Assembly: GCF_001029505.1 (NCBI RefSeq)
Contig: NZ_LEKH01000003.1
Coordinates: 186,001 to 250,000, forward strand
Direction: 5' to 3'
DNA length: 64,000 bases
From: Rubrobacter aplysinae
Lineage (GTDB): Bacteria > Actinomycetota > Rubrobacteria > Rubrobacterales > Rubrobacteraceae
The notes beneath the pieces are model-generated. The model was not told the DNA's origin. It saw only the letters and a list, made by a program, of their open reading frames with translations, and searched no databases. Positions 1-64,000 of this stretch are shown here, piece after piece; the stretch's first letter is position 1, and each line of letters begins with the position of its first letter. Made by a program: the position numbers and the translations under genes.

Positions 1-685
1 TCCCGACGGTAAACAACAGCGGCGCTGTCTCCCCGGCGGCCCTGGCGGTTGCCAGGATCACACCGGTTACTATCCCGCTCATGGCGGTCGGGACCACCAC
101 CCGCAGTATGGTCTTCCAGCGCGGCACACCCAGCGCCAGCGAGGCCTCCCGGAGATCCCCGGGCACGAGCGAGATGATCTCCTCGGTGGCCCGCGTGATC
201 ACGGGCAGCATGAGTATCGCGAGCGCCATGGAGCCGAAGATGGCCGCGTCCTCGCCCGTGGCCACGACGAACACGGCGTAGCCCACGATGCCGATAACCA
301 CCGAGGGCGCGCCGGTCATCACGTCGGCGACGAACCGCAGCGCGTCGCCCAGGCGGTTGTCGCCGTACTCGGCCAGGTAGATCCCGGACAATACTCCTAC
401 CGGGATGGCCATCAGCGCGGCGATGCCCACGATGATGCCGGAGCCGATTATGGCGTTGTATACCCCGCCGCCGTCGCCGTAGGTGGAGGGCGTGTCGGTA
501 AAGAACTGCGCGTCCCAGGCCGGTATCCCCTTGAGAAACACCTCGATGATGATCGCGGCCAGCGGGATTATGGCGATGACGGTACAGGCGTACGCCAGCA
601 CGGTCATCGTCCTGTCGGCCAGCTTACGCCGCCGGTACTCTCCCGCGTTTCTCGTAGCTCTGGTAACGCCGCTCGTGTTGCTCAT
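1..685 (-). CDS. pstA: Phosphate ABC transporter permease PstA (3' end missing)
   Basis: Inner-membrane permease of the high-affinity PstSCAB phosphate importer. The first 228 residues are visible; the rest, and the expected pstB, lie beyond the window edge. A basic N-terminus with GEYRRRKLADR precedes the first membrane helix. The binding-protein-dependent permease signature, REASLALGVPRWKTI, is followed by the next helix (TAMSGIVTGVILATARAAGE). The ATG overlaps the pstC stop as ATGA, so the two are translationally coupled. Family and order (pstS-pstC-pstA) make the call firm. Confidence 0.95.
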   Translation of the reverse strand, partial: MSNTSGVTRATRNAGEYRRRKLADRTMTVLAYACTVIAIIPLAAIIIEVFLKGIPAWDAQFFTDTPSTYGDGGGVYNAIIGSGIIVGIAALMAIPVGVLSGIYLAEYGDNRLGDALRFVADVMTGAPSVVIGIVGYAVFVVATGEDAAIFGSMALAILMLPVITRATEEIISLVPGDLREASLALGVPRWKTILRVVVPTAMSGIVTGVILATARAAGETAPLLFTVG

Positions 686-1647
686 ACGTTCGACTCCGAG
701 GGTTGATTGCTAATACCGGAGACCAGCAGCCGGGCCCCCACGTTTATGAGGAAGGTGATCAGGAACAGTATCAGCCCGATCTCAAGCAGCGAGGACCGGA
801 GCACGTCGCTGGTCGAGGCCCCGAACAGCGAGGCGATGGCCTGGGCCATCGAGGAGCCCTGCTGAAAGAGCGAGGTGAACATCACCTGGGCGTTTCCGAG
901 CACGTAGGTCAGGGCTATCGTCTCCCCGACCGCCCGCCCGAGGCCGAGGAGTATCGCCCCGAGCACGCCGCTGCGGGCGTAGGGGAGCACCGCCGTCTTG
1001 AACATCTCCCAGCGGGTCGCCCCGAGCGCCAGCATGCCCTCGCGCTGGGTGTCAGGGACCGCGCTGAGCACGTCGCGCGAGATCGAGGCAACAGTGGGCA
1101 GGATCATGACCGAGAGCACCAGGCTCGCGGTAAATACCGTGGAGAGCACGAAGTCGCCCGCGAAGATTGGCGTCCAGCCGAGCGTGGCCTGCAGGGGCGG
1201 CACCACCCAGTCCCGCAGGAAAGGGGCAAAGACGAAAAAGCCCCAGATACCGTACACGATAGAGGGTATGGCCGCGAGTATCTCCACGATAAAGCCCACC
1301 ACGGAGTTTATGCGCGGAGACGCTATCTCCACCAGAAAGGCCGCTATGCCGACTCCGATCGGGCCCGCCAGCAGTATCGCTATGCCGCTGGTGACCAGCG
1401 TGCCGTAGATGACCGTGAGCGCGCCGAAGACCTGATCTCCGTTGCTCCAGGTCGGATCCCAGAGAAAGCCGATGCCGAACATCTCGCGGGAGACCTCGCT
1501 CTGCCGCCACAGGACGACGAAGATCGCCAGGATGGCCAGCGGCAGTATGAGAGACAGCAGGAGCGTGAGCCCCTGGAATACGGTGTCGCCCTTGTTGCCC
1601 CGCCGCAAGTTCTTGAAAAGCTCGGAGATTTTCGAGATCGTGCTCAA
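682..1647 (-). CDS. pstC: Phosphate ABC transporter permease PstC
   Basis: Second membrane subunit of the phosphate importer, 321 residues, the usual family length. Hydrophobic segments lie near residues 24-46, 80-105, 120-145, 165-190, 235-255 and 285-310. The permease loop REGMLALGATRWEMFK, near residue 202, is the site that docks on the PstB ATPase. A 154-bp spacer separates it from pstS, which commonly lets the binding protein be made in excess; no clear hairpin is visible there. The 3' end overlaps pstA by 4 bp. Confidence 0.96.
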   Translation of the reverse strand: MSTISKISELFKNLRRGNKGDTVFQGLTLLLSLILPLAILAIFVVLWRQSEVSREMFGIGFLWDPTWSNGDQVFGALTVIYGTLVTSGIAILLAGPIGVGIAAFLVEIASPRINSVVGFIVEILAAIPSIVYGIWGFFVFAPFLRDWVVPPLQATLGWTPIFAGDFVLSTVFTASLVLSVMILPTVASISRDVLSAVPDTQREGMLALGATRWEMFKTAVLPYARSGVLGAILLGLGRAVGETIALTYVLGNAQVMFTSLFQQGSSMAQAIASLFGASTSDVLRSSLLEIGLILFLITFLINVGARLLVSGISNQPSESNV

Positions 1648-1801
1648 CCCGTTCCCCCCCTGGGGCGGGAATCGTCCGCTACCAAGATTACCAAGACCCT
1701 ACTCTTCCCCTCTCGCGCCGCCGTGTAGACTAACAGTGGCAGATCCTTTCAAAAAGCTAATCCAAAAAGCTAGAGATGGCCTCCCCGCAGCCGCCCGGAG
1801 G

Positions 1802-3004
1802 TTATCCATCAGAGGTGGTCTCCCCCATCACCGAGCCGCCGGTAGTACCTTCACCCTCTATCGTGGTAGTGCCGCCTCCGGGGACACCGCTGTCCTTGTA
1901 GCACGCTTCGCCTCCGGCCTGCATCTTCTCGATCTGGCCCTGACTCTTCCGGGCCAGGCTCTCGGGTAGCGGCACGTAGTTGTTCTCGGGGGCGAGCTTC
2001 TGGCCGTCGGTGATCATGTAGTGCGCGAGCTTTGCGACTCCCCGACAGGTTGCGGCGTCCTCCATCCGGGTCCTGACCAGGAGCCAGGTTATGCTGGTGA
2101 TCGGGTATATGTTCTCCCCCTGAGCGTCCGGCGTATACTGCGTGAGCACCTCGTCCAGCGAGGGCGGGAGCTCGTCGGAGACCGCGTCTATGGCGTTGGA
2201 GGCGGTGTCGGTGTCGGGCTTTACAAACGGCCCGTCCGGGCCGCTGGCGACGCTCGCGTAGGGCAGGCTGCCCCCGTCGCTCTCGGCGTACTCCAGCCCG
2301 ACGTAGCCGATGGAGTTCTCGGTCTGGGAGATCTGCTGCGTGACGCCGTCGTTGCCCTCGCCGCCGACACCGACCGGCCAGTCTATCTCGTCGGAGACGC
2401 CGGGACCCTCGGACCAGGCCCGGCTCAGGCTCGCGAGGTAGGTGGTGAGGATCTCGGTCGTGCCCGAGCCGTCGGAGCGGTGTACGGCCGTGATCCCGGC
2501 GTCCGGCAACCGCGCCTCGGGGTTCAAGCCCTGTATCGCCGGGTCGCTCCAGTTGGTGATCTCGCCGAGGAAGATCCGCGAGACTACCTCGCCGGTCAGG
2601 TTCAGAGGCTGATCCTCGTCAAGACCGGGGACGTTATAGGCCATGACGACCGCGCCGCCGACCGCGGGTACGTGTACCGGCGAGCCGCCGGCCTGCCGCA
2701 GCTCTTCCTGGTCCATGGGGGCGTCGGAACCGGCGAAGTCCACGGTGTCGTTTATGAACTCCTCGCGGCCGCCACCGGAGCCGACGGGATCGTAGTTGAC
2801 CTGTACGCCGGTCTCCTCGTTGTAGGCCTGGAACATCTGCTGATACACCGGGTCGGGGAACGAGGCTCCGGCACCGGACAGGTGTCTGACCTCGGAGTCT
2901 TCGCCTCCGCCAGCGCTTCCGTCTCCCCCGCAGCCGGCCACGGCCAGAGACAGCGCGACTATCACGCCTAAGGTGGGCACCCTCCACGGCGAGGTCTTTC
3001 TCAA
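1802..3004 (-). CDS. pstS: Phosphate-binding lipoprotein PstS
   Basis: Extracytoplasmic phosphate receptor of the Pst importer, 400 residues. A TTG start sits about 8 nt after GGGAGA. The signal peptide ends in a lipobox (LAVAGCGG), so Cys25 should be lipidated. SGAGASFPDPVYQQMF, near residue 44, is the typical PstS opening, and VHRSDGSGTTEILT near 175 supplies phosphate ligands. The C-terminus ends in a Gly/Thr-rich tail after the folded domain. First gene of the operon, behind a PHO box. An extra Cys pair near residues 330-370 could form a disulfide (inference). Confidence 0.96.
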   Translation of the reverse strand: MRKTSPWRVPTLGVIVALSLAVAGCGGDGSAGGGEDSEVRHLSGAGASFPDPVYQQMFQAYNEETGVQVNYDPVGSGGGREEFINDTVDFAGSDAPMDQEELRQAGGSPVHVPAVGGAVVMAYNVPGLDEDQPLNLTGEVVSRIFLGEITNWSDPAIQGLNPEARLPDAGITAVHRSDGSGTTEILTTYLASLSRAWSEGPGVSDEIDWPVGVGGEGNDGVTQQISQTENSIGYVGLEYAESDGGSLPYASVASGPDGPFVKPDTDTASNAIDAVSDELPPSLDEVLTQYTPDAQGENIYPITSITWLLVRTRMEDAATCRGVAKLAHYMITDGQKLAPENNYVPLPESLARKSQGQIEKMQAGGEACYKDSGVPGGGTTTIEGEGTTGGSVMGETTSDG

Positions 3005-3104
3005 CCCGGCACTCTCCCTTCTCGCACTCGTCTACCGCCGGAGACACCCGGTGGAGGCCCCCTCGGAGTGAGCCGCAAGACCGGCCTTCCAAACGACACC
3101 GTGG

Positions 3105-3110
3105 ATAATA
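3105..3110 (-). promoter_or_regulatory. Candidate -10 box of pstS
   Basis: Reads TATTAT on the minus strand, about 100 bp before the pstS start and about 33 bp downstream of the PHO repeats. No good -35 is seen at 17 bp, as expected for a response-regulator-activated promoter. Confidence 0.45.
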
Positions 3111-3142
3111 GAACAGCGCCGCGCACCTTTGGTTGCACTCCC

Positions 3143-3186
3143 GTTAACCAGAGGTTAAATCGCGGTTAAACGGCAGTTCAAACTGT
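3143..3186. promoter_or_regulatory. PHO box of four 11-bp direct repeats upstream of pstS
   Basis: Four contiguous units with exact 11-bp spacing: GTTAACCAGAG, GTTAAATCGCG, GTTAAACGGCA and GTTCAAACTGT. An 11-bp repeated GTTMA core is the known binding pattern of PhoP/PhoB-type phosphate response regulators in Gram-positive bacteria. The last unit overlaps the stop codon of nth. Position upstream of the candidate pstS -10 fits activation of the pst operon under phosphate limitation. Confidence 0.8.
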
Positions 3187-3783
3187 GGAAGAGGGACAGA
3201 TGTCGTTCAGCACACAGGCGGGGCAATCGGGCTTTCGGGCCTTGCAGACGTTGCGGCCGTGGAAGATCAGGAGGTGCGAGAAGGCGGCCCAGTCCTCCTC
3301 GGGCACGAACTCGACGAGGTCGCGCTCCACCTTCTCTGGGTCGTCCTGCTCCGTAAGGCCGAGCCTTCTGGAGAGCCGTTTTACGTGGGTGTCCACTACG
3401 ATTCCTTCGGGCTTGCCGAACGCGTCGCCGAGCACGACGTTCGCCGTCTTACGCCCGACGCCCGGCAACTTCACGAGCTCCTCGAGGCTGTCCGGTACGC
3501 GCCCGTCGTGGTTCTCGATCAGGCCGCGCGCCATGCCCTGGATGGACTTCGTCTTGTTGCGGTAGAAGCCGGCGGGGCGTATCTCCTCTTCGAGGGCCTC
3601 CGGCTCGACTCCGGCGTAGTCCCCGGCGGTGCGGTAACGCTCGAATAAGCCGGAGGTAACCTGGTTTACTCGCACGTCGGTGCACTGGGCGGAGAGGATG
3701 GTGGCGACCAAAAGGTCGAGCGGCGTGTCCCAGACGAGCTCGGTGCGGGCGTCGGGGTACTCGGAGCGCAGGCGGCTTATCAT
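3178..3783 (-). CDS. nth: Endonuclease III (base-excision repair)
   Basis: DNA glycosylase/AP lyase removing oxidised pyrimidines. The helix-hairpin-helix LPGVGRKTANVV carries the catalytic Lys, and VVDTHVKRLSRR carries the catalytic Asp. Four cysteines spaced C-x6-C-x2-C-x5-C at the C-terminus bind the 4Fe-4S cluster. The longer open frame upstream is low-complexity and out of family. The ATG chosen gives 201 residues, but its GGGGAG is directly adjacent. A TTG at 3858 gives 226 residues and lies just after a TATAAT, so a near-leaderless start is also possible. Confidence 0.93.
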   Translation of the reverse strand: MISRLRSEYPDARTELVWDTPLDLLVATILSAQCTDVRVNQVTSGLFERYRTAGDYAGVEPEALEEEIRPAGFYRNKTKSIQGMARGLIENHDGRVPDSLEELVKLPGVGRKTANVVLGDAFGKPEGIVVDTHVKRLSRRLGLTEQDDPEKVERDLVEFVPEEDWAAFSHLLIFHGRNVCKARKPDCPACVLNDICPSSTV

Positions 3784-3870
3784 CTCCCCGACCGGCGCGG
3801 CCGCGTGCTGCCCCTCACCCTCCGTACCCCCCGTGGCTCCTGTAGAACGACTCCCCAAGACCTCTGGATT

Positions 3871-3897
3871 ATATACTCCACAACTCCGTATACTCCA
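3871..3897. repeat. Degenerate 9-bp tandem repeat (x3) in the nth upstream region
   Basis: Units atatactcc, acaactccg and tatactcca share an actcc core. The array also contains the direct repeat TATACTCCAC at 3872 and 3889. It covers the TATAAT (minus strand, 3868-3873) that could serve nth. One of several similar arrays in this window. Confidence 0.5.
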
Positions 3898-3987
3898 CCG
3901 CACGCCGCCCGGCGCGGCAACCCCTCGTCGCGGCCACGCGTAGCCGACGTGCGGAAGGACGGGGTTTCTGGGGAGGCGTCCCGGGAT

Positions 3988-5646
3988 ATGGTAGGTTTCT
4001 CTGTCGTGAGTTGGAGAGTGAAAAAGGCGAGCAAGAGGTTGGGCGGGCCGTGGTCGCGCAGGGCCATACCGCCCGTCGCGGGCGCGGTCGTGGGAGCCGG
4101 GGTGTTCGTGCTGTACCTGTTGACCCTGGCTCCGGGGGTGATGCACTACCAGCGGCCCGAGGTGCTGGACTCCGCGATGCTCCAGGTCCACGCGGCCACG
4201 CTCAGCATCACCCATCCGACCGGCTACCCGACCTGGACCATGCTCACCCACCTCTTGACATACCTGCCGCCCGGCAACGAGGCCTACATGACCAATTTGG
4301 CTTCCGCGATCCACGGCGCGCTAGCCGTCGCTTTCGTGTACGCTGCCGCGTACGCGCTGACCCGCAACGTAGTCGCCTCCGGGGTCGGGGCCCTCGCCTT
4401 CGGGCTGGGGCAGGCGTTGTGGTCCCAGTCGAACCTGGCCGAGATCTACGCCCTGAACGCCCTGTTCGAGGCGCTCATGATCTTCACCCTGCTGCTCTGG
4501 CGTGCCCGCCGCGAGAGGCCGGACGGCGGTAGTGGCGACCGCTATCTGCTGGTGGCGTGCCTGCTGCTGGGCCTGGCGATGACGAACCACATGACCAGCG
4601 GTCTGCTGCTCCCGGCCGGCGCGCTCTTCGTGTTCCTGGTGGACCGGAGCCGGTTCACGGACCTCGGGCTCGTGCTCAGGGGCGCGGGACTTTTTCTGGT
4701 CGGGCTTCTGCCCTACGCCTACCTGCCCATCCGCTCCTCCATGAACCCCGACAGCATGGAGTTCGACCCGTCGAGCCCCGGGCGCTTCTTCCAGCTCGTC
4801 AGCGGCAGCTCGCTAAACGGTAACCTGATCGGCCTCCGGCCCTCCGACCTTGTGGGCAAGCTCGGCGACTACGCCGGGTACCTGGTAAACAACCTCAACT
4901 GGGCTCTGCTCGCCCTGGCGGCCGTAGGGCTCGTCTCGCTGCTGCGCCGTGACAGGGCCGCCGCGGCCTTCACGGGCTTTCTGTTCGCGGGCTGGCTAAT
5001 ACACGCCCTGGCCTACAACATCCTGGACGTGTACATCTACTTCATCCCCACGTACATGGTCCTCTCCCTGTGGGCCGCCACCGGGGCAGCCACGATACTC
5101 GGCGCCGTCTGGTCCCTGGCCAGCCCGCATTCGGGCTACTCGCGCAAGCTGGTCGGAGCCTCCTACGCCGTGGTCGCCGGGGCTTTCGTGCTGTTCTCGG
5201 TGGCCGGCGTCCAGCAGAAATACGAGGGCGTGGACCGCAGCGACAGCGACCAGGGACGGCGCACCATCGAGGCCGTCGCCGACAACGTGGAGACCGGGGC
5301 GACCGTGATCCAGCACCGCAGCCCGCTGTGGTACATGGTGCTGGTCGAGAAGCGCCGCCGCGACCTTACGCTGCTCGACCCCTACTACCCGACCATCGGT
5401 CCGGGTCACTACGATACGGTCTGGCCCGGAGACCTTACCCCCGAACAGGCCCAGCGCCGCTACGCTACCCACAACGATGACTTCGGGGTCGAGACCGCCC
5501 GCCGGGCAGCAGAGAAAGGCCCGGTCTACATCCTGGACAGCGGGCTGGTAAGCGGCCAGGCCTTCCAGGAAGCGGGCTTCGACGTGATCCACGTGGAAGG
5601 CGGCATCCTGTACGAGCTGGTTCCGCGCGAGAGCCAGCCCGGCTAA
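3988..5646 (+). CDS. DUF2723-type polytopic membrane glycosyltransferase
   Basis: About 552 residues with many hydrophobic helices. After the first helix comes APGVMHYQRPEVLDSAML and then THPTGYPTWTMLTHL, the acidic and His-Pro-x-Gly-Tyr-Pro signatures of the DUF2723/TMEM260 group of GT-C-like enzymes, which are thought to take sugars from polyprenyl-phosphate donors. The C-terminal ~130 residues are soluble and probably extracytoplasmic. The ATG is placed after GGGAGG (11 nt); the frame stays open further upstream but that part is not membrane-like. Divergent from nth. Substrate unknown; a role in surface glycosylation is inferred. Confidence 0.8.
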   Translation: MVGFSVVSWRVKKASKRLGGPWSRRAIPPVAGAVVGAGVFVLYLLTLAPGVMHYQRPEVLDSAMLQVHAATLSITHPTGYPTWTMLTHLLTYLPPGNEAYMTNLASAIHGALAVAFVYAAAYALTRNVVASGVGALAFGLGQALWSQSNLAEIYALNALFEALMIFTLLLWRARRERPDGGSGDRYLLVACLLLGLAMTNHMTSGLLLPAGALFVFLVDRSRFTDLGLVLRGAGLFLVGLLPYAYLPIRSSMNPDSMEFDPSSPGRFFQLVSGSSLNGNLIGLRPSDLVGKLGDYAGYLVNNLNWALLALAAVGLVSLLRRDRAAAAFTGFLFAGWLIHALAYNILDVYIYFIPTYMVLSLWAATGAATILGAVWSLASPHSGYSRKLVGASYAVVAGAFVLFSVAGVQQKYEGVDRSDSDQGRRTIEAVADNVETGATVIQHRSPLWYMVLVEKRRRDLTLLDPYYPTIGPGHYDTVWPGDLTPEQAQRRYATHNDDFGVETARRAAEKGPVYILDSGLVSGQAFQEAGFDVIHVEGGILYELVPRESQPG

Positions 5647-5674
5647 CAATCAAACAAGCTAACGAAGGTGGAGC

Positions 5675-6274
5675 CTACAGTTCCTCCGGGACGACCCACT
5701 TCCCGGTGGCGGGCGGGGTGTGGCTCTGTAGGAGGTTCAGCATCCTCTCCGGATCGTTCTCCAGCAGGACCAGCGAGCGGTGCTCGGCGCGCACGAAGCC
5801 CTCGCTTGCGGCGTGGTCGAAAAGCGAGACCAGCGGCCTGTAGAACCCGGCGGTATCGAGGAGGCCGCACGGCTTCTCGTGCAGGCTGAGCTGGGCCCAG
5901 GTAAGCATCTCCAGAAACTCCTCGAAGGTGCCGTAGCCGCCGGGCAGCGCGACGAAGGCGTCGGCGAGGTCGGCCATGATCGCCTTCCGCTCGTGCATCG
6001 TGCCGGCAACCCGCAGCTCGGTCAGCCCCTGGTGCCCGACCTCCTTCTCCAGCAGAGCCTCCGGCATCACACCAACCGCCTCGCCGCCGGCGTCCAGCAC
6101 GGCGTCGGCGACGACACCCATCAGGCCCACCCGCCCGCCGCCAAAGACCAGCCTCATGCCGCGGCCGGCAAGCGCGGTCCCGAGCCCGCGGGCCGCCTCC
6201 GCATACTCCTCACGCGCGCCCTCGCTCGAACCGCAGAAAACGCACACCGTGCCCACCATATCCACCTTCGCCAA
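5675..6274 (-). CDS. LOG-family nucleotide 5'-monophosphate phosphoribohydrolase
   Basis: Rossmann-fold protein of the Lonely Guy/TIGR00730 family, 199 residues, usual length. GGGRVGLMG near residue 45 and PGGYGTFEEFLE near 112 are the two diagnostic motifs. Family members release the base from N6-modified AMP (cytokinin-type) or other nucleoside monophosphates; the substrate here is not known. A TTG start follows AAAGGAGAGG by 6 nt. The gene is convergent with the membrane glycosyltransferase. Confidence 0.9.
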   Translation of the reverse strand: MAKVDMVGTVCVFCGSSEGAREEYAEAARGLGTALAGRGMRLVFGGGRVGLMGVVADAVLDAGGEAVGVMPEALLEKEVGHQGLTELRVAGTMHERKAIMADLADAFVALPGGYGTFEEFLEMLTWAQLSLHEKPCGLLDTAGFYRPLVSLFDHAASEGFVRAEHRSLVLLENDPERMLNLLQSHTPPATGKWVVPEEL

Positions 6275-6309
6275 TACAGTCCTCTCCTTTCGTCTAGACG
6301 CCCACCGCC

Positions 6310-7266
6310 TTAGCTCCCCGGCTGGCCCAGTGAGAGCAACGTCCTTTCGAGACCTTCTCGCGCGGGCACCCGTGGAGCCCAGCCGAGCGAGCCGCGGGCG
6401 CGGCCTATGTCCGGGCAGCGTCTGACGGGGTCGCCCTCGGGGAGTGGCCGGTATACCAGACCGCCCGCGCCGCCGCAGAGGTCGAGGATCATCTGCGCGA
6501 TCTCCTTTACGGTGTGCTCCTCGGGGTTGCCGAGGTTTACCGGACGGGGCTCGCCGGAGCGCATGAGACGCACCAGCCCCTCTACGAGGTCGTCCACGTA
6601 CTGGATGCTGCGGGTCTGGCCGCCGTCGCCGTATACGGTCAGCGGCTCCCCGGCGAGGACTTGGCCGAAGAAGTTCGGGACCATGCGCCCATCGTCCGGC
6701 CGCATGAGGGGGCCGTAGGTGTTGAAGATCCGGGCTATCCGGGTGTGTACGCCGTACCGGCGGCTGTAGGCTGTGGTTAGGGCCTCGGCGTAACGTTTGG
6801 CCTCGTCGTAGACACCCCGGATACCCACCGGGTCCACGTTACCCAGATACTCCTCGTGCTGGGGATGCACGAGCGGGTCACCGTAGACCTCGCTCGTGGA
6901 GGCGAGCAGGAAGCGCGCGCCGGTGTCCCGGGCGAGCTCCAGCGCGTGACGGGTCCCCTCGGAGCCCGCGCGGAGGATCTGTATCGCCCGGCTCTCAAAA
7001 TCCGCGGGGCTGGCCGGTGAGGCCAGATGATACACCTCGTCCATGTCGCCGGACACCTCCAAGGGGCTGGTAACGTCCGCCTGCACGAGCTCGAACCCCT
7101 TCTCCATCAGCAGGGGCCCGACGTTCGAGACGGAGCCGGTGCTAAGGTCATCCAGACACACGACGCTATATCCTTCCGAGAGGAGCCGCTCGCAGAGGTG
7201 GCTGCCGACGAACCCGGCCCCGCCGGTCACCAGCGCGCGCCGGGGCTCCCCGTGGGCGCTAGCCAC
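6310..7266 (-). CDS. UDP-glucuronate decarboxylase-like SDR (UDP-xylose synthase)
   Basis: Extended short-chain dehydrogenase, 318 residues. The NAD motif is TGGAGFVGSHL at the N-terminus, HLASPASP follows near residue 85, and the catalytic pair is in YDEAKRYAE. RIFNTYGPLMRPDDGRM is typical of UXS enzymes, which oxidise and decarboxylate UDP-glucuronate to UDP-xylose or the 4-keto intermediate. Its GTG overlaps the 3' end of the UDP-glucose dehydrogenase gene by 8 bp, so the two probably supply successive steps. Last gene of the exopolysaccharide locus. Confidence 0.88.
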   Translation of the reverse strand: MASAHGEPRRALVTGGAGFVGSHLCERLLSEGYSVVCLDDLSTGSVSNVGPLLMEKGFELVQADVTSPLEVSGDMDEVYHLASPASPADFESRAIQILRAGSEGTRHALELARDTGARFLLASTSEVYGDPLVHPQHEEYLGNVDPVGIRGVYDEAKRYAEALTTAYSRRYGVHTRIARIFNTYGPLMRPDDGRMVPNFFGQVLAGEPLTVYGDGGQTRSIQYVDDLVEGLVRLMRSGEPRPVNLGNPEEHTVKEIAQMILDLCGGAGGLVYRPLPEGDPVRRCPDIGRARGSLGWAPRVPAREGLERTLLSLGQPGS

Positions 7267-8722
7267 GCCCGAAGCCCTCGTAGCGCAGGCCCTGGGCGCG
7301 GGCCTCGGCCGGGTCCAGGACGTTACGGCCGTCCACGAGCATCTTCGGCTCCTCCATCTCCCGGGCGGCCCGGGCGAGGTCGAGGCTCCTGACCTCCTCC
7401 CAGTCCGTGACGATTACCGCCGCGTGGGCCCCGCGCAGCGCCTCGTGTGGATCTTCGGCAACTTCTAAATCCACCCCCGAGGAGGCCAGCACCTCCCGGG
7501 CCTTCTCTCCGGCGACGGGGTCGTAGCCGACCACCCGGGCGCCCAGAGAGCGGAGTTCCCGGGCAATGTAGAGGCTCGGGGCGTCGCGCAGGTCGTCGGT
7601 ACCGGGCTTGAAGGCGAGCCCGAGGAGGGCGACACGCCGGTCTTCGAGGTTACCAATCTCCTGCTGAAGCTTGGCGACGGCCAGCCCGCGCTGGCGCTCG
7701 TTCACGGCGACGGCGGCGTCCAGGAGGCCGGGCTCGTAGCCACGCTCGCGGGCGGCGGCGCGCAGGGCGGAGACATCCTTGGGAAAACACGAGCCGCCCC
7801 AGCCCGCCCCGGCGTCGAGAAAGCGGGAGCCTATGCGGCCGTCCAGTCCGATACCCTCGGAGACGCTCGTTACGTCGGCCCCGACAAGCTCGCAGATGTT
7901 CGAGATCTCGTTTATGAAGCTGATCTTGGTCGCCAGGAACGCGTTCGCGGCGTACTTGATCATCTCCGCGCTCTGGAGGTCCGTGGTCACGAACGGTACG
8001 CCCCCCTCCGGGAAAGGCCCCGGGCTCGTGCCGTACAGTCCGCCCAGGCTGCCCACGCCGCTCATACTCGGCACTGGTTCGAAGCTCCGCTCGATAATGG
8101 GCCGGTAAAGCTCGCGCATCGTCTCGAACGCCGCCTCGGACTCCGAGCCGAGCACTATCCTGTCCGGGAACAGCGTGTCGTGTACGGCGCTGCCCTCTCT
8201 CAGGAACTCCGGGTTGGAGACCACCCGGAAGTCCGCGCCGTTACCCTCAGCCTCCGCCACACCCGACATGCCTTCCCGCACCAGCATCGAGACATAGTCA
8301 CCCGAGCCGACCGGGACGGTGCTCTTGTTGACCACCAGTAGCGGCGAGCTTCTCCCGCCCGGATCGGCAGCAAGTATCCGGCCGAGATCCCGGGCCACGG
8401 CGGCGACGTTCGAGAGGTCAGCGGAGCCTCCCTCGCCCTGCGGGGTGTCCACGGCCACGAAAAGCATCTCACAACCGGGTACGGCCTCCGCCAGCGAGGT
8501 GGTAAACGAGATGCGGTCCCGGTACGTCCGGATTATGTCCCCGAGATGGGGCTCGTGGACGGGTATGACCCCGGCAGACAGCCCCTCGACGCGTCCGGCG
8601 TCGCGGTCCACGAAGGTGACCCGGTGGCCCAGGTGCGCCAGGCAGGCCCCGGTCGAGAGGCCGACGTATCCCGCCCCCACGACTACCACGTCAAATCTCT
8701 GCAAGTATTCCCGCGCCTCCAC
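7259..8722 (-). CDS. ugd: UDP-glucose 6-dehydrogenase
   Basis: Oxidises UDP-glucose to UDP-glucuronate with two NAD. GAGYVGLSTGACLA marks the N-terminal Rossmann fold. GGSCFPKDVSAL holds the catalytic Cys, and LGLAFKPGTDDLRDAPS marks the C-terminal UDP-binding domain. At 487 residues it is slightly longer than usual because of a Gly-rich loop near residues 220-240 (GVGSLGGLYGTSPG). The GTG at 8722 lacks a good ribosome site; a TTG seven codons on (LQRFDVVVV), 11 nt after GGAGG, is an alternative. Feeds the UXS-like enzyme that overlaps it. Confidence 0.95.
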   Translation of the reverse strand: MEAREYLQRFDVVVVGAGYVGLSTGACLAHLGHRVTFVDRDAGRVEGLSAGVIPVHEPHLGDIIRTYRDRISFTTSLAEAVPGCEMLFVAVDTPQGEGGSADLSNVAAVARDLGRILAADPGGRSSPLLVVNKSTVPVGSGDYVSMLVREGMSGVAEAEGNGADFRVVSNPEFLREGSAVHDTLFPDRIVLGSESEAAFETMRELYRPIIERSFEPVPSMSGVGSLGGLYGTSPGPFPEGGVPFVTTDLQSAEMIKYAANAFLATKISFINEISNICELVGADVTSVSEGIGLDGRIGSRFLDAGAGWGGSCFPKDVSALRAAARERGYEPGLLDAAVAVNERQRGLAVAKLQQEIGNLEDRRVALLGLAFKPGTDDLRDAPSLYIARELRSLGARVVGYDPVAGEKAREVLASSGVDLEVAEDPHEALRGAHAAVIVTDWEEVRSLDLARAAREMEEPKMLVDGRNVLDPAEARAQGLRYEGFGRG

Positions 8723-8821
8723 AGTTTCGGGACAACCCTATTTGCCGGGAGGTCGCGCCCCCGGACGGACAACAGGGTACAGGATACCCGCCGCCCGGTT
8801 TCAAAGGCCCGCCGGGCTCTT

Positions 8822-10207
8822 CTAGTACGCGCCGCGGCGGAGGATCACGGTTCCGAGGGTCTTGAGGATCAGCTTCACGTCCAGAGATAGCGACCAGTTC
8901 TCTATGTAGTACAGGTCGAGGCGGACCATATCCTCGAAGGAAAGGTCGCTGCGGCCGCTGGTCTGCCAGTAGCCGGTGATGCCGGGCACTGCGGCGAGGC
9001 GGCGCTTGTGGGGCTCGTCCATGTGCTCGAAGTCGCGCAGGGGCAGGGGCCTCGGGCCGACCAGGCTCATATCGCCGGTCAGGACGTTTATGAGCTGTGG
9101 CAGCTCGTCCAGGCTCCAGCGCCGCAGAAAGCTCCCGACGCGGGTAACCCGGGGGTCATCCTTCAGCTTGAAGAGCGCGCCGTCGGCCTCGTTCCGGTGC
9201 TCCAGCTCTTCCTGGCGGGCCTCGGCGTCGGCGTACATGGAGCGGAACTTGTAGCAGAGAAAGACCTCCCCGTCGGCCCCGGCCCGCTTCTGCCGGAAAA
9301 GCGCAGGACCGGGCGAGTCGAGCCTGATGGCGACGGCGATGGCGAGGATCACGGGCGAGAGCAGAACGAGGGCGAGCAGGGAGCCCGTCAGGTCGAGCGC
9401 GCGCTTGAGCGCCCGCTGGGTGTTGTCCAGCTCGGGGTAGACCACCTCAAGGAGCGGTAGACCCGTGTTGTCCGAGAGCACGGGCCGGCTGCTCATCAGG
9501 CCGACGGCCCCGGGGGCGACCCGCATGCGGATGCCCCGCAGCCTCACCGAGCGCAGCGCCTCCAGGAGATCCTCGTCCGGGATACGCTCCGCTCCGGCCA
9601 GGATCACGTGTCGGGCCCCGGTACGGTCCAGCGCCTGCCTCAGACGCGGGACGCTCAGACCATGGCCGCCGTTGCCTTGTATCTCCACCGCCAGCTCCTC
9701 GGCGGTAAAGTAGGCTCCGGGCGAGAGCTCCAGCATCCGGCGCACCCGCGCCCTCTCCGGCTCTTCCCCGACCACGATGGTCGGCACCAGCCCGAGTCCG
9801 CGGCGGTAGATCCACTCTATCCCCTGCTCGTACACGAGCCTGAGCCCCGCGCCCGCCACCAGCGCGCAGCCGGCGGCGGTCAGCACCTCCCCGAGAGTGT
9901 ATCCCGCACCGGGATAGATCACGGTCCCGACCGTGAGTATCCCGGCCCACCACAGCACGGCCGCGACCAGTGCACCGGGGTTGCGTCGTCTCTGCGCCCG
10001 GTCGTAGAGCCCGTGGGCGGCGAAGATGGCTATGCCGAGGGCGAGCAGCACGGGCAGCGTCTCGCCTACCCCCCCGGAGCCGGAGAGATATGCCGCCAGA
10101 TACACGCCGAGCGCCAGCGCCAGCGCATCCAGCGCCGCGAGCGCCATCACGCTCAGGGGCCTGCGGTAGGCGACGCCCCCCAGCAACCTTTTAAGCGCCC
10201 GTCTCAC
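8822..10207 (-). CDS. Undecaprenyl-phosphate sugar phosphotransferase (initiating EPS enzyme)
   Basis: Polyisoprenyl-phosphate hexose-1-phosphate transferase of the WbaP/CpsE class, 461 residues. Four N-terminal helices (about 15-110) precede a CoA-binding-like cytoplasmic domain. The catalytic C-terminal domain begins at [13 protein letters not shown] (near 265) and holds [20 protein letters not shown] and [15 protein letters not shown] with the closing [11 protein letters not shown]. It attaches the first sugar of the repeat unit to the lipid carrier. GTG start about 8 nt after GGAGAA. Confidence 0.93.
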
Positions 10208-10236
10208 AGCCGGTTCTCCGCCATATCCGCCGTCAG

Positions 10237-10254
10237 CCTGTTAATCCTGTTAAT
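10237..10254. repeat. Two exact 9-bp units upstream of the phosphoglycosyltransferase gene
   Basis: CCTGTTAAT twice in tandem, 30 bp before the GTG start. Short, but it matches the unit length and position of the other arrays in the window. Confidence 0.35.
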
Positions 10255-10311
10255 ACACCACGGTAGGACAGTATAAACCCGGTCCGGAATGCCGAAACGC
10301 CGGGTATCCGG

Positions 10312-11463
10312 CTATCTAGCTACTCTGAGGGCCCGCTCGATCCCATCCACACGCCGCTCCCAGTCGTTGCGGCGTGCGAGATCCACCCTGGCCGAGATCC
10401 GCTCCCGCGTCTCGGAGCCGGGCAGCCCCAGGAGCCGCTGCACGACCTCCTCCGGGCCATTAGCCAGGTACACGTGATCTCCCAGACCAGCGAGGGCGGG
10501 CAGCGACGAGGCGACCACCGGGCGGCCCGTCGCCAGGCACTCGTAGGTCTTGGCGGGCGAGATCCCCCGCCCCTGACCGGTTAGCCGGTACGGCAACACG
10601 AACGCGTCCACCCCCGAGAGCGCACGCGGCAACTCCGAATGCGGCACCGACCCCCGGTAGTCCACGCCGGGCTCAGAGAGTAGCCAGCGGGCGGAGCGCT
10701 CGATCTCGCCCACGAGCCGCACCGTGAAACCGGCCCGGGCGACCCTCTGTAGCACACCCAGGTCTAGCCGCTCCCCGACGTGGCCGAAGAAGCACACCGT
10801 CCGTATCTGCCGGGCGGGCCCCGCCTCCCCGGCGAGCGCGTTGAACCTCCCGAAGTCCACGCCCGGCCCGCAGAGGAACGCATCCGGGCGCACCGGGCGC
10901 ACCTTCTCCAGGAGAAACCCCGAGGTGCAGCCCACGGCGTCGGCCCGCCGGAGCAGCTCCCTCTCGGTCTCCGCGATGTCGGGAGGGACGCCGGGGAAGT
11001 TCTCATAATCGTCGGAGCAGTCGTAGAGCAGGCGGCCCGGCGAGAGCTCGCGGACGAGATCCAACGTCGTGCGGGTCGGCGGATAGGCTATTATGGCCGG
11101 ATGATCCCCCGCCATCCGGAGAAGATCCCGGCCCACCCGGGGCACGAGAACCCGCCGGTTCAGCCAACGAAAAGCCCCCGCCGTCGGCGGCAGGACTAGC
11201 GGCGGGTAGATCGAGAGCCTACCGGATGCTCCGAGGTTGGCAGTCCCCGCGCCGGAGCGCGCTATCCGGGACATCCGGGACAGGACCTTGCGCGCAAGCC
11301 CCGGCCCCGGACGGGGGTTCGAAAGCCCGGTCGTCTCGACGAAGACTACCGGGTGCCCGCGGGCCGCGAGCCGGGCGGCGATCTCCTGGTGCCGCTGCCA
11401 CAGAAAGTCCCACCGGATGCCAGCCAGGAGGACGACCGGCTCCCTCTCGGGGGGCGGCTCCAA
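10312..11463 (-). CDS. GT4-like glycosyltransferase
   Basis: A 383-residue GT-B-fold glycosyltransferase. The N-terminal half starts with VVLLAGIRWDFLWQRHQEIA, and the C-terminal half carries GRGISPAKTYECLATGRPVV, the donor-phosphate/acidic motif typical of GT4 enzymes acting in capsule assembly. No membrane segment is evident. TTG start just downstream of the sulfotransferase stop, so it is cotranscribed. Donor and acceptor cannot be told from sequence. Confidence 0.85.
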   Translation of the reverse strand: MEPPPEREPVVLLAGIRWDFLWQRHQEIAARLAARGHPVVFVETTGLSNPRPGPGLARKVLSRMSRIARSGAGTANLGASGRLSIYPPLVLPPTAGAFRWLNRRVLVPRVGRDLLRMAGDHPAIIAYPPTRTTLDLVRELSPGRLLYDCSDDYENFPGVPPDIAETERELLRRADAVGCTSGFLLEKVRPVRPDAFLCGPGVDFGRFNALAGEAGPARQIRTVCFFGHVGERLDLGVLQRVARAGFTVRLVGEIERSARWLLSEPGVDYRGSVPHSELPRALSGVDAFVLPYRLTGQGRGISPAKTYECLATGRPVVASSLPALAGLGDHVYLANGPEEVVQRLLGLPGSETRERISARVDLARRNDWERRVDGIERALRVAR

Positions 11464-11467
11464 GAGG

Positions 11468-12430
11468 CTACACCCGGGCCGCGGACCTCTCGGCCGCCTC
11501 CGGGTGGACCGGGTAGCCGTAGCGCCGGAGCATGGGGTAGGTCAGCGCGGTGACCAGCCCGCGGTCGCGGGGGTCCATCTCCCCTATCCACTCGGTATCC
11601 GGCTTGAGGGCGACGCTCCCGGTCTGGAAGCGGTTGGGGTTGCCGGAGACGGTGTGGCTGACCCCGAGCTTGACCTCGTTATCGCCGGCGAGCGGCGGCT
11701 CGGCGTCCTCGTCCATCAGGCCTAAGATGCGCCCGAAGCTCTCGCGCGGGTCGGCTATGAAGTCCTCGTAGCGCAGGCGCAGGTACCGCGACGGGTCGCC
11801 GCCCCACAGCGCCTCGGCGGCCCCGTTCCAGGAGTCCCACATCCAGGAGTTCTTGAACGGGGAGAACTGAACCATGAACTCCCGGTCCGGGCTGTCGGGC
11901 TGGGGCTTCTTCTTCGCCCAGGAGTAGGCGGTCGCGCGCGGATCGCGCACGAGGTGCAGGACTCGCAGGTCTATGCCGGGCGCCATGCCGAGGGCCCGGC
12001 CGTAGGCCGGCTCCTTGGAGGAGTCCACGATCACGCGGCTCCCGGTCTCGTCCCGCAGCGCCCTGTACAACGCGCCGGTATTGTTGAGCAGAGGCCGCAT
12101 CCGGTCTGCGAGCCTGCGGCGTCCGGGCTCGGCGAGCATCAGCGGCAGGTGCCGGGTGCGGGCCCCGGCGGAGAGCTCCCGCATCATCTCCTGCGGGTCC
12201 ACGTTTTCGGAGCCCCCGAAAGCGCGTTCGAGCACCCGTCCCCACACCTCGCACTCCCGGAAAGGCGCGCCACAGCCGCAGAGCCGGTTCTCCACGAGGT
12301 TATTCCGCCACATGTAGCAGATCTCACCCGCCGAGAAGAAACCGTCAACCTCACCCAGAGAGTTAGCCAGGATGGTGGACCCGCTCCGGCCCATCCCAAC
12401 GATATACAGAACCTTCACCCGCTCGCCCAA
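11468..12430 (-). CDS. Sulfotransferase family protein (first of two)
   Basis: 320 residues. GMGRSGSTILANSLG near residue 12 is the 5'-phosphosulfate-binding loop, and LHLVRDPRATAYSWAKK near 140 is the 3'-phosphate-binding motif, so PAPS is the likely sulfate donor. Cytosolic, no signal peptide. A Cys cluster (CGCGAPFRECEVW) lies near residue 50. The TTG start is 3 nt after the flippase stop. In this polymer locus its likely acceptor is a saccharide of the repeat unit or its lipid-linked form (inference). Confidence 0.85.
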   Translation of the reverse strand: MGERVKVLYIVGMGRSGSTILANSLGEVDGFFSAGEICYMWRNNLVENRLCGCGAPFRECEVWGRVLERAFGGSENVDPQEMMRELSAGARTRHLPLMLAEPGRRRLADRMRPLLNNTGALYRALRDETGSRVIVDSSKEPAYGRALGMAPGIDLRVLHLVRDPRATAYSWAKKKPQPDSPDREFMVQFSPFKNSWMWDSWNGAAEALWGGDPSRYLRLRYEDFIADPRESFGRILGLMDEDAEPPLAGDNEVKLGVSHTVSGNPNRFQTGSVALKPDTEWIGEMDPRDRGLVTALTYPMLRRYGYPVHPEAAERSAARV

Positions 12431-12433
12431 AGT

Positions 12434-14185
12434 CTAGTTAGTCCCTCCCGTATCTCCGCCGCCTCTGTTGCGCCTTCTCAGGGAACGCCGGATGACCTGC
12501 CAGTACGTGTTCAGGAACTCGCGGTCGGTCTCCGAAAGCCCGAACAGCCACAGGAGACCCAGGTAGAACACCTCGAAGACGGCTCCCGTTACTAGGATAG
12601 TAAGGCCCAGCCCCACGATACCGCCCGGCACCACGCCGAGGCTCGAGAAGCCGATCTTGGCCCCGTAGGCGATTGCGGCGGCGATCAGGGCCGCCGCAGT
12701 GGGCTTGAAATACTCGGGTGTAAACGGCCAAAACCCGAACCTGCGGCGGACCATAGTGAGCGAGATCGTGTTCTCTGTCATGAGCGCAGCTGAGACCCCG
12801 ATAGCGGCACCAAGGAGTCCGAAAGACGGGGCTAGGGCTATCGTGGCGACTAGGCCGGTTATGGCGCCCGTGAAACTCGCCAGCATGACCACGTTCTGGT
12901 TGTCAGTCATCGCGAGCATCCGCGGCGAGGGCCCAACAAAGGTGGAGAATAGCTGCGCCCCGGAGAGGATAACGAGTGCGGGCCAGCCCGAGGTGAAACC
13001 GCCTCCGCCGAAGGCTTGTAGGGCCTCTACGGCGAGCAGGATCACGGGTACGAAAAGCGCGAGCGCCCCGGTAAAGGTCCAGCGCGTTACATCCTTGTAT
13101 AAACGCCGCAGATCATCAATTTGGCCCTGAGAGTAAAGATTCGAGATGATTGGGGAGAAGATACCGTTGAAGGCGTAGCGCACTAGGGTTCCGAGTGTAG
13201 CTGTGCGGAACGCAGCCTGGTAAATGCCGACCGTTCCAGCCGAGGCGAACTGCGCGAGCACGAGCACACCGGTCCAGTTGTTGGTGTACTGGGTAATGCG
13301 CTGGATGCTCATCGGCACCGAGACGAGAAATAGCTCCTTCGTCTCATACTTCGGCTTTACGCTGCGGTCGAAGAGCGGCGGATACAGCTTTCGCAGGAAG
13401 TACGCCGCCAGCACCACACCAGCCATCATGGAGAGCGCGAAGCCGACGTATATACCAGTGATCGCCCACGTCGGCGGTCCACCGTCCTGGCTGTTGCCTT
13501 GAGAAAAGAGGAGAGTCGCCACGAAGACCCCGGCCACCAAAACGAAGTACGCTAGTGGACGCAGGATCTGCTGCACGTAGGTGGCATAGGTAACAGTTTG
13601 AAAACCCTGGGTAGCCCACACCAAAATGCTCATCAAAGCGAAGAACGGGAGCGCAAAGACGACGAGCCGCATCAGTGGCGCGGCCTGCGGCAACTTCAAT
13701 AGCTCCGACAGGGAGCCGGCCCCGATAAATAACGCCACCGCCAACACTAGGCTTATGCAGAGCGTGATCGCGACCGACTGGATGATCGCGCCCCGCACCC
13801 GCTCGTTATCCCCCTGCGCTCGGTAGTGAGAGACGTAGCGCACCACGCCATTGTCGAAGCCGAACTGCGAGAGGATGTTTACAAAATTCGCCACCGCCAT
13901 TGTTAGCGTATAGCGTCCAAAGAATGCCGCGCCTAGTGTCCGCGCTACGGCGGACTGGGTAAGAAACCCGAGCACGCGTCCCGTGCCCTGGCCGATGGTG
14001 CTTATGCCGCCACCACGGGCGACCCGGCCTACGTAGGAGTCCTCGCCCTTGCCGTACTCCGTCTGCACAGAGGGAGCGCCCGAGAGGCCGTCACCGGAGC
14101 TTTCACCTTTGGAGTCGTGATCCCCGGGCTCCCGATCTGGCTCGACCGGACGATCACTCTTGTACTCCCCCTCCGAAGCGCTCAT
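12434..14185 (-). CDS. Wzx-type polysaccharide flippase (MOP superfamily)
   Basis: About 583 residues with roughly 14 hydrophobic helices from residue 65 on. An acidic, Ser/Gly-rich cytoplasmic N-terminus of about 55 residues is unusual for Wzx. ARTLGAAFFGRYTLTMAVANF is the typical first-helix region of the polysaccharide-synthesis MOP family. The ATG at MSASEGEY was chosen; the frame extends 27 codons further without support. It should move the lipid-linked repeat unit outward for the O-antigen-ligase-like protein of the same locus. Its DNA is less GC-biased in places than its neighbours. Confidence 0.88.
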   Translation of the reverse strand: MSASEGEYKSDRPVEPDREPGDHDSKGESSGDGLSGAPSVQTEYGKGEDSYVGRVARGGGISTIGQGTGRVLGFLTQSAVARTLGAAFFGRYTLTMAVANFVNILSQFGFDNGVVRYVSHYRAQGDNERVRGAIIQSVAITLCISLVLAVALFIGAGSLSELLKLPQAAPLMRLVVFALPFFALMSILVWATQGFQTVTYATYVQQILRPLAYFVLVAGVFVATLLFSQGNSQDGGPPTWAITGIYVGFALSMMAGVVLAAYFLRKLYPPLFDRSVKPKYETKELFLVSVPMSIQRITQYTNNWTGVLVLAQFASAGTVGIYQAAFRTATLGTLVRYAFNGIFSPIISNLYSQGQIDDLRRLYKDVTRWTFTGALALFVPVILLAVEALQAFGGGGFTSGWPALVILSGAQLFSTFVGPSPRMLAMTDNQNVVMLASFTGAITGLVATIALAPSFGLLGAAIGVSAALMTENTISLTMVRRRFGFWPFTPEYFKPTAAALIAAAIAYGAKIGFSSLGVVPGGIVGLGLTILVTGAVFEVFYLGLLWLFGLSETDREFLNTYWQVIRRSLRRRNRGGGDTGGTN

Positions 14186-14305
14186 GTCTCGTCCGATTCT
14201 CTGCGGGTGTGTGGTATGGCCTGAATCACAGCGGCCAATGATATTCCCTAATCGACCGGCGTTCAATCTCCTCTGAGAGCATCCTGCGGGCGGCTACAAC
14301 GCGGC

Positions 14306-15679
14306 TCACGCCCGGGCCCGCTCGGTGGCCTCCTCGCGCAGTGGCGGGGGCTCGCCGCCGGCGTCGGCCACTATGAAATCCTCGTACATGCGTTGCACGA
14401 CATCGGGATTCTCTCCGGCGATGTTGTTTTTCATCTCCGGGTCCTGGCGCAGATCGTAGAGCTTGGGGGCGGACAGGTCGTTTACGCAGAACATGGCGTA
14501 GTCCTCGTCGCGGCACCAGGAGTACTCGTCATAGCCGAGGGTGAAGTGCGGCCGCTCCTCTTCCGGAGGCCCGCCTTCGAGCACCGGTGTGAGATCCTGG
14601 CCGTCCATCTGCTCTTTCTGGGGGACGCCGAGCGTGGCGAGCACGGTCGGGGCGATGTCGTGGGTGGAGGCGTAGAAGTCGCTGGTCTCTCCCGCCCCCT
14701 TCCCTTCCGGATGGCGCACGTAGTAGATGATGTCCGTCATCTCCGGCCACAGCACGTTGAAGGGCTTTCCGGTATAGCCGTGCTCGCCGAGCGCCACGCC
14801 GTGGTCGGAGAACACCAGGAGCAGGGTATCCTCCATCAGGCCGAGATCCTCCATCTTGTTCACGAAGTCCCCGAACCATTTGTCGGCCATAGTGACCTCG
14901 GCGGAGTAGAGGGTCTTCATGCGCTCTAGCTGCGCGCCGGTGAGGTAGTCGCTGGTGTCGTAGTTCGGGACTGTCGGCTCCCGGCCCGCGTAGCCGCTGG
15001 CGTAGAGGTCCACGTAGCTCTGGGGCGGGTCCCAGGGCTCGTGCGGGTCGAAGGAGTCCACCACCAGGAAAAACGGCTCCCCGTCTCCTTCCGCGACGGT
15101 GTCTAGGTAGTCCATGGCGCGGGCGAATACCTTGGGGGAGAAGTAGTCCTCCTCGCCGTCCCGGCTCGCGACGTTGGCGAGGTACTGGCGGGCCTTCTCC
15201 ACGAGCAGCTCGTAGTTGCCCGGGACGGTGTAGCTCTCGACCTTCCTCTCCGGCACCGAGAGCCCGGAGCGGTACTTGTCCATCTCCTGGCCCCGGATAA
15301 AGTCGAAGACGTCGAAGCCGCGCTGGAAGTTGTAGGAGGGCTTGTAGTAGTGATAGTTGTCCGTTATAAGGGCGGTCCGATAGCCGTTATCCGAGAGCGT
15401 CTCGGCGACGGAGACCTGATCCTCTGGCATCGGCTGCCAGCCGGCGGAGAAGTTCACCTCCTCCGGGGTCGGCATCCAGCCCCTGAAAGGCCAGGTCCTC
15501 TTCCCGGTAAACACGGCCCGCCGGGCGCAGATGGTGGGGATGGACTCGGGATAGGCCCGGGTAAAGCGCATCGAGTCCCCCGCCAGCGCGTCCAGGTTCG
15601 GGGTCTTTATCCAGTCGTTGCCGTAGACCCCGACGTGATCCTTGCGCAGGCTATCCAGACACACTACTACGACGTTCAT
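14306..15679 (-). CDS. Sulfatase-fold hydrolase/transferase with Thr at the formylglycine position
   Basis: 457 residues, alkaline-phosphatase superfamily. Metal ligands are visible: LDSLRKDHVGVYG at the N-terminus, DSFDPHEPWDPP near 215 and FSDHGVALGEHGYTGKPF near 295. The nucleophile motif reads T49-I-C-A-R53. Aligned on Arg53 and the following TG, Thr49 takes the place of the Cys/Ser of canonical C/S-x-P-x-R and Cys51 that of the Pro. It is therefore unlikely to be a formylglycine sulfatase; Thr nucleophiles occur in phospho- and phosphoethanolamine transferases of this fold. No signal peptide. ATG about 6 nt after GGGAGAGA. Paralogue of the Tat-exported copy two genes upstream. Confidence 0.85.
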   Translation of the reverse strand: MNVVVVCLDSLRKDHVGVYGNDWIKTPNLDALAGDSMRFTRAYPESIPTICARRAVFTGKRTWPFRGWMPTPEEVNFSAGWQPMPEDQVSVAETLSDNGYRTALITDNYHYYKPSYNFQRGFDVFDFIRGQEMDKYRSGLSVPERKVESYTVPGNYELLVEKARQYLANVASRDGEEDYFSPKVFARAMDYLDTVAEGDGEPFFLVVDSFDPHEPWDPPQSYVDLYASGYAGREPTVPNYDTSDYLTGAQLERMKTLYSAEVTMADKWFGDFVNKMEDLGLMEDTLLLVFSDHGVALGEHGYTGKPFNVLWPEMTDIIYYVRHPEGKGAGETSDFYASTHDIAPTVLATLGVPQKEQMDGQDLTPVLEGGPPEEERPHFTLGYDEYSWCRDEDYAMFCVNDLSAPKLYDLRQDPEMKNNIAGENPDVVQRMYEDFIVADAGGEPPPLREEATERARA

Positions 15680-15766
15680 CCCTGTCTCTCCCTGTAAGAG
15701 TCGATCTTGCGGCGGTGGATCGCGCCGGGGCGCGGTCCCTCTCTTCCTAGCTCCGCAGCCAAACCG

Positions 15767-16414
15767 CTACCCGGCCTCGCCGGCGGTCCGTCCACCGGCT
15801 TTCTTGTCGCGGCGGTAGCGACCGAGCACGAACCCGACCACGTCCCGGACGAACACTACGGCCCCGAGCCACACCCAACCGAGGCCGAAGAGAGCCCACA
15901 GCGCGGCCCCGGTGGAGCCGAGGTCCACGGCGAAGGCGATCAAACCTCCCATAGCGGCGGCCAGGAACGGCGGCACCGTCCAGGACGGCACCGTGCGGTC
16001 CTTGAGCGCCGACACCCCGAGCACCACCGACCCGGCGGCCGCCACCAGCAGCCCGATGCGGAACGCCCGGTAGCCGGGCGCGGCGAGTATGAAGACGTCG
16101 TCCACCCCGAGCCAGAACTGCCCGACGTTACCGGCGGCCACCAGCGCCAGCCCCAGGGCTACCACGAGAAAAGAGGCCCAACGCAGCAGCCCGCCGCCGG
16201 TGATCCCCCGCAGGTGCAGCCCCACCACCCCTACCAGCAACAACAGCGGCGCGGTGGCGAAGAGCTGCCAGAAACCGTCGGCTCCGGAGGGCAGCCGGCT
16301 CTCGGCGAGCGTTATGCCCATCGGCGTGAGCGCCCACAGACCGCCGCCGGGGACGACCATCATGGAGGCCAGCCACACGGCCGCCGCGACCAGGCCAGAC
16401 AGCAGCCTCCTCAA
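15767..16414 (-). CDS. Uncharacterised six-helix membrane protein between the two sulfatase-like genes
   Basis: 215 residues with about six hydrophobic segments and a basic tail (RYRRDKKAGGR). I do not recognise the family. It starts with TTG directly after GCGGAGG, so the start is uncertain. Placement between two duplicated sulfatase-fold genes, same strand, suggests a partner in modification or export of the polymer, but nothing in the sequence proves it. Confidence 0.6.
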   Translation of the reverse strand: MRRLLSGLVAAAVWLASMMVVPGGGLWALTPMGITLAESRLPSGADGFWQLFATAPLLLLVGVVGLHLRGITGGGLLRWASFLVVALGLALVAAGNVGQFWLGVDDVFILAAPGYRAFRIGLLVAAAGSVVLGVSALKDRTVPSWTVPPFLAAAMGGLIAFAVDLGSTGAALWALFGLGWVWLGAVVFVRDVVGFVLGRYRRDKKAGGRTAGEAG

Positions 16415-16493
16415 CCTCCGCCCCCCACACGCACCGGCGGGGCCTGGCCCACGGCGCGGACAGCCTCCACCCTCACGCTCAACGTCCCGACCA

Positions 16494-17987
16494 CTAGTAG
16501 ATCGGAGGCGGCTCGCCGCCCGCGTCGGCCACTATATAGTCGTCGTACATCTTGCGCACGGTTTGCCGGTTGTCGGATGAGATGTCGTTGTCCATGTTCG
16601 GATCCTCGCGCAGGTCGTAGAGCCTGGCCTCCGAGCCGTCGTTTCGTATGATGAGCGCATAGTTTTCATCCCGGGCCCAGGAGTACTCGTCGTAGCCGAG
16701 GGTGAAGTGCGACCGTTCCTCTTTCGGAGAGTTCCCTTCGAGTACCGGGGTGAGATCCTGGCCGCTCATCTGCGGGGGTTGATCTATGTTCATATTGGCC
16801 AGAATTGTGGGCGCGATGTCGTGGGTGGAGGCGTAGAAGTCGCTGGTCTCTCCCGCCCCCTTCCCTTCCGGGTGGTGTACGAAGTACGGGATGTCGGTCA
16901 GCTCGGGCCACAGCGCGGTGAAGGGCTTCCCAGTATAGCCGTGCTCGCCGAGCGCGATGCCGTGATCCGAGAGCACGAAGAGCAGGGTGTTCTGCATGAG
17001 GCCGAGATCCTCCATCTTGTTCATGAAGTCCCCGAACCATTTGTCGGTCATCGTGACCTCGGCGGAGTAGAGGGCCTTCATGCGCTCCAGCTCGCGCTCG
17101 GAGATCCAGTCGCTGTCGCCGTAGTTCGGGACGATGGGCTCCCCGCCGCTATAGCCGCCGCCATACTGGTCCACGTAGCTCTGTGGCGGGTCCCAGGGCT
17201 CGTGCGGGTCGAAGGAGTCCACCACCAGGAAAAACGGCTCCCCGCCGTTGCTGGTCACCAGGTCCAGGTAGTCCATCGAGCGGGAGAAGACCATTGGGGC
17301 GAAGTAGTCTTTCTCCCCGCTGCGGCCGGCGACGTTCGCCCGGTACTGGCGGACCTTGTCGCGCATGCTCTGGTTGTTGCCGCTCACGGTGTAGCGGTCC
17401 ACCTCGGAGTCGGGGATGTCTAGCGGCGAACGCCAGTGGTCGCGCTCCTGACCCCGGATGTAGTCGAAGATGTCGAAGCCCCGTTGGAAGTTCATGGAAG
17501 CCTTGAACAGATGCTCGGTATCGGAGATCAGGGCCGTCGTGTACTCGTTGTCCGAGAGCGTCTCCGTGACGCTGACCTGATCCTCTGGTATCCGCTGCCA
17601 GCCGGCGGGGAAGAAGGTCTCGCCTTTCTGCGGCACCCAGCCCCTGAAGGGCCAGGTGCGGGTGCCGGTGTAGACCGCCCGCCGGGCGCAGATGGTCGGG
17701 ATGGACTCGGGATAGGCCTGCGTAAAGCGCATCGAGTCCCCCGCCAGCGCGTCCAGGTTCGGGGTCTTTACCCGCTCGTTGCCGTAGACCCCGACGTGAT
17801 CCTTGCGCAGGCTGTCTAGCATCACCACGACGACGTTCATTCTGGAGCCTCCGCGGGGCATGTAGCTATCGCTGCCGTTGGTCGCGGCGACCGAGGAGCC
17901 CGCGAGCGCGAGGCCCGCTCCCCCGGCGCCGGCGGCCTTGAGAAAATCCCGCCGCGTTACCCTCCGGCCGGGGCTACCCTCGGACAA
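16494..17987 (-). CDS. Tat-exported sulfatase-fold enzyme, paralogue of the 14.3-15.7 kb gene
   Basis: 497 residues. A twin-arginine leader (VTRRDFLKAAGAGGAG) ends near residue 35, so the enzyme folds inside and acts outside the membrane. From residue 50 it closely follows its paralogue. Metal-binding LDSLRKDHVG, DPHEPWDPP and SDHGIALGEHGYTGKPF are kept, and the nucleophile motif is again T98-I-C-A-R102 in place of C/S-x-P-x-R. TTG start, with GAGGGCGG 3-4 nt upstream. A six-unit 9-bp repeat lies just before that site. One copy inside and one outside suggests two steps on the same substrate (inference). Confidence 0.86.
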   Translation of the reverse strand: MSEGSPGRRVTRRDFLKAAGAGGAGLALAGSSVAATNGSDSYMPRGGSRMNVVVVMLDSLRKDHVGVYGNERVKTPNLDALAGDSMRFTQAYPESIPTICARRAVYTGTRTWPFRGWVPQKGETFFPAGWQRIPEDQVSVTETLSDNEYTTALISDTEHLFKASMNFQRGFDIFDYIRGQERDHWRSPLDIPDSEVDRYTVSGNNQSMRDKVRQYRANVAGRSGEKDYFAPMVFSRSMDYLDLVTSNGGEPFFLVVDSFDPHEPWDPPQSYVDQYGGGYSGGEPIVPNYGDSDWISERELERMKALYSAEVTMTDKWFGDFMNKMEDLGLMQNTLLFVLSDHGIALGEHGYTGKPFTALWPELTDIPYFVHHPEGKGAGETSDFYASTHDIAPTILANMNIDQPPQMSGQDLTPVLEGNSPKEERSHFTLGYDEYSWARDENYALIIRNDGSEARLYDLREDPNMDNDISSDNRQTVRKMYDDYIVADAGGEPPPIY

Positions 17988-17994
17988 TATCCGC

Positions 17995-18048
17995 CCTCAT
18001 GTACCTCATGCGTCTCATGCACCTCGTGTATCTCACGTATCTCTCGCA
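17995..18048. repeat. Six-unit degenerate 9-bp tandem repeat before the Tat sulfatase-like gene
   Basis: Units cctcatgta, cctcatgcg, tctcatgca, cctcgtgta, tctcacgta, tctctcgca follow one another without gaps. The array ends 8 bp before the start codon and abuts the ribosome site. The rest of the 150-bp gap to the next gene shows nothing else I can name. Confidence 0.7.
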
Positions 18049-18137
18049 CTGCCCCTCCGGGGCGTCCGCCCCGCTACTCTACGCTCGTACCCGCCAGAGG
18101 TTTCCGGTATCTCGCCCCCGGGCTGGCGGAGAGTCTA

Positions 18138-18941
18138 CTACGATAACCGCCGCGGTTCCCGGCTTCCGGGCCCGCACCCGTGCAGGAAACGCTGGCGCAG
18201 AACGCGGGCGACGAACAGGGGGTTGCCGAGGAGGTACCGCCGCCACAGCCGCCCGGGCTCTAGCAGGAGCCGGGCGAACCACTCGAAGCCGTTGTCAGTG
18301 AGGATTCTCGGGCCGCGCCGGGCGCGCCCGGAGACGTAGTCAAATGCCGCCCCGCCGGAGAGCGCGACCCCGGCTCCGAGCCGGTCCCGGTTGCGGGAGA
18401 GCCAGCGTTCCTGCAGCGGCATCCCGAAGCCGACCACCAGTATGTCCGGGGCGGCGGCCGAGATCTCCTCCAGCACGGCCTCGTTCTCCCCGGAGTCGGG
18501 GGTCCCGTCGAAGTAGCCGTGGCCGGTGCCAGCTATCCTGAGCGCGGGATGGCGCCGGCTCAGCCTGCGGGCGGCCTCCTCTGCGACGCCGGGCCTGGAG
18601 CCGATCAGATACACGGAGAGGCTCTCCCGGGCGGCGAGCCCGGCCAGGCTCCACAGCCAGTCGGCGTAGGTGATCCTCTCCGGCGCCGGTAGCCCTAAAA
18701 GCCGGGCCCCGAGCGCGACCCCGGCGCCGTCGCAGAAGATCAGCGCGGCCTCGTTCAGGATTCTCCGCAGCTCCGGGTCCAGGTAGGCCAGGTTCAAACA
18801 ATGGACGTTGACGTTGAGCACCAGCTCCCGGCCAGAGTTCTCCGGGGCGCGGGCGAGACGCAGGACCTCGCGTTCGAGATCCGCCTTCCCCACGAGGTCC
18901 ACGCCGACGCCCAGCACCTCTATGCGCTCTATACGCTCCAC
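18138..18941 (-). CDS. WecG/TagA/CpsF-family glycosyltransferase
   Basis: About 267 residues. FCDGAGVALGARLLG near residue 68 is the family's catalytic motif, and DILVVGFGMPLQERWL near 165 is the second conserved block; LSGGAAFDYVSGRARRGP follows. Members add an N-acetylmannosamine, glucose or related sugar to a lipid-linked acceptor, often as the second step. The open frame runs much further upstream over the sulfotransferase gene, but family similarity begins near IEVLGVGVD. The GTG at 18941 is chosen; a GTG at 18917 is possible. The start lies within a 9-bp repeat array. Confidence 0.87.
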   Translation of the reverse strand: MERIERIEVLGVGVDLVGKADLEREVLRLARAPENSGRELVLNVNVHCLNLAYLDPELRRILNEAALIFCDGAGVALGARLLGLPAPERITYADWLWSLAGLAARESLSVYLIGSRPGVAEEAARRLSRRHPALRIAGTGHGYFDGTPDSGENEAVLEEISAAAPDILVVGFGMPLQERWLSRNRDRLGAGVALSGGAAFDYVSGRARRGPRILTDNGFEWFARLLLEPGRLWRRYLLGNPLFVARVLRQRFLHGCGPGSREPRRLS

Positions 18942-18953
18942 GCGCTCTGTGCG
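18918..18953. repeat. Four-unit 9-bp tandem repeat spanning the TagA-like start
   Basis: Units ctctatgcg, ctctatacg, ctccacgcg, ctctgtgcg. On the minus strand it spans the start codon and first codons, giving the peptide repeat ERVERIERIE. Copy-number change would move the start region in steps of three residues. Confidence 0.65.
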
Positions 18954-18958
18954 CCGCC

Positions 18959-19915
18959 CTACGACTTCCGACCCACGATCTCCCAGGCCACCTCCGTGTC
19001 GGGCATCGGGGACGCTCCGTAGATACGGTCCAGCCCAAACAGGCCGAGTATGTTCATTGCGCGCCGGACCTGCTCCCCGGTAAGCTCTCCGCGCCAGCCT
19101 CCGACCGCATCCCCGCCGGATACCACGGCGCTGTCCGAACGGCTCAGCTCGGAAGGACTCCGCAGCGCCTCCGGCCGCACGTCCCGCCTCCCCGTTCCAA
19201 GATACCGGGAGATCCCGTGCAGCTCGTCCCGCGGGCTCTCGCACAGACGCTCGTAGAAGACGAGATGGGCGCGGCTCGGCCCGAGCTGTGCTAGAGGCGC
19301 ATAGTTCTCGATACACCAGGCGAGGACGTGGCGCTCGAAATCCATCGAACCCGTGGACCCCGTACGAAGCGCGCGTATCTCGCTCGCAACCGGGGCGAGG
19401 AAGTCCTGTACGAGATCTGGCTGCTCCAGAAACTCCTCCAGGCGGGGCCGCCAGCCGAGCCGCACCCTGGAGAGGGCCACGGCGCAGGGGTGACGGAGGA
19501 TCAGGACTATCGGCATCTCGGGGAAGCTCGCCGCGAGCCACCCCAGAAAGAGGTTCGCGCGGATGTCCTTGATCAGGCGCTTCCGGGCCACGAACTTTCG
19601 GTGGAAACGGTCCGTCCAGGGTCCGTGCACCTCGCCGCAGACGATCCTGCGCGCCCTTTCGCGCAGCTCGGGGTTCTCCTCCGCCGGTCTCATATAGCGC
19701 CGGTAGCCGAAAGGCCGCGCCAGGGGTACCTCGGCGGGGTTGAACGGCTCGAACACGTAACGGTACCCGTCCCCGGCGTCACGGCGGTTGGTGTGACTAG
19801 TGTGATTGATGTGATTGATAAGCTCGGCTAGCCAGGTCGTCCCGCTGCGGCCGCTGCCGGCCACGAACACGGCGTCGCGGTGGTCCCCGCCGAGGTCGAG
19901 GTACAGCGGGCTCAT
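18959..19915 (-). CDS. Sulfotransferase family protein (second of two)
   Basis: About 318 residues. VAGSGRSGTTWLAELI near residue 15 is the PAPS 5'-phosphosulfate loop and PIVLILRHPCAVALSR near 150 the 3'-phosphate motif. The ATG chosen follows GGAG by 6 nt. A GTG at 19960, just after the ligase stop, would add 15 residues. Only distantly like the other sulfotransferase of the locus, so not a recent duplicate. A short 9-bp repeat inside gives the peptide INHINHTSHTN. Probably sulfates a sugar of the polymer (inference). Confidence 0.85.
   Translation of the reverse strand: MSPLYLDLGGDHRDAVFVAGSGRSGTTWLAELINHINHTSHTNRRDAGDGYRYVFEPFNPAEVPLARPFGYRRYMRPAEENPELRERARRIVCGEVHGPWTDRFHRKFVARKRLIKDIRANLFLGWLAASFPEMPIVLILRHPCAVALSRVRLGWRPRLEEFLEQPDLVQDFLAPVASEIRALRTGSTGSMDFERHVLAWCIENYAPLAQLGPSRAHLVFYERLCESPRDELHGISRYLGTGRRDVRPEALRSPSELSRSDSAVVSGGDAVGGWRGELTGEQVRRAMNILGLFGLDRIYGASPMPDTEVAWEIVGRKS
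19790..19816. repeat. 9-bp tandem repeat (x3) inside the second sulfotransferase gene
   Basis: Units ggtgtgact, agtgtgatt, gatgtgatt, coding for an Asn-His-Ile/Thr repeat near residue 40. Same unit length as the non-coding arrays. Confidence 0.5.
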
Positions 19916-19961
19916 GAGCCGCTCCGCCCCCCTCACCGCCCTCTTAGCTCGCGAACCCACG

Positions 19962-21536
19962 CTAGGCCCGGGGCTTCTCGTGACCCTGTAAGGAGGCATG
20001 CTTCACGGCGACCGCGGCCAGGATAAAGAACAGCAGCGTCGAGGCCGGAATGTACCAGTGCCACTCCAGCGCCGAGGAGAACAGGTAGACGGCCACGGCC
20101 CCGGAGAGCCCGGCGAGGAGCGTGCGGGAGCCCTCCGCCTCCTCTCCCGGACCGCTACCGGGTGTGCGCAGGGCCGCCACTGCCGTGTACAGCGCGAGCA
20201 CCACCGCAAAGCCCAGCATGGCGACGAAGGCGAAGACGCCGGTCTCGGTGCCCTGCTCCAGGTAGAGGTTGTGTACCTGGTTGACCCCGGCGTCTATGGG
20301 CCTCTCCTGGAGCCAGGTGTACTGGAACGTGCCCGCCCCGGTCCCCGTCAGCGGGTTCTCGCGCCAGGCCTGCAGCCCGACCTTCCAGTAAGCGTAGCGC
20401 AGGGAGTCGAACGAGGTCAGCCGTTCCTGGAGGCCGCTCGGGGCGCTCTGTCCGGCGGACGCCTCCCCGCCGGACCCGGAGAAGGCCGCGTACCCTCCCA
20501 CACCGCAGAGCAGGACCACCGCGGCCACCGCCCCCGCGCCGAGCAGCCGCCGCGTGCCCCGGTCTATCCCGTACCGTCCCGCTATCCAGGCGTAGAGGGC
20601 CTGGAGCAGGAAGGCGGCGGCGACGGCCACTATGATGTCGACTAGGAAGGCGTCGCCGGCGGCGGTGGCTACACGGTCCCGGACGGACTCCTGATACAGG
20701 GCCTCGTGGCCCCGGGTGCGGTACAGCAGCCACAGGAGCGGGGCAGAGACGAGCAGCAGGTTCGCGAGGCTCTGTAAACGATTGCCGCCGACAGCGAAGA
20801 ACAGGATCAGGCCGACCCCCAGCGAGACGAACCCGCCCCTGGAGAAGGTAAAGAACAGCGCGACGCAGAGGCAGAGCGTGAGGGCGGCGTAGAGGCCGCG
20901 CGCGAAGGGATTCCCGAGGCTTCCCAGGCGGGCCAACCCGAGCATTATCCCCAGGGCGGCCACCAGGGCGAAGGTGTTGGCGTAATCCAGCGTGGAGCCG
21001 ATCCTGCCCGGCGACACCGACTGTATCGGGAACCGTACGGGGTCTATCTTTTGCAGCAGCCCGTAGCCGGCGACCGGCAGTATGACGAGGAAGATCCCGT
21101 CCACGATGGGCTCTATCTGACGCCGGTACGAGACGGCCGCCAGAGAGATGGCGAAGGCGGCCAGGTACATCGCCGAGCGCAGCAGCTCCCGAACCGTCAG
21201 TGACTCGCCTATGGTCCAGGCCAGCGACAGACCTTTCACTACAACCAGCGCGCCGAGCAGCCCGATTAACACCCAGCCGACCGGCGGCACCTGGGCGTAG
21301 TAGCCACGCGCCAGCACGGTGAGCAGTGAGAAGGCCAGTATCCCGGCGGCTACGGGCAGCCACGCTTCCTCGAAGTAGAGGCCGCTTCTGAGCATCCCGT
21401 ACAGGGTGACCCCCAGCAGCGCCAGCAGGGCCAAAGCCCTGAAGGCCACGAGCCGCCTGCCGCCCCTGCTCCGGACGGGCTGCTCGGTTGTCTCCTCCGG
21501 ACCGCGCTCCTCGCTGCGGGTGTTACGGATGTCCAT
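19962..21536 (-). CDS. O-antigen ligase/polymerase-like membrane protein (Wzy/WaaL family)
   Basis: 524 residues with about 12 membrane helices. A long extracytoplasmic loop (about 350-430) contains GLQAWRENPLTGTGAGTF, the conserved ligase/polymerase region (Wzy_C). A charged cytoplasmic N-terminus of about 28 residues precedes helix one. It should polymerise flipped repeat units or transfer the chain to an acceptor outside the membrane. The ATG overlaps the end of the CpsD-like gene by 14 bp, so translation is coupled. Confidence 0.88.
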   Translation of the reverse strand: MDIRNTRSEERGPEETTEQPVRSRGGRRLVAFRALALLALLGVTLYGMLRSGLYFEEAWLPVAAGILAFSLLTVLARGYYAQVPPVGWVLIGLLGALVVVKGLSLAWTIGESLTVRELLRSAMYLAAFAISLAAVSYRRQIEPIVDGIFLVILPVAGYGLLQKIDPVRFPIQSVSPGRIGSTLDYANTFALVAALGIMLGLARLGSLGNPFARGLYAALTLCLCVALFFTFSRGGFVSLGVGLILFFAVGGNRLQSLANLLLVSAPLLWLLYRTRGHEALYQESVRDRVATAAGDAFLVDIIVAVAAAFLLQALYAWIAGRYGIDRGTRRLLGAGAVAAVVLLCGVGGYAAFSGSGGEASAGQSAPSGLQERLTSFDSLRYAYWKVGLQAWRENPLTGTGAGTFQYTWLQERPIDAGVNQVHNLYLEQGTETGVFAFVAMLGFAVVLALYTAVAALRTPGSGPGEEAEGSRTLLAGLSGAVAVYLFSSALEWHWYIPASTLLFFILAAVAVKHASLQGHEKPRA

Positions 21537-22185
21537 TCAACACCACCCCGAGCAGCTCCGCCCCGGCTTCCTCCAGGCTCTCCGCTGCCTCCCGTGCTGC
21601 CTTCCTCCCCGTCCGGGTCGAGTGGACGACCAGCAGGACCCCGTCGAAGCCGCCGGAGAGGACGGGAGAACTCCGGACCCCCCCGTAGCTCGGGGCGTCG
21701 AGCAGGACCACGTCATGGACCTCGCGGAGCCCGCCGACCATCCGGGTGAGACCCATATCCTCCAGGCTCTGCACGGGGCTCTCCGGTATGGGTCCCGTCG
21801 GCAACACCAGCAGTCCGGGCACGGGCTCGTGCCCACACTCCGCCGGCTCCGCGTCCGACTCCAGAGCCGTGGTCAGCCCCGTAAAGTTCGGCTCTCCAAG
21901 CATCTTGTGCAGCCGGGGCCGCTGGAGATCACAGTCCAGCACGGCCGCGCGGAGCCCCATACCGGCCAGCGCACCGCCGAGGCCGAGGCAGACGCTCGAA
22001 CAGCCCACGCCCTCGCCCGCTCCGGTTACGACCACGCTCCGGGGCGGCCCGGCGAGCGAGCGCAGGTTACCGGCGAGCTCAGCGTAATGCGCGCCGTACC
22101 CGAGAGGGTCCAGCAGCCGCATCGTCTCCGCCAGGGACGGCTCGGCCGGAGACGGGGCTTCCGGGTCTGTCCCCTGCCTATGCAT
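21523..22185 (-). CDS. CpsD/MinD-like P-loop protein with a degenerate Walker A motif
   Basis: About 220 residues, like the cytoplasmic half of bacterial tyrosine kinases that partner Wzz proteins. After VVVTG the P-loop reads GAGEGVGCSS: the expected Lys of GKT/S is Cys, and no signature Lys is present nearby. Walker A' (LDCDLQRPRLHKM) and B-like (VVLLDAPSYGG) regions remain. The C-terminus lacks the usual Tyr cluster. It may be a non-catalytic regulator of chain length, or bind nucleotide weakly. The ATG overlaps the Wzz stop by 8 bp; an upstream extension in the same frame lacks family similarity. Confidence 0.8.
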   Translation of the reverse strand: MHRQGTDPEAPSPAEPSLAETMRLLDPLGYGAHYAELAGNLRSLAGPPRSVVVTGAGEGVGCSSVCLGLGGALAGMGLRAAVLDCDLQRPRLHKMLGEPNFTGLTTALESDAEPAECGHEPVPGLLVLPTGPIPESPVQSLEDMGLTRMVGGLREVHDVVLLDAPSYGGVRSSPVLSGGFDGVLLVVHSTRTGRKAAREAAESLEEAGAELLGVVLNGHP

Positions 22186-22927
22186 CCCCGGAGGTCCCGT
22201 CTGCCACGGTATCCAGCTCCGCCGGATCACGCCCGCCATACTCCGGGATGACCCCGAGGACCGGCGCTCCAAGCGTGATCTCGGCGTCGCGCGCGTCCCG
22301 CCAGCGTTGATCCCGGCTCCCGAGCACCAGCGCCAGGACGCTTCCGGCGGCCAGCCCCGGCACCACGGCCACGAGCCCGACCACGACAAGCCCGACATCC
22401 GGCGACGCCGGCGGGCTCGCCCGCCGGGCCACCTCTGCCCCGGCGTTCAGCGAGCCACCGGCCAGCCGGCTCTCGTCCAGCCACTCCACGCGCTCCACGA
22501 AGGATTCGGCGTACGCATTGGCCCCCTCCGCTGCTATATCCGGGTCCCCGGCCGAGAAGACTACGTCCAGCCTCCCATCCCCCGCGGCTTCCACGTCGAG
22601 GCTCCTCTCGAACTCCTCGATACCGGCCTCCCAGCCGATACTCCGCATGGCGCTCCGAGACACCTTTTCCGGCCCGGCGGTCAGCCGGATCTCCTCTATT
22701 CGTTGCGCGGAGAGCTCTTCCGCGCCGGCTCCGCCGAAGCCCTGCACTTGCACGAGCGACTCGGCGGTATACCCGGACCCCCTGAGCGCCCCGGCCGACA
22801 CCGCGAGGGCGATCACTACGAGAGCGGTACAGACGACCAGCCCCCACCGGTGACGCACGGCGTGGAGGATCGCCGCCGGATACCCGCCCCGCTCTACTTC
22901 CCGCACCGTGCCGTCTCTAGTAGACAT
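22178..22927 (-). CDS. Wzz/YveK-like polysaccharide co-polymerase
   Basis: 249 residues. Two membrane segments (about 28-48 and 178-200) bracket an extracytoplasmic domain, the topology of chain-length regulators. A short cytoplasmic tail after the second segment (SRDQRWRDARDAEITLGAPV) matches the kinase-contact region of Gram-positive homologues. The partner P-loop protein is the next, overlapping gene. It overlaps the TPR gene upstream by 11 bp. Confidence 0.85.
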   Translation of the reverse strand: MSTRDGTVREVERGGYPAAILHAVRHRWGLVVCTALVVIALAVSAGALRGSGYTAESLVQVQGFGGAGAEELSAQRIEEIRLTAGPEKVSRSAMRSIGWEAGIEEFERSLDVEAAGDGRLDVVFSAGDPDIAAEGANAYAESFVERVEWLDESRLAGGSLNAGAEVARRASPPASPDVGLVVVGLVAVVPGLAAGSVLALVLGSRDQRWRDARDAEITLGAPVLGVIPEYGGRDPAELDTVADGTSGDA

Positions 22928-23723
22928 CGCTGCTTATGACGGTCTGCCGGTAGCCTTCCGGGTCGGAGGAGATCAGGGCCAGAATCGTCTGCGCCTGCTC
23001 TGAAGAGCTGTTTGCGACTATTTGATACGCCTCGCCGTAGCGCCGCTCGACCACCAGGGCGTCGGCGATGGCGAGCTCCACCGAGGTAAGAAAGCCGAGC
23101 TGCTGCTGACGCTGCTGACCCGCCATCCCCTGTAGGCCGTTCTCGGCCCGGCTCCGGGCCCGCTGGAGCGTACGCACGCCTTTCTCGGGCTCCCCGGTGC
23201 GGACGTAGATACGGCCGAGGTCGTACAACTGATCCACGTCCAGCTCCCCGGAAGGGATCTGCTCGTATCTGGCCTTGGCTTTCTCCAGCTTCCCGGCGCT
23301 CAGGTAGGCCGTCGCGAGCTCCACGTTCGTGTCCGAGGATCTGGGGTTCAGCTCCAGCGCCCGCCGATAGCTCTCGGCGGCTTCCAGGGGCTGGTTCATG
23401 TAGTCCATCCTGAGATCGCCAAGCTCCTGCCATACCTCGTGATTGTGAGGCTCACGCCCGGTGGCGCCCTGCAGCGCGCGTTCGGCCTCCCGGTTACTCC
23501 CCTCGTTGCGCAGCATGTTCGCCTCAGCTTGGAGTGGATCGGCGGAGAACGGGTCCAGCCTGGAAGCCATCTCCACGTTGTGCATCGCACCCTCCGTATC
23601 ACCGGTAATGGCGAGCCTTTGCTGCTCTTCCAGATAACGGGTAGACAGGTACAGCGAAGCCGAGATCACGGTCAGAACGACAACCACGAACATCACGGAG
23701 AGTCTGAGAAAGGCCTGATTCAC
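22917..23723 (-). CDS. Membrane-anchored tetratricopeptide-repeat protein, first gene of the EPS operon
   Basis: 268 residues. An N-terminal signal anchor (about 8-27) is followed by TPR-type helical pairs; GAMHNVEMASRLDPFSADP, AESYRRALELNPRSSD and EPEKGVRTLQRARSRAEN are typical units. Such proteins scaffold polymerase and ligase complexes; its exact partner is unknown. GTG start 5 nt after GGAG. The 239-bp stretch upstream holds a small direct repeat and the terminator of the surface-protein gene. Confidence 0.8.
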   Translation of the reverse strand: MNQAFLRLSVMFVVVVLTVISASLYLSTRYLEEQQRLAITGDTEGAMHNVEMASRLDPFSADPLQAEANMLRNEGSNREAERALQGATGREPHNHEVWQELGDLRMDYMNQPLEAAESYRRALELNPRSSDTNVELATAYLSAGKLEKAKARYEQIPSGELDVDQLYDLGRIYVRTGEPEKGVRTLQRARSRAENGLQGMAGQQRQQQLGFLTSVELAIADALVVERRYGEAYQIVANSSSEQAQTILALISSDPEGYRQTVISSDVY

Positions 23724-23832
23724 ACTGGCTCCGTTGGCTCGCTCACTACTCGCCGCCTCTCACAGAGGATATACGGGCCCGTCCCCGGCCACAAGCCGGT
23801 CACACCGCCGGACGCCACAGTACACCACGGGC

Positions 23833-23851
23833 TTACAGAAGGTTACAGAAG
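23833..23851. repeat. Direct repeat TTACAGAAG x2 upstream of the EPS operon
   Basis: Two copies of TTACAGAAG one base apart (10-bp period), about 110 bp before the TPR gene start. It could be a regulator site for the locus; no regulator is known. Confidence 0.3.
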
Positions 23852-23873
23852 CTAGCGCAAGAGTACACACAAA

Positions 23874-23907
23874 AGAGGGGCGGACCCCCTTGGGAGTCCG
23901 CCCCTCT
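23874..23907 (-). terminator. Rho-independent terminator of the LPDTG surface-protein gene
   Basis: A perfect 12-bp stem (AGAGGGGCGGAC with GTCCGCCCCTCT) and a 10-nt loop, followed on the minus strand by TTTT. It lies about 55 bp after the stop codon and separates the strongly promoted surface-protein gene from the EPS operon. Confidence 0.85.
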
Positions 23908-23962
23908 CTAAAACCGTGCCCGGATACTACCCGGGCCGGCTCCGGTTAGCCCTTGGGGCTAA

Positions 23963-24889
23963 TTACCGGACGATCCTGCGGGCCAGCAGGCCACCAGCCA
24001 CGAGCAGGGCACCAGCGCCCAGCGTGAACAGGGAGGCACCACCGGTATCCGGCAGAACCGAAACCGCGCCGGCGTCGGCGCTACCAGCCTCGGCATCGCC
24101 AGCCTCGGCGGTCGCGGCGGCGTCGCTCTCGGCGACGGCGTCGGCATCGCCAGCAGCGCCAGCGGTAGCGCTAGCGGCAGCCTCAGCGGTGGCGTTGGCA
24201 ACAGCCTCGCCAGCACCGGCAGAGGCGGCAGCCTCGGCGGCGGCGTTAGCGACAGCCTCGGCGTTGCCACCCTCGGCAACGGCGGTAGCTACGGCCTCGG
24301 CGACAGCGGTAGCCTGGGCCTGGGTGCCACCGTTAACGATGACAACCTCGGCGGCCTCATCGGAGACCTCCTCGGCCTCGGTGACCGTGCCGTCGTTGTT
24401 CACGTCCTCGACAACGCCGTCGTTGTCGACGTCGCCAACGTTGTTGTCGTCACCAGCAGCACCGTTCTGATCGGCGTTCTGGTTGGCATCCTGGTCCTGG
24501 GAGATGTTCTCACCCAGAGCCTGCTGGTTCTGCAGGATGCACTGCTGCACGACGTTGATCGTGGTGTTGTTCTCCTGGGCGATAGCCTGGGCGTCACCCT
24601 GGGAGATCGACGCGTCGTTGTTGCCATCGCCATCACTGTCGATGTCGATGTCGGCATCGTCGTCACCACCGTACTGTGCAGCGGTGTTTTCATTGGTGAC
24701 GTTGAAGCTGTCATCAATGATGTTCTGGCACAGCTGGGCGTTGTACTGCGCGCTGGTGGCGTCGCCACCGGCACCACCCTGGCTGTCGTCCGAGGCGTCG
24801 CCGCCCGAACCAGCATCCTGGGCCATTGCCGGCGATGCTGCGAGCAGCACCATTGCCAGCATAGAAGCCATTAGCATGAGCTTCCTCAA
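23963..24889 (-). CDS. Sortase-type (LPDTG) cell-wall-anchored acidic/Ala-rich protein
   Basis: 308 residues from a TTG placed 7 nt after AAGGAGG. The signal peptide ends ASPAMAQ. Mature order: a domain with two Cys; an Asp-rich stretch (DADIDIDSDGDGNND); a Gln/Asn-rich part; a second Asp-rich stretch (DVDNDGVVEDVNNDG) resembling calcium-binding type-3 or EF-like loops; then an Ala/Glu-rich repeat region of about 90 residues. LPDTG (about 279-283), a hydrophobic segment and RRIVR complete the sorting signal. No sortase gene lies in the window. Consensus promoter and strong terminator imply high expression. Function unknown; an adhesin or stalk-like surface layer protein is possible. Confidence 0.85.
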   Translation of the reverse strand: MRKLMLMASMLAMVLLAASPAMAQDAGSGGDASDDSQGGAGGDATSAQYNAQLCQNIIDDSFNVTNENTAAQYGGDDDADIDIDSDGDGNNDASISQGDAQAIAQENNTTINVVQQCILQNQQALGENISQDQDANQNADQNGAAGDDNNVGDVDNDGVVEDVNNDGTVTEAEEVSDEAAEVVIVNGGTQAQATAVAEAVATAVAEGGNAEAVANAAAEAAASAGAGEAVANATAEAAASATAGAAGDADAVAESDAAATAEAGDAEAGSADAGAVSVLPDTGGASLFTLGAGALLVAGGLLARRIVR

Positions 24890-24928
24890 AACACTTCCTC
24901 CTTCTTGGAGTCCTTCACGACAGTTGGC

Positions 24929-24957
24929 ATTCTTCCACCCAAAACCCAGCATGTCAA
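24929..24957 (-). promoter_or_regulatory. Strong sigma-70-type promoter of the LPDTG protein gene
   Basis: On the minus strand TTGACA, 17-bp spacer, AAGAAT, ending about 40 bp before the TTG start. The -35 is a perfect consensus match. Confidence 0.75.
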
Positions 24958-25056
24958 CGCTAGAGTCTCGATTTTTTCCGATTTCTTTAACATTTCTCAA
25001 TATTTCGGGGCTCTTTTGGGGATTTCTCGGCGGGTTTCGTCCGCCGGAAAAAGGTT

Positions 25057-25083
25057 GGGCTTGCACTGAATTCGTGCAAGCCC
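25057..25083 (-). terminator. Hairpin terminator after the CAP-domain gene
   Basis: A perfect 10-bp stem (GGGCTTGCAC with GTGCAAGCCC), loop of 7, then AACCTTTTT on the minus strand. A second small hairpin (CGGCGG/CCGCCG) follows at 25028-25046. The T-run is offset by four bases. Confidence 0.65.
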
Positions 25084-25114
25084 GGTATTGTACCGTAGAG
25101 GGGTAACGGCTGTC

Positions 25115-25696
25115 CTAGCGGCGGCGGAACCCGAAGTCCACGGTGTACATCCTGGCGTTGTCGTGGGACTTGTACTTGCCGTTGGCGACCCCGATCCCGA
25201 CCTGTCTGTAGCCACGGTTCATTATGTTCTTGCGGTGGCCTTTGGAGTGCATCCAGGAGCGGTGGATCTTTCTGGGGCTACCGAGTGAGCCGGAGCCCCA
25301 GCCGATGTTCTCCCCGATACGGTACACGGACATGCCTCTTGGTGTGTAGCCTTCACGCCTCACGCGCTGTGCAAGGGTGCTCCCGCCCTTGGAACGGTGG
25401 GAAAAGTAGTCCCTGGCGATCATGTCGGCGGAGTGTTTGCGGGCCGCCCTTAGGAGCCGCTGCTGGATGCAAAGGCGCGGCTTGTCGTTTCTGACGCGGA
25501 CCCTGTTGTGTAGCGCGAGCGTCTGTTTCTCCGCGGGCCTCAGGTACACCCGCTTGTCGTTACAGGCCTTTACGTACCCGTTGTACGAGCTGCCGGCCCG
25601 TGCGTCCCTGGACTCCAGGACGGCCGCAGACACGGCGACGGTGAACAGAGCGACGGCCATCAAGGCCAGTGCGTAGCGCAAGAGATCCCCCTCCAT
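25115..25696 (-). CDS. Secreted CAP-domain (SCP/YkwD-like) protein
   Basis: 193 residues. The N-terminal hydrophobic segment (about 5-27) is a signal peptide or anchor. The CAP fold runs from about residue 60: LALHNRVR, ARKHSADMIARDYFSH, GENIGWG, WMHSKGHRKNIMN and YRQVGIGVANG carry the conserved His/Glu residues. Two Cys outside the core could pair. Bacterial members are exported and linked to wall or stress functions, without agreed activity. The ATG sits at the edge of a 10-bp triple repeat. Confidence 0.9.
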   Translation of the reverse strand: MEGDLLRYALALMAVALFTVAVSAAVLESRDARAGSSYNGYVKACNDKRVYLRPAEKQTLALHNRVRVRNDKPRLCIQQRLLRAARKHSADMIARDYFSHRSKGGSTLAQRVRREGYTPRGMSVYRIGENIGWGSGSLGSPRKIHRSWMHSKGHRKNIMNRGYRQVGIGVANGKYKSHDNARMYTVDFGFRRR

Positions 25697-25725
25697 TTGG
25701 CTGTGTTTGGCTGTGTTTGGCTGCG
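25696..25725. repeat. 10-bp tandem repeat (x3) abutting the CAP gene start
   Basis: tttggctgtg twice, then tttggctgcg, directly upstream of and touching the ATG. The remaining 200 bp up to the next gene show no other feature. Confidence 0.65.
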
Positions 25726-25925
25726 ATCCTCGACCGCGGTTCGTCCGCGGCTCCCGTGCAGCATCGTTATCAAACCGTTACCGAAAGTTTTTCGGCTCGG
25801 GGGGCCGGGGGCTTTAGTCCGGGCTCGAATCGGGGATGATCCACGGCGCGGGGCGGCTTTGCGGGGCGCGAAAGCGTGGAGTGGCGAGCGCTGGTACTCG
25901 TTTGCTTTTTGCTCTACCTGTTACT

Positions 25926-26702
25926 TTATTTGTTGATGGACCTTATGAAGGTGATTATGAAGACCGCGGAGACCAGCATCAGCAGCCCGGCCGCCACGAC
26001 CCCGAGCCCGGCGAACAGGATCTTGACGGGGCTGGCGAGGTCCAGCGCCCCGGTCGCCCACACGAAGACGAACAGCGAGGCGAAGAAGGTCAGCAGGATC
26101 ATGATCATGCCGCCGGGGAGGTCCCGGATCTGTATCGCGGCCCGTTCGACGGCGTAGGGCATGCGGGATTTGGGGTAGCCGGTCCGCCGGACACTCTCCA
26201 GGGCGGCGCCGAACTCCTCGTCTCCGGCGAGCCCGATCACGCGCGCGAGATAATAGGCGTCCTTCGGCCCCTTGCCGAGCCTGAGAATCTCCAGGTAATT
26301 CCGGCGGTAGATCTCGACCGCCCCCGAGTGCGGCGCGGCCAGCTGTTTCAGGAAAGCATACGTGTCGAGGCGTACCGCGTAGCGGCGGGCAGTCTCTTGG
26401 TGCGAGCCCTCCGCACCCGGGGCTCCGGACCCGGGGGACTCGGTAGCCTCGGAGGCTTCACCCGTGTTCTCGGCCGTGATCTGGGCGACCTCCAGAAAGA
26501 ACATCTCCCGCGAGAACTCTATGGCGCTCTGGCGCTCGCGGCGGCGGGAGGAGATCTCCGTCCTTATACCCCGCGAGCGGTACTCCCCACGCCTTAGCTC
26601 GTAGACGTAATCCTGGTAGAAATCCCTGTCCTCGAGGCTCCCGGCTTCGTCGCGGAGCTTGTATGCCTCTTCAAGCGTCTCTGGGATCTTTTTGTCGTCC
26701 AT
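25926..26702 (-). CDS. Uncharacterised protein with two C-terminal membrane helices
   Basis: 258 residues. The N-terminal ~80 residues are charged and predicted helical (TLEEAYKLRDEAGSLEDRDF). A Gly/Ser/Glu linker (about 82-100) comes next, then a helical cytoplasmic part (100-185). Two hydrophobic helices (about 193-217 and 225-252) end in FIRSINK. The family is not recognised. Coding is supported by its length, strong third-position GC and lack of competing frames. Same strand as the next small membrane gene, 215 bp away. Confidence 0.65.
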   Translation of the reverse strand: MDDKKIPETLEEAYKLRDEAGSLEDRDFYQDYVYELRRGEYRSRGIRTEISSRRRERQSAIEFSREMFFLEVAQITAENTGEASEATESPGSGAPGAEGSHQETARRYAVRLDTYAFLKQLAAPHSGAVEIYRRNYLEILRLGKGPKDAYYLARVIGLAGDEEFGAALESVRRTGYPKSRMPYAVERAAIQIRDLPGGMIMILLTFFASLFVFVWATGALDLASPVKILFAGLGVVAAGLLMLVSAVFIITFIRSINK

Positions 26703-26917
26703 AGGTCCCGGTCTCTACGCTCTCTCTGAGCCCCCGTCGTGTCACCTTGCGTCGTGGAATCCGATAATCGTCTGAATAATACCATGAGCCGCCGCGCCCT
26801 AAACAACCCTGAACAAACTCCTCCCCGCAAAGCTCCGAATGAACCTCTTGGCGAGGCTCCGGACATAGGGATCCCGCACGGACCGCCCCGCTTTCCCACC
26901 TTTCCAGGGCTCTGTTA

Positions 26918-27460
26918 CTACAGGGACTCCGAGTCTCTGGTCCCTCCAAGCTCTCCGGGCCCTCCGGGTTCGGCCTCCCACAGAGAGTAGAAGATGCCGC
27001 CGCTCCGCGTCCTGACGCGCAGATGGCCGCCCCCCGCCAGCTCTCCGAGCAACGCGTCCGCCTCCGAGACGGTCAGCGAGGTCTGCATCGCGGCCTGCGC
27101 CGGCGAGAGCTCTCCGCCGTCCCGCAACGCCTCTAGAAGCTCCCGCTCCCGCTCGCCCTCCAGAGGCTTGGACGCGCCGGAGTCGGCAAGCCCCGCAACC
27201 CCGCGCGCAAAAGCCCCGAGCGCCGGAAACAACAGCCACCCGAAGATAAAGAGCATCCACCATAAATCGGTAAACGCAACGAGAAAGAATGCGACCAGCA
27301 GCACTACCCCGCCCGTAACCGCCCCGGCGACGGCTTGCCCTTTCGGGCTCAGGCTGTCGAGATCCACCCCGATGTCGTCCCAGAACTCCTGGGCGTCGCT
27401 CTTCTTGGCCTCGTCGGCCTTCTCCACCTGCCCCTTGCGCCCGTAGTCTCGGCCAGCCAT
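26918..27460 (-). CDS. Uncharacterised membrane protein with a C-terminal winged-helix-like region
   Basis: About 180 residues. A charged N-terminus is followed by two close hydrophobic helices (about 40-60 and 63-85). A soluble tail, LSPAQAAMQTSLTVSEADALL then GGGHLRVRTRSGGIFYSLWE, looks like a helix-turn-helix plus wing. I do not recognise the family. ATG chosen; GTG two codons earlier is equally possible because no clear ribosome site exists. Confidence 0.6.
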   Translation of the reverse strand: MAGRDYGRKGQVEKADEAKKSDAQEFWDDIGVDLDSLSPKGQAVAGAVTGGVVLLVAFFLVAFTDLWWMLFIFGWLLFPALGAFARGVAGLADSGASKPLEGERERELLEALRDGGELSPAQAAMQTSLTVSEADALLGELAGGGHLRVRTRSGGIFYSLWEAEPGGPGELGGTRDSESL

Positions 27461-27579
27461 CTCCACATCAATATAACAGCCGCTACATCCGCCGGCCACG
27501 TTACCGCAGACGAAGATGCTAACCTCTGCCGAAAGTCTGGAGAGTAACTAGGAAGATAGGAAGACCTGGAAGGAGTCCG

Positions 27580-28959
27580 ATGCCGGGCGACGTAGGACAG
27601 ATGGTGGAGGGCGAGAGAGACGCGCTGCTGGAGGAGCTTTCGGAGTTTTTGCGGATGCCTTCGGTGTCGGCGGAGGAGAGGCCGGAAGAGGAATTCAGGG
27701 GCTGCGCCGAGTGGGTGGCGGAGAAGCTGCGGGAGGCCGGGGCGGAGGCGAGCATCATGGAGACCGCCGGCAACCCGGTCGTGTACGCCGAGGTAGGCTC
27801 GGGGGAGAAGACTCTGCTCTCCTACGGCCACTACGACGTGCAGCCGCCCGACCCGCTGGAGCTGTGGGAGACCGACCCGTTCGGGCCCACGGTGCGCGAC
27901 GGCTCCATGTTCGCCCGCGGCATCGCCGACGACAAGGGCGACGTGATGGCCCGCATACAGGCGCTCCGCCTGTACCGCGAGGCCCACGGCGAGCCCCCCT
28001 TCAAGCTGAAGTTCCTCATAGAAGGAGAGGAGGAGGTCGGCAGCCCGAACCTCGCCCCCTTCGTGCGGGATAACGCCGGGCTTCTGCAGGCCGACGCCTG
28101 TCTGTGGGAAGGCGCGATGACCGACGACGCGGGGCGGCCCCTGATCTTCTGCGGCACCAAGGGCATGGCCTACGTCGAGCTGCGGGCAAAGGGCGCGTCC
28201 CACGACCTGCACAGCATGTACGGCGGCATCGCTCCGAACCCGGCGTGGCGGCTCGTGCAGGCGCTACGGACCATCAAGGACGAGAAAGGCGGGCTCACGC
28301 TGGACGGGCTGGCCGAGCTGGCCGAGGAGCCCACGCAGGCCGAGCTCGCGGCGATAGCGGAGATCCCCTTCGACGACGCCGCCCTCCGCGCCTCCTGGGA
28401 AGTGGATAGCCTGGACCGGGGCCTGACCGGCGAGGCGGCGCTGCGAGAGTACCTCCTGCGCCCGACGGCGAACATCGCCGGGATACAGGGCGGCTACACC
28501 GGGCCGGGCTCCAAGACCATCGTCCCGTCCGAGGCGTTCGTGAAGATGGACTTCCGGCTCGTCGCCGGTCAACACCCGGACGAGGTGGTGCGGCTAATAC
28601 GCGAGCACCTCGTCCGGCGCGGCCTCTCGGACGTGGAGGTGGTGGATCTGCACGGCGTCGAGACCGCGAAGACGCCGGTAGACGCGCCCGTTGTGCGGCA
28701 GGCGGTCGAGGCGTGGGAGGACGTCGGCTCGGCGGAGCCCGTCGTGTACCCGACCATCGGCGGCTCCGGTCCGACGGCTTTGTTCACCAACGAGCTCGGC
28801 GTGCCGACCATAATGACCGGCTGCGTCGTAAACCCGGAGAGCCGCATCCACTCTCCGAACGAGTCCGCCCGCGTCGAGGATTATCTGGCGGCGGTCTGCT
28901 ACTTCGCGGCGTTTTTCGAGAGGTTCGGAGGCTCTAGGGGCGCCGACGATGAACGGTGA
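27580..28959 (+). CDS. M20-family metallopeptidase (dipeptidase-like)
   Basis: 459 residues. Zinc ligands and catalytic residues are in YGHYDVQPP (near 86), the DDKGDV motif (near 112), EGEEEVGSPN (near 148) and SRIHSPNE near the C-terminus. A lid domain interrupts the catalytic domain at about 195-330. Members hydrolyse dipeptides and N-acyl amino acids; the substrate is unknown. ATG about 5 nt after AAGGAG. The next gene begins inside its 3' end (11-bp overlap), tying it to the NurA/HerA operon. Confidence 0.92.
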   Translation: MPGDVGQMVEGERDALLEELSEFLRMPSVSAEERPEEEFRGCAEWVAEKLREAGAEASIMETAGNPVVYAEVGSGEKTLLSYGHYDVQPPDPLELWETDPFGPTVRDGSMFARGIADDKGDVMARIQALRLYREAHGEPPFKLKFLIEGEEEVGSPNLAPFVRDNAGLLQADACLWEGAMTDDAGRPLIFCGTKGMAYVELRAKGASHDLHSMYGGIAPNPAWRLVQALRTIKDEKGGLTLDGLAELAEEPTQAELAAIAEIPFDDAALRASWEVDSLDRGLTGEAALREYLLRPTANIAGIQGGYTGPGSKTIVPSEAFVKMDFRLVAGQHPDEVVRLIREHLVRRGLSDVEVVDLHGVETAKTPVDAPVVRQAVEAWEDVGSAEPVVYPTIGGSGPTALFTNELGVPTIMTGCVVNPESRIHSPNESARVEDYLAAVCYFAAFFERFGGSRGADDER

Positions 28960-29545
28960 CACCGGGGAGCGGAGGGGGCTGGATCTCCCGGAGTCGGTCA
29001 GGAAGAGCCTGGCCGGGTCCGTGGTCGAGCGCGGGGTGCAGGCGCGGGCGATCTCGACCCAGGGCCGGGAGTCCATGAAGCCTCCCCAGTGTCACCTCGT
29101 CGTGGCCGCCGAGCAGAGGGAGATCGAGGACATCCGCGGCCCGGCGCGCATAGTCCGCCAGCTGGAGTTCTACAAGACCTTCTACGGGCCCGTAGTCCGC
29201 ATAGCATTCTCCGTCGAGCCGGAGGAAGGCGAGCCCCTATCCGGCGGCACCCTGCTAAACATCTCCCAGGTCTCCGGCGACGCCGCGCTCGCCGGGCTCG
29301 GACGCCAGAAGACGCTCTACGTCCACTTCTACGCAGCAGATCCCGAGGGCCGGGATCTCACCTACGTCTTCTCCAAGGAGCTGACCAACGGCGAAGACCA
29401 GCGCTCCGAAGCCAAGAAGATCCTGAAGCTGGCCCGCGACGCCCATGCCGGGACCCCGGAGGAGCGCCGCGGCTTCCGCGCCGCCGTCGGCCTGGCCGAA
29501 AAGGAGTTCGCCCCGCCGGAGGACGCGGGAGAGGGCGAACGGTAG
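28949..29545 (+). CDS. Uncharacterised protein encoded before NurA and HerA
   Basis: 198 residues, soluble, charged, no membrane segment. A central region (CHLVVAAEQREIEDIRGPAR to VFSKELTNG) looks alpha/beta. The ends are disordered and acidic. The family is not recognised. It starts within the M20 gene and stops 34 bp before nurA, so it is very likely cotranscribed with nurA-herA and may act with them; that is context only. Confidence 0.65.
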   Translation: MNGDTGERRGLDLPESVRKSLAGSVVERGVQARAISTQGRESMKPPQCHLVVAAEQREIEDIRGPARIVRQLEFYKTFYGPVVRIAFSVEPEEGEPLSGGTLLNISQVSGDAALAGLGRQKTLYVHFYAADPEGRDLTYVFSKELTNGEDQRSEAKKILKLARDAHAGTPEERRGFRAAVGLAEKEFAPPEDAGEGER

Positions 29546-29579
29546 TGTTGAATCCGCCTCGTCCGTATACTCCTGCTTA

Positions 29580-30737
29580 ATGTCTGAGACCGCGAAGGAC
29601 TCACGAAACGGCGCCGGAGGCTTCGCGGAGCTGCTGGAGTCGGCGCTCCGGCACGCCGCCGCCGACGGGGTGCGCCTCTCGGCGGGCTCCTCGGATCTCG
29701 AAGCCGCCCACTTCGCGCCCGAAACCACTGAGGACCAGGAGACGCGCAAGAATGCCCTGAACCCGTTCGAGGCCGATCCCGTGTGCGAGCGCCATCCGGG
29801 CGAGCCCCGGGGAGAGAGCGGGCTCTCGTATTTCCTGGACGGCGTACAGTCCACCCGCGAGATATGCCGCGTCGGGACCGTGCCGGTGGTTACGGTAACC
29901 GTCGCGGCCGCGATAGTCCGCCGGGAGAATCGCCGGCTACACCGTTTCCCTGTCGAAGGCGTGCCGCAGGTGGTGCGGGCCGTGGTGCTGCCCGGACGCA
30001 CGGAGGACCCGCAGGCCCGGGCGATCTTCGAGGCCGCCAAGGAGACGCTACCGCTAATGGACGACGCCTCGGACGTGCCGGAGGAGGCCCCGGCGGGGCT
30101 CGTGGACTCCACCCGCTACGATCCCGAGGTGGACCCCTCGGATTATGCGGGTCTAAAGACACGCGCGTACGTGCGCGCGAGGGCTCTGCGCGAAAGCCTG
30201 GAATCCGAGCTTCTGCGGCGCTGGGCGCGGCTCGGGGTGGACGATGGCTGGATCGCGGTGGACGGCCAGCTCCCGCTGGACGAGACACGGGCGGTGGGGC
30301 TAATAAAAAGCTCCACACGGCCCTTCCTGCGCGGCGACGAGACCCGGATGCTCCTGGATCTCAAACCCGGCCATCGAACCACCGCCTTCGTGCCGCCGTG
30401 GCGGGCGGAGCGGGCAGACGCCGGGCATACGGAGGAAGAGCGGGCCTCGTGGTACCTCAGGATGTGGCCGCCGGAGACCACGGGCGAGGGGGCAGACGCC
30501 ACGAGCGGCCTCGTCCGGGTCGAGGCGGCCTCGGACGCCGGGTGGAGCCCGGAGGAGTACGACGAGATCACACGCTGGATACTCGCCGAGCGCGCGCCGC
30601 TGGCTAAGCCCGACCCGCGGTGGCCGTCCATGATCCATCCGGTCCACTACGTCGAGAAGATCCTGAAACCGCTCGTAAACGGCGGACGGCGCTCACAGGC
30701 GAGGATAGACCGGCTGCTCACAGAGCTAGCATCGTAA
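29580..30737 (+). CDS. nurA: NurA-type nuclease partner of HerA
   Basis: About 385 residues. YFLDGVQS (Asp near residue 87) matches the first metal-binding DG motif of NurA, DDGWIAVDGQLP (Asp near 228) the second, followed by AVGLIKSSTRPFL, and SMIHPVHYVEKIL (His near 356) the C-terminal motif. In archaea NurA trims the 5' strand while HerA pumps DNA. Only 20 bp separate it from herA. No Shine-Dalgarno precedes the ATG, but TATACT ends 8 bp before it, so a leaderless transcript is possible. The frame stays open further upstream over the previous gene. Confidence 0.78.
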   Translation: MSETAKDSRNGAGGFAELLESALRHAAADGVRLSAGSSDLEAAHFAPETTEDQETRKNALNPFEADPVCERHPGEPRGESGLSYFLDGVQSTREICRVGTVPVVTVTVAAAIVRRENRRLHRFPVEGVPQVVRAVVLPGRTEDPQARAIFEAAKETLPLMDDASDVPEEAPAGLVDSTRYDPEVDPSDYAGLKTRAYVRARALRESLESELLRRWARLGVDDGWIAVDGQLPLDETRAVGLIKSSTRPFLRGDETRMLLDLKPGHRTTAFVPPWRAERADAGHTEEERASWYLRMWPPETTGEGADATSGLVRVEAASDAGWSPEEYDEITRWILAERAPLAKPDPRWPSMIHPVHYVEKILKPLVNGGRRSQARIDRLLTELAS

Positions 30738-30757
30738 TAACCGAAGGGGAGGAAAGC

Positions 30758-32827
30758 TTGCAGGGAGATAAGGAAGGTAGAAGCAAGGCGCTGCACCCGG
30801 AGTTCCTGGACGCGGAGTCCGGCCCCGTCGGACGCGTGGTAACCAGCGAGGAGTACCCGGCCACGGCCCACGAGTTCTACTTCTGGACCTCAGAGGACGA
30901 GGCCGCCCAGAACCTGGACATCGGTCACATCGTGGCCGCCGAGGCCGAGGACGCCACCGCGATAGCCGTGCTCGACGACCCCCGGCGCTACTCCGACCTG
31001 CAGAGCTTCCTGGACGACTTCTACGCCCGCGACGGAGACGCCACCTTCGACGCGCTCACGGGCAACGTCGAGATCCTGGTCTTCCGCGCCCGAGTCCTCG
31101 CAACCCGCCACCGCGACCCGCAGAAAAAGAGCCGCCGACCCGTAAAGAGCGGTCCGGTATTTTTCGCAACCGCAGAGGCTATAGGCTTCGCCCTCGGCAC
31201 CGACGACTTCTCCGGCACCCGGATACCGATGCTCCTGCACGAGAACGGAAACGAGACCGACGGCGTCCCCCAGCGCACACCCTTGTACGCCGACGCTGAC
31301 TATCTCCTCGGCCCCGAGGCCGGGCACCTGAACATAACCGGCATGAGCGGCCTCTCCACCAAGACCAGCCACGCGCTGTTCACCATCAACAGTATTTTCC
31401 AGACCGACTCGGACAAGAAGGTCGCCGCCCTGATGTTCAACGTCAAGGGCGCGGACCTCCTCTTCCTCGACAAGTCCACCGAGCCACCCGAAGACGACCC
31501 GGATCTCGCCGAGCGCTACGAGAAGGCGGGCCAGCGCGGCCTGCCGGATGACGAGCGGCACATGTACGAGGCTCTCGGCCTGGAGATGCAACCCTTTGAG
31601 AACCTGAGCATCTTCGCCCCGCTCGCCTACGGCGGAGACCGGGGCGACAAGACCGTGTACCCGAAGGAGATCGGGGCCAGGAAACTAAACACCCTGCGCA
31701 CGGCGCGCGGCGAGGACCACATCGTCCACCCAATCCTGTGGGACCTCGGCGACGTGCTCCCCCACGCCGGGCGCATCTTCGACCCGACCGACTACGACGA
31801 CAAGTTCCGGGGCTTCGTGGAGTTCCTGCAGTCCGAGCGCGTGGAGACCATGCGCGACTTCCAGGTGCTGCTCGACGAGGCGTACGAGAAGCTGCAGGAG
31901 GACGAGAGCAGCTACTGGCGCGGCCACCACCGGGCGACCATAAACAAGGTCGAGAACCGTTTCGGCGGCCTGCCCAGCAAGTGCCAGGGCGTGATGGTGA
32001 ACGGCCGAGTCGACTACGAGGGCTCCCCCACCGTGGACGACCAGTTCTCCGACCGCGAGATGCGCGTCGTGGACATCTCGCGCCTGACCGGCGTGCCCCA
32101 GGACCTGGTGGTCACGAAGGTAATAAAGAGCCTGTGGGAGCGGGCCGAGCGCGGCGAGCTCGGGGTGGACAAGCTCGTGATCTTCGTGGACGAGCTGAAT
32201 AAATACGCGCCGTCGGGATCGAAGACATCCTCGCTCAAGGACACCCTGGTAGACATCTCCGCGCGCGGGCGTCACCTCAGCCTAACGTTGTTCGGGGCGC
32301 AGCAGTTCAGGAGCAAGGTAGACGACGAGGTCGTGGGCAACGCGGCGACCAGCGTGTACGGCAGGATCGGGGACGAGGAGATCACGAACTCCAGCTACCG
32401 CTCCTTCTCAAAGACCACCCATGACGAGCTGTTGCAGCTAGAGAAGGGCCGACTGCTCCTGCGCCACGCCCACTACGCCGTACCCGTCTTCGGCAGGTTC
32501 CCGCGCCCGCCGGTCCTGATGGGTAAGCAGGGCACGGACATCTTCGGCGAAGGTCGCCAGGAGCCCGCCCAGGCGGTGTTATCCGTGATGCGCAACCTGA
32601 TGAAGAGCCCGCCGCGGATACAGGAGATCCGATCCGAGATAGAAGACATCGAGCCCTCACGCGTCCACGAGAAGCTGGACGCCGTGCAGGCCGCCCACCG
32701 CTCCGGCCAGGGCCCGGCGGACCCGTACAAGAACTTCCTGTGGAACGTAAAGCCAAAGAGCCGCAAATCGAACGGCCAGCGGGATACGTCCCGGATCATG
32801 TCCGGCCTGGATCGGATGAAAGATTAA
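30758..32827 (+). CDS. herA: HerA-like DNA-pumping ATPase
   Basis: About 689 residues from a TTG placed 5-6 nt after GGGGAGG. An N-terminal barrel-like domain (about 20-160) precedes the ATPase. The P-loop reads GMSGLSTKTS (about 195-204), a spaced variant in which Thr replaces the Gly before the Lys. Walker B is LVIFVDELNKYAP (about 473-485), with LTLFGAQQF as the sensor region. HerA hexamers translocate duplex DNA and stimulate NurA. Placement after nurA and 3.5 kb before mre11-rad50 fits DNA end resection. Relatives paired with other nucleases act in phage defence, an alternative role. Confidence 0.85.
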   Translation: MQGDKEGRSKALHPEFLDAESGPVGRVVTSEEYPATAHEFYFWTSEDEAAQNLDIGHIVAAEAEDATAIAVLDDPRRYSDLQSFLDDFYARDGDATFDALTGNVEILVFRARVLATRHRDPQKKSRRPVKSGPVFFATAEAIGFALGTDDFSGTRIPMLLHENGNETDGVPQRTPLYADADYLLGPEAGHLNITGMSGLSTKTSHALFTINSIFQTDSDKKVAALMFNVKGADLLFLDKSTEPPEDDPDLAERYEKAGQRGLPDDERHMYEALGLEMQPFENLSIFAPLAYGGDRGDKTVYPKEIGARKLNTLRTARGEDHIVHPILWDLGDVLPHAGRIFDPTDYDDKFRGFVEFLQSERVETMRDFQVLLDEAYEKLQEDESSYWRGHHRATINKVENRFGGLPSKCQGVMVNGRVDYEGSPTVDDQFSDREMRVVDISRLTGVPQDLVVTKVIKSLWERAERGELGVDKLVIFVDELNKYAPSGSKTSSLKDTLVDISARGRHLSLTLFGAQQFRSKVDDEVVGNAATSVYGRIGDEEITNSSYRSFSKTTHDELLQLEKGRLLLRHAHYAVPVFGRFPRPPVLMGKQGTDIFGEGRQEPAQAVLSVMRNLMKSPPRIQEIRSEIEDIEPSRVHEKLDAVQAAHRSGQGPADPYKNFLWNVKPKSRKSNGQRDTSRIMSGLDRMKD

Positions 32828-32856
32828 CAGGATAAGCCCGGTAAAAAGTCGCGCCC

Positions 32857-34494
32857 ATGCCTGATCTCATACTCGGTCCAATGCTCCGCTACGTCGGCGC
32901 AGAGGAGGCAACCATCTGGGTCGAGACGAGCGGTCCCTGCGAGGTAGAGATACTCGGCCACTGCTCGCACACCTTCTCCATGGAGGGTCATCACTACGCG
33001 CTCGTCGTCGTCCGGGGGCTGGAGGCCGGTGAAGCGTACGAGTACGAGGTACGGCTGGACGGTGAGAGTCGCTGGCCCGAGGAGGGTTCTCCGTTCCCGC
33101 CGAGCATCATCCGCACCATAGGCTCCGCCGGAGAGCTCCGGCTCGTGTTCGGCTCTTGCAGGATCGCACTGCCCCACAGCCCGCCGTACACGCTGGAGAA
33201 AGACGAGGATGAGCGCGGGCGCGAGACGGACGCGCTGCACGCGCTGGCACTCAGGATGGGCCGTGAGACGCCGGATCGGTGGCCTCACGCCATGATGCTC
33301 CTCGGGGATCAGGTCTACGCCGACATGCTCCCGCTTGCGACCCAGGGTTTCATCCGCTCGCGGCGGGACGTCGAGGAGCCGCCGGGCATGGAGGCCACGG
33401 ACTTCGAGGAGTACACGCGGCTGTACCGGGACTCGTGGGGAGTGCCCGAGATCCGGTGGCTGTTCTCCACGGTCTCGGTGTCCATGATCTTCGACGACCA
33501 CGAGATCCAGGACAACTGGAACGGCTCCTACCTCTGGCTCGAACGGAACCGCCGGAAACCCTGGTGGAAAGAGAAGATGGCCGGGGCGCTGAGCGCGTAC
33601 TGGATCTACCAGCACCTCGGCAACCTCTCCCCCGACGACCTCGAACACGACCCGCTCTGGCCCGAGGTAAAGGACTCCTCAGAGGCCGGCCCGACGCTGC
33701 GGGACATGGCGCTGCGGGTAACCGAAAACCCGGAGGCGTACCGCTTCAGTTTCTACCGGGACCTCGGCAATACGCGTCTCATAGCTATGGATACGCGGGC
33801 GGGGCGCAAGCTGGAGCCGGGCAACCGGCGCATGATCCACGACGCCGACTGGGACTGGATCTCGGCCCACGCCGCCGGAGACTTCGACCATCTCCTCCTC
33901 GCGAGCTCCATCCCCTACCTCATGTCCCCGGGAGCCCACCACGCCGAGGCCTGGAACAACGCCCTCTGCAACGGCGCCTGGGGCAAAAGACTAGCCAACG
34001 CCAGCGAGAGGCTCCGCACCCGAGAGAACCTCGGCCACTGGAGCGCCTTTCCGATCTCCTTCAGACGGCTCACCGAGCTGCTACGTTCAGTCGCCGCCGG
34101 GGAGCGCGGAACCCCACCGGCCTCGATAGCCGTCCTCTCCGGCGACGTACACCACGCCTACCTGGCAAAGGCCGGCTTCCCCTCCAGCACCACGAGCCAC
34201 GTCTACCAGGCAGTCTGCTCCCCCATGCGCAACCCGCTGGACAAGAAAGAGCGCCGGGTCATGAACGTGGCCTGGTCGCGCGCCGGCAAGCACCTCTTCC
34301 GCGCCCTCGCCCGCCTAGCAGGGGTAGAGAAGGCGGAGATTTCCTGGTCTCTCACCCACCCCTCACCGTGGTTCAACAACCAGGTCGCAGCGCTGGAGAT
34401 CTCGGGCCGCAAGGCCCGCATGCGCCTCGACAAAAGCGCCCTCGGAGAGGGCTCGACCCCACACCTTGAGACGGTCTACGAGAAGGAGCTATAG
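32857..34494 (+). CDS. PhoD-like metallophosphatase
   Basis: 545 residues. A beta-rich N-terminal domain (1-95) is followed by a calcineurin-like core: FGSCR (near 98), LLGDQVYAD (near 150), IFDDHEIQDNW (near 212) and LSGDVHHAY (near 425). No signal peptide is visible, unlike classic PhoD alkaline phosphodiesterases, so it is probably cytoplasmic. It starts 30 bp after herA and may be cotranscribed. Substrate unknown. Confidence 0.88.
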   Translation: MPDLILGPMLRYVGAEEATIWVETSGPCEVEILGHCSHTFSMEGHHYALVVVRGLEAGEAYEYEVRLDGESRWPEEGSPFPPSIIRTIGSAGELRLVFGSCRIALPHSPPYTLEKDEDERGRETDALHALALRMGRETPDRWPHAMMLLGDQVYADMLPLATQGFIRSRRDVEEPPGMEATDFEEYTRLYRDSWGVPEIRWLFSTVSVSMIFDDHEIQDNWNGSYLWLERNRRKPWWKEKMAGALSAYWIYQHLGNLSPDDLEHDPLWPEVKDSSEAGPTLRDMALRVTENPEAYRFSFYRDLGNTRLIAMDTRAGRKLEPGNRRMIHDADWDWISAHAAGDFDHLLLASSIPYLMSPGAHHAEAWNNALCNGAWGKRLANASERLRTRENLGHWSAFPISFRRLTELLRSVAAGERGTPPASIAVLSGDVHHAYLAKAGFPSSTTSHVYQAVCSPMRNPLDKKERRVMNVAWSRAGKHLFRALARLAGVEKAEISWSLTHPSPWFNNQVAALEISGRKARMRLDKSALGEGSTPHLETVYEKEL

Positions 34495-34514
34495 CGTCCC
34501 TTCCAAGCAGCGCC

Positions 34515-34772
34515 TCAACGGCAAGCCTCCCGCCGGTGCGCTACGCGAATGACGATTATCTCCCCGGCAACCTCATCCAGCTCGTAGATGATCCTGTAGT
34601 CACCTACACGCACATACCACGTGTCAGTGTAGCCCTGGAGTTTCGTAGAGCCGGGCGATTTTGGATCGTCCGCGATAGCGTCTATCCCGTCCATTATCCG
34701 TTCCCGGTCCTGAACCTGGATGCGGGCTAGCTGCTTCTGAGCCCTGCGGACTACCTCTAAGCGGTAGCTCAA
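34515..34772 (-). CDS. RelE/ParE-family toxin
   Basis: 85 residues. YRLEVVRRAQKQLARI at the N-terminus, then KLQGYTDTWYVRVGDYRIIYEL and VIRVAHRREACR are the normal RelE layout with basic RNA-contact residues. Such toxins cut mRNA on the ribosome. The TTG start overlaps the antitoxin stop as TTGA. The pair runs opposite to the flanking operon. Confidence 0.92.
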   Translation of the reverse strand: MSYRLEVVRRAQKQLARIQVQDRERIMDGIDAIADDPKSPGSTKLQGYTDTWYVRVGDYRIIYELDEVAGEIIVIRVAHRREACR

Positions 34773-34984
34773 TCCTCTTCCGAGACGCGCCCCTCCCGGA
34801 TCTCACGCTTGGCCTGCTCCCAGGGGATACGCTCTTCCCGCCCGGCGCGAATATCCTCCATCACACGCTCGCTCTCCCTGGAGTCCTCCAGATCCTCCAG
34901 TGCCTCCAGCAGCTTCTCATACTCTTCTATGTCGAGGATAACCTTCGTACGGCGGACCTCGGCGTCGGTCACGAACTCTCTCAT
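34769..34984 (-). CDS. Antitoxin of the RelE-type module
   Basis: 71 residues. The N-terminus (VILDIEEYEKLLEALEDLED) resembles Phd/RelB-type antitoxins; the acidic, flexible C-terminus should wrap the toxin. ATG 7 nt after AGGA. Antitoxin first and overlapping toxin second is standard and implies autoregulation. Confidence 0.88.
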   Translation of the reverse strand: MREFVTDAEVRRTKVILDIEEYEKLLEALEDLEDSRESERVMEDIRAGREERIPWEQAKREIREGRVSEED

Positions 34985-35124
34985 GCCATTTATCCTACCA
35001 TCCTCTCGGGATCAACCTGACTGCTACCGCAGTCTCCCGAAAGACCTAACCCTGTTCTCATAAGTTTCACTCCGGTATCCTTTTTCTTGAGCTTGAGGCG
35101 GGACTGTATATCAGGGGAGAAGAT

Positions 35125-35592
35125 TTGCGCGGAGATCACATCGAAGCCTTCTGGCAGGAGTATCTGAATATCCTTCCGCCAGACTCGACCGTGCGCAGCG
35201 AGAGCTACGATGCAGAGAGCTTCGGCGACTCACCCGAGATGGCTGACGAGATCGGCGCACTGGTAGCAAACGGAACCAAGACGGCGACCTGCTCCGCGCT
35301 GTGGGAGTGGGAATCCGAAGACGAGCCTCTCCCGGAGCCAGGCACAAAGTGTGTCATCCTGGACGGTCGGGACGAGCCGCTGTGCGTTATCGAGACCACC
35401 GAGGTCGAGATCCGGCCATATAGTGAGGTGGACGCCCGCTTCGCCTACGAGGAAGGCGAAGGAGATCGCTCGCTACAGTACTGGAGAGACGAGCACTGGC
35501 GCTTCTTCACCCGCTCGCTGGCGGAGATAGGCGAGGAGCCGACGCCCGAGATGCCGCTGGTGTGCGAGCGGTTTCAGATAGTGCATTCGTGA
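35125..35592 (+). CDS. ASCH-domain protein
   Basis: 155 residues. FGDSPEMADEIGALVANGTKTATCSALWEW is split by the family's GTKTATC core, and the end carries MPLVCERFQIV. ASCH domains resemble PUA folds and bind or process RNA or modified nucleosides; a relative is an amidohydrolase for N4-acetylcytidine. TTG start about 5 nt after GGGGAGA. Activity of this member is unknown. Confidence 0.85.
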   Translation: MRGDHIEAFWQEYLNILPPDSTVRSESYDAESFGDSPEMADEIGALVANGTKTATCSALWEWESEDEPLPEPGTKCVILDGRDEPLCVIETTEVEIRPYSEVDARFAYEEGEGDRSLQYWRDEHWRFFTRSLAEIGEEPTPEMPLVCERFQIVHS

Positions 35593-35616
35593 GTTTGATA
35601 GCTACACTAGGTTTGT

Positions 35617-36243
35617 ATGACTATGAGATTTTGCTTCCCTCAACTCAACAAAATTCATGAGATTTCCAAACGGCCAATCTTGGCAGTGGATCTCGGATTT
35701 GCTAATCGTAAGAAGTCTTGCGGGCTTGCCTCTCAGGAAGTGCAGAGCGAAGAATGTCAAGTCAAAGACCTGGACTTCGGACATTGTGTCCAGCGTACGG
35801 TCGAGTTTCTTTCGGAGAACAAAGATTCAGTACTTATTGTTGAAGCGCCACTCTCTGGTCTATTCGACTTTAAAGGCAACCCTAAAGGTCGCTTACCGTT
35901 TGAGAAAGGCGAGACCGGCACTAATCCAAGGTATTGGTACACAGGAGCCGGAGCCTCAGTTGGCCTCGGGGCGATATTCTTTTTCTCTCGCCTCCGTGAG
36001 CGTTTAGGCTCGACATCCAACGCAACGGTGAGTGTGGTCGAGGGATTTATCTCATTCAAGACCAGCCCAACCAAAGATTCCGAAGATGCGCTTGCCCTAT
36101 TAAAGGCTTTTCGCAACTCGCACGAGGAGGGATTATACGAGGTTACAGCAGGTATGGATGAGCGTTCGACTAGTTTTCTCAGTTTCGCCGGTCTCTGTTT
36201 ACCGGAGGCTTCCTGTCCCCTCGTTCTGGCTGTGGACGTATGA
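35617..36243 (+). CDS. AT-rich gene for a possible RNase H-like nuclease
   Basis: 208 residues. RPILAVDLGFANRKKSCGLA near residue 20 looks like the first Asp strand of an RNase H/RuvC fold, and VLIVEAPLSG near 72 like the next acidic strand (DUF429-like). TKDSEDALALLKAF near 150 could supply further acidic residues. Base composition and codon use are visibly AT-richer than both neighbours, so it is probably acquired. It sits between the ASCH gene and mre11. Fold assignment is tentative. Confidence 0.6.
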   Translation: MTMRFCFPQLNKIHEISKRPILAVDLGFANRKKSCGLASQEVQSEECQVKDLDFGHCVQRTVEFLSENKDSVLIVEAPLSGLFDFKGNPKGRLPFEKGETGTNPRYWYTGAGASVGLGAIFFFSRLRERLGSTSNATVSVVEGFISFKTSPTKDSEDALALLKAFRNSHEEGLYEVTAGMDERSTSFLSFAGLCLPEASCPLVLAVDV

Positions 36244-36282
36244 ACGCTCCACAAGTGTTTGTAAAACTGTAACACAGAACGT

Positions 36283-36312
36283 AGAAGCTACGACTAGAAT
36301 CGCGTAGCTTCT
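36283..36312 (+). promoter_or_regulatory. Perfect hairpin in the leader of mre11
   Basis: A 10-bp stem (AGAAGCTACG with CGTAGCTTCT) and a 10-nt loop end six bases before the AAAGGA ribosome site of mre11. No U-run follows, so it is a poor terminator on this strand. It may protect or regulate the mre11 message, or end the upstream foreign gene. Confidence 0.6.
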
Positions 36313-36331
36313 GAAAAGAAAGGATCGAAGT

Positions 36332-37501
36332 ATAGTCCGCATAGCCCACATCTCGGATACGCACCTCGGGTACAGCCGCTACGCGCGGCTCGACCCGGCG
36401 ACCAACCGCAACCAGCGGGAGGTGGACGTGCAGCGGGCCTACGAGCGGGTGGTGGATGAGGCGCTCGCACGGGACGTGGATCTCGTGTTGCACTCGGGGG
36501 ACGTGTTCGACACGGTGAGGCCGGCGACGCACGTGATTATCCACTTCCTCAAGCAGACAGCCCGAATAACGGCTGGCGCGGGCATCCCCTACCTGGTCAT
36601 AGCGGGCAACCACGAGACGCCGCGCCTGCGCACCACGACCGCCGCCCTGGAGTACGCGAACCTCGTGAACGCCGTCTCCGTCCACGGCTTCGAGCAAGAG
36701 TACCTCGCCCAGGAGATTGACGGTGTGACGGTCGGGTTCACGCTTGTACCGCACGGAGCGCTCGCCGACGTCGGGGCGGTTACGCCGGACCGGGACGCGG
36801 ACGTGAATATCCTCGTTACGCACGGGCTGGTGCCGAACCTGGAGAGCCGCCAGCACGAGATGGGCGAGGCCAACCTGCACGCCGGGATGCTCGAAGGCCG
36901 CTTCGACTACATAGCCCTCGGCCACTACCACGACTCCCATGAGCACAAGCCGAACGCCTTCTACGCCGGGGCGACCGAACGGTTCGGCTTCGGTGAGGTG
37001 GCCTCCTCGACCGGGTTCTCCATCGTCGAGTTCGATTCCGACGGGCTACAGAAAGTCGAGCACGTGCCGGTACAGGCGCGGGACATGATCGACCTGGACG
37101 TGATCCACGCCCGCGAGCTGGACGCCACTCAGCTCACCGAGGAGATCCGGAAGCGCACCGAGAGCGTCGAGCTAGACGGCGCGATGGTCCGTCTGCGAGC
37201 CTACGACGTGCGGCGCGGCGTCGCAAGCGGCGTGGACCGGGAGCTAATACGCGACCTCCAGCGCCGCTGCCTCTCCTTCGACCTCGACCTCCGCCCCGAG
37301 GAGCGCGCCGACGCCCCCGGCGAGGATAGCGAGCGTCCCTCCGCAGCCTTTGGGCCGCTCACGGAGGAGTTCTCCGCCTTCGTCGCCGAGCGCCGGGAGC
37401 AGGGGGATCTGGAGAAGGAGTTCGCCGAGGAGTTTCTGGAGAAGGGCAAAGCGTACCTGTCCCGGGCGGCGAGCAGCGAGCCCGCGGAGGAGGATAGTTG
37501 A
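36332..37501 (+). CDS. sbcD: Mre11/SbcD-type nuclease subunit, apparent AUA start
   Basis: About 389 residues. The first phosphoesterase motif (HISDTHLGYSRY) lies upstream of every ATG, GTG or TTG in frame; the first standard start, a GTG at 36422, would delete it. Reading from ATA gives (M)VRIAHISDTHLG, the usual family start, 7 nt after AAAGGA. VLHSGDVFDT, IAGNHETPRL and ALGHYHDSHEH complete the metal site. The C-terminal capping domain runs to about 300, then an acidic tail. It nicks and trims DNA ends with Rad50. The 3' end overlaps rad50 as TTGA. Confidence 0.9.
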   Translation: MVRIAHISDTHLGYSRYARLDPATNRNQREVDVQRAYERVVDEALARDVDLVLHSGDVFDTVRPATHVIIHFLKQTARITAGAGIPYLVIAGNHETPRLRTTTAALEYANLVNAVSVHGFEQEYLAQEIDGVTVGFTLVPHGALADVGAVTPDRDADVNILVTHGLVPNLESRQHEMGEANLHAGMLEGRFDYIALGHYHDSHEHKPNAFYAGATERFGFGEVASSTGFSIVEFDSDGLQKVEHVPVQARDMIDLDVIHARELDATQLTEEIRKRTESVELDGAMVRLRAYDVRRGVASGVDRELIRDLQRRCLSFDLDLRPEERADAPGEDSERPSAAFGPLTEEFSAFVAERREQGDLEKEFAEEFLEKGKAYLSRAASSEPAEEDS

Positions 37502-40359
37502 ACCTCGAACGGCTGTACATCCAGAACTACAAGCAGCTCCGGGAGCCGATCGAGCTGAGGCCGCCGGAGGGTGCTATAGGCGTGATCGGGGCCAACGGCA
37601 CCGGCAAGTCCAGCCTGTTCGAGAGCATCCTGTGGGCCTTCTTCGGCACCCGCTCGGGAGACCAACGTATCTCCAATGCTCTGATCCCCTGGTCCGGCGG
37701 CTCCACCAAGGACCCGACCGTCGTCGAGGCTACGCTCTCCATCGGCGGCCGCCCCTACACCGTCCGCCGCCAGCTAAGGAGCGGCCAGACCACCGCCGAG
37801 GCGAAGGACCCGGACGGCTCCGTAGTCGTGAGCGGGGCGTCGGACGTGACGAAGTGGGCCCAGGCGCACCTGCTGGGGATGGACCGCACGGCGTTCGAGG
37901 CGACGTTCTTCGCCCGTCAGAAGGAGCTAAAGTTCTTCGCCCAGGACGACGGCATAAGCCGGGTGCGCCGCGTCAGCCGCATGCTCGGCATCAACAGCGT
38001 CGAGGACGCCCAGAAGCTCCTGCGCGACGACCGCAACGGCCTGCGCGCCGAGGCCCGGAGCATCGAGTCCCGCCTCGAGGAGGCCGACGTCGAGGGCCAC
38101 AGGCGGGAGCTGGAAGAGGCCCAGACCGAGTCGGGGCGCATAGAGGAGGAGCTAGAGAAAGTATCGACCCGACACGACGAGGCCGCCGCAGAGCTAGAAG
38201 CAGACCGCCAGAAGCGCCGCGCGCTGGAGGAGAGCTACCGCAAGCACGTCGAGGCGACGAACCGGTTGCGCCAGGCCGGGGGCGAGCGGGATCGCGCCGC
38301 CGACCGCGCCGAGAACGCCCGCAAGACCCTCGCCGAACTCTCCGAGGCCGAGAGTGAGCTATCCGGGCTCAAGCCCGAGGCTGAGAGACTGCCCGGCGTC
38401 GAGGAGGAGCTTGCGTGGCTGGAGGAGGAGCGCCAGAAGGCCGAGCGTCTGGAGCGCGCCAGAGAGGAGCGCAAGGAGTCCCAGACCGCCCTGGCCCGCG
38501 CCGAGTCCGGGCTGTGGAAGACGCTTGACGGTCTCGACGACCCCGAGCGCCCCGAGCCGCTGTCCGGCTGGAACGACCTGTTCGGGCTGGAAGGCGAGCG
38601 GTTCTTCGCGGAGTCCGTGCGAGTCCTGGGACTGGCCGCCGGGGAGCTGGATAGCGCCGAGGGGCGCTTATCCGGGCTGGAGCGGCTGCGGGAGGATCAC
38701 GCCGCCCTCTCCGAATCCCGGGCCGAGTCCGAGAGGCTCCGGGAGCGCCACGAGGCCGCGCAGACGGAGGTCGAGAGGCTGGAGGCTGAGATCGGGGAGC
38801 TCTCCGGCGGCGAGGACCTGGAGGAGCGGGAGAAGGCCCTGCGCGAGGAGGCCGAGACGCTGCGCGAGCTTTCGGCGAACCGCCGGGGGACGGCAAACTC
38901 CCTGGAGCAGGAGGCGAAGAACGTCGAGAAGGCCCGCGAGGCCATAGAGCGCGGCGCCGAGGAACACTGCCCCACCTGTCACCGCCCCTTCGACGAGGGC
39001 GAGCAGGACGAGATCCTGGAGAGCCTCACCCGCCAGGCCTCCGGCACGAGAAACAGGGCCGAGAAGAGCCGCGAGGAGGCCGCCCGCCACGCCGCCGACG
39101 CCGAGCGCGCCGAGGAGCGGCTGCAGAGGGTGGGCGGCCTCCTCAAGCGCTGGCGCGGGCTGCGCGAGGAGCTCTCCAGCGCCCGCAGCACGGTCTCGGA
39201 TCGCAGGGAGTCGCTGGCCGAAGCCCAGAAACGCGTCTCCGAGCTCGAAGAGTCACTCGCCGGCGAGGAGCCGCCGGAGGAAGAGCATCTGACGGAAGCT
39301 CGCGCCTGCTGCGAGGAGCTCCGGGCGCTGCGCGACGCGCTCCCCGGAGTAAAGAGCCTCGCCCGCGAGCACGAGGAGCAGTCCAGGCGGCTGGAGAAGG
39401 TAAAGACGGAGATACAGTCCCTCTCGGAGGTGGCCTACGACGCCGAGGCTCACCGCGCCAAGCAGCAGGAGAAGACCCGCCTCGAGCGTGCCGCCGGCCG
39501 CGCCGAGGAGCTGGAGCGCCGCCTCGCCACCCGCCCGCAGGTAGAAGAGACGCTGGCCGAGGCCGAGAAGGGGCAGCGGGAGGCAGAGGATCGGGCGGAG
39601 GCCGTAAAGACCGAGCTTGCGGAGCTAGCCTTCGACGAGAGGGAGTACGCCGCCGCCGGAGAGCGGGTCACGGAGTCCGAGAAGCGGGTGGCGGAGCTGC
39701 GCGATGAGCGCGAGCGACTCGGCGGCGAGTGGAAGGACGCCGACAACCGCATCGGGCGAGCCAAGGCCGAGCTAAAGCGCCTCGACGACGACCGCAAGCT
39801 GGCGAACCGCCGCAGCGCCGAGGCCGCCCGCATGGACGAGATGGACGGGCTGTTCACCGAGTTCTTCCGTGGGCTGACCTCCCGCGTGAGGCCGGCGCTG
39901 GAGGCGGAGGCCTCCGATCTCATCCGCGAGCTAACCGACGGTCGTTACGAAAGCATGGAGTTCGACGACAACTATCGGGTCAAGCTCGTGGACCGCTTCG
40001 ACGACTCCTACCCCGTCGAGCGGTTCTCGGGCGGAGAGGCCGACGTCGCGAGCCTGTCGGCGCGGGTCGCGCTGTCCAAGATCATCGCCCAGAAGAGCAC
40101 CGAGTCTCTAGGCTTCCTCGTGCTCGACGAGGTCTTCGGCAGCCTGGACGCCGACCGGCGCTCGAACGTGCTAATGGCGCTGGAGCGACTCAAACGCTCC
40201 TTCGGCCAGATCTTCATCATCTCCCACGTCGGCGAGGTGCAAGAGTCCGCCCTGATGGACGAGGTGTGGAACCTCGAGGAGGACGATGAGGGCCGCTCCA
40301 CGGTCAAGCGCGTCGAGCAGGGTACGGGCGCGGGAGAAGTCGCGGAGGCCCTGGGCTAG
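37498..40359 (+). CDS. sbcC: Rad50/SbcC-type SMC ATPase
   Basis: 953 residues. Walker A is GANGTGKSSLFES (Lys37). Two long heptad-rich coiled coils flank the zinc hook CPTC (Cys491 and Cys494). The signature FSGGEADVASLSAR is at about 843, and Walker B LVLDEVFGSLDADRR at about 880. It dimerises through hook and heads and clamps DNA for Mre11. TTG start overlapping the mre11 stop. Its stop and that of the convergent MOSC gene share one CTAG. Confidence 0.95.
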   Translation: MNLERLYIQNYKQLREPIELRPPEGAIGVIGANGTGKSSLFESILWAFFGTRSGDQRISNALIPWSGGSTKDPTVVEATLSIGGRPYTVRRQLRSGQTTAEAKDPDGSVVVSGASDVTKWAQAHLLGMDRTAFEATFFARQKELKFFAQDDGISRVRRVSRMLGINSVEDAQKLLRDDRNGLRAEARSIESRLEEADVEGHRRELEEAQTESGRIEEELEKVSTRHDEAAAELEADRQKRRALEESYRKHVEATNRLRQAGGERDRAADRAENARKTLAELSEAESELSGLKPEAERLPGVEEELAWLEEERQKAERLERAREERKESQTALARAESGLWKTLDGLDDPERPEPLSGWNDLFGLEGERFFAESVRVLGLAAGELDSAEGRLSGLERLREDHAALSESRAESERLRERHEAAQTEVERLEAEIGELSGGEDLEEREKALREEAETLRELSANRRGTANSLEQEAKNVEKAREAIERGAEEHCPTCHRPFDEGEQDEILESLTRQASGTRNRAEKSREEAARHAADAERAEERLQRVGGLLKRWRGLREELSSARSTVSDRRESLAEAQKRVSELEESLAGEEPPEEEHLTEARACCEELRALRDALPGVKSLAREHEEQSRRLEKVKTEIQSLSEVAYDAEAHRAKQQEKTRLERAAGRAEELERRLATRPQVEETLAEAEKGQREAEDRAEAVKTELAELAFDEREYAAAGERVTESEKRVAELRDERERLGGEWKDADNRIGRAKAELKRLDDDRKLANRRSAEAARMDEMDGLFTEFFRGLTSRVRPALEAEASDLIRELTDGRYESMEFDDNYRVKLVDRFDDSYPVERFSGGEADVASLSARVALSKIIAQKSTESLGFLVLDEVFGSLDADRRSNVLMALERLKRSFGQIFIISHVGEVQESALMDEVWNLEEDDEGRSTVKRVEQGTGAGEVAEALG

Positions 40360-41072
40360 CCGGGCTGAGGACCCGAGAGCCGCGGCGCGGTATCCTCTTC
40401 CTCACCGGTGAGACGCTTCTCGAAGGTGCGCCGCCAGGAGAGGGACAGCTCCTCGACTCCGAGCAGCCGCTCCGTGGCCTCCAGGTCGTCCTCGTCGTGG
40501 TGCATTATCCGGTTCGCCTCTGAGACCGGGGCCTCCGGCGCGGGCCGCTCCACCAGGTACAGTTCGTCTCCCGCCGCGACCCGGCCCTCCTCTAGCACCC
40601 GGAAATAGAAGCCCGTGAGACTGGACTGCTGTACCCGGAGTGCGAGCTCTCTCTCGCCATAACGGGCGGCCAGCTTGTAGCAGGGCCTGCGCGGCTGGCT
40701 GACCTGCACCGCCGCCTCCCCGACGCGGAACACGTCGCCGATGCAGACGCCGGGCTCGGTAAGGCCCTGCGTGGAGAAGTTCTCGCCGAAAGCCGCCGGC
40801 GGGAGTTCCCGCCCGAGCCTCTCCGCCCAGTACGGGTAGTGTTCCAGAGGGTAGACGCAGGCCGCCTTCTCCGGGCCGCCGTGGGCCTTGAGATCCGCCT
40901 GTCCGTCGCCCGCGAGCCCGGTCCGGGAGAGCCACACCTTACCCTGAACCGGGCTCTTCACGAAGCCACTCTGGACCGCTTTGCCGCGGTTATCGAGCGG
41001 CGCGGGCAGCCCGGCGTTCAGGGAGAGTAGACTCGCCACAGCCTCCGTCTCGTCTCGCGTCAAGCTCACCAC
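40356..41072 (-). CDS. YiiM-like MOSC-domain protein
   Basis: 238 residues. LAGDGQADLKAHGGPEKAAC, ERLGRELPPAAFGENFSTQG and QVSQPRRPCYKL (candidate Cys near 145) are the MOSC/YiiM signatures. Family members handle molybdenum-cofactor-type sulfur or reduce N-hydroxylated bases. Either of two consecutive GTG codons could start, after GAGGAGG. Convergent with rad50. Confidence 0.9.
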   Translation of the reverse strand: MVSLTRDETEAVASLLSLNAGLPAPLDNRGKAVQSGFVKSPVQGKVWLSRTGLAGDGQADLKAHGGPEKAACVYPLEHYPYWAERLGRELPPAAFGENFSTQGLTEPGVCIGDVFRVGEAAVQVSQPRRPCYKLAARYGERELALRVQQSSLTGFYFRVLEEGRVAAGDELYLVERPAPEAPVSEANRIMHHDEDDLEATERLLGVEELSLSWRRTFEKRLTGEEEDTAPRLSGPQPG

Positions 41073-41104
41073 CTCCTCGCGGTTACTCTACCGGAAGTTC
41101 GCGG

Positions 41105-41176
41105 CGGGACCAAGCCGGGATACGAGCTCCCCGGCGTCGCGGTCCTCGAGGTCCTGCACCCCGAACTCCGCGCCGC
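41105..41176. repeat. 72-bp direct repeat, left copy
   Basis: Matches 42070-42141, the 3' end of the YdbT-like PH-domain gene, with 3 mismatches in 72 bp and the same orientation. The two copies flank the rad50 fragment and vapBC. In this copy the reading frame is an isolated gene tail. Confidence 0.85.
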
Positions 41177-41330
41177 GCCTCGACCTTCTGGTGCAAGACG
41201 AGGTCTTCGGCAGCCTCGGCGCCAGCAGGAAATCGAGCGTGCTCATGGCTCTTGAGCGGCTTACGCGGCCGTTCGGCGTGATCCCTTCACATAGTACGTC
41301 GGCGAGGTGCGGAATCTCTAAGAGGGCGCC
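41177..41330 (+). pseudogene. Decayed fragment of a rad50 C-terminus
   Basis: Reads LDLLVQDEVFGSL, then SVLMALERLTRPFG, collinear with Walker B and the following helix of the intact Rad50 (LGFLVLDEVFGSL, NVLMALERLKRSFG). After about 38 residues the frame shifts relative to Rad50, yet the DNA still matches (cgtcggcgaggtgc). No ATPase head or start is present. It is more diverged from the local rad50 than the adjoining 72-bp repeat is from its twin, so the pieces have different histories. Confidence 0.75.
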
Positions 41331-41354
41331 GGCGCCGCGGCGCGGTCAAGCAAT

Positions 41355-41765
41355 TCAGAAACCCTCCGTAACCGTAAAATCCACCACCCGCAGACCGGCC
41401 ACGCGCCCAAACTCGCGCGCGTTAAGGCTCACGAGCGAAAGATCCCGGGAGCGGGCAAGCGCGGCTATAAGCAGATCGTTGGGCCCGATGGGCGTTCCAG
41501 CTCTTTCGAGATCCGCCCGGATCACCCCGTACTCCTCGGCGGCGCGATCGTCGAAGGGCTGGCTGGCGAAAGGCTTGAAGAACCTGCGCAAGACCTCCAA
41601 GTTGTGCTCGACCCACTCGCTCTTCCGGGCCCCGTAGTATAGCTCGGCCTTGGTTACGCCGCTCAGAACCACGGAGGAGGGCGCACGCTCCGCCAACCAG
41701 CGCGTAGCCTCTCGTCGGCCTTTGATCAGGGCTATGGCGGCATCCGTATCCAGCAGATACCTCAT
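41355..41765 (-). CDS. vapC: VapC-type PIN-domain toxin
   Basis: 136 residues. YLLDTDAAIALIKG, VTKAELYYGA and GPNDLLIAALA supply the PIN acidic residues; the last conserved block is LVSLNAREFGRV. VapC enzymes cleave tRNA or rRNA. ATG overlaps the vapB stop as ATGA; the longer open frame upstream is vapB territory. Confidence 0.92.
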   Translation of the reverse strand: MRYLLDTDAAIALIKGRREATRWLAERAPSSVVLSGVTKAELYYGARKSEWVEHNLEVLRRFFKPFASQPFDDRAAEEYGVIRADLERAGTPIGPNDLLIAALARSRDLSLVSLNAREFGRVAGLRVVDFTVTEGF

Positions 41766-42013
41766 CCCGGTTCTCCGCCCAGAGCCTCTCGTATCTCGTA
41801 GTCTTCCTGTGAAGGCCGCTCTAGCTCGCCGGCCCAGCCTCCGAGCACCTCCTCGAAAAACCCTTCGGGCCAACCCTCTTCGCCGATCTCACGAGCCACG
41901 ACCTCCGCCAGATAAGCCGAGACAGACATACCCCGTTCTCTGGCCCGGCTCTTCAAAGACTCCGCCGTGCCCTCCGGCACGTAAAGGTGAAGCTGCGGCA
42001 CTCGTACCTCCAA
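41762..42013 (-). CDS. vapB: VapB-type antitoxin
   Basis: 83 residues. The N-terminus (PQLHLYVPEGTAESLKSRA then MSVSAYLAEVVAREI) is a ribbon-helix-helix DNA-binding domain; the C-terminal part, with FFEEVLGGWAGELERPSQ, should bind the toxin. It lies directly upstream of and overlaps vapC, the usual autoregulated arrangement. Confidence 0.88.
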   Translation of the reverse strand: MEVRVPQLHLYVPEGTAESLKSRARERGMSVSAYLAEVVAREIGEEGWPEGFFEEVLGGWAGELERPSQEDYEIREALGGEPG

Positions 42014-42058
42014 TCCTTTTTAGCAAATATACCACATATATTGAGTATATTTCCGGCG

Positions 42059-43633
42059 TTAGAGCCGGACGGGACCAAGCCAGGATACGAGCTCCCTGGC
42101 GTCGTGGTCCTCGAGGTCCTGCACCCCGAACTCCGCGCCGCCCGAGCCGGAGGCGACCCGGACCCGCAGGTGGGCGAGACCCGCCCTGCGTTGCAGGGGG
42201 TTGGAAACGGAGCTCCGGGACTGGAGCTTGCGGCGCGGGGCGAGCGCCGTGGTGCGGGCCAGGGCGCGCGAGCGGAGCACCACACACCCGGCAGCGTAGC
42301 TCCAGCCCGCATCCCGGTGGCGCAGCCAGCCCAGGAGCGCGGAGAGCGCGAGCAGCAAGAGGGCGGCGGGGTACGACCAGGCCGGTAGGGAGAGCCCGGA
42401 GGCGTAGAACGAGGTTAGCGCTAACGCGAGAAGGACGGCGGCCGGCGCGAGCGCCCGGAACACGTAGCGGCGCAGGGAGCGTGGAGGCGGCCTCTTCAGG
42501 GAAGCCGCGGTGAGCGCGCCCGAGAACTCCGGCACGGCGTCCCGCAGGAAATCCGGCGCGGCGCGGCGCGGCAGGAGCGGGAAAAGCGTGGTCGAGACGC
42601 CGGACTCGCTGCCGCCGTAGCCCGCGCTCTCCACCCGGAGCATGACGAGGCCGAGCGGCTGGCGCAGGATGCCTTCCACCAGCTGCACGGCCTGGATGCG
42701 GGCGAGCGGGATAGTAGCCTCCCGCTTCTCCAGCAGGCCGCGCCGGATATACAGGAACTCCTCGTCGCGGGAGAGGGTGAAGCCCGCGTAGGCCAGCACC
42801 GTGCCCGCTATAGCCAGCAGCCAGGCGAACACCCCTATGGCGATCGCCACGACGAGCACGGCCGTTACGGAGCTCGGGGCGAGAGAGTCGTACAGCCGCC
42901 GGACAAAACCCTCGGTAAAGAACTCGTCGAAGATCTGGGAGCCGACCGCGACGACGGAGAGGGCGACCCCGATCTGGCCGCTCGTCGCGCCCGCTATAAG
43001 GAGCTCCCGGGAGAGGAGACGTCTTATCTCGCGCGGACCACTCTCCTCGTCCCCGGCGGGCTCTACGACTCCACCCTCTATGGCGCGGCGCAGCTCCGCG
43101 GCCGAGGCCCGACTCAGGGCGGGGAGCGAGGCGTCGGACTCCTCCACCCCGCCTCCGGCGGTCTCCACCCGCAACTCCACGACGCCGAAGATGCGCTGCA
43201 CGACGCCCCGCACCGTATCCACGGACTGGACGTGATCCAGCGGTATAGTCCGCTCGCTTTTCTGCAAGACGCCGCGGCGCAGGTAGAAGGCCGGGCCCGA
43301 GACGCTGTAGGTCGTGGCGCGCCAGGATAAAAACCCCCAGGCTCCCGCCCCGACCACCAGCACGGCGACCCCGAGCATCACCAGCAACAGGGTGGTGGGC
43401 CGGAGCCCGCCGCTAAACAGCGCCGCCACGCCCGGTATCGCGGCGGCCCCGGCCCACTGACGGGCGGATCTCAAGGCGGAGATGATCATGGCCGCCGGGT
43501 GCAGGCGGGAGGGCCCGACCGAGACCTCTGCGCCGCTCTCTACACCGGATACACCGCCGGGCTCCGGGCCGGAATCCGGGTCCGCCTCGTGGGGCTCCTC
43601 CCTCTCCGGGTGGCTCTCCGGATCAGAGCTCAT
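42059..43633 (-). CDS. YdbT-like membrane protein with bacterial PH domains
   Basis: About 524 residues with several bPH_2 domains between membrane helices. Motifs such as SVSGPAFYLRRGVLQKSERTIPLDHVQSV, split across a PH strand set, and YIRRGLLEKREATIPLARIQAVQ recur. ATG after GGGAGCAGG, overlapping the smaller PH protein by 11 bp. The two-gene YdbS/YdbT arrangement is common in Gram-positive bacteria; function is unclear (membrane stress or antimicrobial resistance has been suggested). The last 72 bp are duplicated at 41105-41176. Confidence 0.85.
   Translation of the reverse strand: MSSDPESHPEREEPHEADPDSGPEPGGVSGVESGAEVSVGPSRLHPAAMIISALRSARQWAGAAAIPGVAALFSGGLRPTTLLLVMLGVAVLVVGAGAWGFLSWRATTYSVSGPAFYLRRGVLQKSERTIPLDHVQSVDTVRGVVQRIFGVVELRVETAGGGVEESDASLPALSRASAAELRRAIEGGVVEPAGDEESGPREIRRLLSRELLIAGATSGQIGVALSVVAVGSQIFDEFFTEGFVRRLYDSLAPSSVTAVLVVAIAIGVFAWLLAIAGTVLAYAGFTLSRDEEFLYIRRGLLEKREATIPLARIQAVQLVEGILRQPLGLVMLRVESAGYGGSESGVSTTLFPLLPRRAAPDFLRDAVPEFSGALTAASLKRPPPRSLRRYVFRALAPAAVLLALALTSFYASGLSLPAWSYPAALLLLALSALLGWLRHRDAGWSYAAGCVVLRSRALARTTALAPRRKLQSRSSVSNPLQRRAGLAHLRVRVASGSGGAEFGVQDLEDHDARELVSWLGPVRL
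42070..42141. repeat. 72-bp direct repeat, right copy (inside the PH-domain gene)
   Basis: The intact gene end encoding about the last 24 residues (DLEDHDARELVSWLGPV). The twin copy at 41105 encodes the same with three base changes. Together they bound an 893-bp segment. Confidence 0.85.
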
Positions 43634-44102
43634 CCTGCTCCCGGGCAAGCTCTGCTATGCGGTCGCGCACCTCTCCGGCCACGGGCGCGGAGAGCTCCGG
43701 AATCTGGTTCGGGCCGGCCGCCGTATAGAACACGACCGTCGCGAGCCCGAGCCCGCGCTCCAGCGGCCCCGTGCGGGTGTCCACGTGCTGGATGCGGGCG
43801 AGCGGCACCAGGGTCCGGCTCACCCACACGATGCCGCGCTGCAGGTCCACCTCGTCCGACCGGATCTCGTACCGCCACCGCCGCCACCTGAGGGTCGGTA
43901 TGGCGACCACCAGGGTAAGTACCGCGAGGGCGGTAAGGGCGGCGGGGATCGTCCACAGGTACAAAGGCGCGCCCGCACCGAAGAAGAGCCCCCCGATAAC
44001 ACCACCGGAGAGCAGCACGATAAGAAGCGTCTGGACCGCGCCCGTGATCCGCCACAGAAGCCGGGCGCGGTGATCTAGCCGCTCGGAGGGCGCGTCCTTC
44101 AA
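43623..44102 (-). CDS. YdbS-like small PH-domain membrane protein
   Basis: 159 residues: two adjacent helices (about 20-40 and 45-68) and one bPH_2 domain ([20 protein letters not shown] then [19 protein letters not shown]). The TTG start overlaps the rlmN stop as TTGA, and its own end overlaps the larger partner. It probably forms a complex with that partner. Confidence 0.88.
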
Positions 44103-45223
44103 CCCCCGCCCGAACCTCCCGAGCCTACCGAACCGCCGGAACCGACAGAGGCCCCCGGAGACAGCGCGACCCCGAGGCCCACCTGCTCCAGATCCCCCAT
44201 CCCCTTGGCCGCGAGCTGGCCGCAGGCGGCGTCTATGTCCTCGCCCCGGCTCGGGCGCAGCGTGGCCGAGAGCCCGAGCTCCTTGGCGCGCCCGAGAAAG
44301 GCGCGGGCACCGGCGCGGGAGGTCGCGGCGTACCCGGTATCCGTCCAGTTGAAGCGCAAGAGGTTCAGATGATACAGCGGGTGATCCAGAAGCTCCGCCA
44401 GCGCCGTGGCGTGCTTCATGGAGTCGTTCACCCCTTCGAGCAGCGTGTACTCGAAGAACAGCTTGCGGCGGGTCTCGTCCACGAAGTAGCGGGCGGCGTC
44501 CATCACCTCCGGGATGGAGTGGCGGGAGGCGACGGGCATGATCCTCTTCCGCTCCTCCTCGAAGGGGGTGTGGAGCGAGATCGCGAGGTGAAACTGCTCG
44601 GGCTCGTCGGTGTAGCGTCTTATCTTGTCCACCAGCCCGCTGGTCGAGACGGCGATGGAGCGCGCCGCGAGGTTAAGTCCACCGGAGTCGTTCAGGACCC
44701 GCAGCGACTCTATGAGCTCGTTGTAGTTCAGGAACGGCTCACCCATGCCCATGACCACGACGTTCGACACCCGCTCGGGCGCGATGTCGCGGGAGACGGT
44801 CAGGACCTGCTCGGCGATCTCACGCCGCTTGAGGTTGCGGCTGATCCCGAGCAGCCCCGTGGCGCAGAAGGTGCAGGCCATCGGGCAGCCGATCTGGGTG
44901 GAGATACACACCGTGTGACGGCCCCCTTCCGGGATCATGACCGTCTCTATGGAGTGGCCGTCGTGGGTCTCGAAGAGGTACTTGCGGGTGCCGTCGGTGG
45001 CCCGGGCCACGCCCTTTAGCGAGAGCACGGTCGCCGGCGCCTCCTCGTTTAGCGCGGCGCGCAGGTCCTTTGGGAGGTCCGTGGCCTCCTCCCAGTCCCG
45101 CGCCAGCCCGACAGTCAGCGCCCGGTACGCCTGTCCGAGCCGGAAGCCGGGCTCCCCTCTCTCGGACAGCACCTCTCCTACCTCCGGCAGAAACTCTTCG
45201 ATCCTCGATGAGACCTTCGACAC
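44099..45223 (-). CDS. rlmN: 23S rRNA/tRNA adenine-C2 methyltransferase RlmN
   Basis: Radical-SAM enzyme methylating A2503 of 23S rRNA and A37 of some tRNAs. [13 protein letters not shown] carries the C-x3-C-x2-C iron-sulfur motif, and [15 protein letters not shown] the SAM site. The catalytic Cys near the end is in [13 protein letters not shown]. 374 residues, with a Gly/Ser-rich C-terminal tail ([14 protein letters not shown]) not typical of the family. GTG start. First gene of an operon with the two PH proteins. Confidence 0.95.
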
Positions 45224-45297
45224 GTCTGAAACACGCTCCTCGGCGCCCGGCCCGGGGATCTTTCGAACCCCCCGGCGGCGCGGCCTACGATATTAGA

Positions 45298-45333
45298 TAC
45301 ATTCCGACATTCCAGGCACATCCGGCCACCCGC
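45298..45333. repeat. Degenerate 9-bp repeat (x4) upstream of rlmN
   Basis: Units tacattccg, acattccag, gcacatccg, gccacccgc, about 75 bp before the rlmN start. A TATAAT on the minus strand (45395-45400) lies further upstream and may be the rlmN -10; no good -35 accompanies it. Confidence 0.45.
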
Positions 45334-45484
45334 AAGCGAAACGGGCCCGGCACGTCCTGCAGTTCCGCGCGACTCCGCGCAATCCTACAGTTCAATTATA
45401 AAGGCGGGGCCAAAAGTGTGGCGATCCAGGCGTGGGCCGCCAGGACTTTAGGGGTTAGAATTCGCTCCCCCGGATATAACGGAT

Positions 45485-46735
45485 GTGGATAACGGAGCTG
45501 ACGGAGTAGACTCCGGCCGGGGGCCGTTGGAGAACGAGACGAAAGGCCGGCGAGCCACGGGCCAGTTGCCGCAGATCCCGCTAAACCTGAATACGCTCGA
45601 CCTGTTCATAATCCTGTTCGCGGTCCTGCTGGTGATACGCGGCGCCCGCACCGGGTTCCTGGCGGGGGCGTTCTCGCTCGCCGGGGTCGCGCTCGGGGCG
45701 ATACTGGGCTCCCGGCTCGCGCCGATGCTGCTCTCGGAGACGGAGGACCCGCTTTTCAGGGCCGCGATCACGCTCGCCTGCATCCTGGCTTTCGCGGTGC
45801 TCGGGGACGCGCTGGCGCGCTCGGCCGGACGCTTCGTGCGCGCCCGGCTCACCGGCCCGACCACCTCTGCAGCCGACGGCGCGGGCGGGGCCGCGCTCGG
45901 GCTCGCGCTCTCGCTGGTGCTCGTCTGGGTCGGGGGGCTCTTCGCCCTACAGTTGCCGCCGCTGGCGACCCTCCAGCCCTCGATAGAACGCTCCCAGATC
46001 CTCCAGACCCTCAATCAGCGCATGCCCTCTCAGGTGGTGGCCCAGGCCGTCGCCCAGTTCGACCCGCTGCCGGAGCTGCAGGGCCCGCACGCGAACGTAC
46101 CGGACCCGGCGGCGGGCATCGCCCGCGACCCCCAGGTTCTCCAGGCCGCGGACAGCACCGTGCGGGTGACCGGGGTCGCCTGCGGCTACGGAGTCGGGGG
46201 CTCGGGCTGGGTCGCCGCCCCGGAGACCGTGGTTACCAACGCCCACGTCGTGGCCGGTGAGAGCGTCACCCGCGTGCAGGTGGCGGGCTCGGGCCCGAGC
46301 CTGTCCGCCGAGGTCCGGGAGTTCGACCGCAGAAACGACATAGCGATACTCCACGTCGAGGGGCTGGACGCCGCCCCGCTGCGGACCGCCGTCCCGCGCC
46401 CCGGCGAGTCCGCGGCGGTCATAGGCTTCCCCGAGAACGGGCCGCTCGACGTGCAGCCCGGACGTACCGGCGACACCCGGCGGGTACTCTCGGGCAACGC
46501 CTACAACCAGGGGCCAGTAGAGCGCGACGTTACCAGCTTCCGGGTAAACGTCCGATCCGGCAACTCCGGAGGACCGGTGGTGAACGGCGAGGGCGAGGTG
46601 GTCTCGACCATCTTCGCCAGCCGCGCCGACTCGGGCGAGTCCGGCTACGGCATCCCGCCGAGCATAGTCAACAGCCGGCTACAGGAGGCAGATAACCGCT
46701 CCGGCCCCGTCTCCACCGGCCCCTGCGCCGCGTAA
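45485..46735 (+). CDS. MarP-like membrane serine protease (CvpA plus trypsin domain)
   Basis: 416 residues. Four N-terminal helices (about 38-160) form a CvpA/colicin-V-production-like domain; from about 200 a chymotrypsin-fold protease follows with His in VVTNAHVVAGE, Asp in RRNDIAILHVE and Ser in RSGNSGGPVVNGEG. A disulfide could link the Cys in VACGYG to the C-terminal CAA end. MarP of mycobacteria, with this layout, protects against acid and oxidative stress. GTG start; divergent from rlmN. Confidence 0.93.
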   Translation: MDNGADGVDSGRGPLENETKGRRATGQLPQIPLNLNTLDLFIILFAVLLVIRGARTGFLAGAFSLAGVALGAILGSRLAPMLLSETEDPLFRAAITLACILAFAVLGDALARSAGRFVRARLTGPTTSAADGAGGAALGLALSLVLVWVGGLFALQLPPLATLQPSIERSQILQTLNQRMPSQVVAQAVAQFDPLPELQGPHANVPDPAAGIARDPQVLQAADSTVRVTGVACGYGVGGSGWVAAPETVVTNAHVVAGESVTRVQVAGSGPSLSAEVREFDRRNDIAILHVEGLDAAPLRTAVPRPGESAAVIGFPENGPLDVQPGRTGDTRRVLSGNAYNQGPVERDVTSFRVNVRSGNSGGPVVNGEGEVVSTIFASRADSGESGYGIPPSIVNSRLQEADNRSGPVSTGPCAA

Positions 46736-46781
46736 AAGCGGTCAGCCGCAACGGTCAGCCGTCGGCGGAATCCCGTCAGCA

Positions 46782-46821
46782 GATCGGGCACGGATCGGGC
46801 ACGGATCGGGCACGGATCGGG
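46782..46821. repeat. 11-bp tandem repeat, 3.6 copies
   Basis: gatcgggcacg three times in perfect tandem, then gatcggg. It lies between the 3' ends of the convergent protease and immunity-like genes and has no hairpin. Confidence 0.85.
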
Positions 46822-46857
46822 AGTACGCCTGCACGGTCTCACTGTGAACGCCGGCTG

Positions 46858-47316
46858 CTAGTGCGGGTTTGGCGAATCGACGATGAGCATACGGATTTCC
46901 TCGGGCAGGTGTTCGATCTGCCACTCGCGCTCACCTTCGGCCTCAGCGTCCCCCTCCGCTCGGGCGGCTCGCAGGGCGTAGGTAGCAGCCTCCGGGGCGT
47001 GATCGGCCATGTGGGCGCTCCCCACGGCGTGGCCCGTAGCTCGCGCGGCATCTCGCGCCACACCTTCAGGAGCATCCCGCGCGGCCCCGTGCGCCTCGGC
47101 ACTCGCCGCCCGTGCCTCGCCAACGGTGGCCTCCCCGCGCACCCAGGCTCGCGCCGTGTAGATCGCCCTCCGGGGCCTGTCGTCCCGCGGACGCTTCCCG
47201 CTGAACAACGGCAGCACTCGCTCGGCGCAGTCCGCCGCCCAGGTTGCGAGCAGAAGATGCTCGTGCGGTCCAAGCGGTCCCCCGCGATGAGCCGCCTTGA
47301 AGCGTTCGTGCCTCAT
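46858..47316 (-). CDS. Putative immunity-like protein (Ala/His-rich helical)
   Basis: 152 residues, all-helical. HEHLLLATWAADCAERVLPLF, then DDRPRRAIYTARAWVRGE and ATGHAVGSAHMADHA match proteins annotated as putative immunity proteins in actinobacteria. No toxin partner is adjacent, so the role is open. ATG start. Confidence 0.7.
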   Translation of the reverse strand: MRHERFKAAHRGGPLGPHEHLLLATWAADCAERVLPLFSGKRPRDDRPRRAIYTARAWVRGEATVGEARAASAEAHGAARDAPEGVARDAARATGHAVGSAHMADHAPEAATYALRAARAEGDAEAEGEREWQIEHLPEEIRMLIVDSPNPH

Positions 47317-47333
47317 CGCCGCCGGACCGCTTT

Positions 47334-47543
47334 CTAGCCCGACTCTTCGCGGATGATCTTCTCCAGGGCGACGCGGCTGCGGCGGAGCTCGGCCTCCACC
47401 GTGGCCAGTCGCGAGAGTGAGGACTCGGAGAGCCGGTCGCGGTCCACCTCCTCCCGCACCGAAGTCGCCGCCTCGTCCATCGCGGTAAGGGCGCTCTGTA
47501 GCGGGATCAGGTCGCTCTCGTTACGTTCGTCTCCGCGTTCCAT
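47334..47543 (-). CDS. Small charged helical protein
   Basis: 69 residues, one long amphipathic helix with heptad-like spacing (SESSLSRLATVEAELRRSRV). Unknown family. The ATG follows AGGAG closely. It lies between the immunity-like gene and a small membrane gene on the same strand. Confidence 0.55.
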   Translation of the reverse strand: MERGDERNESDLIPLQSALTAMDEAATSVREEVDRDRLSESSLSRLATVEAELRRSRVALEKIIREESG

Positions 47544-47550
47544 GTCTCCT

Positions 47551-47799
47551 CTACCAGAGCTCCCGGCCGGCGCGGCGACTGGAGCTCCGGTTGATCTTCT
47601 CCGCGCCGCGATACGCGTCGTAAACCGCCCACACCCACACTATCGGCAGCAGCACCCAGCCGATGAGAATCGCGGTCAACGCGCCGTTTATCATCTGCAC
47701 CACTATAATGATGATGCCTTTCAGTATCTGGCCGTTGTAGATCTGACCCAGACCGTTTATCAGCGCGCTCAACACCGCGGCTAACCCGGCACTCTTCAT
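47551..47799 (-). CDS. Small TM2-like membrane protein
   Basis: 82 residues. SALINGLGQIYNGQILKGI is the Gly-x-Gly-Gln-x-Tyr-Asn-Gly hairpin start of TM2/DUF5683-type proteins; two hydrophobic helices follow, then WAVYDAYRGAEKINR. The ATG 6 nt after AGGAGG is clearly better than one six codons earlier. Role unknown. Confidence 0.8.
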   Translation of the reverse strand: MKSAGLAAVLSALINGLGQIYNGQILKGIIIIVVQMINGALTAILIGWVLLPIVWVWAVYDAYRGAEKINRSSSRRAGRELW

Positions 47800-47865
47800 A
47801 ACAGCCTCCTGTCTCATCCTGTATCTTCCGCCGCCTCAATATACGAGCGTATACGCCGACTCCGG

Positions 47866-48294
47866 CTAACCGTTGCGCTCGTAACGCTCCAGGTGGAGCT
47901 CCTTGAGGCGCTCGTACTCCGGGTCCGCCGTCACCTCGCCCCACTTGTCCCGGAAGATCTCCGCCGCCCGCGCCTTTTCCGCGCCCTCCTCTTCCCGGGG
48001 CCGGCTCTTGTTGCCGCCGACGTGCTTCGCGTAGCGTCTGGCTCTTGTATAGCCCATCTGCAAGAACTTCCGCGCGACGTCCATCCCGACGAAATCCTCC
48101 GCATCCCGATACCCGAGATACCGCTCGTGGATGCGCTCGGAGGCCCGCCGCGCCGTCTCCTCGTCCTTGAAGCCCCACAGAGGCAGAAGCTCCGACTTGT
48201 ACGGCTCGGCGTGGAACACGCCCTGCTCGCCGCGCCCTACCCGGTACTCCTCCGGATGCTCCCGCAAGTCTATACCCTCGAACCTGTAACCCAT
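47866..48294 (-). CDS. DUF4385 family protein
   Basis: 142 residues. YRVGRGEQGVFHAEPYKSEL, LPLWGFKDEETARR and DFVGMDVARKFLQMGYTRAR are the conserved blocks of DUF4385. Cytosolic, no known activity. Divergent from the tetR gene with a shared upstream region of about 140 bp. Confidence 0.88.
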   Translation of the reverse strand: MGYRFEGIDLREHPEEYRVGRGEQGVFHAEPYKSELLPLWGFKDEETARRASERIHERYLGYRDAEDFVGMDVARKFLQMGYTRARRYAKHVGGNKSRPREEEGAEKARAAEIFRDKWGEVTADPEYERLKELHLERYERNG

Positions 48295-48369
48295 TCCGCA
48301 AGTCTAATCCAGAGGACCGGGCTCCTCCCGACATTTTTCCTCCACTCCCGTAAAACAGCATCGTCACCG

Positions 48370-48397
48370 TTGACACAATCGTACGGCCAGATAAAAT
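48370..48397 (+). promoter_or_regulatory. Promoter of the tetR-monooxygenase operon
   Basis: TTGACA, a 16-bp spacer, TAAAAT. It lies 38 bp before the start codon. The stretch around the -10 and beyond is AT-rich and is the natural place for autoregulation by the TetR protein. Confidence 0.65.
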
Positions 48398-48435
48398 AAA
48401 CGGTACAGTATAGTTTATAAAAGGAGACCATCGAG

Positions 48436-49098
48436 TTGGGTAGGCCGGCAGGCGGGGTCGAGAGCAGGACGGAGGCCAAGCGGGGTCAGATCCTGGCCGG
48501 GGCCAGGAGGGTGTTCTTGCGAGGAGGTTTCGCGGCGGCGAGCATGGACGTGATCTCCGACGAGGCGCAGGTTTCCAAGCGTACCCTGTATTCCTATTAC
48601 CAGAGCAAGGAAGAGCTTTTCACGGACGTCCTGCGAGGGCTCACCGTCGAGAACCCGCGAACCCGGGTACTCGGTTTCGTGCAGGGTGTACGGCCGGGGA
48701 GCTCCGGGGAGTTACGGGAGGCACTCTCGGGTCTGGCGGAAAAGCTGATCGCGACCATGATGGACCCGGACTATCTGGCTTTGCTGCGCACCATCATCGC
48801 CGACTCCCACCGCTTCCCGCAGCTCGGTGAGGTCTTCCGCTCCACGGTCCCCGAGGTAGGGATCAGGGCAGGCAGCGACATGATCCGGCGCTCCCAGGAG
48901 AATGGGGTGGCGGTCCAGGGCGACCCGGAGGTCATGATGCGCATGTTTATAGGGCCGCTGCTCACCTATGCCCTGACCGGGGGGTTGCTCAATCCCGGAG
49001 AGCCGGAACCACCCGCGCCAGAGAAGATCGAGGAGATAGTCGGTCTGTACATGAAGGCGATCTCATACGAGAGAGAGCCGGAGAGGAGCGAAGAATGA
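48436..49098 (+). CDS. TetR-family transcriptional regulator
   Basis: 220 residues. The N-terminal helix-turn-helix (RGQILAGARRVFLRGGF to VSKRTLYSYYQSKEELF) is typical; the C-terminal ligand domain resembles TetR_C groups with PEKIEEIVGLYMKAI at its end. TTG start 8-9 nt after AGGAG. The stop overlaps the monooxygenase start as ATGA, so it probably controls that gene in response to its substrate. Confidence 0.92.
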   Translation: MGRPAGGVESRTEAKRGQILAGARRVFLRGGFAAASMDVISDEAQVSKRTLYSYYQSKEELFTDVLRGLTVENPRTRVLGFVQGVRPGSSGELREALSGLAEKLIATMMDPDYLALLRTIIADSHRFPQLGEVFRSTVPEVGIRAGSDMIRRSQENGVAVQGDPEVMMRMFIGPLLTYALTGGLLNPGEPEPPAPEKIEEIVGLYMKAISYEREPERSEE

Positions 49099-50759
49099 CC
49101 ACTACCGACGTACTTATCGTCGGAGCGGGGCCGACGGGGCTTACGGCGGCGAACGTGCTCCAGAAAAGCAGGGTCGAGTTCAGGATCGTGGACAAGACGA
49201 GCGGTCCCGTAAAGGAGAGCCGGGCGCTGGGGGTTCAGGCCAAGACCCTGGAGCTATTCGACAAGCTCGGCCTCGCGGATCGGGCGGTCGAGGAAGGCCA
49301 GAGGATCGGGGCAGCGGAGATGCTCAAGAGGGGTAGACCCGTCGGGAAGCTCTCTTTCTTCGAGGATGATCGGGGAGGCCGCAGCCCCTATCCATTCGCC
49401 CTCATCTACGAGCAGAATCGCATCGAGCGGCTCCTGATCCAGGGCCTAGAAGAGTCCGGAGGGGGAGTCGAGTGGGGCACGGAGCTTCTTTCCGCGACCC
49501 AGACGCCGGGCGGAGCCACGGCGGCCGTCCGTCGGCCCGACGGCTCGGAGGAGACCATTGAGGCGGGCTGGGTGATCGCCGCGGACGGGGCGGGCAGCCC
49601 GATCCGTCACTCCCTGGGCCTGAGCTTCGAGGGCGGCACCTACGAGGAAACCCTGTTTCTGGCGGACGTGGAGCTGGAATGGGAACTCGATCCGCACCGG
49701 CTGTATCTGGATCTAACATCGGGAGGCTTCTACGCCTTCTTCCCGATGCCCGGCAAGAACCGCTTCCGAATCGTCGGGGGCGTGCCGGAGAACCTGGAAG
49801 GCAAAGAGGCGTTTACGAGCCGGGACATCCAGGATCTCCTCGACAGGCATAGCGGCGTACAGACCAGGGTCACGGCGACCCACTGGAGCAGCGTGTACAA
49901 GATCCACCGCAGAATGACCGAGCGGTTCCGCGTCGGGCATACCTTCCTCGCCGGGGACGCGGCCCACATCCACTCCCCCGCGGGAGCCCAGGGCATGAAC
50001 ACCGGCATCGGCGACGCCTACAACCTGGCCTGGAAGCTGGCGCTCGTGACGAAGGGCGAGGCTCGTGAATCACTCCTCGACTCCTACGAGGCCGAGAGGA
50101 TGCCCTTTGCCCGCGCCATACTGAACGGCTCGGACCGGGGCTTCTCCCTCCAGGTCACGAAGAACCCGCTCGCAAAAGGAGCCAAGCTCTTCGTGCTCCC
50201 CCTGCTCTTCCGGCTAGTCTCTGCGGTACCGCCTCTGAGCCGCCGAGCTTTCTGGTTCGTCTCCCAGCTCTGGACGCAATACCGCGAGAGCCCGGCCGTT
50301 TCCCGGAACGATTCGGCAAGTAGAGGACCCAGAAGACCTAGAGGACCCAAAGCCGGCGAACGCGTCCCCTACGGCTTCTTCGAGTCTGGCGCCGAGTCCG
50401 GCGAGAGCATCTTCGAGAGCCTCCGGGGCACAGATCATCATCTGCTGCTCTTTGAAGGAGAAACGCCGGATGGAGCCCACCTGGACGCCGCCCGGGAGGA
50501 GTTAGAGAGTCTGCTAGGCCGTTACGAGTTTCCGGTCCACGTCCATCAGGTGGACTCGGGGAACAGGCAACTGCACCGGAGGTACGGCCTCCGGGGGCCG
50601 GAACTATTCCTCATCCGGCCCGACGGCCACATAGCCTACCGGGGAAGGGTCTCGGACATCGTGGGCTTGAAGCTGTACCTCGACCGGTTCTTCCTCGAGA
50701 GCCGGGACATCGCCGGGCGGAGTAGGCCGCAGACGGCCGGGGAGAGCTTGAGGGCATGA
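49095..50759 (+). CDS. FAD-dependent aromatic monooxygenase (PheA/TfdB type)
   Basis: 554 residues. GAGPTGLTAANVL binds FAD, VIAADGAGSPIRHSLG is the DG motif, and FLAGDAAHIHSPAGAQGMN the GD motif. The C-terminal ~130 residues form a thioredoxin-like domain as in phenol hydroxylases. A linker at about 410-418 is encoded by a 9-bp triple repeat (RGPRRPRGP). Substrate unknown; class members hydroxylate phenols and polyketides. Confidence 0.92.
   Translation: MTTTDVLIVGAGPTGLTAANVLQKSRVEFRIVDKTSGPVKESRALGVQAKTLELFDKLGLADRAVEEGQRIGAAEMLKRGRPVGKLSFFEDDRGGRSPYPFALIYEQNRIERLLIQGLEESGGGVEWGTELLSATQTPGGATAAVRRPDGSEETIEAGWVIAADGAGSPIRHSLGLSFEGGTYEETLFLADVELEWELDPHRLYLDLTSGGFYAFFPMPGKNRFRIVGGVPENLEGKEAFTSRDIQDLLDRHSGVQTRVTATHWSSVYKIHRRMTERFRVGHTFLAGDAAHIHSPAGAQGMNTGIGDAYNLAWKLALVTKGEARESLLDSYEAERMPFARAILNGSDRGFSLQVTKNPLAKGAKLFVLPLLFRLVSAVPPLSRRAFWFVSQLWTQYRESPAVSRNDSASRGPRRPRGPKAGERVPYGFFESGAESGESIFESLRGTDHHLLLFEGETPDGAHLDAAREELESLLGRYEFPVHVHQVDSGNRQLHRRYGLRGPELFLIRPDGHIAYRGRVSDIVGLKLYLDRFFLESRDIAGRSRPQTAGESLRA
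50322..50348. repeat. 9-bp tandem repeat (x3) in the monooxygenase linker
   Basis: Units agaggaccc, agaagacct, agaggaccc, in frame, coding for Arg-Gly/Arg-Pro repeats between the FAD part and the thioredoxin-like tail. Confidence 0.6.
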
Positions 50760-50953
50760 AGAAACGAAGTAACCGAAAATGCCGCTAACCACGCTCCTAC
50801 TAGACAGAGCCCCGTCCGGCTCCGGCGCGGCAGGCGTGGACCGGCCGCCGCGAGGGCCCCGGGAGGTAAAAGAGCGGACCCGGAGTGTAGAGGTGCACAC
50901 AGGGGTGAACGGGGAGGTTGAATAGTAGAGGCTCTTGGTGGAATATCCCGGGC

Positions 50954-52066
50954 ATGAGTACGGATCAGAAGACCCAGAGCCAGCAGATACTGTTCACCCG
51001 CGGCGTCCCCCCCGCCGAGGCGCTCCCCGCCGAAGACCTGGGCGAGTGCTTCGACTCCGTCGTCCGCAACGACACGAGCGTCGTCCTCCAGTACGGCCAG
51101 CAGCGAGGCTACGCGCCCCTCCGCAAACAGCTAGCGGAGGAGTACGGCGTCTCCGACGACGAGGTCCTCGTCGGCAACGGCTCGTTGCAGCTCCAGGACC
51201 TCCTCTCGAAGCACCTCGTAAACGAGGAAGATGCGGTCTTTACCGAGCAGCCGAGCTACGACCGCTCCATCCTGACCTTCCGGCGCAACGGCGCGCGCGT
51301 AACCGGCATCCCGCTGGAAGAGGACGGGATAGACGTCGAACGGCTGGAGAGGGCGCTGGAGCGCGAGGTCCCGGCGTTCTTGTACCTCGTGCCGGACTTC
51401 CAGAACCCGACCGGCGCGACGCTCTCGCTCGAGAAGCGCCGCAGGGTCGTGGAGCTGGCGGAGAGGTACGGCTTCTACATCCTGGAGGACATCCCGTATC
51501 GTAAGCTCCGGTACCGGGGCGAGGACCTGCCGCTTTTGCGCGAGCTGGACTCAGCAGGCCGCGTAATCACGGTAAGCTCGTTCAGCAAGCTCCTCAGCCC
51601 CGGAATGCGGGTCGGGTTCATGATCGGCTCGAAAGGGCTAATAGACGACCTCACCGGCCTCGCCGAGAACACGTACCTCGCGCCCGTCCTCCCGACCCAG
51701 GCCGCAGTCTCCGAGTACATCGGGCGCGGCATGCTCGCGCCGAACGTCGAGAGCCTCAAGGAGCTGTACCGCCCGCGCTGGGAGGCGATGACCTCCTCCG
51801 TGAAGCAGGAGCTTCCGGGCGCGACGATGTTTACGTCCAACGGCGGGTTCTTCGTCGGCGTGATGCTGCCGGAGGACGCGAACACGCAGAACCTGGTGGG
51901 CCGCGCGAAGGAGCAGGGACTCGTCCTCACGCCCGGCGAGTCGTTCTTCGCCGACTCGGACGACGGGGAGCCGCCCCGCGGCGAGCGGTTCGTGCGGCTG
52001 CCGTTCTGCGCCGTTACGACGGACCAGATCGAGGAAGGTGTAAGCCGCCTCGCCGGGCTGGTGTAG
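50954..52066 (+). CDS. PLP-dependent aminotransferase, class I/II
   Basis: About 370 residues. PDFQNPTGATLSLEKRR and the PLP-Lys motif SSFSKLLSPGMRVGF are plain; the layout resembles 2-aminoadipate/valine-pyruvate (MocR-domain-like, stand-alone) aminotransferases. ATG chosen near the conserved ILFTRGVPP block, though its ribosome site is weak. A TTG at 50918, touching GGGGAGG, adds 12 residues. Substrate not predictable. Confidence 0.9.
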   Translation: MSTDQKTQSQQILFTRGVPPAEALPAEDLGECFDSVVRNDTSVVLQYGQQRGYAPLRKQLAEEYGVSDDEVLVGNGSLQLQDLLSKHLVNEEDAVFTEQPSYDRSILTFRRNGARVTGIPLEEDGIDVERLERALEREVPAFLYLVPDFQNPTGATLSLEKRRRVVELAERYGFYILEDIPYRKLRYRGEDLPLLRELDSAGRVITVSSFSKLLSPGMRVGFMIGSKGLIDDLTGLAENTYLAPVLPTQAAVSEYIGRGMLAPNVESLKELYRPRWEAMTSSVKQELPGATMFTSNGGFFVGVMLPEDANTQNLVGRAKEQGLVLTPGESFFADSDDGEPPRGERFVRLPFCAVTTDQIEEGVSRLAGLV

Positions 52067-52090
52067 CCGCACCTGTATCGGCGGACCGGG

Positions 52091-53323
52091 CTACTCCCCG
52101 GTCTGCCGCGATTTTCTGCCGTAGAGCCTGGTAAGGGGCGCGGCGCTCACGCCGTGGACGACTATGGAGGCGGTGATGAGCAGGCTGCCGACGGTCCACG
52201 CCTCCTCGACGCCGGTCTCGCGCAGGGCGAGCGTGGCGTAGAAAAGGGCGGCGACGCCTATCGGGCCGAACCAGCCGAAGAACAGTACGTCCTTGCGGTC
52301 CCGCAGACCGGATACCAGCGGCGAGAGCGCGGCGAGCGCCGGGAGCCGGCGGAGGAGCAGGATGCCGACGACCAGCGCGGGGGCGACCCAGCCGAGATCC
52401 CACCATCCCCCGAAAGGCAGCGACATCCCGAGCAGCGCGAACACCGGCAGCGTGAAGAATGAGTTGACGGCCTCCTGCTCGGACTCCTCCTCCACGCGGT
52501 AGCTATCCTCTACGGCCATGCTAAAGGCCAGCCCGGCGGCGAACACCGCGAGCACCCCGTCGGTGCCGAGCAGCTTTGCCCCGCCGAGCACCGCGACCGA
52601 GAGCGCGATGGTGTACGCCAGAAACGAGGTCCGCTCGACCATGCCGCTGGCCTCTGCCTTCTCTAGCAGCCAGCCGGCCCCGTAGCCGATAACCGCACCG
52701 AGAACGACCGCGCCGGTCACCTCCCACAGCACGACCTGTAGCACCCACTCCCCGAGCGCCTCGCCGGCCGGGCGCTGGAGCATCAGGATGGAGATAAAGA
52801 CCAGCGGGTAGGCCAGACCGTCGTTCGCCCCGGACTCGCCGGAGAGCAGGTGCCGGACGCGGCCCGGCAGGTTCCTGTCGGCCACGCCACCGGTAACGAT
52901 GCTGCTGGCGATCACGGGGTCGGTCGGCGTGACTACGGCCCCGATGAGCATCGCCGCCCAGAACGGTAGCCCGAGCAACAAAAACGCGAGAAGCCCGCTG
53001 GCGAGCCACATCAGGACCATCACCGGCCCGAGGAGTAACGCGAGCGGCCGCCAGTGCTCCAGCACGTAGCGGCGCGGCAGCCTGAGGGCGATGCCCATGA
53101 GCGAGATCCCGAGCGTAAGCCGGGCCGCCTGCTCCAGGATAGCCTCCTGGCTACCCCACGAGGCCACGTCCAGAGCCCCCGTCACGGCGGGGCCGATCAA
53201 GACCCCCACAACGAGCGCCACGAGCGGCGTCGAGAGCAGGCTCCGCTTCAAGGGCTCCGAGAGCAGCCCGAGCACCAGCACCAGCATCCCGACCGTGAGC
53301 AGGGCTATGTTCAAAGAGCTCAA
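52091..53323 (-). CDS. CPA1-family cation/proton antiporter
   Basis: 410 residues, about 12 helices. VVTPTDPVIASSIVTGG and SGESGANDGLAYPLVF carry the conserved Asp and Asn-Asp pair of Na+(K+)/H+ exchangers. A short cytoplasmic C-terminus (RLYGRKSRQTGE) lacks regulatory domains. TTG start, GGAGG about 9 nt upstream. Convergent with the aminotransferase. Confidence 0.92.
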   Translation of the reverse strand: MSSLNIALLTVGMLVLVLGLLSEPLKRSLLSTPLVALVVGVLIGPAVTGALDVASWGSQEAILEQAARLTLGISLMGIALRLPRRYVLEHWRPLALLLGPVMVLMWLASGLLAFLLLGLPFWAAMLIGAVVTPTDPVIASSIVTGGVADRNLPGRVRHLLSGESGANDGLAYPLVFISILMLQRPAGEALGEWVLQVVLWEVTGAVVLGAVIGYGAGWLLEKAEASGMVERTSFLAYTIALSVAVLGGAKLLGTDGVLAVFAAGLAFSMAVEDSYRVEEESEQEAVNSFFTLPVFALLGMSLPFGGWWDLGWVAPALVVGILLLRRLPALAALSPLVSGLRDRKDVLFFGWFGPIGVAALFYATLALRETGVEEAWTVGSLLITASIVVHGVSAAPLTRLYGRKSRQTGE

Positions 53324-53640
53324 GTAACGCCGCCTCCACGACTCTGTTTACCGGGACCCATAAGGAAAGTGCGATCCTACACCAGCAATCGGAGCCACGG
53401 AGGTATGTTCTCCCGTAGCCCGGACCGCCAAACACCCGGCTGGGCTCGGATGAATTCGGGTAAAAGACCCGTATCGGGGTTTTGTAGGGATTTATGGGGC
53501 CACACTGTGAAAGCTTTATTTGCCGTGCCCGCCATATACGTTTACATTACCTTTGTGTAGAAACGAGTTTTTGAGCAAACCAGCGGTCGAGACTACGGGT
53601 CTTGTCCGGTATAGCGACGAGCTAGGGGAGTTAGGGTTAC
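53324..53640. other. 317-bp intergenic region before the USP fusion gene
   Basis: Contains an AT-richer block at about 53470-53580 in which a promoter for the stress gene is expected, but no box pair is convincing. GGGGAG lies about 11 nt before the ATG. No small ORF, repeat or RNA is apparent. Confidence 0.5.
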
Positions 53641-56076
53641 ATGTACAAAGAGGTCTACGTCCCGGTAGATAACTCCGACTACTCCAACCAGGCGTGCGTC
53701 ATAGGGGTAGACGTTGCGCGCAGGTTCGGCGGCAGGGTCGCCGGCAGCCACGCCTACGCCGCAAAGATGCACGACGTGCGTTTCCGGCAGATGGAGTCGG
53801 GTCTCCCGGAGGAGTTCCGCGACGAGGACGAGATGAAGCGGCAGCGCAAGATCCACGACCAGCTCATCACCAAGGGCCTCGAGATCATCACCGACTCCTA
53901 CATAGACGTACTCGAGCCCCTGTGCGAGAAGCACGAGGTCGAGCTCGTCCGCCGTTCCCTGGAAGGCAAGAACTTCAAGGTCATCGCCGACGACGTGAAC
54001 GAGGGCGACTACGACCTCGTCGTCATGGGCGCGATGGGTATGGCAGCCGTCAAGGATACGGTGCTTGGTAGCGTGACCGAGCGTGTCAGCCGCCGGCTGC
54101 AGAGCGCGGACTGCCTGATCGTCAAGGACCTCGACCGCAACCCGTTCGACCACATCGTCGTCACCGTGGACGGCTCGCCGAAGTCGCTCGGCGGCCTCAA
54201 GCACGCCATAGATCTCGCGAAGGAGTTCGGTGGCACGGTCGAGGCCATCAGCGTGTTCGACCCGTACTTCCACTACGCGATGTTCCACTCTATCGCCGGG
54301 GTGCTTTCGAGCAAGGCGCAGAAGGTTTTCCGCTTCAAGGAGCAGGAGAAGCTGCACGAGGAGATCATCGACTCGGGTCTTGCAAAGATCTACACCGCCC
54401 ACCTCGAGGTCGCCCGCAAGATCGCCGAGGACGAGGGCGTGGATCTCAAGACCACTCTCCTCGCCGGCAAGCCCTTCGAGCAGACCTACAAGTACGTCGA
54501 GGAGGTGCAGCCCACGACGGTCGTGATGGGCCGCATCGGCTACCACTCCGACGACGAGATGGACATGGGCTCGAACGCCGAGAACATGATGCGCTACCTG
54601 CCGGTAAACGTCATGGTTACCAACTTCGAGTACCAGGCTCCCGACCTGTACACCGCCGCCGAGCACATGACCTGGACCAAGGAGGCCCTGGAGCGGATGG
54701 ACCGCATCCCCGGCTTCGTGGTCGGCATGGCTACGGGCGCGGTGCTGCGCTACGCGCTGGAGAAGGGCTACACGGTCATCACCGGCGGCGTCATAGACGA
54801 GGTCATCGAGAATATCCTCCCGCCGGGTGCTATGGACTCCATGCGCGCCGTCGGCGACGAGATGCGCCGCCGCGAGGCCGAGGGCGAGGACGGATCGGTA
54901 GACTCCCTGTTCCAGGACTTCGACGAGCGAACCGCGAACAAGAACGCCGCGAATGGGACCAACGGCAACGGCTCAAACGGCAACGGTCACAAGTCAGAGA
55001 AGGAAGAGTTCCTCGCAAACGGCGCGGGCGGCTACGGCCAGTCCGAGTACGAGGGTGATGTGGTCGGGGTATCGGAGGAGGTACAGAACGAGATATCCCG
55101 CGCAGCCCAGGGCCACGACCGCTACGAGTGCGATAACTGCCGCTACGTGGCGAAGGGCATGCCCGCCCAGTGTCCGGTCTGCGGCATGGACCCGACCCAC
55201 TTCCACGCGGTTGACGCCGAGATCACCCAGATCCAGGGCGACGAGAGCCTGGAGACCTCGAACGTCTACGACGGCCGCGAGCTGCTGTGGACCGACGACG
55301 CAAAGCGCCTGCTGGACTCGCTAGAGGCCTGGCAGGAGAAGCGCCGCGTCATGGCCCGCGTCGAGAAGAGCGCCCTCAAGAAGGGCTACACCACGATCAC
55401 CCGCGAGTACGTCGAGCAGTGCTACCGCGAGGAGACCGGCCGCGACTACTACGAGACGACATCCGGCCCCACGAGCACCGACGCCCACGCCTACCCCCAG
55501 CGCGACACAAACGGTAGCAACGGCAGTGCGCCAGTGGTAGAAGAGACGAACGGCAACGGCTCCGCCCCGACCGGCTCGGCCTGCCCGGTAAGCCACGCCA
55601 AGGAGAAGGTCGAGCAGGAGACCGGCGCGAGTTGCCCGGTAGACCACTCCTCGTTCGCAAAGGCCGGAGCCCAGGTCCCCGAGGGCGGCTCCAAGGAGTT
55701 CGCCTGGACCGGCGACGCCATCGAGCGGCTGGAGCGCGCGCCGAGAGGCTTCATGCGCAACATCTCCCGCAACATGACCGAGAAGCTCGCCCGCGAGCGC
55801 GGCGTACAGGAGATAGACCTCCCGCTCGTCGAGGACTCGCTGAGCGGGGCGCGCGACACGATGGAAGACGTTATAACGGGTCAGATCTCCATCGCAGACC
55901 TCGCCAAGGACCACGGCCAGTCCGTCGAGGGCGAGAACGGCGAGGCCCCGCACCCGAACATGACCGTCACCATGGTCTGCCCAACCTGCACCGAGGAGCT
56001 AGAGGGCGTCCAGCCCCCCGAGGAGTGCCCGGTCTGCGGAGCCCCCGGCGAGGAGTTCGAGGCCAAGGAGCTATAA
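53641..56076 (+). CDS. Universal-stress / PCP_red / rubredoxin-like fusion protein
   Basis: 811 residues. Two UspA domains (about 1-155 and 162-320) both keep the ATP loop G-x2-G-x9-G-S (GAMG...GS, GRIG...GS). Three repeats resembling the PCP_red domain start at Trp345, Trp550 and Trp689 (MTWTKEALERMDRIPGFV, LLWTDDAKRLLD, FAWTGDAIERLERAPRGF). Two rubredoxin-like zinc ribbons lie at Cys497/500/511/514 and Cys780/783/796/799. Two CPV-S/D-H motifs (Cys648, Cys665) and Asn-Gly-rich linkers separate modules. Cytosolic. The domains point to a stress-responsive, ATP-binding redox scaffold; followed by a ferredoxin gene. I know no characterised protein with this architecture. Confidence 0.85.
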   Translation: MYKEVYVPVDNSDYSNQACVIGVDVARRFGGRVAGSHAYAAKMHDVRFRQMESGLPEEFRDEDEMKRQRKIHDQLITKGLEIITDSYIDVLEPLCEKHEVELVRRSLEGKNFKVIADDVNEGDYDLVVMGAMGMAAVKDTVLGSVTERVSRRLQSADCLIVKDLDRNPFDHIVVTVDGSPKSLGGLKHAIDLAKEFGGTVEAISVFDPYFHYAMFHSIAGVLSSKAQKVFRFKEQEKLHEEIIDSGLAKIYTAHLEVARKIAEDEGVDLKTTLLAGKPFEQTYKYVEEVQPTTVVMGRIGYHSDDEMDMGSNAENMMRYLPVNVMVTNFEYQAPDLYTAAEHMTWTKEALERMDRIPGFVVGMATGAVLRYALEKGYTVITGGVIDEVIENILPPGAMDSMRAVGDEMRRREAEGEDGSVDSLFQDFDERTANKNAANGTNGNGSNGNGHKSEKEEFLANGAGGYGQSEYEGDVVGVSEEVQNEISRAAQGHDRYECDNCRYVAKGMPAQCPVCGMDPTHFHAVDAEITQIQGDESLETSNVYDGRELLWTDDAKRLLDSLEAWQEKRRVMARVEKSALKKGYTTITREYVEQCYREETGRDYYETTSGPTSTDAHAYPQRDTNGSNGSAPVVEETNGNGSAPTGSACPVSHAKEKVEQETGASCPVDHSSFAKAGAQVPEGGSKEFAWTGDAIERLERAPRGFMRNISRNMTEKLARERGVQEIDLPLVEDSLSGARDTMEDVITGQISIADLAKDHGQSVEGENGEAPHPNMTVTMVCPTCTEELEGVQPPEECPVCGAPGEEFEAKEL

Positions 56077-56101
56077 CGCGGCCGCGATAACGGCAAACCA
56101 C

Positions 56102-56135
56102 AGAGCCCCGGCCCACAGGATGGGTTCGGGGCTCT
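56102..56135 (+). terminator. Strong hairpin between the USP fusion and ferredoxin genes
   Basis: A perfect 9-bp stem (AGAGCCCCG with CGGGGCTCT) with an inner CCCA/TGGG pairing, followed by TTTC. The short U-run suggests partial termination or message stabilisation, giving unequal amounts of the two proteins. The ferredoxin ribosome site (GAGAGAGG) follows. Confidence 0.6.
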
Positions 56136-56160
56136 TTCAACGGAGCGAGAGAGGCACGAG

Positions 56161-56430
56161 TTGGCGCAAACCCACAAGGTCACCTTCAAGCAGAGCGGCA
56201 TCACCATAGACGTGGCCGAAGACGAGTACATCCTCGAAAAAGCCGAGGAAGCCGGCCTCACCCTCCCCTACGACTGCCGCAGCGGAACCTGCGTCACCTG
56301 CTCCCAGATGTGCCTCTCCGGCGAGATAGACCAGGACATGGCCTTCGCCATCGACGATGACGACGCCGAGCAGGGCTGGCGACTCATCTGCATCGGCAGC
56401 CCGCTATCTGATGTGGAACTAGATATTTAG
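56161..56430 (+). CDS. Plant-type [2Fe-2S] ferredoxin
   Basis: 89 residues. YDCRSGTCVTCSQMC holds the C-x4-C-x2-C ligands, and the fourth Cys is in WRLICIGSP. It is a one-electron carrier in the cytosol. TTG start after GAGAGAGG. Position directly behind the USP/rubredoxin fusion suggests it donates to or accepts from that protein; that is inference. Confidence 0.93.
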   Translation: MAQTHKVTFKQSGITIDVAEDEYILEKAEEAGLTLPYDCRSGTCVTCSQMCLSGEIDQDMAFAIDDDDAEQGWRLICIGSPLSDVELDI

Positions 56431-56454
56431 GCGTTTGCAGAAAGTAACAGACTA

Positions 56455-57957
56455 TTACGCTGCTCCCTGCACCATCTCTAGAGCATCGCGATAGATGAAT
56501 GGAACCCAATAAGTAGGAACTTCTTTAGCTTTACGTTTCTCAAAGAACCCAATTTCGACAAGTTTTTCGGCCATTGAAGAGGCTTCTGTCCTATCAACCT
56601 CCCAAACTTTCATTAAGCTTTCGACAGTCTGTTCAGTCTTCTGCCCATCTAAAAGGTTTAGCCAAGGTTCAAGTGTAGGATGCTCAGCACAAAGAGTCTG
56701 CTCAAATCTAACTCTAGAAACCGGCTTCAAAGCTTCTTTCAAAGCACCTCTCTCAAACAACGCTTCTTCTGGAGGTTCTTCTAACCCAGTCTCTAATCTC
56801 TGCAATTGCTCTTCCCTCGCAGAAGATAAGAAATGTATCAACTCGCGAGGGGCAGTCTGGTTTATGGGGTCTCCTGTACGAGAAATTATCCATCCAAGAG
56901 TGTCTGGATTCCTAGAACCTACATCAACTTGTCTAGGAAACAAACGATAGAAAAATTCTTCTTGCCTTTGTGAATCGCTCAAGACTTCATCAAAATTTAC
57001 GTTGTATGCTTCTCGGAGCGTGGTGTTATGTAGCAGTCTGCGAATTACTAGATTTAGCAGATTAGTTTTGTCCCACTTTATCGTAGTGCTTTTGGTTATA
57101 TGGCTTGCTTCGCGGAATCCTTCTCCTCTAATCCTCTGCCATATATCGCTGCGTAGAAAAATTTTAAGCGATATACGACTGTACTGTATTAGGTCTAAGT
57201 AGACTCTAAAGAGCGCGCGCAGAGCGTTACGCTCTAGCTCCTCAGTTTCTGCGAAAGCTACATCTAAGCGATCAAGAAGTAGCCATAAGTTGATATCGTT
57301 CTCTTTTAGAGTCGCCTCTGCTCGTTCAAGCAAGTCATCAACTGAAATCAATCCAAAATCTCTATGTTCTGCACTAGGTTCACGAAATATAATCTTCCCG
57401 GAAAGCCCTACTGGTGTTCCAGTAACTGGATCAATACGAAGTCCCCCTTCCAACGACTCTGCTTTGAACAAGCTTCGCACGTAATCTAAGGCAGAACGTA
57501 GTCTTGCTCGCAAAGTTACTTGTTTTTGCAGAAGTCCAGCATCCTCTAAAGCACTCGTGATCTGTTTTGCATCATCGTTGTATATCCCATAGTCTCGAAG
57601 ATGATCTGCGATTAATGACAATAAGTAGAGTTTCCACAACTCTCGCAGTTCCCTCTCGCTCGTAGGAGGATCTTCTGTGAGAGAACCAAAAGCCGTTGCT
57701 CCGCGAGGATTCTCGGCTGGTACGATCATTACCCCATGCTCGTCAAACAGGCGATCTTCACGATAATTAAGCAATGCATATATAGCGCTTTTCCCGGCTC
57801 CCTTAGTACCGTAGACTATGTCTACTTCTCCTGTATATATTCTGCGCCACTGATCAGTCTCAACAAAGTATTTACCTAGCTCATCTACTTCTTCCTCGGC
57901 TACCCGCTTTCCAAAGGTCGTGTCTTGAAGAACTTGCTCTTTAGAGACTGGAGCCAT
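56455..57957 (-). CDS. AT-rich P-loop ATPase, Sll1717-like
   Basis: 500 residues. GKYFVETDQWRRI, then Walker A GTKGAGKSAIYALL (near 55), a conserved block NPRGATAFG, and Walker B LWLLLDRLDVAFA (near 225). The C-terminal part carries winged-helix-like segments (TVESLMKVWEVDRTEASSMA). It resembles the P-loop ATPase family named after cyanobacterial Sll1717, a group often seen as isolated or defence-associated genes (recalled, not checked). Codon use is far more AT-rich than both neighbours, a sign of recent transfer. ATG 8 nt after GGAGGG. No partner effector is adjacent. Confidence 0.75.
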   Translation of the reverse strand: MAPVSKEQVLQDTTFGKRVAEEEVDELGKYFVETDQWRRIYTGEVDIVYGTKGAGKSAIYALLNYREDRLFDEHGVMIVPAENPRGATAFGSLTEDPPTSERELRELWKLYLLSLIADHLRDYGIYNDDAKQITSALEDAGLLQKQVTLRARLRSALDYVRSLFKAESLEGGLRIDPVTGTPVGLSGKIIFREPSAEHRDFGLISVDDLLERAEATLKENDINLWLLLDRLDVAFAETEELERNALRALFRVYLDLIQYSRISLKIFLRSDIWQRIRGEGFREASHITKSTTIKWDKTNLLNLVIRRLLHNTTLREAYNVNFDEVLSDSQRQEEFFYRLFPRQVDVGSRNPDTLGWIISRTGDPINQTAPRELIHFLSSAREEQLQRLETGLEEPPEEALFERGALKEALKPVSRVRFEQTLCAEHPTLEPWLNLLDGQKTEQTVESLMKVWEVDRTEASSMAEKLVEIGFFEKRKAKEVPTYWVPFIYRDALEMVQGAA

Positions 57958-58031
57958 AGTTTTCCCTCCGATGCCTGCTCATCATTTCCTGGTGGCACAT
58001 TATAAAAGCGATCGGAAGCATGTCCGTAGCC

Positions 58032-58061
58032 GACCTGCTGTACAGCTTCCCAGGGCAGGTC
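58032..58061. repeat. Inverted repeat beside the AT-rich ATPase gene
   Basis: GACCTGC and GCAGGTC separated by 16 nt, in the 136-bp gap between the foreign ATPase and the glucosaminidase. No T-run follows. It may mark the edge of the acquired segment or be chance. Confidence 0.3.
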
Positions 58062-58093
58062 GCGGTAAGCAGGCCAGCAGTGATCTTCTCGCT

Positions 58094-59137
58094 TTACATA
58101 TCGTCCAGGATCGACCGGATCTTGCGCGAGTAGGCCGGGTCGGTGGCCCAGGCTCCGCCACCGAGCTGGCTGATCCTCTTTACCCACCAGCCCCGGTTCT
58201 TCTGGGCGGCGCGGGCGTCGTAGAAGCGGTCGTGGGGTTTACCGATTGGCTTCTTGCCGGTGTAGGCGGCCATGTGGTTTACGTGCATCCTGACCCCGGC
58301 GCGGGCGGTTCTGGGGCGTTCGAAGTCCCGTGGCTCGTCGCCGACGATACCGCCCTTCTTTATGCCGGCCATGTTCCAGGGCTTTGAGTCGCCGCCGTAG
58401 CGGCCCTTTCCGGTCTCCAGGATGGACTGGGCGACGAGCACGTCGGGGGCGATGTTCCTCCGAGGCGCGAGGTCATAGTAGATGGGGATGGTGCGCATTA
58501 TGTAGCGGGAGGCTCCGACGGAGCGGGCGTATCTCACGGCTTCTCTCTGGGTGTACCTCGGGGCTCCGAGCATGGCGTCCGGGCCGCGGGTGCGCCGCGT
58601 ATTGGTGCCGGAGTCGCCGCTGGTCTGACGGGGCGTCACGCGTACCACTCTAACGGCGTCGGCGATCACGTACCCTCTCCCCCTAGCGTTGCGGGAGACG
58701 AAGACCTTGTTGTTGTCGCCGCGTGCGATCCTGTGTACGCCGAGCTTTACCCACCGGCCCCCGGTCCGGCGTTGGTCCACGCGCTTCCACCGCATGCCGC
58801 TCGTGGTGCGCACGCCGAAGGCGGTCCCGGCGTTGTAGCCGCGGTTGGCGGGCCAGCGGGCGTACACGGCGTAGCGGGCGGTGGCGGGTATCCTAACCTT
58901 GTAGCGGGCCGGGCGAGCCTTTGCGGGGCGGGCGTAGGCGTAGCTCTTGCCAAAACGCTCTTTGCTGTAGGAGCTGGTCCTCCACGCGCCGGGAGCCTGG
59001 AAGCGATTATCCTGGGCGTTGTCCACGGTCATCGAGTACGGCCTGCTCTCGGCACTCTGTGCGGTCAGCAAGGCCACCACCGAGGCCACGCCGACTGCGA
59101 GCAACACCACCACCAGGCTCTTTGCGCTCCGCTCCAC
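58094..59137 (-). CDS. Secreted glucosaminidase with an N-terminal golvesin-like domain
   Basis: 347 residues. The N-terminal hydrophobic segment (8-27) is an export signal. Residues about 40-160 (DNRFQAPGAWRTSS, RYAVYARWPANRGYN, GYVIADAVRVVRV) match the golvesin/carbohydrate-binding-like domain. Residues about 195-345 are a glucosaminidase: APDVLVAQSILETGKGR with the catalytic Glu, then PWNMAGIKKGG. It cuts peptidoglycan glycan strands. GTG start. Confidence 0.88.
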   Translation of the reverse strand: MERSAKSLVVVLLAVGVASVVALLTAQSAESRPYSMTVDNAQDNRFQAPGAWRTSSYSKERFGKSYAYARPAKARPARYKVRIPATARYAVYARWPANRGYNAGTAFGVRTTSGMRWKRVDQRRTGGRWVKLGVHRIARGDNNKVFVSRNARGRGYVIADAVRVVRVTPRQTSGDSGTNTRRTRGPDAMLGAPRYTQREAVRYARSVGASRYIMRTIPIYYDLAPRRNIAPDVLVAQSILETGKGRYGGDSKPWNMAGIKKGGIVGDEPRDFERPRTARAGVRMHVNHMAAYTGKKPIGKPHDRFYDARAAQKNRGWWVKRISQLGGGAWATDPAYSRKIRSILDDM

Positions 59138-59427
59138 TCTCTTCCCCCTCCGGCTCCCGGACCACCCCCGGCGGTCACCCTGCAGACGGGTATATATCGG
59201 CCCGGCGGCGGAAAGACTTTAGCGTTTGTCTGATGCCCGGCGAAAAATCTTTGCGGGACTCACGAAAGAGTCTCTGCATCACGCGCTCTGGTAGATGGGT
59301 GATAGGACGAGACACGAGCCAAAAGCTGCCACTGGCAAGGCCGGGGAGTAAAGAGAGTAGCTTCCTGTAGCTCGGTGATGAGGGCTGCGGTGCTCCATCG
59401 AGCACGGAGGTCATTGGCTGCTCTCCC
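59138..59427. other. 290-bp intergenic region with no recognised gene
   Basis: Upstream region of the glucosaminidase gene and downstream end of the YeeE-type gene. Open frames here are short and lack family features. No hairpin with a T-run was found. Confidence 0.4.
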
Positions 59428-59910
59428 CTACCTTGAAGTGGCTCTGGAGAGCCTGCCTCTCTGGTCTAATATACCGGCCTTCTTCTGATATCTACCACGC
59501 CGTCCAGAGCCCCAGGCGTAGAGCGCCATCCCCGCTATCATGGAGACCACGAAGGCGAACACCGGCGTGAGCCCGGTCGAGAGCGCCGCCACCGCCGGGC
59601 CCGGACAGAAACCGGATAGCCCCCATCCGAGGCCGAACGCCGCGGCGCCTCCCAGAAGACGCCCGTCCAGGGCGGTCTTCGCGGGCAGCGCGAACCCGCT
59701 CGCGAGGACCGGACGAGGGCGCTTGAGGATAAAGAAGAACGCCGGAACCGTGACCAGGAGCGCCCCGCCCATTACGAACGCCAGCGTGGGATCCCACCGA
59801 CCGGCGAAGTTCAGGAAACCTATTACCTTGGCCGGGTTCATCATGCCGGACAAGGCGAGGCCAAGCCCGAACGTGGTACCGGAGATCAAAGCTACCAAGA
59901 TCCGTAACAT
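59428..59910 (-). CDS. YeeE/YedE-type (DUF6691-like) sulfur transporter half, second gene
   Basis: About 160 residues, four hydrophobic segments. GLALSGMMNPAKVIGFLNF and GWGLSGFCPGPAVAAL are the paired YeeE/YedE signatures; the Cys in GFCPGP is the conserved substrate-relay residue. ATG 6 nt after GGGAGGGG. It forms a split transporter with the gene just upstream, moving thiosulfate or a related sulfur species. Confidence 0.9.
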   Translation of the reverse strand: MLRILVALISGTTFGLGLALSGMMNPAKVIGFLNFAGRWDPTLAFVMGGALLVTVPAFFFILKRPRPVLASGFALPAKTALDGRLLGGAAAFGLGWGLSGFCPGPAVAALSTGLTPVFAFVVSMIAGMALYAWGSGRRGRYQKKAGILDQRGRLSRATSR

Positions 59911-59937
59911 TACTATCCCCTCCCTTCTCGGAGTCAC

Positions 59938-60354
59938 TCAGAAAACGTGCTGTGTAAAGAAAACGGTGAGGCTCGCCACCGCGAAGAACACGGCCGTGGC
60001 GGAGATCGAACGCCACGAGAGCCGCGCTATGCCACACACGCCGTGGCCGCTGGTACACCCGGAGCCCAGACGTGTGCCGAAACCCACGAGGAGCCCCGCC
60101 ACCACCAGGACCGGCAATGACGCCTGGATCTCTACCGCACTACCGTCCGTTGCGATGAGGTAACCCGCCGCACCGAGCACCAGGCCGCCGGCGAAGGCCG
60201 CGCGCCAGCCAACTTCGGAGCCCTGGGGCGTGAGCAAACTGCCCAGGATGCCGCTCACGCCGCTGATCCGGCCGTTCATCAACAGCAGTATCGCCGCCGC
60301 CAGGCCGATGAGCATCCCGCCGGCGAGCCCGCTGAAAGGGGTAAAGTTCTCCAA
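59938..60354 (-). CDS. YeeE/YedE-type sulfur transporter half, first gene
   Basis: About 138 residues, four helices. LMNGRISGVSGILG and GTRLGSGCTSGHGVCGIARL are the YeeE/YedE repeats, with Cys in GSGCTSGHGVCG. TTG start 5 nt after GAGGAGAT; ATG further in would lose a helix. Partner of the downstream half; the MBL persulfide-dioxygenase-like gene lies upstream on the same strand. Confidence 0.9.
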   Translation of the reverse strand: MENFTPFSGLAGGMLIGLAAAILLLMNGRISGVSGILGSLLTPQGSEVGWRAAFAGGLVLGAAGYLIATDGSAVEIQASLPVLVVAGLLVGFGTRLGSGCTSGHGVCGIARLSWRSISATAVFFAVASLTVFFTQHVF

Positions 60355-60389
60355 GCTATCTCCTCTTCGCAAACGGTATCTTGGTTGGT

Positions 60390-60416
60390 TCTGGTGTTTC
60401 TGGTGTTTCCGGTACG
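60390..60416. repeat. 9-bp tandem repeat (x3) upstream of the YeeE pair
   Basis: tctggtgtt twice, then tccggtacg, ending 35 bp before the TTG start. An 11-bp direct repeat CCGGTACGCGC (60409 and 60430) overlaps its end. Confidence 0.55.
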
Positions 60417-60503
60417 CGCCTTTCGGCACGCGTCCGGTACGCGCAGCCCGCTACCCATCCCCAAAGTCGCGGATGGGCCTATCTTCTATGTTTTCCGGGA
60501 TTT

Positions 60504-61262
60504 CTAGGACATGTTCGCCTTCAAGGACTCCGCGAGCTGGTAGACCGGGTTGAGCTTCTGCGGGTTATCCCGGTCCATGTAGTCTACGAACTCTTCCTTG
60601 CTCGCGAACCCGAGCTTGGCGTTCTCCCTCTTCTGATCTCCGAGCGTCGTATAGCTGCGGCCGTTATAGTCGTGTCCGGGCCAGACTTCGAGCTCGTCCG
60701 GCAGGCTCCTCAAAGTGTGGTACAGCGTGTGGTACTGCTGGGTGGCGTTGCCGTTTAGAAGGTCCGTACGGCCACAGGAGCCTATTAGCATGGCGTCCGC
60801 GGTCAGCAGCCTCCCCGGGACCAACACGCTCATTAGATCCTTGGCATGTCCCGGCGTGTACAAGAACTCCAGCGTAAGCTCCCCGAGCTCCAGCCTGTCG
60901 CCGTCCTCGAGCCGGACGTCCACCCCGGAGGCCGGCGCCTTCTCGTGCATGACGAGCTTCGCCGTAGTCTTGGCCTTCAGCTCCTTCGCGCCGGAGACGT
61001 GATCCGCGTGAGTGTGCGTGTCTATAAGATAACGTGGCCTCAACCCATGCTCGAAGAGGTAGTCGAGCATCGGCTCGACCATCTCCACCTCCGGGTCAAT
61101 AAGCGCCGCCAGCTTCGTCTCCGGGTCGGCGACCACGTAGCCCAGGCACCCGCGCGGCACCCGGAACTGCTCGAACAGATAGTCTCCAGAGCCTCCAGAT
61201 GGACGCCCGTTCGAGCCGTCTGTCCGCCCCACGGCCGCCGTACCCTCTGATCCCTGGGTCAT
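60504..61262 (-). CDS. MBL-fold persulfide-dioxygenase-like protein
   Basis: 252 residues. IDTHTHADHVSGAKEL is the HxHxDH metal motif; YTPGHAKDLMSVLV and VWPGHDYNGRSYTT add the other ligands, a layout close to ETHE1-type dioxygenases that oxidise glutathione or other persulfides to sulfite. ATG 7 nt after AAGGAGG; the longer frame upstream runs through the promoter and is rejected. Divergent from the ArsR gene. Confidence 0.88.
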   Translation of the reverse strand: MTQGSEGTAAVGRTDGSNGRPSGGSGDYLFEQFRVPRGCLGYVVADPETKLAALIDPEVEMVEPMLDYLFEHGLRPRYLIDTHTHADHVSGAKELKAKTTAKLVMHEKAPASGVDVRLEDGDRLELGELTLEFLYTPGHAKDLMSVLVPGRLLTADAMLIGSCGRTDLLNGNATQQYHTLYHTLRSLPDELEVWPGHDYNGRSYTTLGDQKRENAKLGFASKEEFVDYMDRDNPQKLNPVYQLAESLKANMS

Positions 61263-61306
61263 CAACCCACCTCCTTGGCGAGAACTTTTATCAACTACAT
61301 GCCGAT

Positions 61307-61334
61307 ATAATAATATACAAGCTAATGATGTCAA
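61307..61334 (-). promoter_or_regulatory. Promoter of the MBL/YeeE genes
   Basis: On the minus strand TTGACA (61329-61334), 16-bp spacer, TATTAT (61307-61312). Its -35 lies back-to-back with that of the arsR promoter. Confidence 0.7.
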
Positions 61335-61339
61335 ACTCC

Positions 61340-61366
61340 TTGAGGACATATACATCGCTGTATAAT
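61340..61366 (+). promoter_or_regulatory. Promoter of the arsR gene
   Basis: TTGAGG (61340-61345), 15-bp spacer, TATAAT (61361-61366). The short spacer is compatible with a promoter controlled by a regulator bound between the boxes. Confidence 0.55.
61349..61364. promoter_or_regulatory. Dyad operator candidate TATACA-TCGC-TGTATA
   Basis: A perfect 6-bp inverted repeat with 4-bp centre, placed within the arsR spacer and -10. ArsR-family repressors bind such AT-rich dyads over promoters, so it probably mediates autorepression and perhaps control of the divergent MBL gene. Confidence 0.6.
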
Positions 61367-61433
61367 CATATATACGCTGACCGGTTGCTACGTGGTATCG
61401 AGCGTCCCGGATGCGAGGGTTGAGCACAAGAAG

Positions 61434-61469
61434 TTTTGAGATTTCGAGATGTTGTTTTGAGATGTTGAA
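61434..61469. repeat. Imperfect 9-bp-type repeat before arsR
   Basis: Repeated ttttgagat / ttcgagatg / ttttgagatg motifs between the promoter and the start codon. More degenerate than the other arrays. Confidence 0.35.
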
Positions 61470-61485
61470 AGGGCGGTAGATTCGG

Positions 61486-61890
61486 GTGGCGGAGACTAGC
61501 GGGGAACATAAGATGAGTTCGGGGCAGCGTTTGCCGGAGGAGGCGCTAGAGATACTCGCGGAGAGGTTCAAGGTTTTCTCCGAGCCGATGCGGCTGAAGT
61601 TGATCTACGCGCTAATGGACGGGGAGAAGACCGTCTCCGAGTTGATGCAGAGTACGGGCGGGATGCAGGCAAACGTCTCCAAGCACCTGGGTATGCTGCT
61701 CGACGCCGGCGTGGTCGGCCGCCGCAAGCAGGGTCTACAGGCATACTACCGGATCGTGGACGCATCCATCTACGAGATGTGCGAGACGGTCTGCGGTTCC
61801 CTGGAGGAGCGGCTCGCCGCAGACCTCGAAGTCTTCTCCTCTTTCAGGCGCACGCACGAGCAGCCCTCCATCCCGGAGACCCGGGAGTAA
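61486..61890 (+). CDS. ArsR-family regulator with a CxxxC pair
   Basis: 134 residues (GTG start) or 125 from the ATG at 61513; neither has a strong ribosome site. The winged helix is clear: FKVFSEPMRLKLIYALMDG, TVSELMQSTGGMQANVSKHL and LLDAGVVGRRKQGLQAYYRI. Two cysteines in MCETVC near the C-terminus could form a redox or persulfide switch, as in sulfur-sensing ArsR relatives, though the spacing differs from SqrR/BigR. Its neighbours are all sulfur-linked. Confidence 0.88.
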   Translation: MAETSGEHKMSSGQRLPEEALEILAERFKVFSEPMRLKLIYALMDGEKTVSELMQSTGGMQANVSKHLGMLLDAGVVGRRKQGLQAYYRIVDASIYEMCETVCGSLEERLAADLEVFSSFRRTHEQPSIPETRE

Positions 61891-61944
61891 CGATTGCCTC
61901 TGCCGCTCCGTAGGCCCAGGATCGGCAAGATTTGGCAAGAGGCG

Positions 61945-62509
61945 TCCAGAGACGGCGGAGGCGGAGTGATAGGAAAGCTCTTCAGGAGGGATGAGCTCGG
62001 ATCTGAAACCCGTCTCCTCGGCACACCCCGCGCCCGGCAAGGGTCGAAGGTCGTCTCCGCCGGCGTTTTCTCATCCCGCTCGATGTCGGCGCGCCGGTTG
62101 GCGAACACGGCGGAGACGACCGGGGCGAGCAGGCGCGGCGTCTCCGCGTGGGCGATCTCTCCAACCTCCTCTTGCAGCAGGTTGGCGGCGAGGGTCCGGT
62201 CTGCACCCCACCGGGTAGGGTTGCCTGATCGTCCCGGACCTTCAGTTCCCGCGCGTTGCCCGTACCCGAATCCCGGACTCGCCGTTTGAGAAGCCCGGCC
62301 ATCCGCGGGCTTTCTCCGGCGGCGTACGCCACGTCGCCACCGAGTGCGCGGGCTACTTCGATAGCCAGAATCCCGCCGCCAGTCCCATAGTCCACGACGG
62401 TCTCGTCTCCCCGAAACCAGAGCAGCTCCCCAAGACGGGAGTTTGGCAGAAAGCGCTGACCCGCGGGGTCCTCGGGCTTGTGGGGTTCCTTGTCAGGTCC
62501 GTGATTCAT
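61945..62509 (-). pseudogene. Frameshifted class I SAM-dependent methyltransferase
   Basis: The N-terminal part (ETVVDYGTGGGILAIEVARAL, the SAM motif) reads in one frame to about 62205. The continuation ADRTLAANLLQEEVGEIAHA to RRADIERDEKTPAETTF is in a second frame. The end, ETGFRSELIPPEELSYH, is in a third. At least two frameshifts break a single ancestral gene of about 185 residues. ATG 8 nt after AGGAG. Sequencing error is an alternative explanation. Confidence 0.75.
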
Positions 62510-62571
62510 GGAGGATACTCCTTCACGCACTCATTTAGGGAGAGCAGGCGAGGCGGCGAGAGTGGGGAAGG

Positions 62572-63036
62572 CTAACCGCCGTTCGACCGCGCATACTCTA
62601 GCGCCTTATGCTCCAGTTCGTGGCTCCTCAGTCCTACCCTGGAGGCTATCTCGGAGGCCTCTTCGTAGCTCTTTTCTTCTTCCAGGATCATGTATGGCAG
62701 CAGCAGGGCACCGACCCGGTTTGCGCTGGAGCAGTGGAGGAGTATGGGACGGCGTGCGGGGTCGTCCATGATCTGCCGGAAGCGGTCGAAGATTTCATCC
62801 CGCAGCGTATCCGGCGTAACGGGGAGGTTGATGTATTGCATACCGGCCTCTCGTACCGCCTCTGGCTCGTCGAGACCACGGTTCTCCTCGGGGGCGCGGA
62901 GATCCAGCACCGTCCGGTAGCCGGCTCCGGCAAGACTCTGTAGGTGCTTCCGCGAAGGCTGTCCGGCGGTCGCCACCCCCTCGATAGGACACATGGAATA
63001 CTCCAACCCGGGTGCTATCTCCGATATGTCTCTCAT
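62572..63036 (-). CDS. DUF442/BLH-type protein phosphatase-like domain protein
   Basis: 154 residues. VLDLRAPEENRGLDEPEAV and the Cys-x5-Arg loop LLHCSSANRVGAL form a dual-specificity-phosphatase-like active site. Stand-alone or fused DUF442 domains occur in hydrogen-sulfide and persulfide operons, matching this neighbourhood. ATG start, 15 bp from a five-unit 10-bp repeat. Confidence 0.88.
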   Translation of the reverse strand: MRDISEIAPGLEYSMCPIEGVATAGQPSRKHLQSLAGAGYRTVLDLRAPEENRGLDEPEAVREAGMQYINLPVTPDTLRDEIFDRFRQIMDDPARRPILLHCSSANRVGALLLPYMILEEEKSYEEASEIASRVGLRSHELEHKALEYARSNGG

Positions 63037-63050
63037 AAGACGGTCTCCCT

Positions 63051-63100
63051 TCTCGAATTTCCTCGGATTTCCTCGAACTTTCTTGAACTTCCTCTAACAT
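63051..63100. repeat. Five-unit 10-bp tandem repeat upstream of the DUF442 gene
   Basis: Units tctcgaattt, cctcggattt, cctcgaactt, tcttgaactt, cctctaacat with no gaps. The array ends 14 bp before the start codon. It is the longest of the 10-bp class in the window and could place several protein-binding sites on one DNA face. Confidence 0.75.
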
Positions 63101-63158
63101 GCCCTGGCTTCGTCTAATAACTGGAACCCAACCGCTACGCGCACCGCTCTCACCGCCA

Positions 63159-63986
63159 CTAGAGCACGGCGCCTCCGTTCTGGAGGAGGATAAAGCCCCC
63201 CATAACCACCAGGAAGACCGCGAAAGCCTTCTTGAGGCTCTGCTGCGGGATGAAGCGCACCAGATAGGCGCCGGCGAAGCTCCCGGCGATGGCGAGCGCG
63301 GTGAAGAGCCCCATGAAGGCCCACGGGATCTCGACCTGCCCCAGATATCCCACGAACCCGGCGGCTGACTTCATCGCGATGACGAGCAAGGACGTACCCA
63401 CGGCCACCTTCATCGGCACCTTGCCCAGCAGGACTAGCGCGGGCACTATGAGGAACCCGCCTCCTACCCCGACGAGTCCGGTTAGCACGCCCACCGCTAG
63501 CCCCTCGGGCACGATGAGCCCCAGAGACATGCCTTTGGAGACTTTAGAGGAGCCTGACTCTCCGGCACCATCGGCGTCATCAGCACCATCGGCCCCGTCG
63601 GCGGCGCCGGATGCCGTGTCGCGGAACATGAAGACCGCCGCCGCGATCATCACGCCGGCGAAGAGTATGAGCTGGGCCGCACCGGAGAAGAAGACCGCGA
63701 GCCTCGCTCCAAGATACGTCCCGCCCATCGCCACCGCCCCGAAGATCAGGGCTACACGCAGATCCACGCTCCCGGCCCGCCAGTGCCCGTAGGCCCCAAA
63801 GAGGCTCGTGATCCCAACCACCGCCAGGCTCATGGCGATAGCCTCTTTAGCCCCGAAACCCAGAACATATACGAACACGGGAACGGCCAGAATCGAGCCG
63901 CCACCGCCGAGCAACCCGAGTGAGAGCCCGATCAAGACCGCCAGCACCAACCCGACAACATTCACCATATCTGAGCCTTTCGCCAT
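63159..63986 (-). CDS. TauE/SafE-family sulfite/organosulfonate exporter
   Basis: 275 residues, about eight helices in two related halves: GLSLGLLGGGGSILAVPVFV and GVLTGLVGVGGGFLIVPALVL are the paired signatures. A Gly/Ala/Asp loop (about 127-141) is encoded by a 9-bp repeat. ATG at 63986, or at 63968 after AAAGG, which has the better ribosome site. It would remove sulfite made by the persulfide dioxygenase. Confidence 0.92.
   Translation of the reverse strand: MAKGSDMVNVVGLVLAVLIGLSLGLLGGGGSILAVPVFVYVLGFGAKEAIAMSLAVVGITSLFGAYGHWRAGSVDLRVALIFGAVAMGGTYLGARLAVFFSGAAQLILFAGVMIAAAVFMFRDTASGAADGADGADDADGAGESGSSKVSKGMSLGLIVPEGLAVGVLTGLVGVGGGFLIVPALVLLGKVPMKVAVGTSLLVIAMKSAAGFVGYLGQVEIPWAFMGLFTALAIAGSFAGAYLVRFIPQQSLKKAFAVFLVVMGGFILLQNGGAVL
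63564..63608. repeat. 9-bp tandem repeat (x5) inside the TauE gene
   Basis: Units ggcaccatc, ggcgtcatc, agcaccatc, ggccccgtc, ggcggcgcc, in frame, encoding the Asp-Gly-Ala-rich cytoplasmic loop between the two halves. Confidence 0.65.
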
Positions 63987-64000
63987 GCTTACGCCGTGGC

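Follow-up and report, generated by a model that had tools for sequence, protein, structure and literature searches.

What role does a non-photosynthetic bacterium have for a protein that combines stress-protein domains with three copies of a domain known from chlorophyll synthesis? This question is raised by a locus of Rubrobacter aplysinae, which we analysed within a window (the whole stretch of DNA under study, 64,000 nucleotides of contig NZ_LEKH01000003.1). One open reading frame there joins two Usp domains, three PCP_red repeats and two rubredoxin-like ribbons, and a ferredoxin gene follows it (Table 1). Rubrobacteraceae are non-photosynthetic and are known for their tolerance of radiation and desiccation. 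To our knowledge, PCP_red occurs as the tail of a chlorophyll enzyme and in small orphan proteins, and we know of no function assigned to it.

Table 1. Features of the fusion locus, in order of position in the window.
Feature	Position	Strand	Basis and remarks
Upstream element TGTGAA(C)nnTTTATTTGC	53506..53523	+	Alignment of upstream regions; core in 25 loci
Box TTACATTAC	53542-53550	+	18 nt beyond upstream element
Fusion ORF, 811 aa	53641..56076	+	ATG start; order Usp-Usp-PCP_red-ribbon-PCP_red-CP/His-PCP_red-ribbon
Usp domain 1, residues 1-165	53641..54135	+	Pfam; ATP-type motif complete; invariant residues
Usp domain 2, residues 166-330	54136..54630	+	Pfam; tandem Usp fold match to 3loq
PCP_red repeat 1, Trp345	54673..54801	+	Pfam; 45.5 bits scored singly
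Rubredoxin-like ribbon 1, C497x2C500x10C511x2C514	55123..55206	+	Pfam; Cys invariance
PCP_red repeat 2, Trp550	55288..55419	+	Pfam; weak in window copy, 21.9 bits singly
Cys-Pro-[VI]-x-His pair, C648-PVSH and C665-PVDH	55582..55647	+	Candidate haem or metal site in variable linker
PCP_red repeat 3, Trp689	55705..55836	+	Pfam; 43.7 bits singly; model matches 2kru, 2l09, 2ynm
Rubredoxin-like ribbon 2, C780x2C783x12C796x2C799	55975..56061	+	Pfam; Cys invariance
Hairpin between fusion and ferredoxin genes	56102..56135	+	Folding; strong hairpin in 16/16 genomes
Plant-type [2Fe-2S] ferredoxin, 89 aa, Cx4Cx2C...C	56161..56430	+	TTG start; Pfam, NCBIfam

Profile searches bore out the domain composition that the initial annotation had claimed. 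Pfam Usp (PF00582) matched the fusion in two stretches (118.6 bits against a cut-off of 24), PCP_red (PF08369) in three (95.2 against 32.5) and RUBY_RBDX (PF21349) in two (38.5 against 26.5), and a chance origin of these domains is excluded by the Pfam E-values together with their conservation across the family. Scored singly, PCP_red repeats 1 and 3 exceed the cut-off and repeat 2, around Trp550, falls below it; the same repeat reaches 34.9 bits in the fusion of genome G290. The tryptophans of all three repeats and the eight ribbon cysteines are invariant in an alignment of 23 fusion homologues, and iron and zinc are not distinguished by sequence at these Cys4 sites. Both Usp domains had been called ATP-type, which holds fully for the first, where the G-2x-G-9x-G(S/T) motif reads whole (G130, G133, G143, S144), and only in part for the second, which keeps its glycines (G297, G300, G310) but has Gly instead of Ser at position 311 in most relatives. 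No Pfam, NCBIfam or PADLOC model spans the whole protein, PADLOC returned no match when a defence role was checked, and Pfam found neither a nitrogenase-type domain nor the di-iron domain of rubrerythrin in it. The best BchB model scored 57.6 bits against 509, with the C-terminal part alone aligned. The further statement that no characterised example was known also stood, since we found none in the accessible literature, outside which most subscription journals lie.

Structure models gave a similar picture of the parts. For PCP_red repeat 3, modelled from a mixed alignment of repeats and BchB tails (pLDDT 79), the best PDB matches at ranks 1 to 3 were 2kru, 2l09 and 2ynm_D (TM 0.78–0.81 at 1.2–1.4 Å; best E 0.0038, for a small domain), respectively the NMR structure of a BchB PCP_red domain, a stand-alone PCP_red protein of Nostoc, and DPOR. 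After these, the model resembles the helical lid domains of the RuvBL, RuvB and FtsH AAA+ proteins at E 0.09 and above. In the full-length model only the head is usable; it matches tandem Usps, with 3loq in first place. Because of the low confidence of this model (pLDDT 58) the arrangement of domains was not read from it. In the fusion, a tandem Usp head like those of Archaeoglobus 3loq and Rv2623 thus leads into a long arm whose linkers are rich in Gly and Asn.

The fusion belongs to the core proteins of Rubrobacteraceae, in single copy, and was not found elsewhere among 396 genomes of the phylum. By tool count, 36 of 39 Rubrobacteraceae genomes have a match; that in G345 is a generic Usp only, leaving 35 of 39 with the fusion or pieces of it, and G173 is the sole genome of at least 90% completeness without it. 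The Usp head as a query had no match at 1e-18 outside the family among the 396 phylum genomes, and elsewhere in the phylum PF08369 picked up a BchB-like gene in G202 plus hits below the cut-off, which yielded no coherent Usp fusion. Scanning a species-level genome collection, which detects close relatives only, gave 24 loci, all from Rubrobacter, Rubrobacteraceae or actinobacterial bins, and near-full-length relatives are 74–79% identical to the window fusion. Viral contigs gave no fusion match; among the plasmid tblastn matches listed, the fusion query found haloarchaeal Usps aligning to the head only, and the PCP_red query found only BchB or marginal hits. The Usp head is conserved more strongly than enolase, with complete heads across genera 87–91% identical to that of the window versus 75–82% for enolase in the same genomes (63% for the divergent G173).

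Codon adaptation points to a highly expressed gene. Measured against a reference set of ribosomal proteins, EF-Tu, EF-G and RNA polymerase, the CAI of the fusion (0.774) was above all 87 background genes, which were chosen by a codon-position heuristic and may include some false genes; enolase reached 0.735, the BchB-like gene 0.672 and the ferredoxin 0.625, the last being average. The fusion, a probably cytosolic protein, is therefore probably very abundant. It also exceeds the BchB-like gene in three other genomes when the reference of the window genome is used. The published xylanophilus value near the genome maximum of 1.17 carries no locus tag and refers to either the fusion or BchB (PMC4510606). 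Upstream of the gene, 25 loci retain the conserved element and a TACATTAC-like box though the flanking sequence is unalignable, and together the two form a probable promoter plus operator. Allowing at most one mismatch, in-family matches to the element sit only before the fusion gene of relatives (the copy in the window, one base shorter, falls outside the search pattern). As no other in-family site occurs in 13 genomes at one mismatch, no co-regulated set was found, and the element looks gene-specific.

The gene that follows is, as had been claimed, a [2Fe-2S] ferredoxin (Fer2 57.6 bits; fdx_plant 81.6 bits, cut-off 81.15), and its cysteine motif was present in eight of the eight distinct sequences compared. 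Adjacency held for most genomes, with the ferredoxin on the same strand and at most about 200 bp downstream of the fusion in 29 of the 33 Rubrobacteraceae genomes that show the end of the fusion (counted by hand). It failed in the others: the ferredoxin lies 3.2–4.2 kb downstream in G248, G379 and G119, and in G216 the sole close ferredoxin is on another contig. By eye, a LuxR-type regulator and a multicopper-oxidase-like gene stand between the two genes in G248 and G119, and beside the fusion in G216. Such a pair adjoins the fusion at L104:4249-8394, L117:1637-4998 and L102:5881-8790, and in the first two intervenes between fusion and ferredoxin. G173 lacks the fusion yet keeps a close homologue of the ferredoxin. 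In several genomes a second ferredoxin, similar to the first, lies close to genes for iron-sulphur repair and to nitrate-reductase-like ones (by eye). At L113:1379-7797 and L116:3954-11000, a second close homologue is clustered with RIC-like iron-sulphur repair genes and other ferredoxins, in L116 also with a NarG-like gene. The genes flanking the fusion-ferredoxin pair differ between genera. The predicted hairpin between the two genes varies in sequence among the 16 genomes in which it was folded, is strong in every one and is more than two standard deviations stabler than shuffles in 13 of them. The fusion and ferredoxin genes travel together, but they are separable and unlike in codon bias. 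The switchable redox hub that the initial annotation had proposed, with the ferredoxin as its partner, is weakened by the average codon adaptation of the ferredoxin against the top-ranked fusion, by the strong hairpin between the genes, by G216 and G173, and by the second close ferredoxins in several genomes.

Other genes of the window lie farther downstream. A 500-aa protein with a P-loop-like motif (56455-57957, minus strand) scores 71.7 bits with PDC-M28C, a candidate defence family of PADLOC, and sits in a stretch of 48% G+C versus about 65% around it; the gene is probably a recent arrival. Two small genes, DUF6691 and Sulf_transp, adjoin each other at 59428-60429 (minus strand); together with the metallo-beta-lactamase-fold gene (60504-61571) and the TauE/SafE gene (63159-63986) close by, they likely form a sulphur-handling group.

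Within the arm, the linker ahead of PCP_red repeat 3 is 19% invariant overall, and both of its Cys-Pro motifs are present in all 28 distinct linker segments. The first, CPV-x-H, has its His at +4 in 26 segments and at +3 in two; the second, CP[IV]DH, is found in all 28. Cys-Pro motifs are known to ligate haem, for example the Cys-Pro-Trp-His-Asp of Irr (PMC11442138). The pair is a candidate haem ligand, with a zinc site equally possible.

Other PCP_red proteins occur in the same genome. A BchN-BchB-like pair lies side by side at L092:8005-10927, with PCP_red also borne by the BchB-like protein, and a stand-alone PCP_red protein of 69 aa is encoded about 20 kb from the fusion (L091:14466-14675, minus strand); short frames like the latter occur in many Rubrobacteraceae genomes. 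For its cluster, DPOR depends on three cysteines from BchN and one aspartate from BchB, and BchL is the donor (PMC7948495). In each of the five Rubrobacteraceae BchN-like proteins checked, other residues replace all three cysteines (C30, C55 and C116 in Thiodictyon numbering), and BchL was over its cut-off in none of the 39 genomes, the weak matches resembling other P-loop proteins and occurring in all 14 control genomes too. Because the BchN cysteines are lost and BchL is absent, the PCP_red domains of the fusion serve no working protochlorophyllide reductase, and a role as a functional DPOR partner was ruled out. These losses agree with the published statement that the BchN/BchB genes of Rubrobacteraceae do not indicate phototrophy (PMC7901476), and the lack of cluster cysteines in genes once read as a photosynthesis trace bears on the older claim of ancestral photosynthesis. 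The more distant BchN-like protein of G202, from another family of the phylum, retains the cluster cysteines; its BchN-BchB-like pair (L118:7112-9847) has a radical-SAM-like gene nearby.

The anatomy and predicted abundance of the fusion point to a scaffold in which the head would bind nucleotides and the arm would bind ligands and metals. We tentatively consider that it may be a redox and tetrapyrrole reservoir or relay. The Usp head would dimerise and bind ATP, by analogy with other tandem Usps; the arm would bind a tetrapyrrole (haem or porphyrin) via the CP/His motifs, with PCP_red assisting; and the Cys4 sites would hold iron and exchange electrons, partly with the neighbouring ferredoxin. 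In times of stress the protein could then store or pass on electrons and tetrapyrrole, with the nucleotide state of its head as the gate. This would fit the domains with their invariant metal ligands, the fold identity of PCP_red and of the tandem Usp, the Cys-Pro pair kept in an otherwise variable linker, the ferredoxin adjoining in most genomes, the top-ranked codon adaptation and a head conserved beyond enolase. However, Cys4 ribbons of the RUBY_RBDX type often carry structural zinc, C-x3-H twice could equally form one zinc site, and the ferredoxin is separable, differs in codon bias and lies across a hairpin. Rubrobacteraceae are reported to depend on manganese catalase alone and to be without cytochrome c oxidase (PMC7901476), which does not favour a large haem economy.

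As likely as this reservoir is a non-redox scaffold, in which the ribbons and CP/His motifs would hold structural zinc and the PCP_red repeats would act as protein-docking helices on an ATP-binding Usp dimer, gathering partners such as the BchNB-like pair and the stand-alone PCP_red protein. The two further PCP_red-bearing proteins of the genome and the high predicted abundance suit such a structural role, and the resemblance to AAA+ lids is suggestive only; the scaffold leaves the ferredoxin neighbour unexplained, and G173 retains its BchB-like gene and small PCP_red protein without any fusion. Somewhat less likely is a haem or porphyrin buffer or sensor, with tetrapyrrole bound by CP/His and PCP_red, the Usp head reporting the energy state and the ferredoxin acting separately. 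The conserved Cys-Pro/His pair, the tetrapyrrole reductase in which PCP_red is known and the separable ferredoxin speak for it, but CxxxH pairs fit zinc, and pigment binding by PCP_red itself is not known to us.

Going further, the fusion might represent a new class of abundant stress protein, an ATP-binding Usp dimer to which tetrapyrrole-associated and redox-metal modules are attached in a flexible chain, and might serve as a main cellular buffer for electrons and tetrapyrrole, aiding the radiation and desiccation tolerance of Rubrobacteraceae; we regard this as unlikely. If it were true, PCP_red would have a role beyond chlorophyll synthesis. With three copies in one probably very abundant protein of a non-photosynthetic family, the role of PCP_red is directly testable on a single protein. 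Quite improbable is a rubrerythrin-like peroxide defence in which the ribbons pass ferredoxin electrons to an oxidant: the rubrerythrin type of the ribbon and the ferredoxin neighbour favour it, but the fusion has no di-iron domain and its Usp and PCP_red parts would go unexplained. That ferredoxin and fusion feed the BchNB pair in place of BchL, as replacement donor for a dark protochlorophyllide reductase, is favoured by the BchN- and BchB-like genes kept adjacent and by the absence of BchL, but this reading is already close to refuted by the replacement of all three cysteines that the DPOR cluster needs (PMC7948495) and by genes that are no sign of phototrophy (PMC7901476).

Several known systems share parts of this architecture. 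Homologues of BchB and BchN in Rubrobacter have been described (Gupta and Khadka 2016, cited in PMC4783071); they are separate genes in the same genomes as the fusion, the BchB-like protein shares the PCP_red family, and the fusion is unmentioned in the publications consulted. The haem regulatory motif of Irr resembles the linker pair in having Cys-Pro and then His (CPWHD in Irr, CPVxH in the fusion), whereas the fusion has two such copies 17 residues apart within a linker. With the rubrerythrin-type ribbon (PF21349) the fusion shares C-x2-C...C-x2-C over the cut-off, without the rubrerythrin di-iron domain. The PCP_red domains of BchB/ChlB (2kru, 2ynm) and of the stand-alone Nostoc asr4154 (2l09) have the same fold and profile as those of the fusion, which differs in its three copies, its lack of a nitrogenase-like domain and its non-photosynthetic host. 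Finally, the tandem Usps of A. fulgidus (3loq), M. tuberculosis (Rv2623) and T. thermophilus (TTHA0350) have two Usp domains, the ATP-type glycine motif and the fold in common with the fusion, but they stop after the second Usp, where the fusion adds an arm of 480 residues with further domains.
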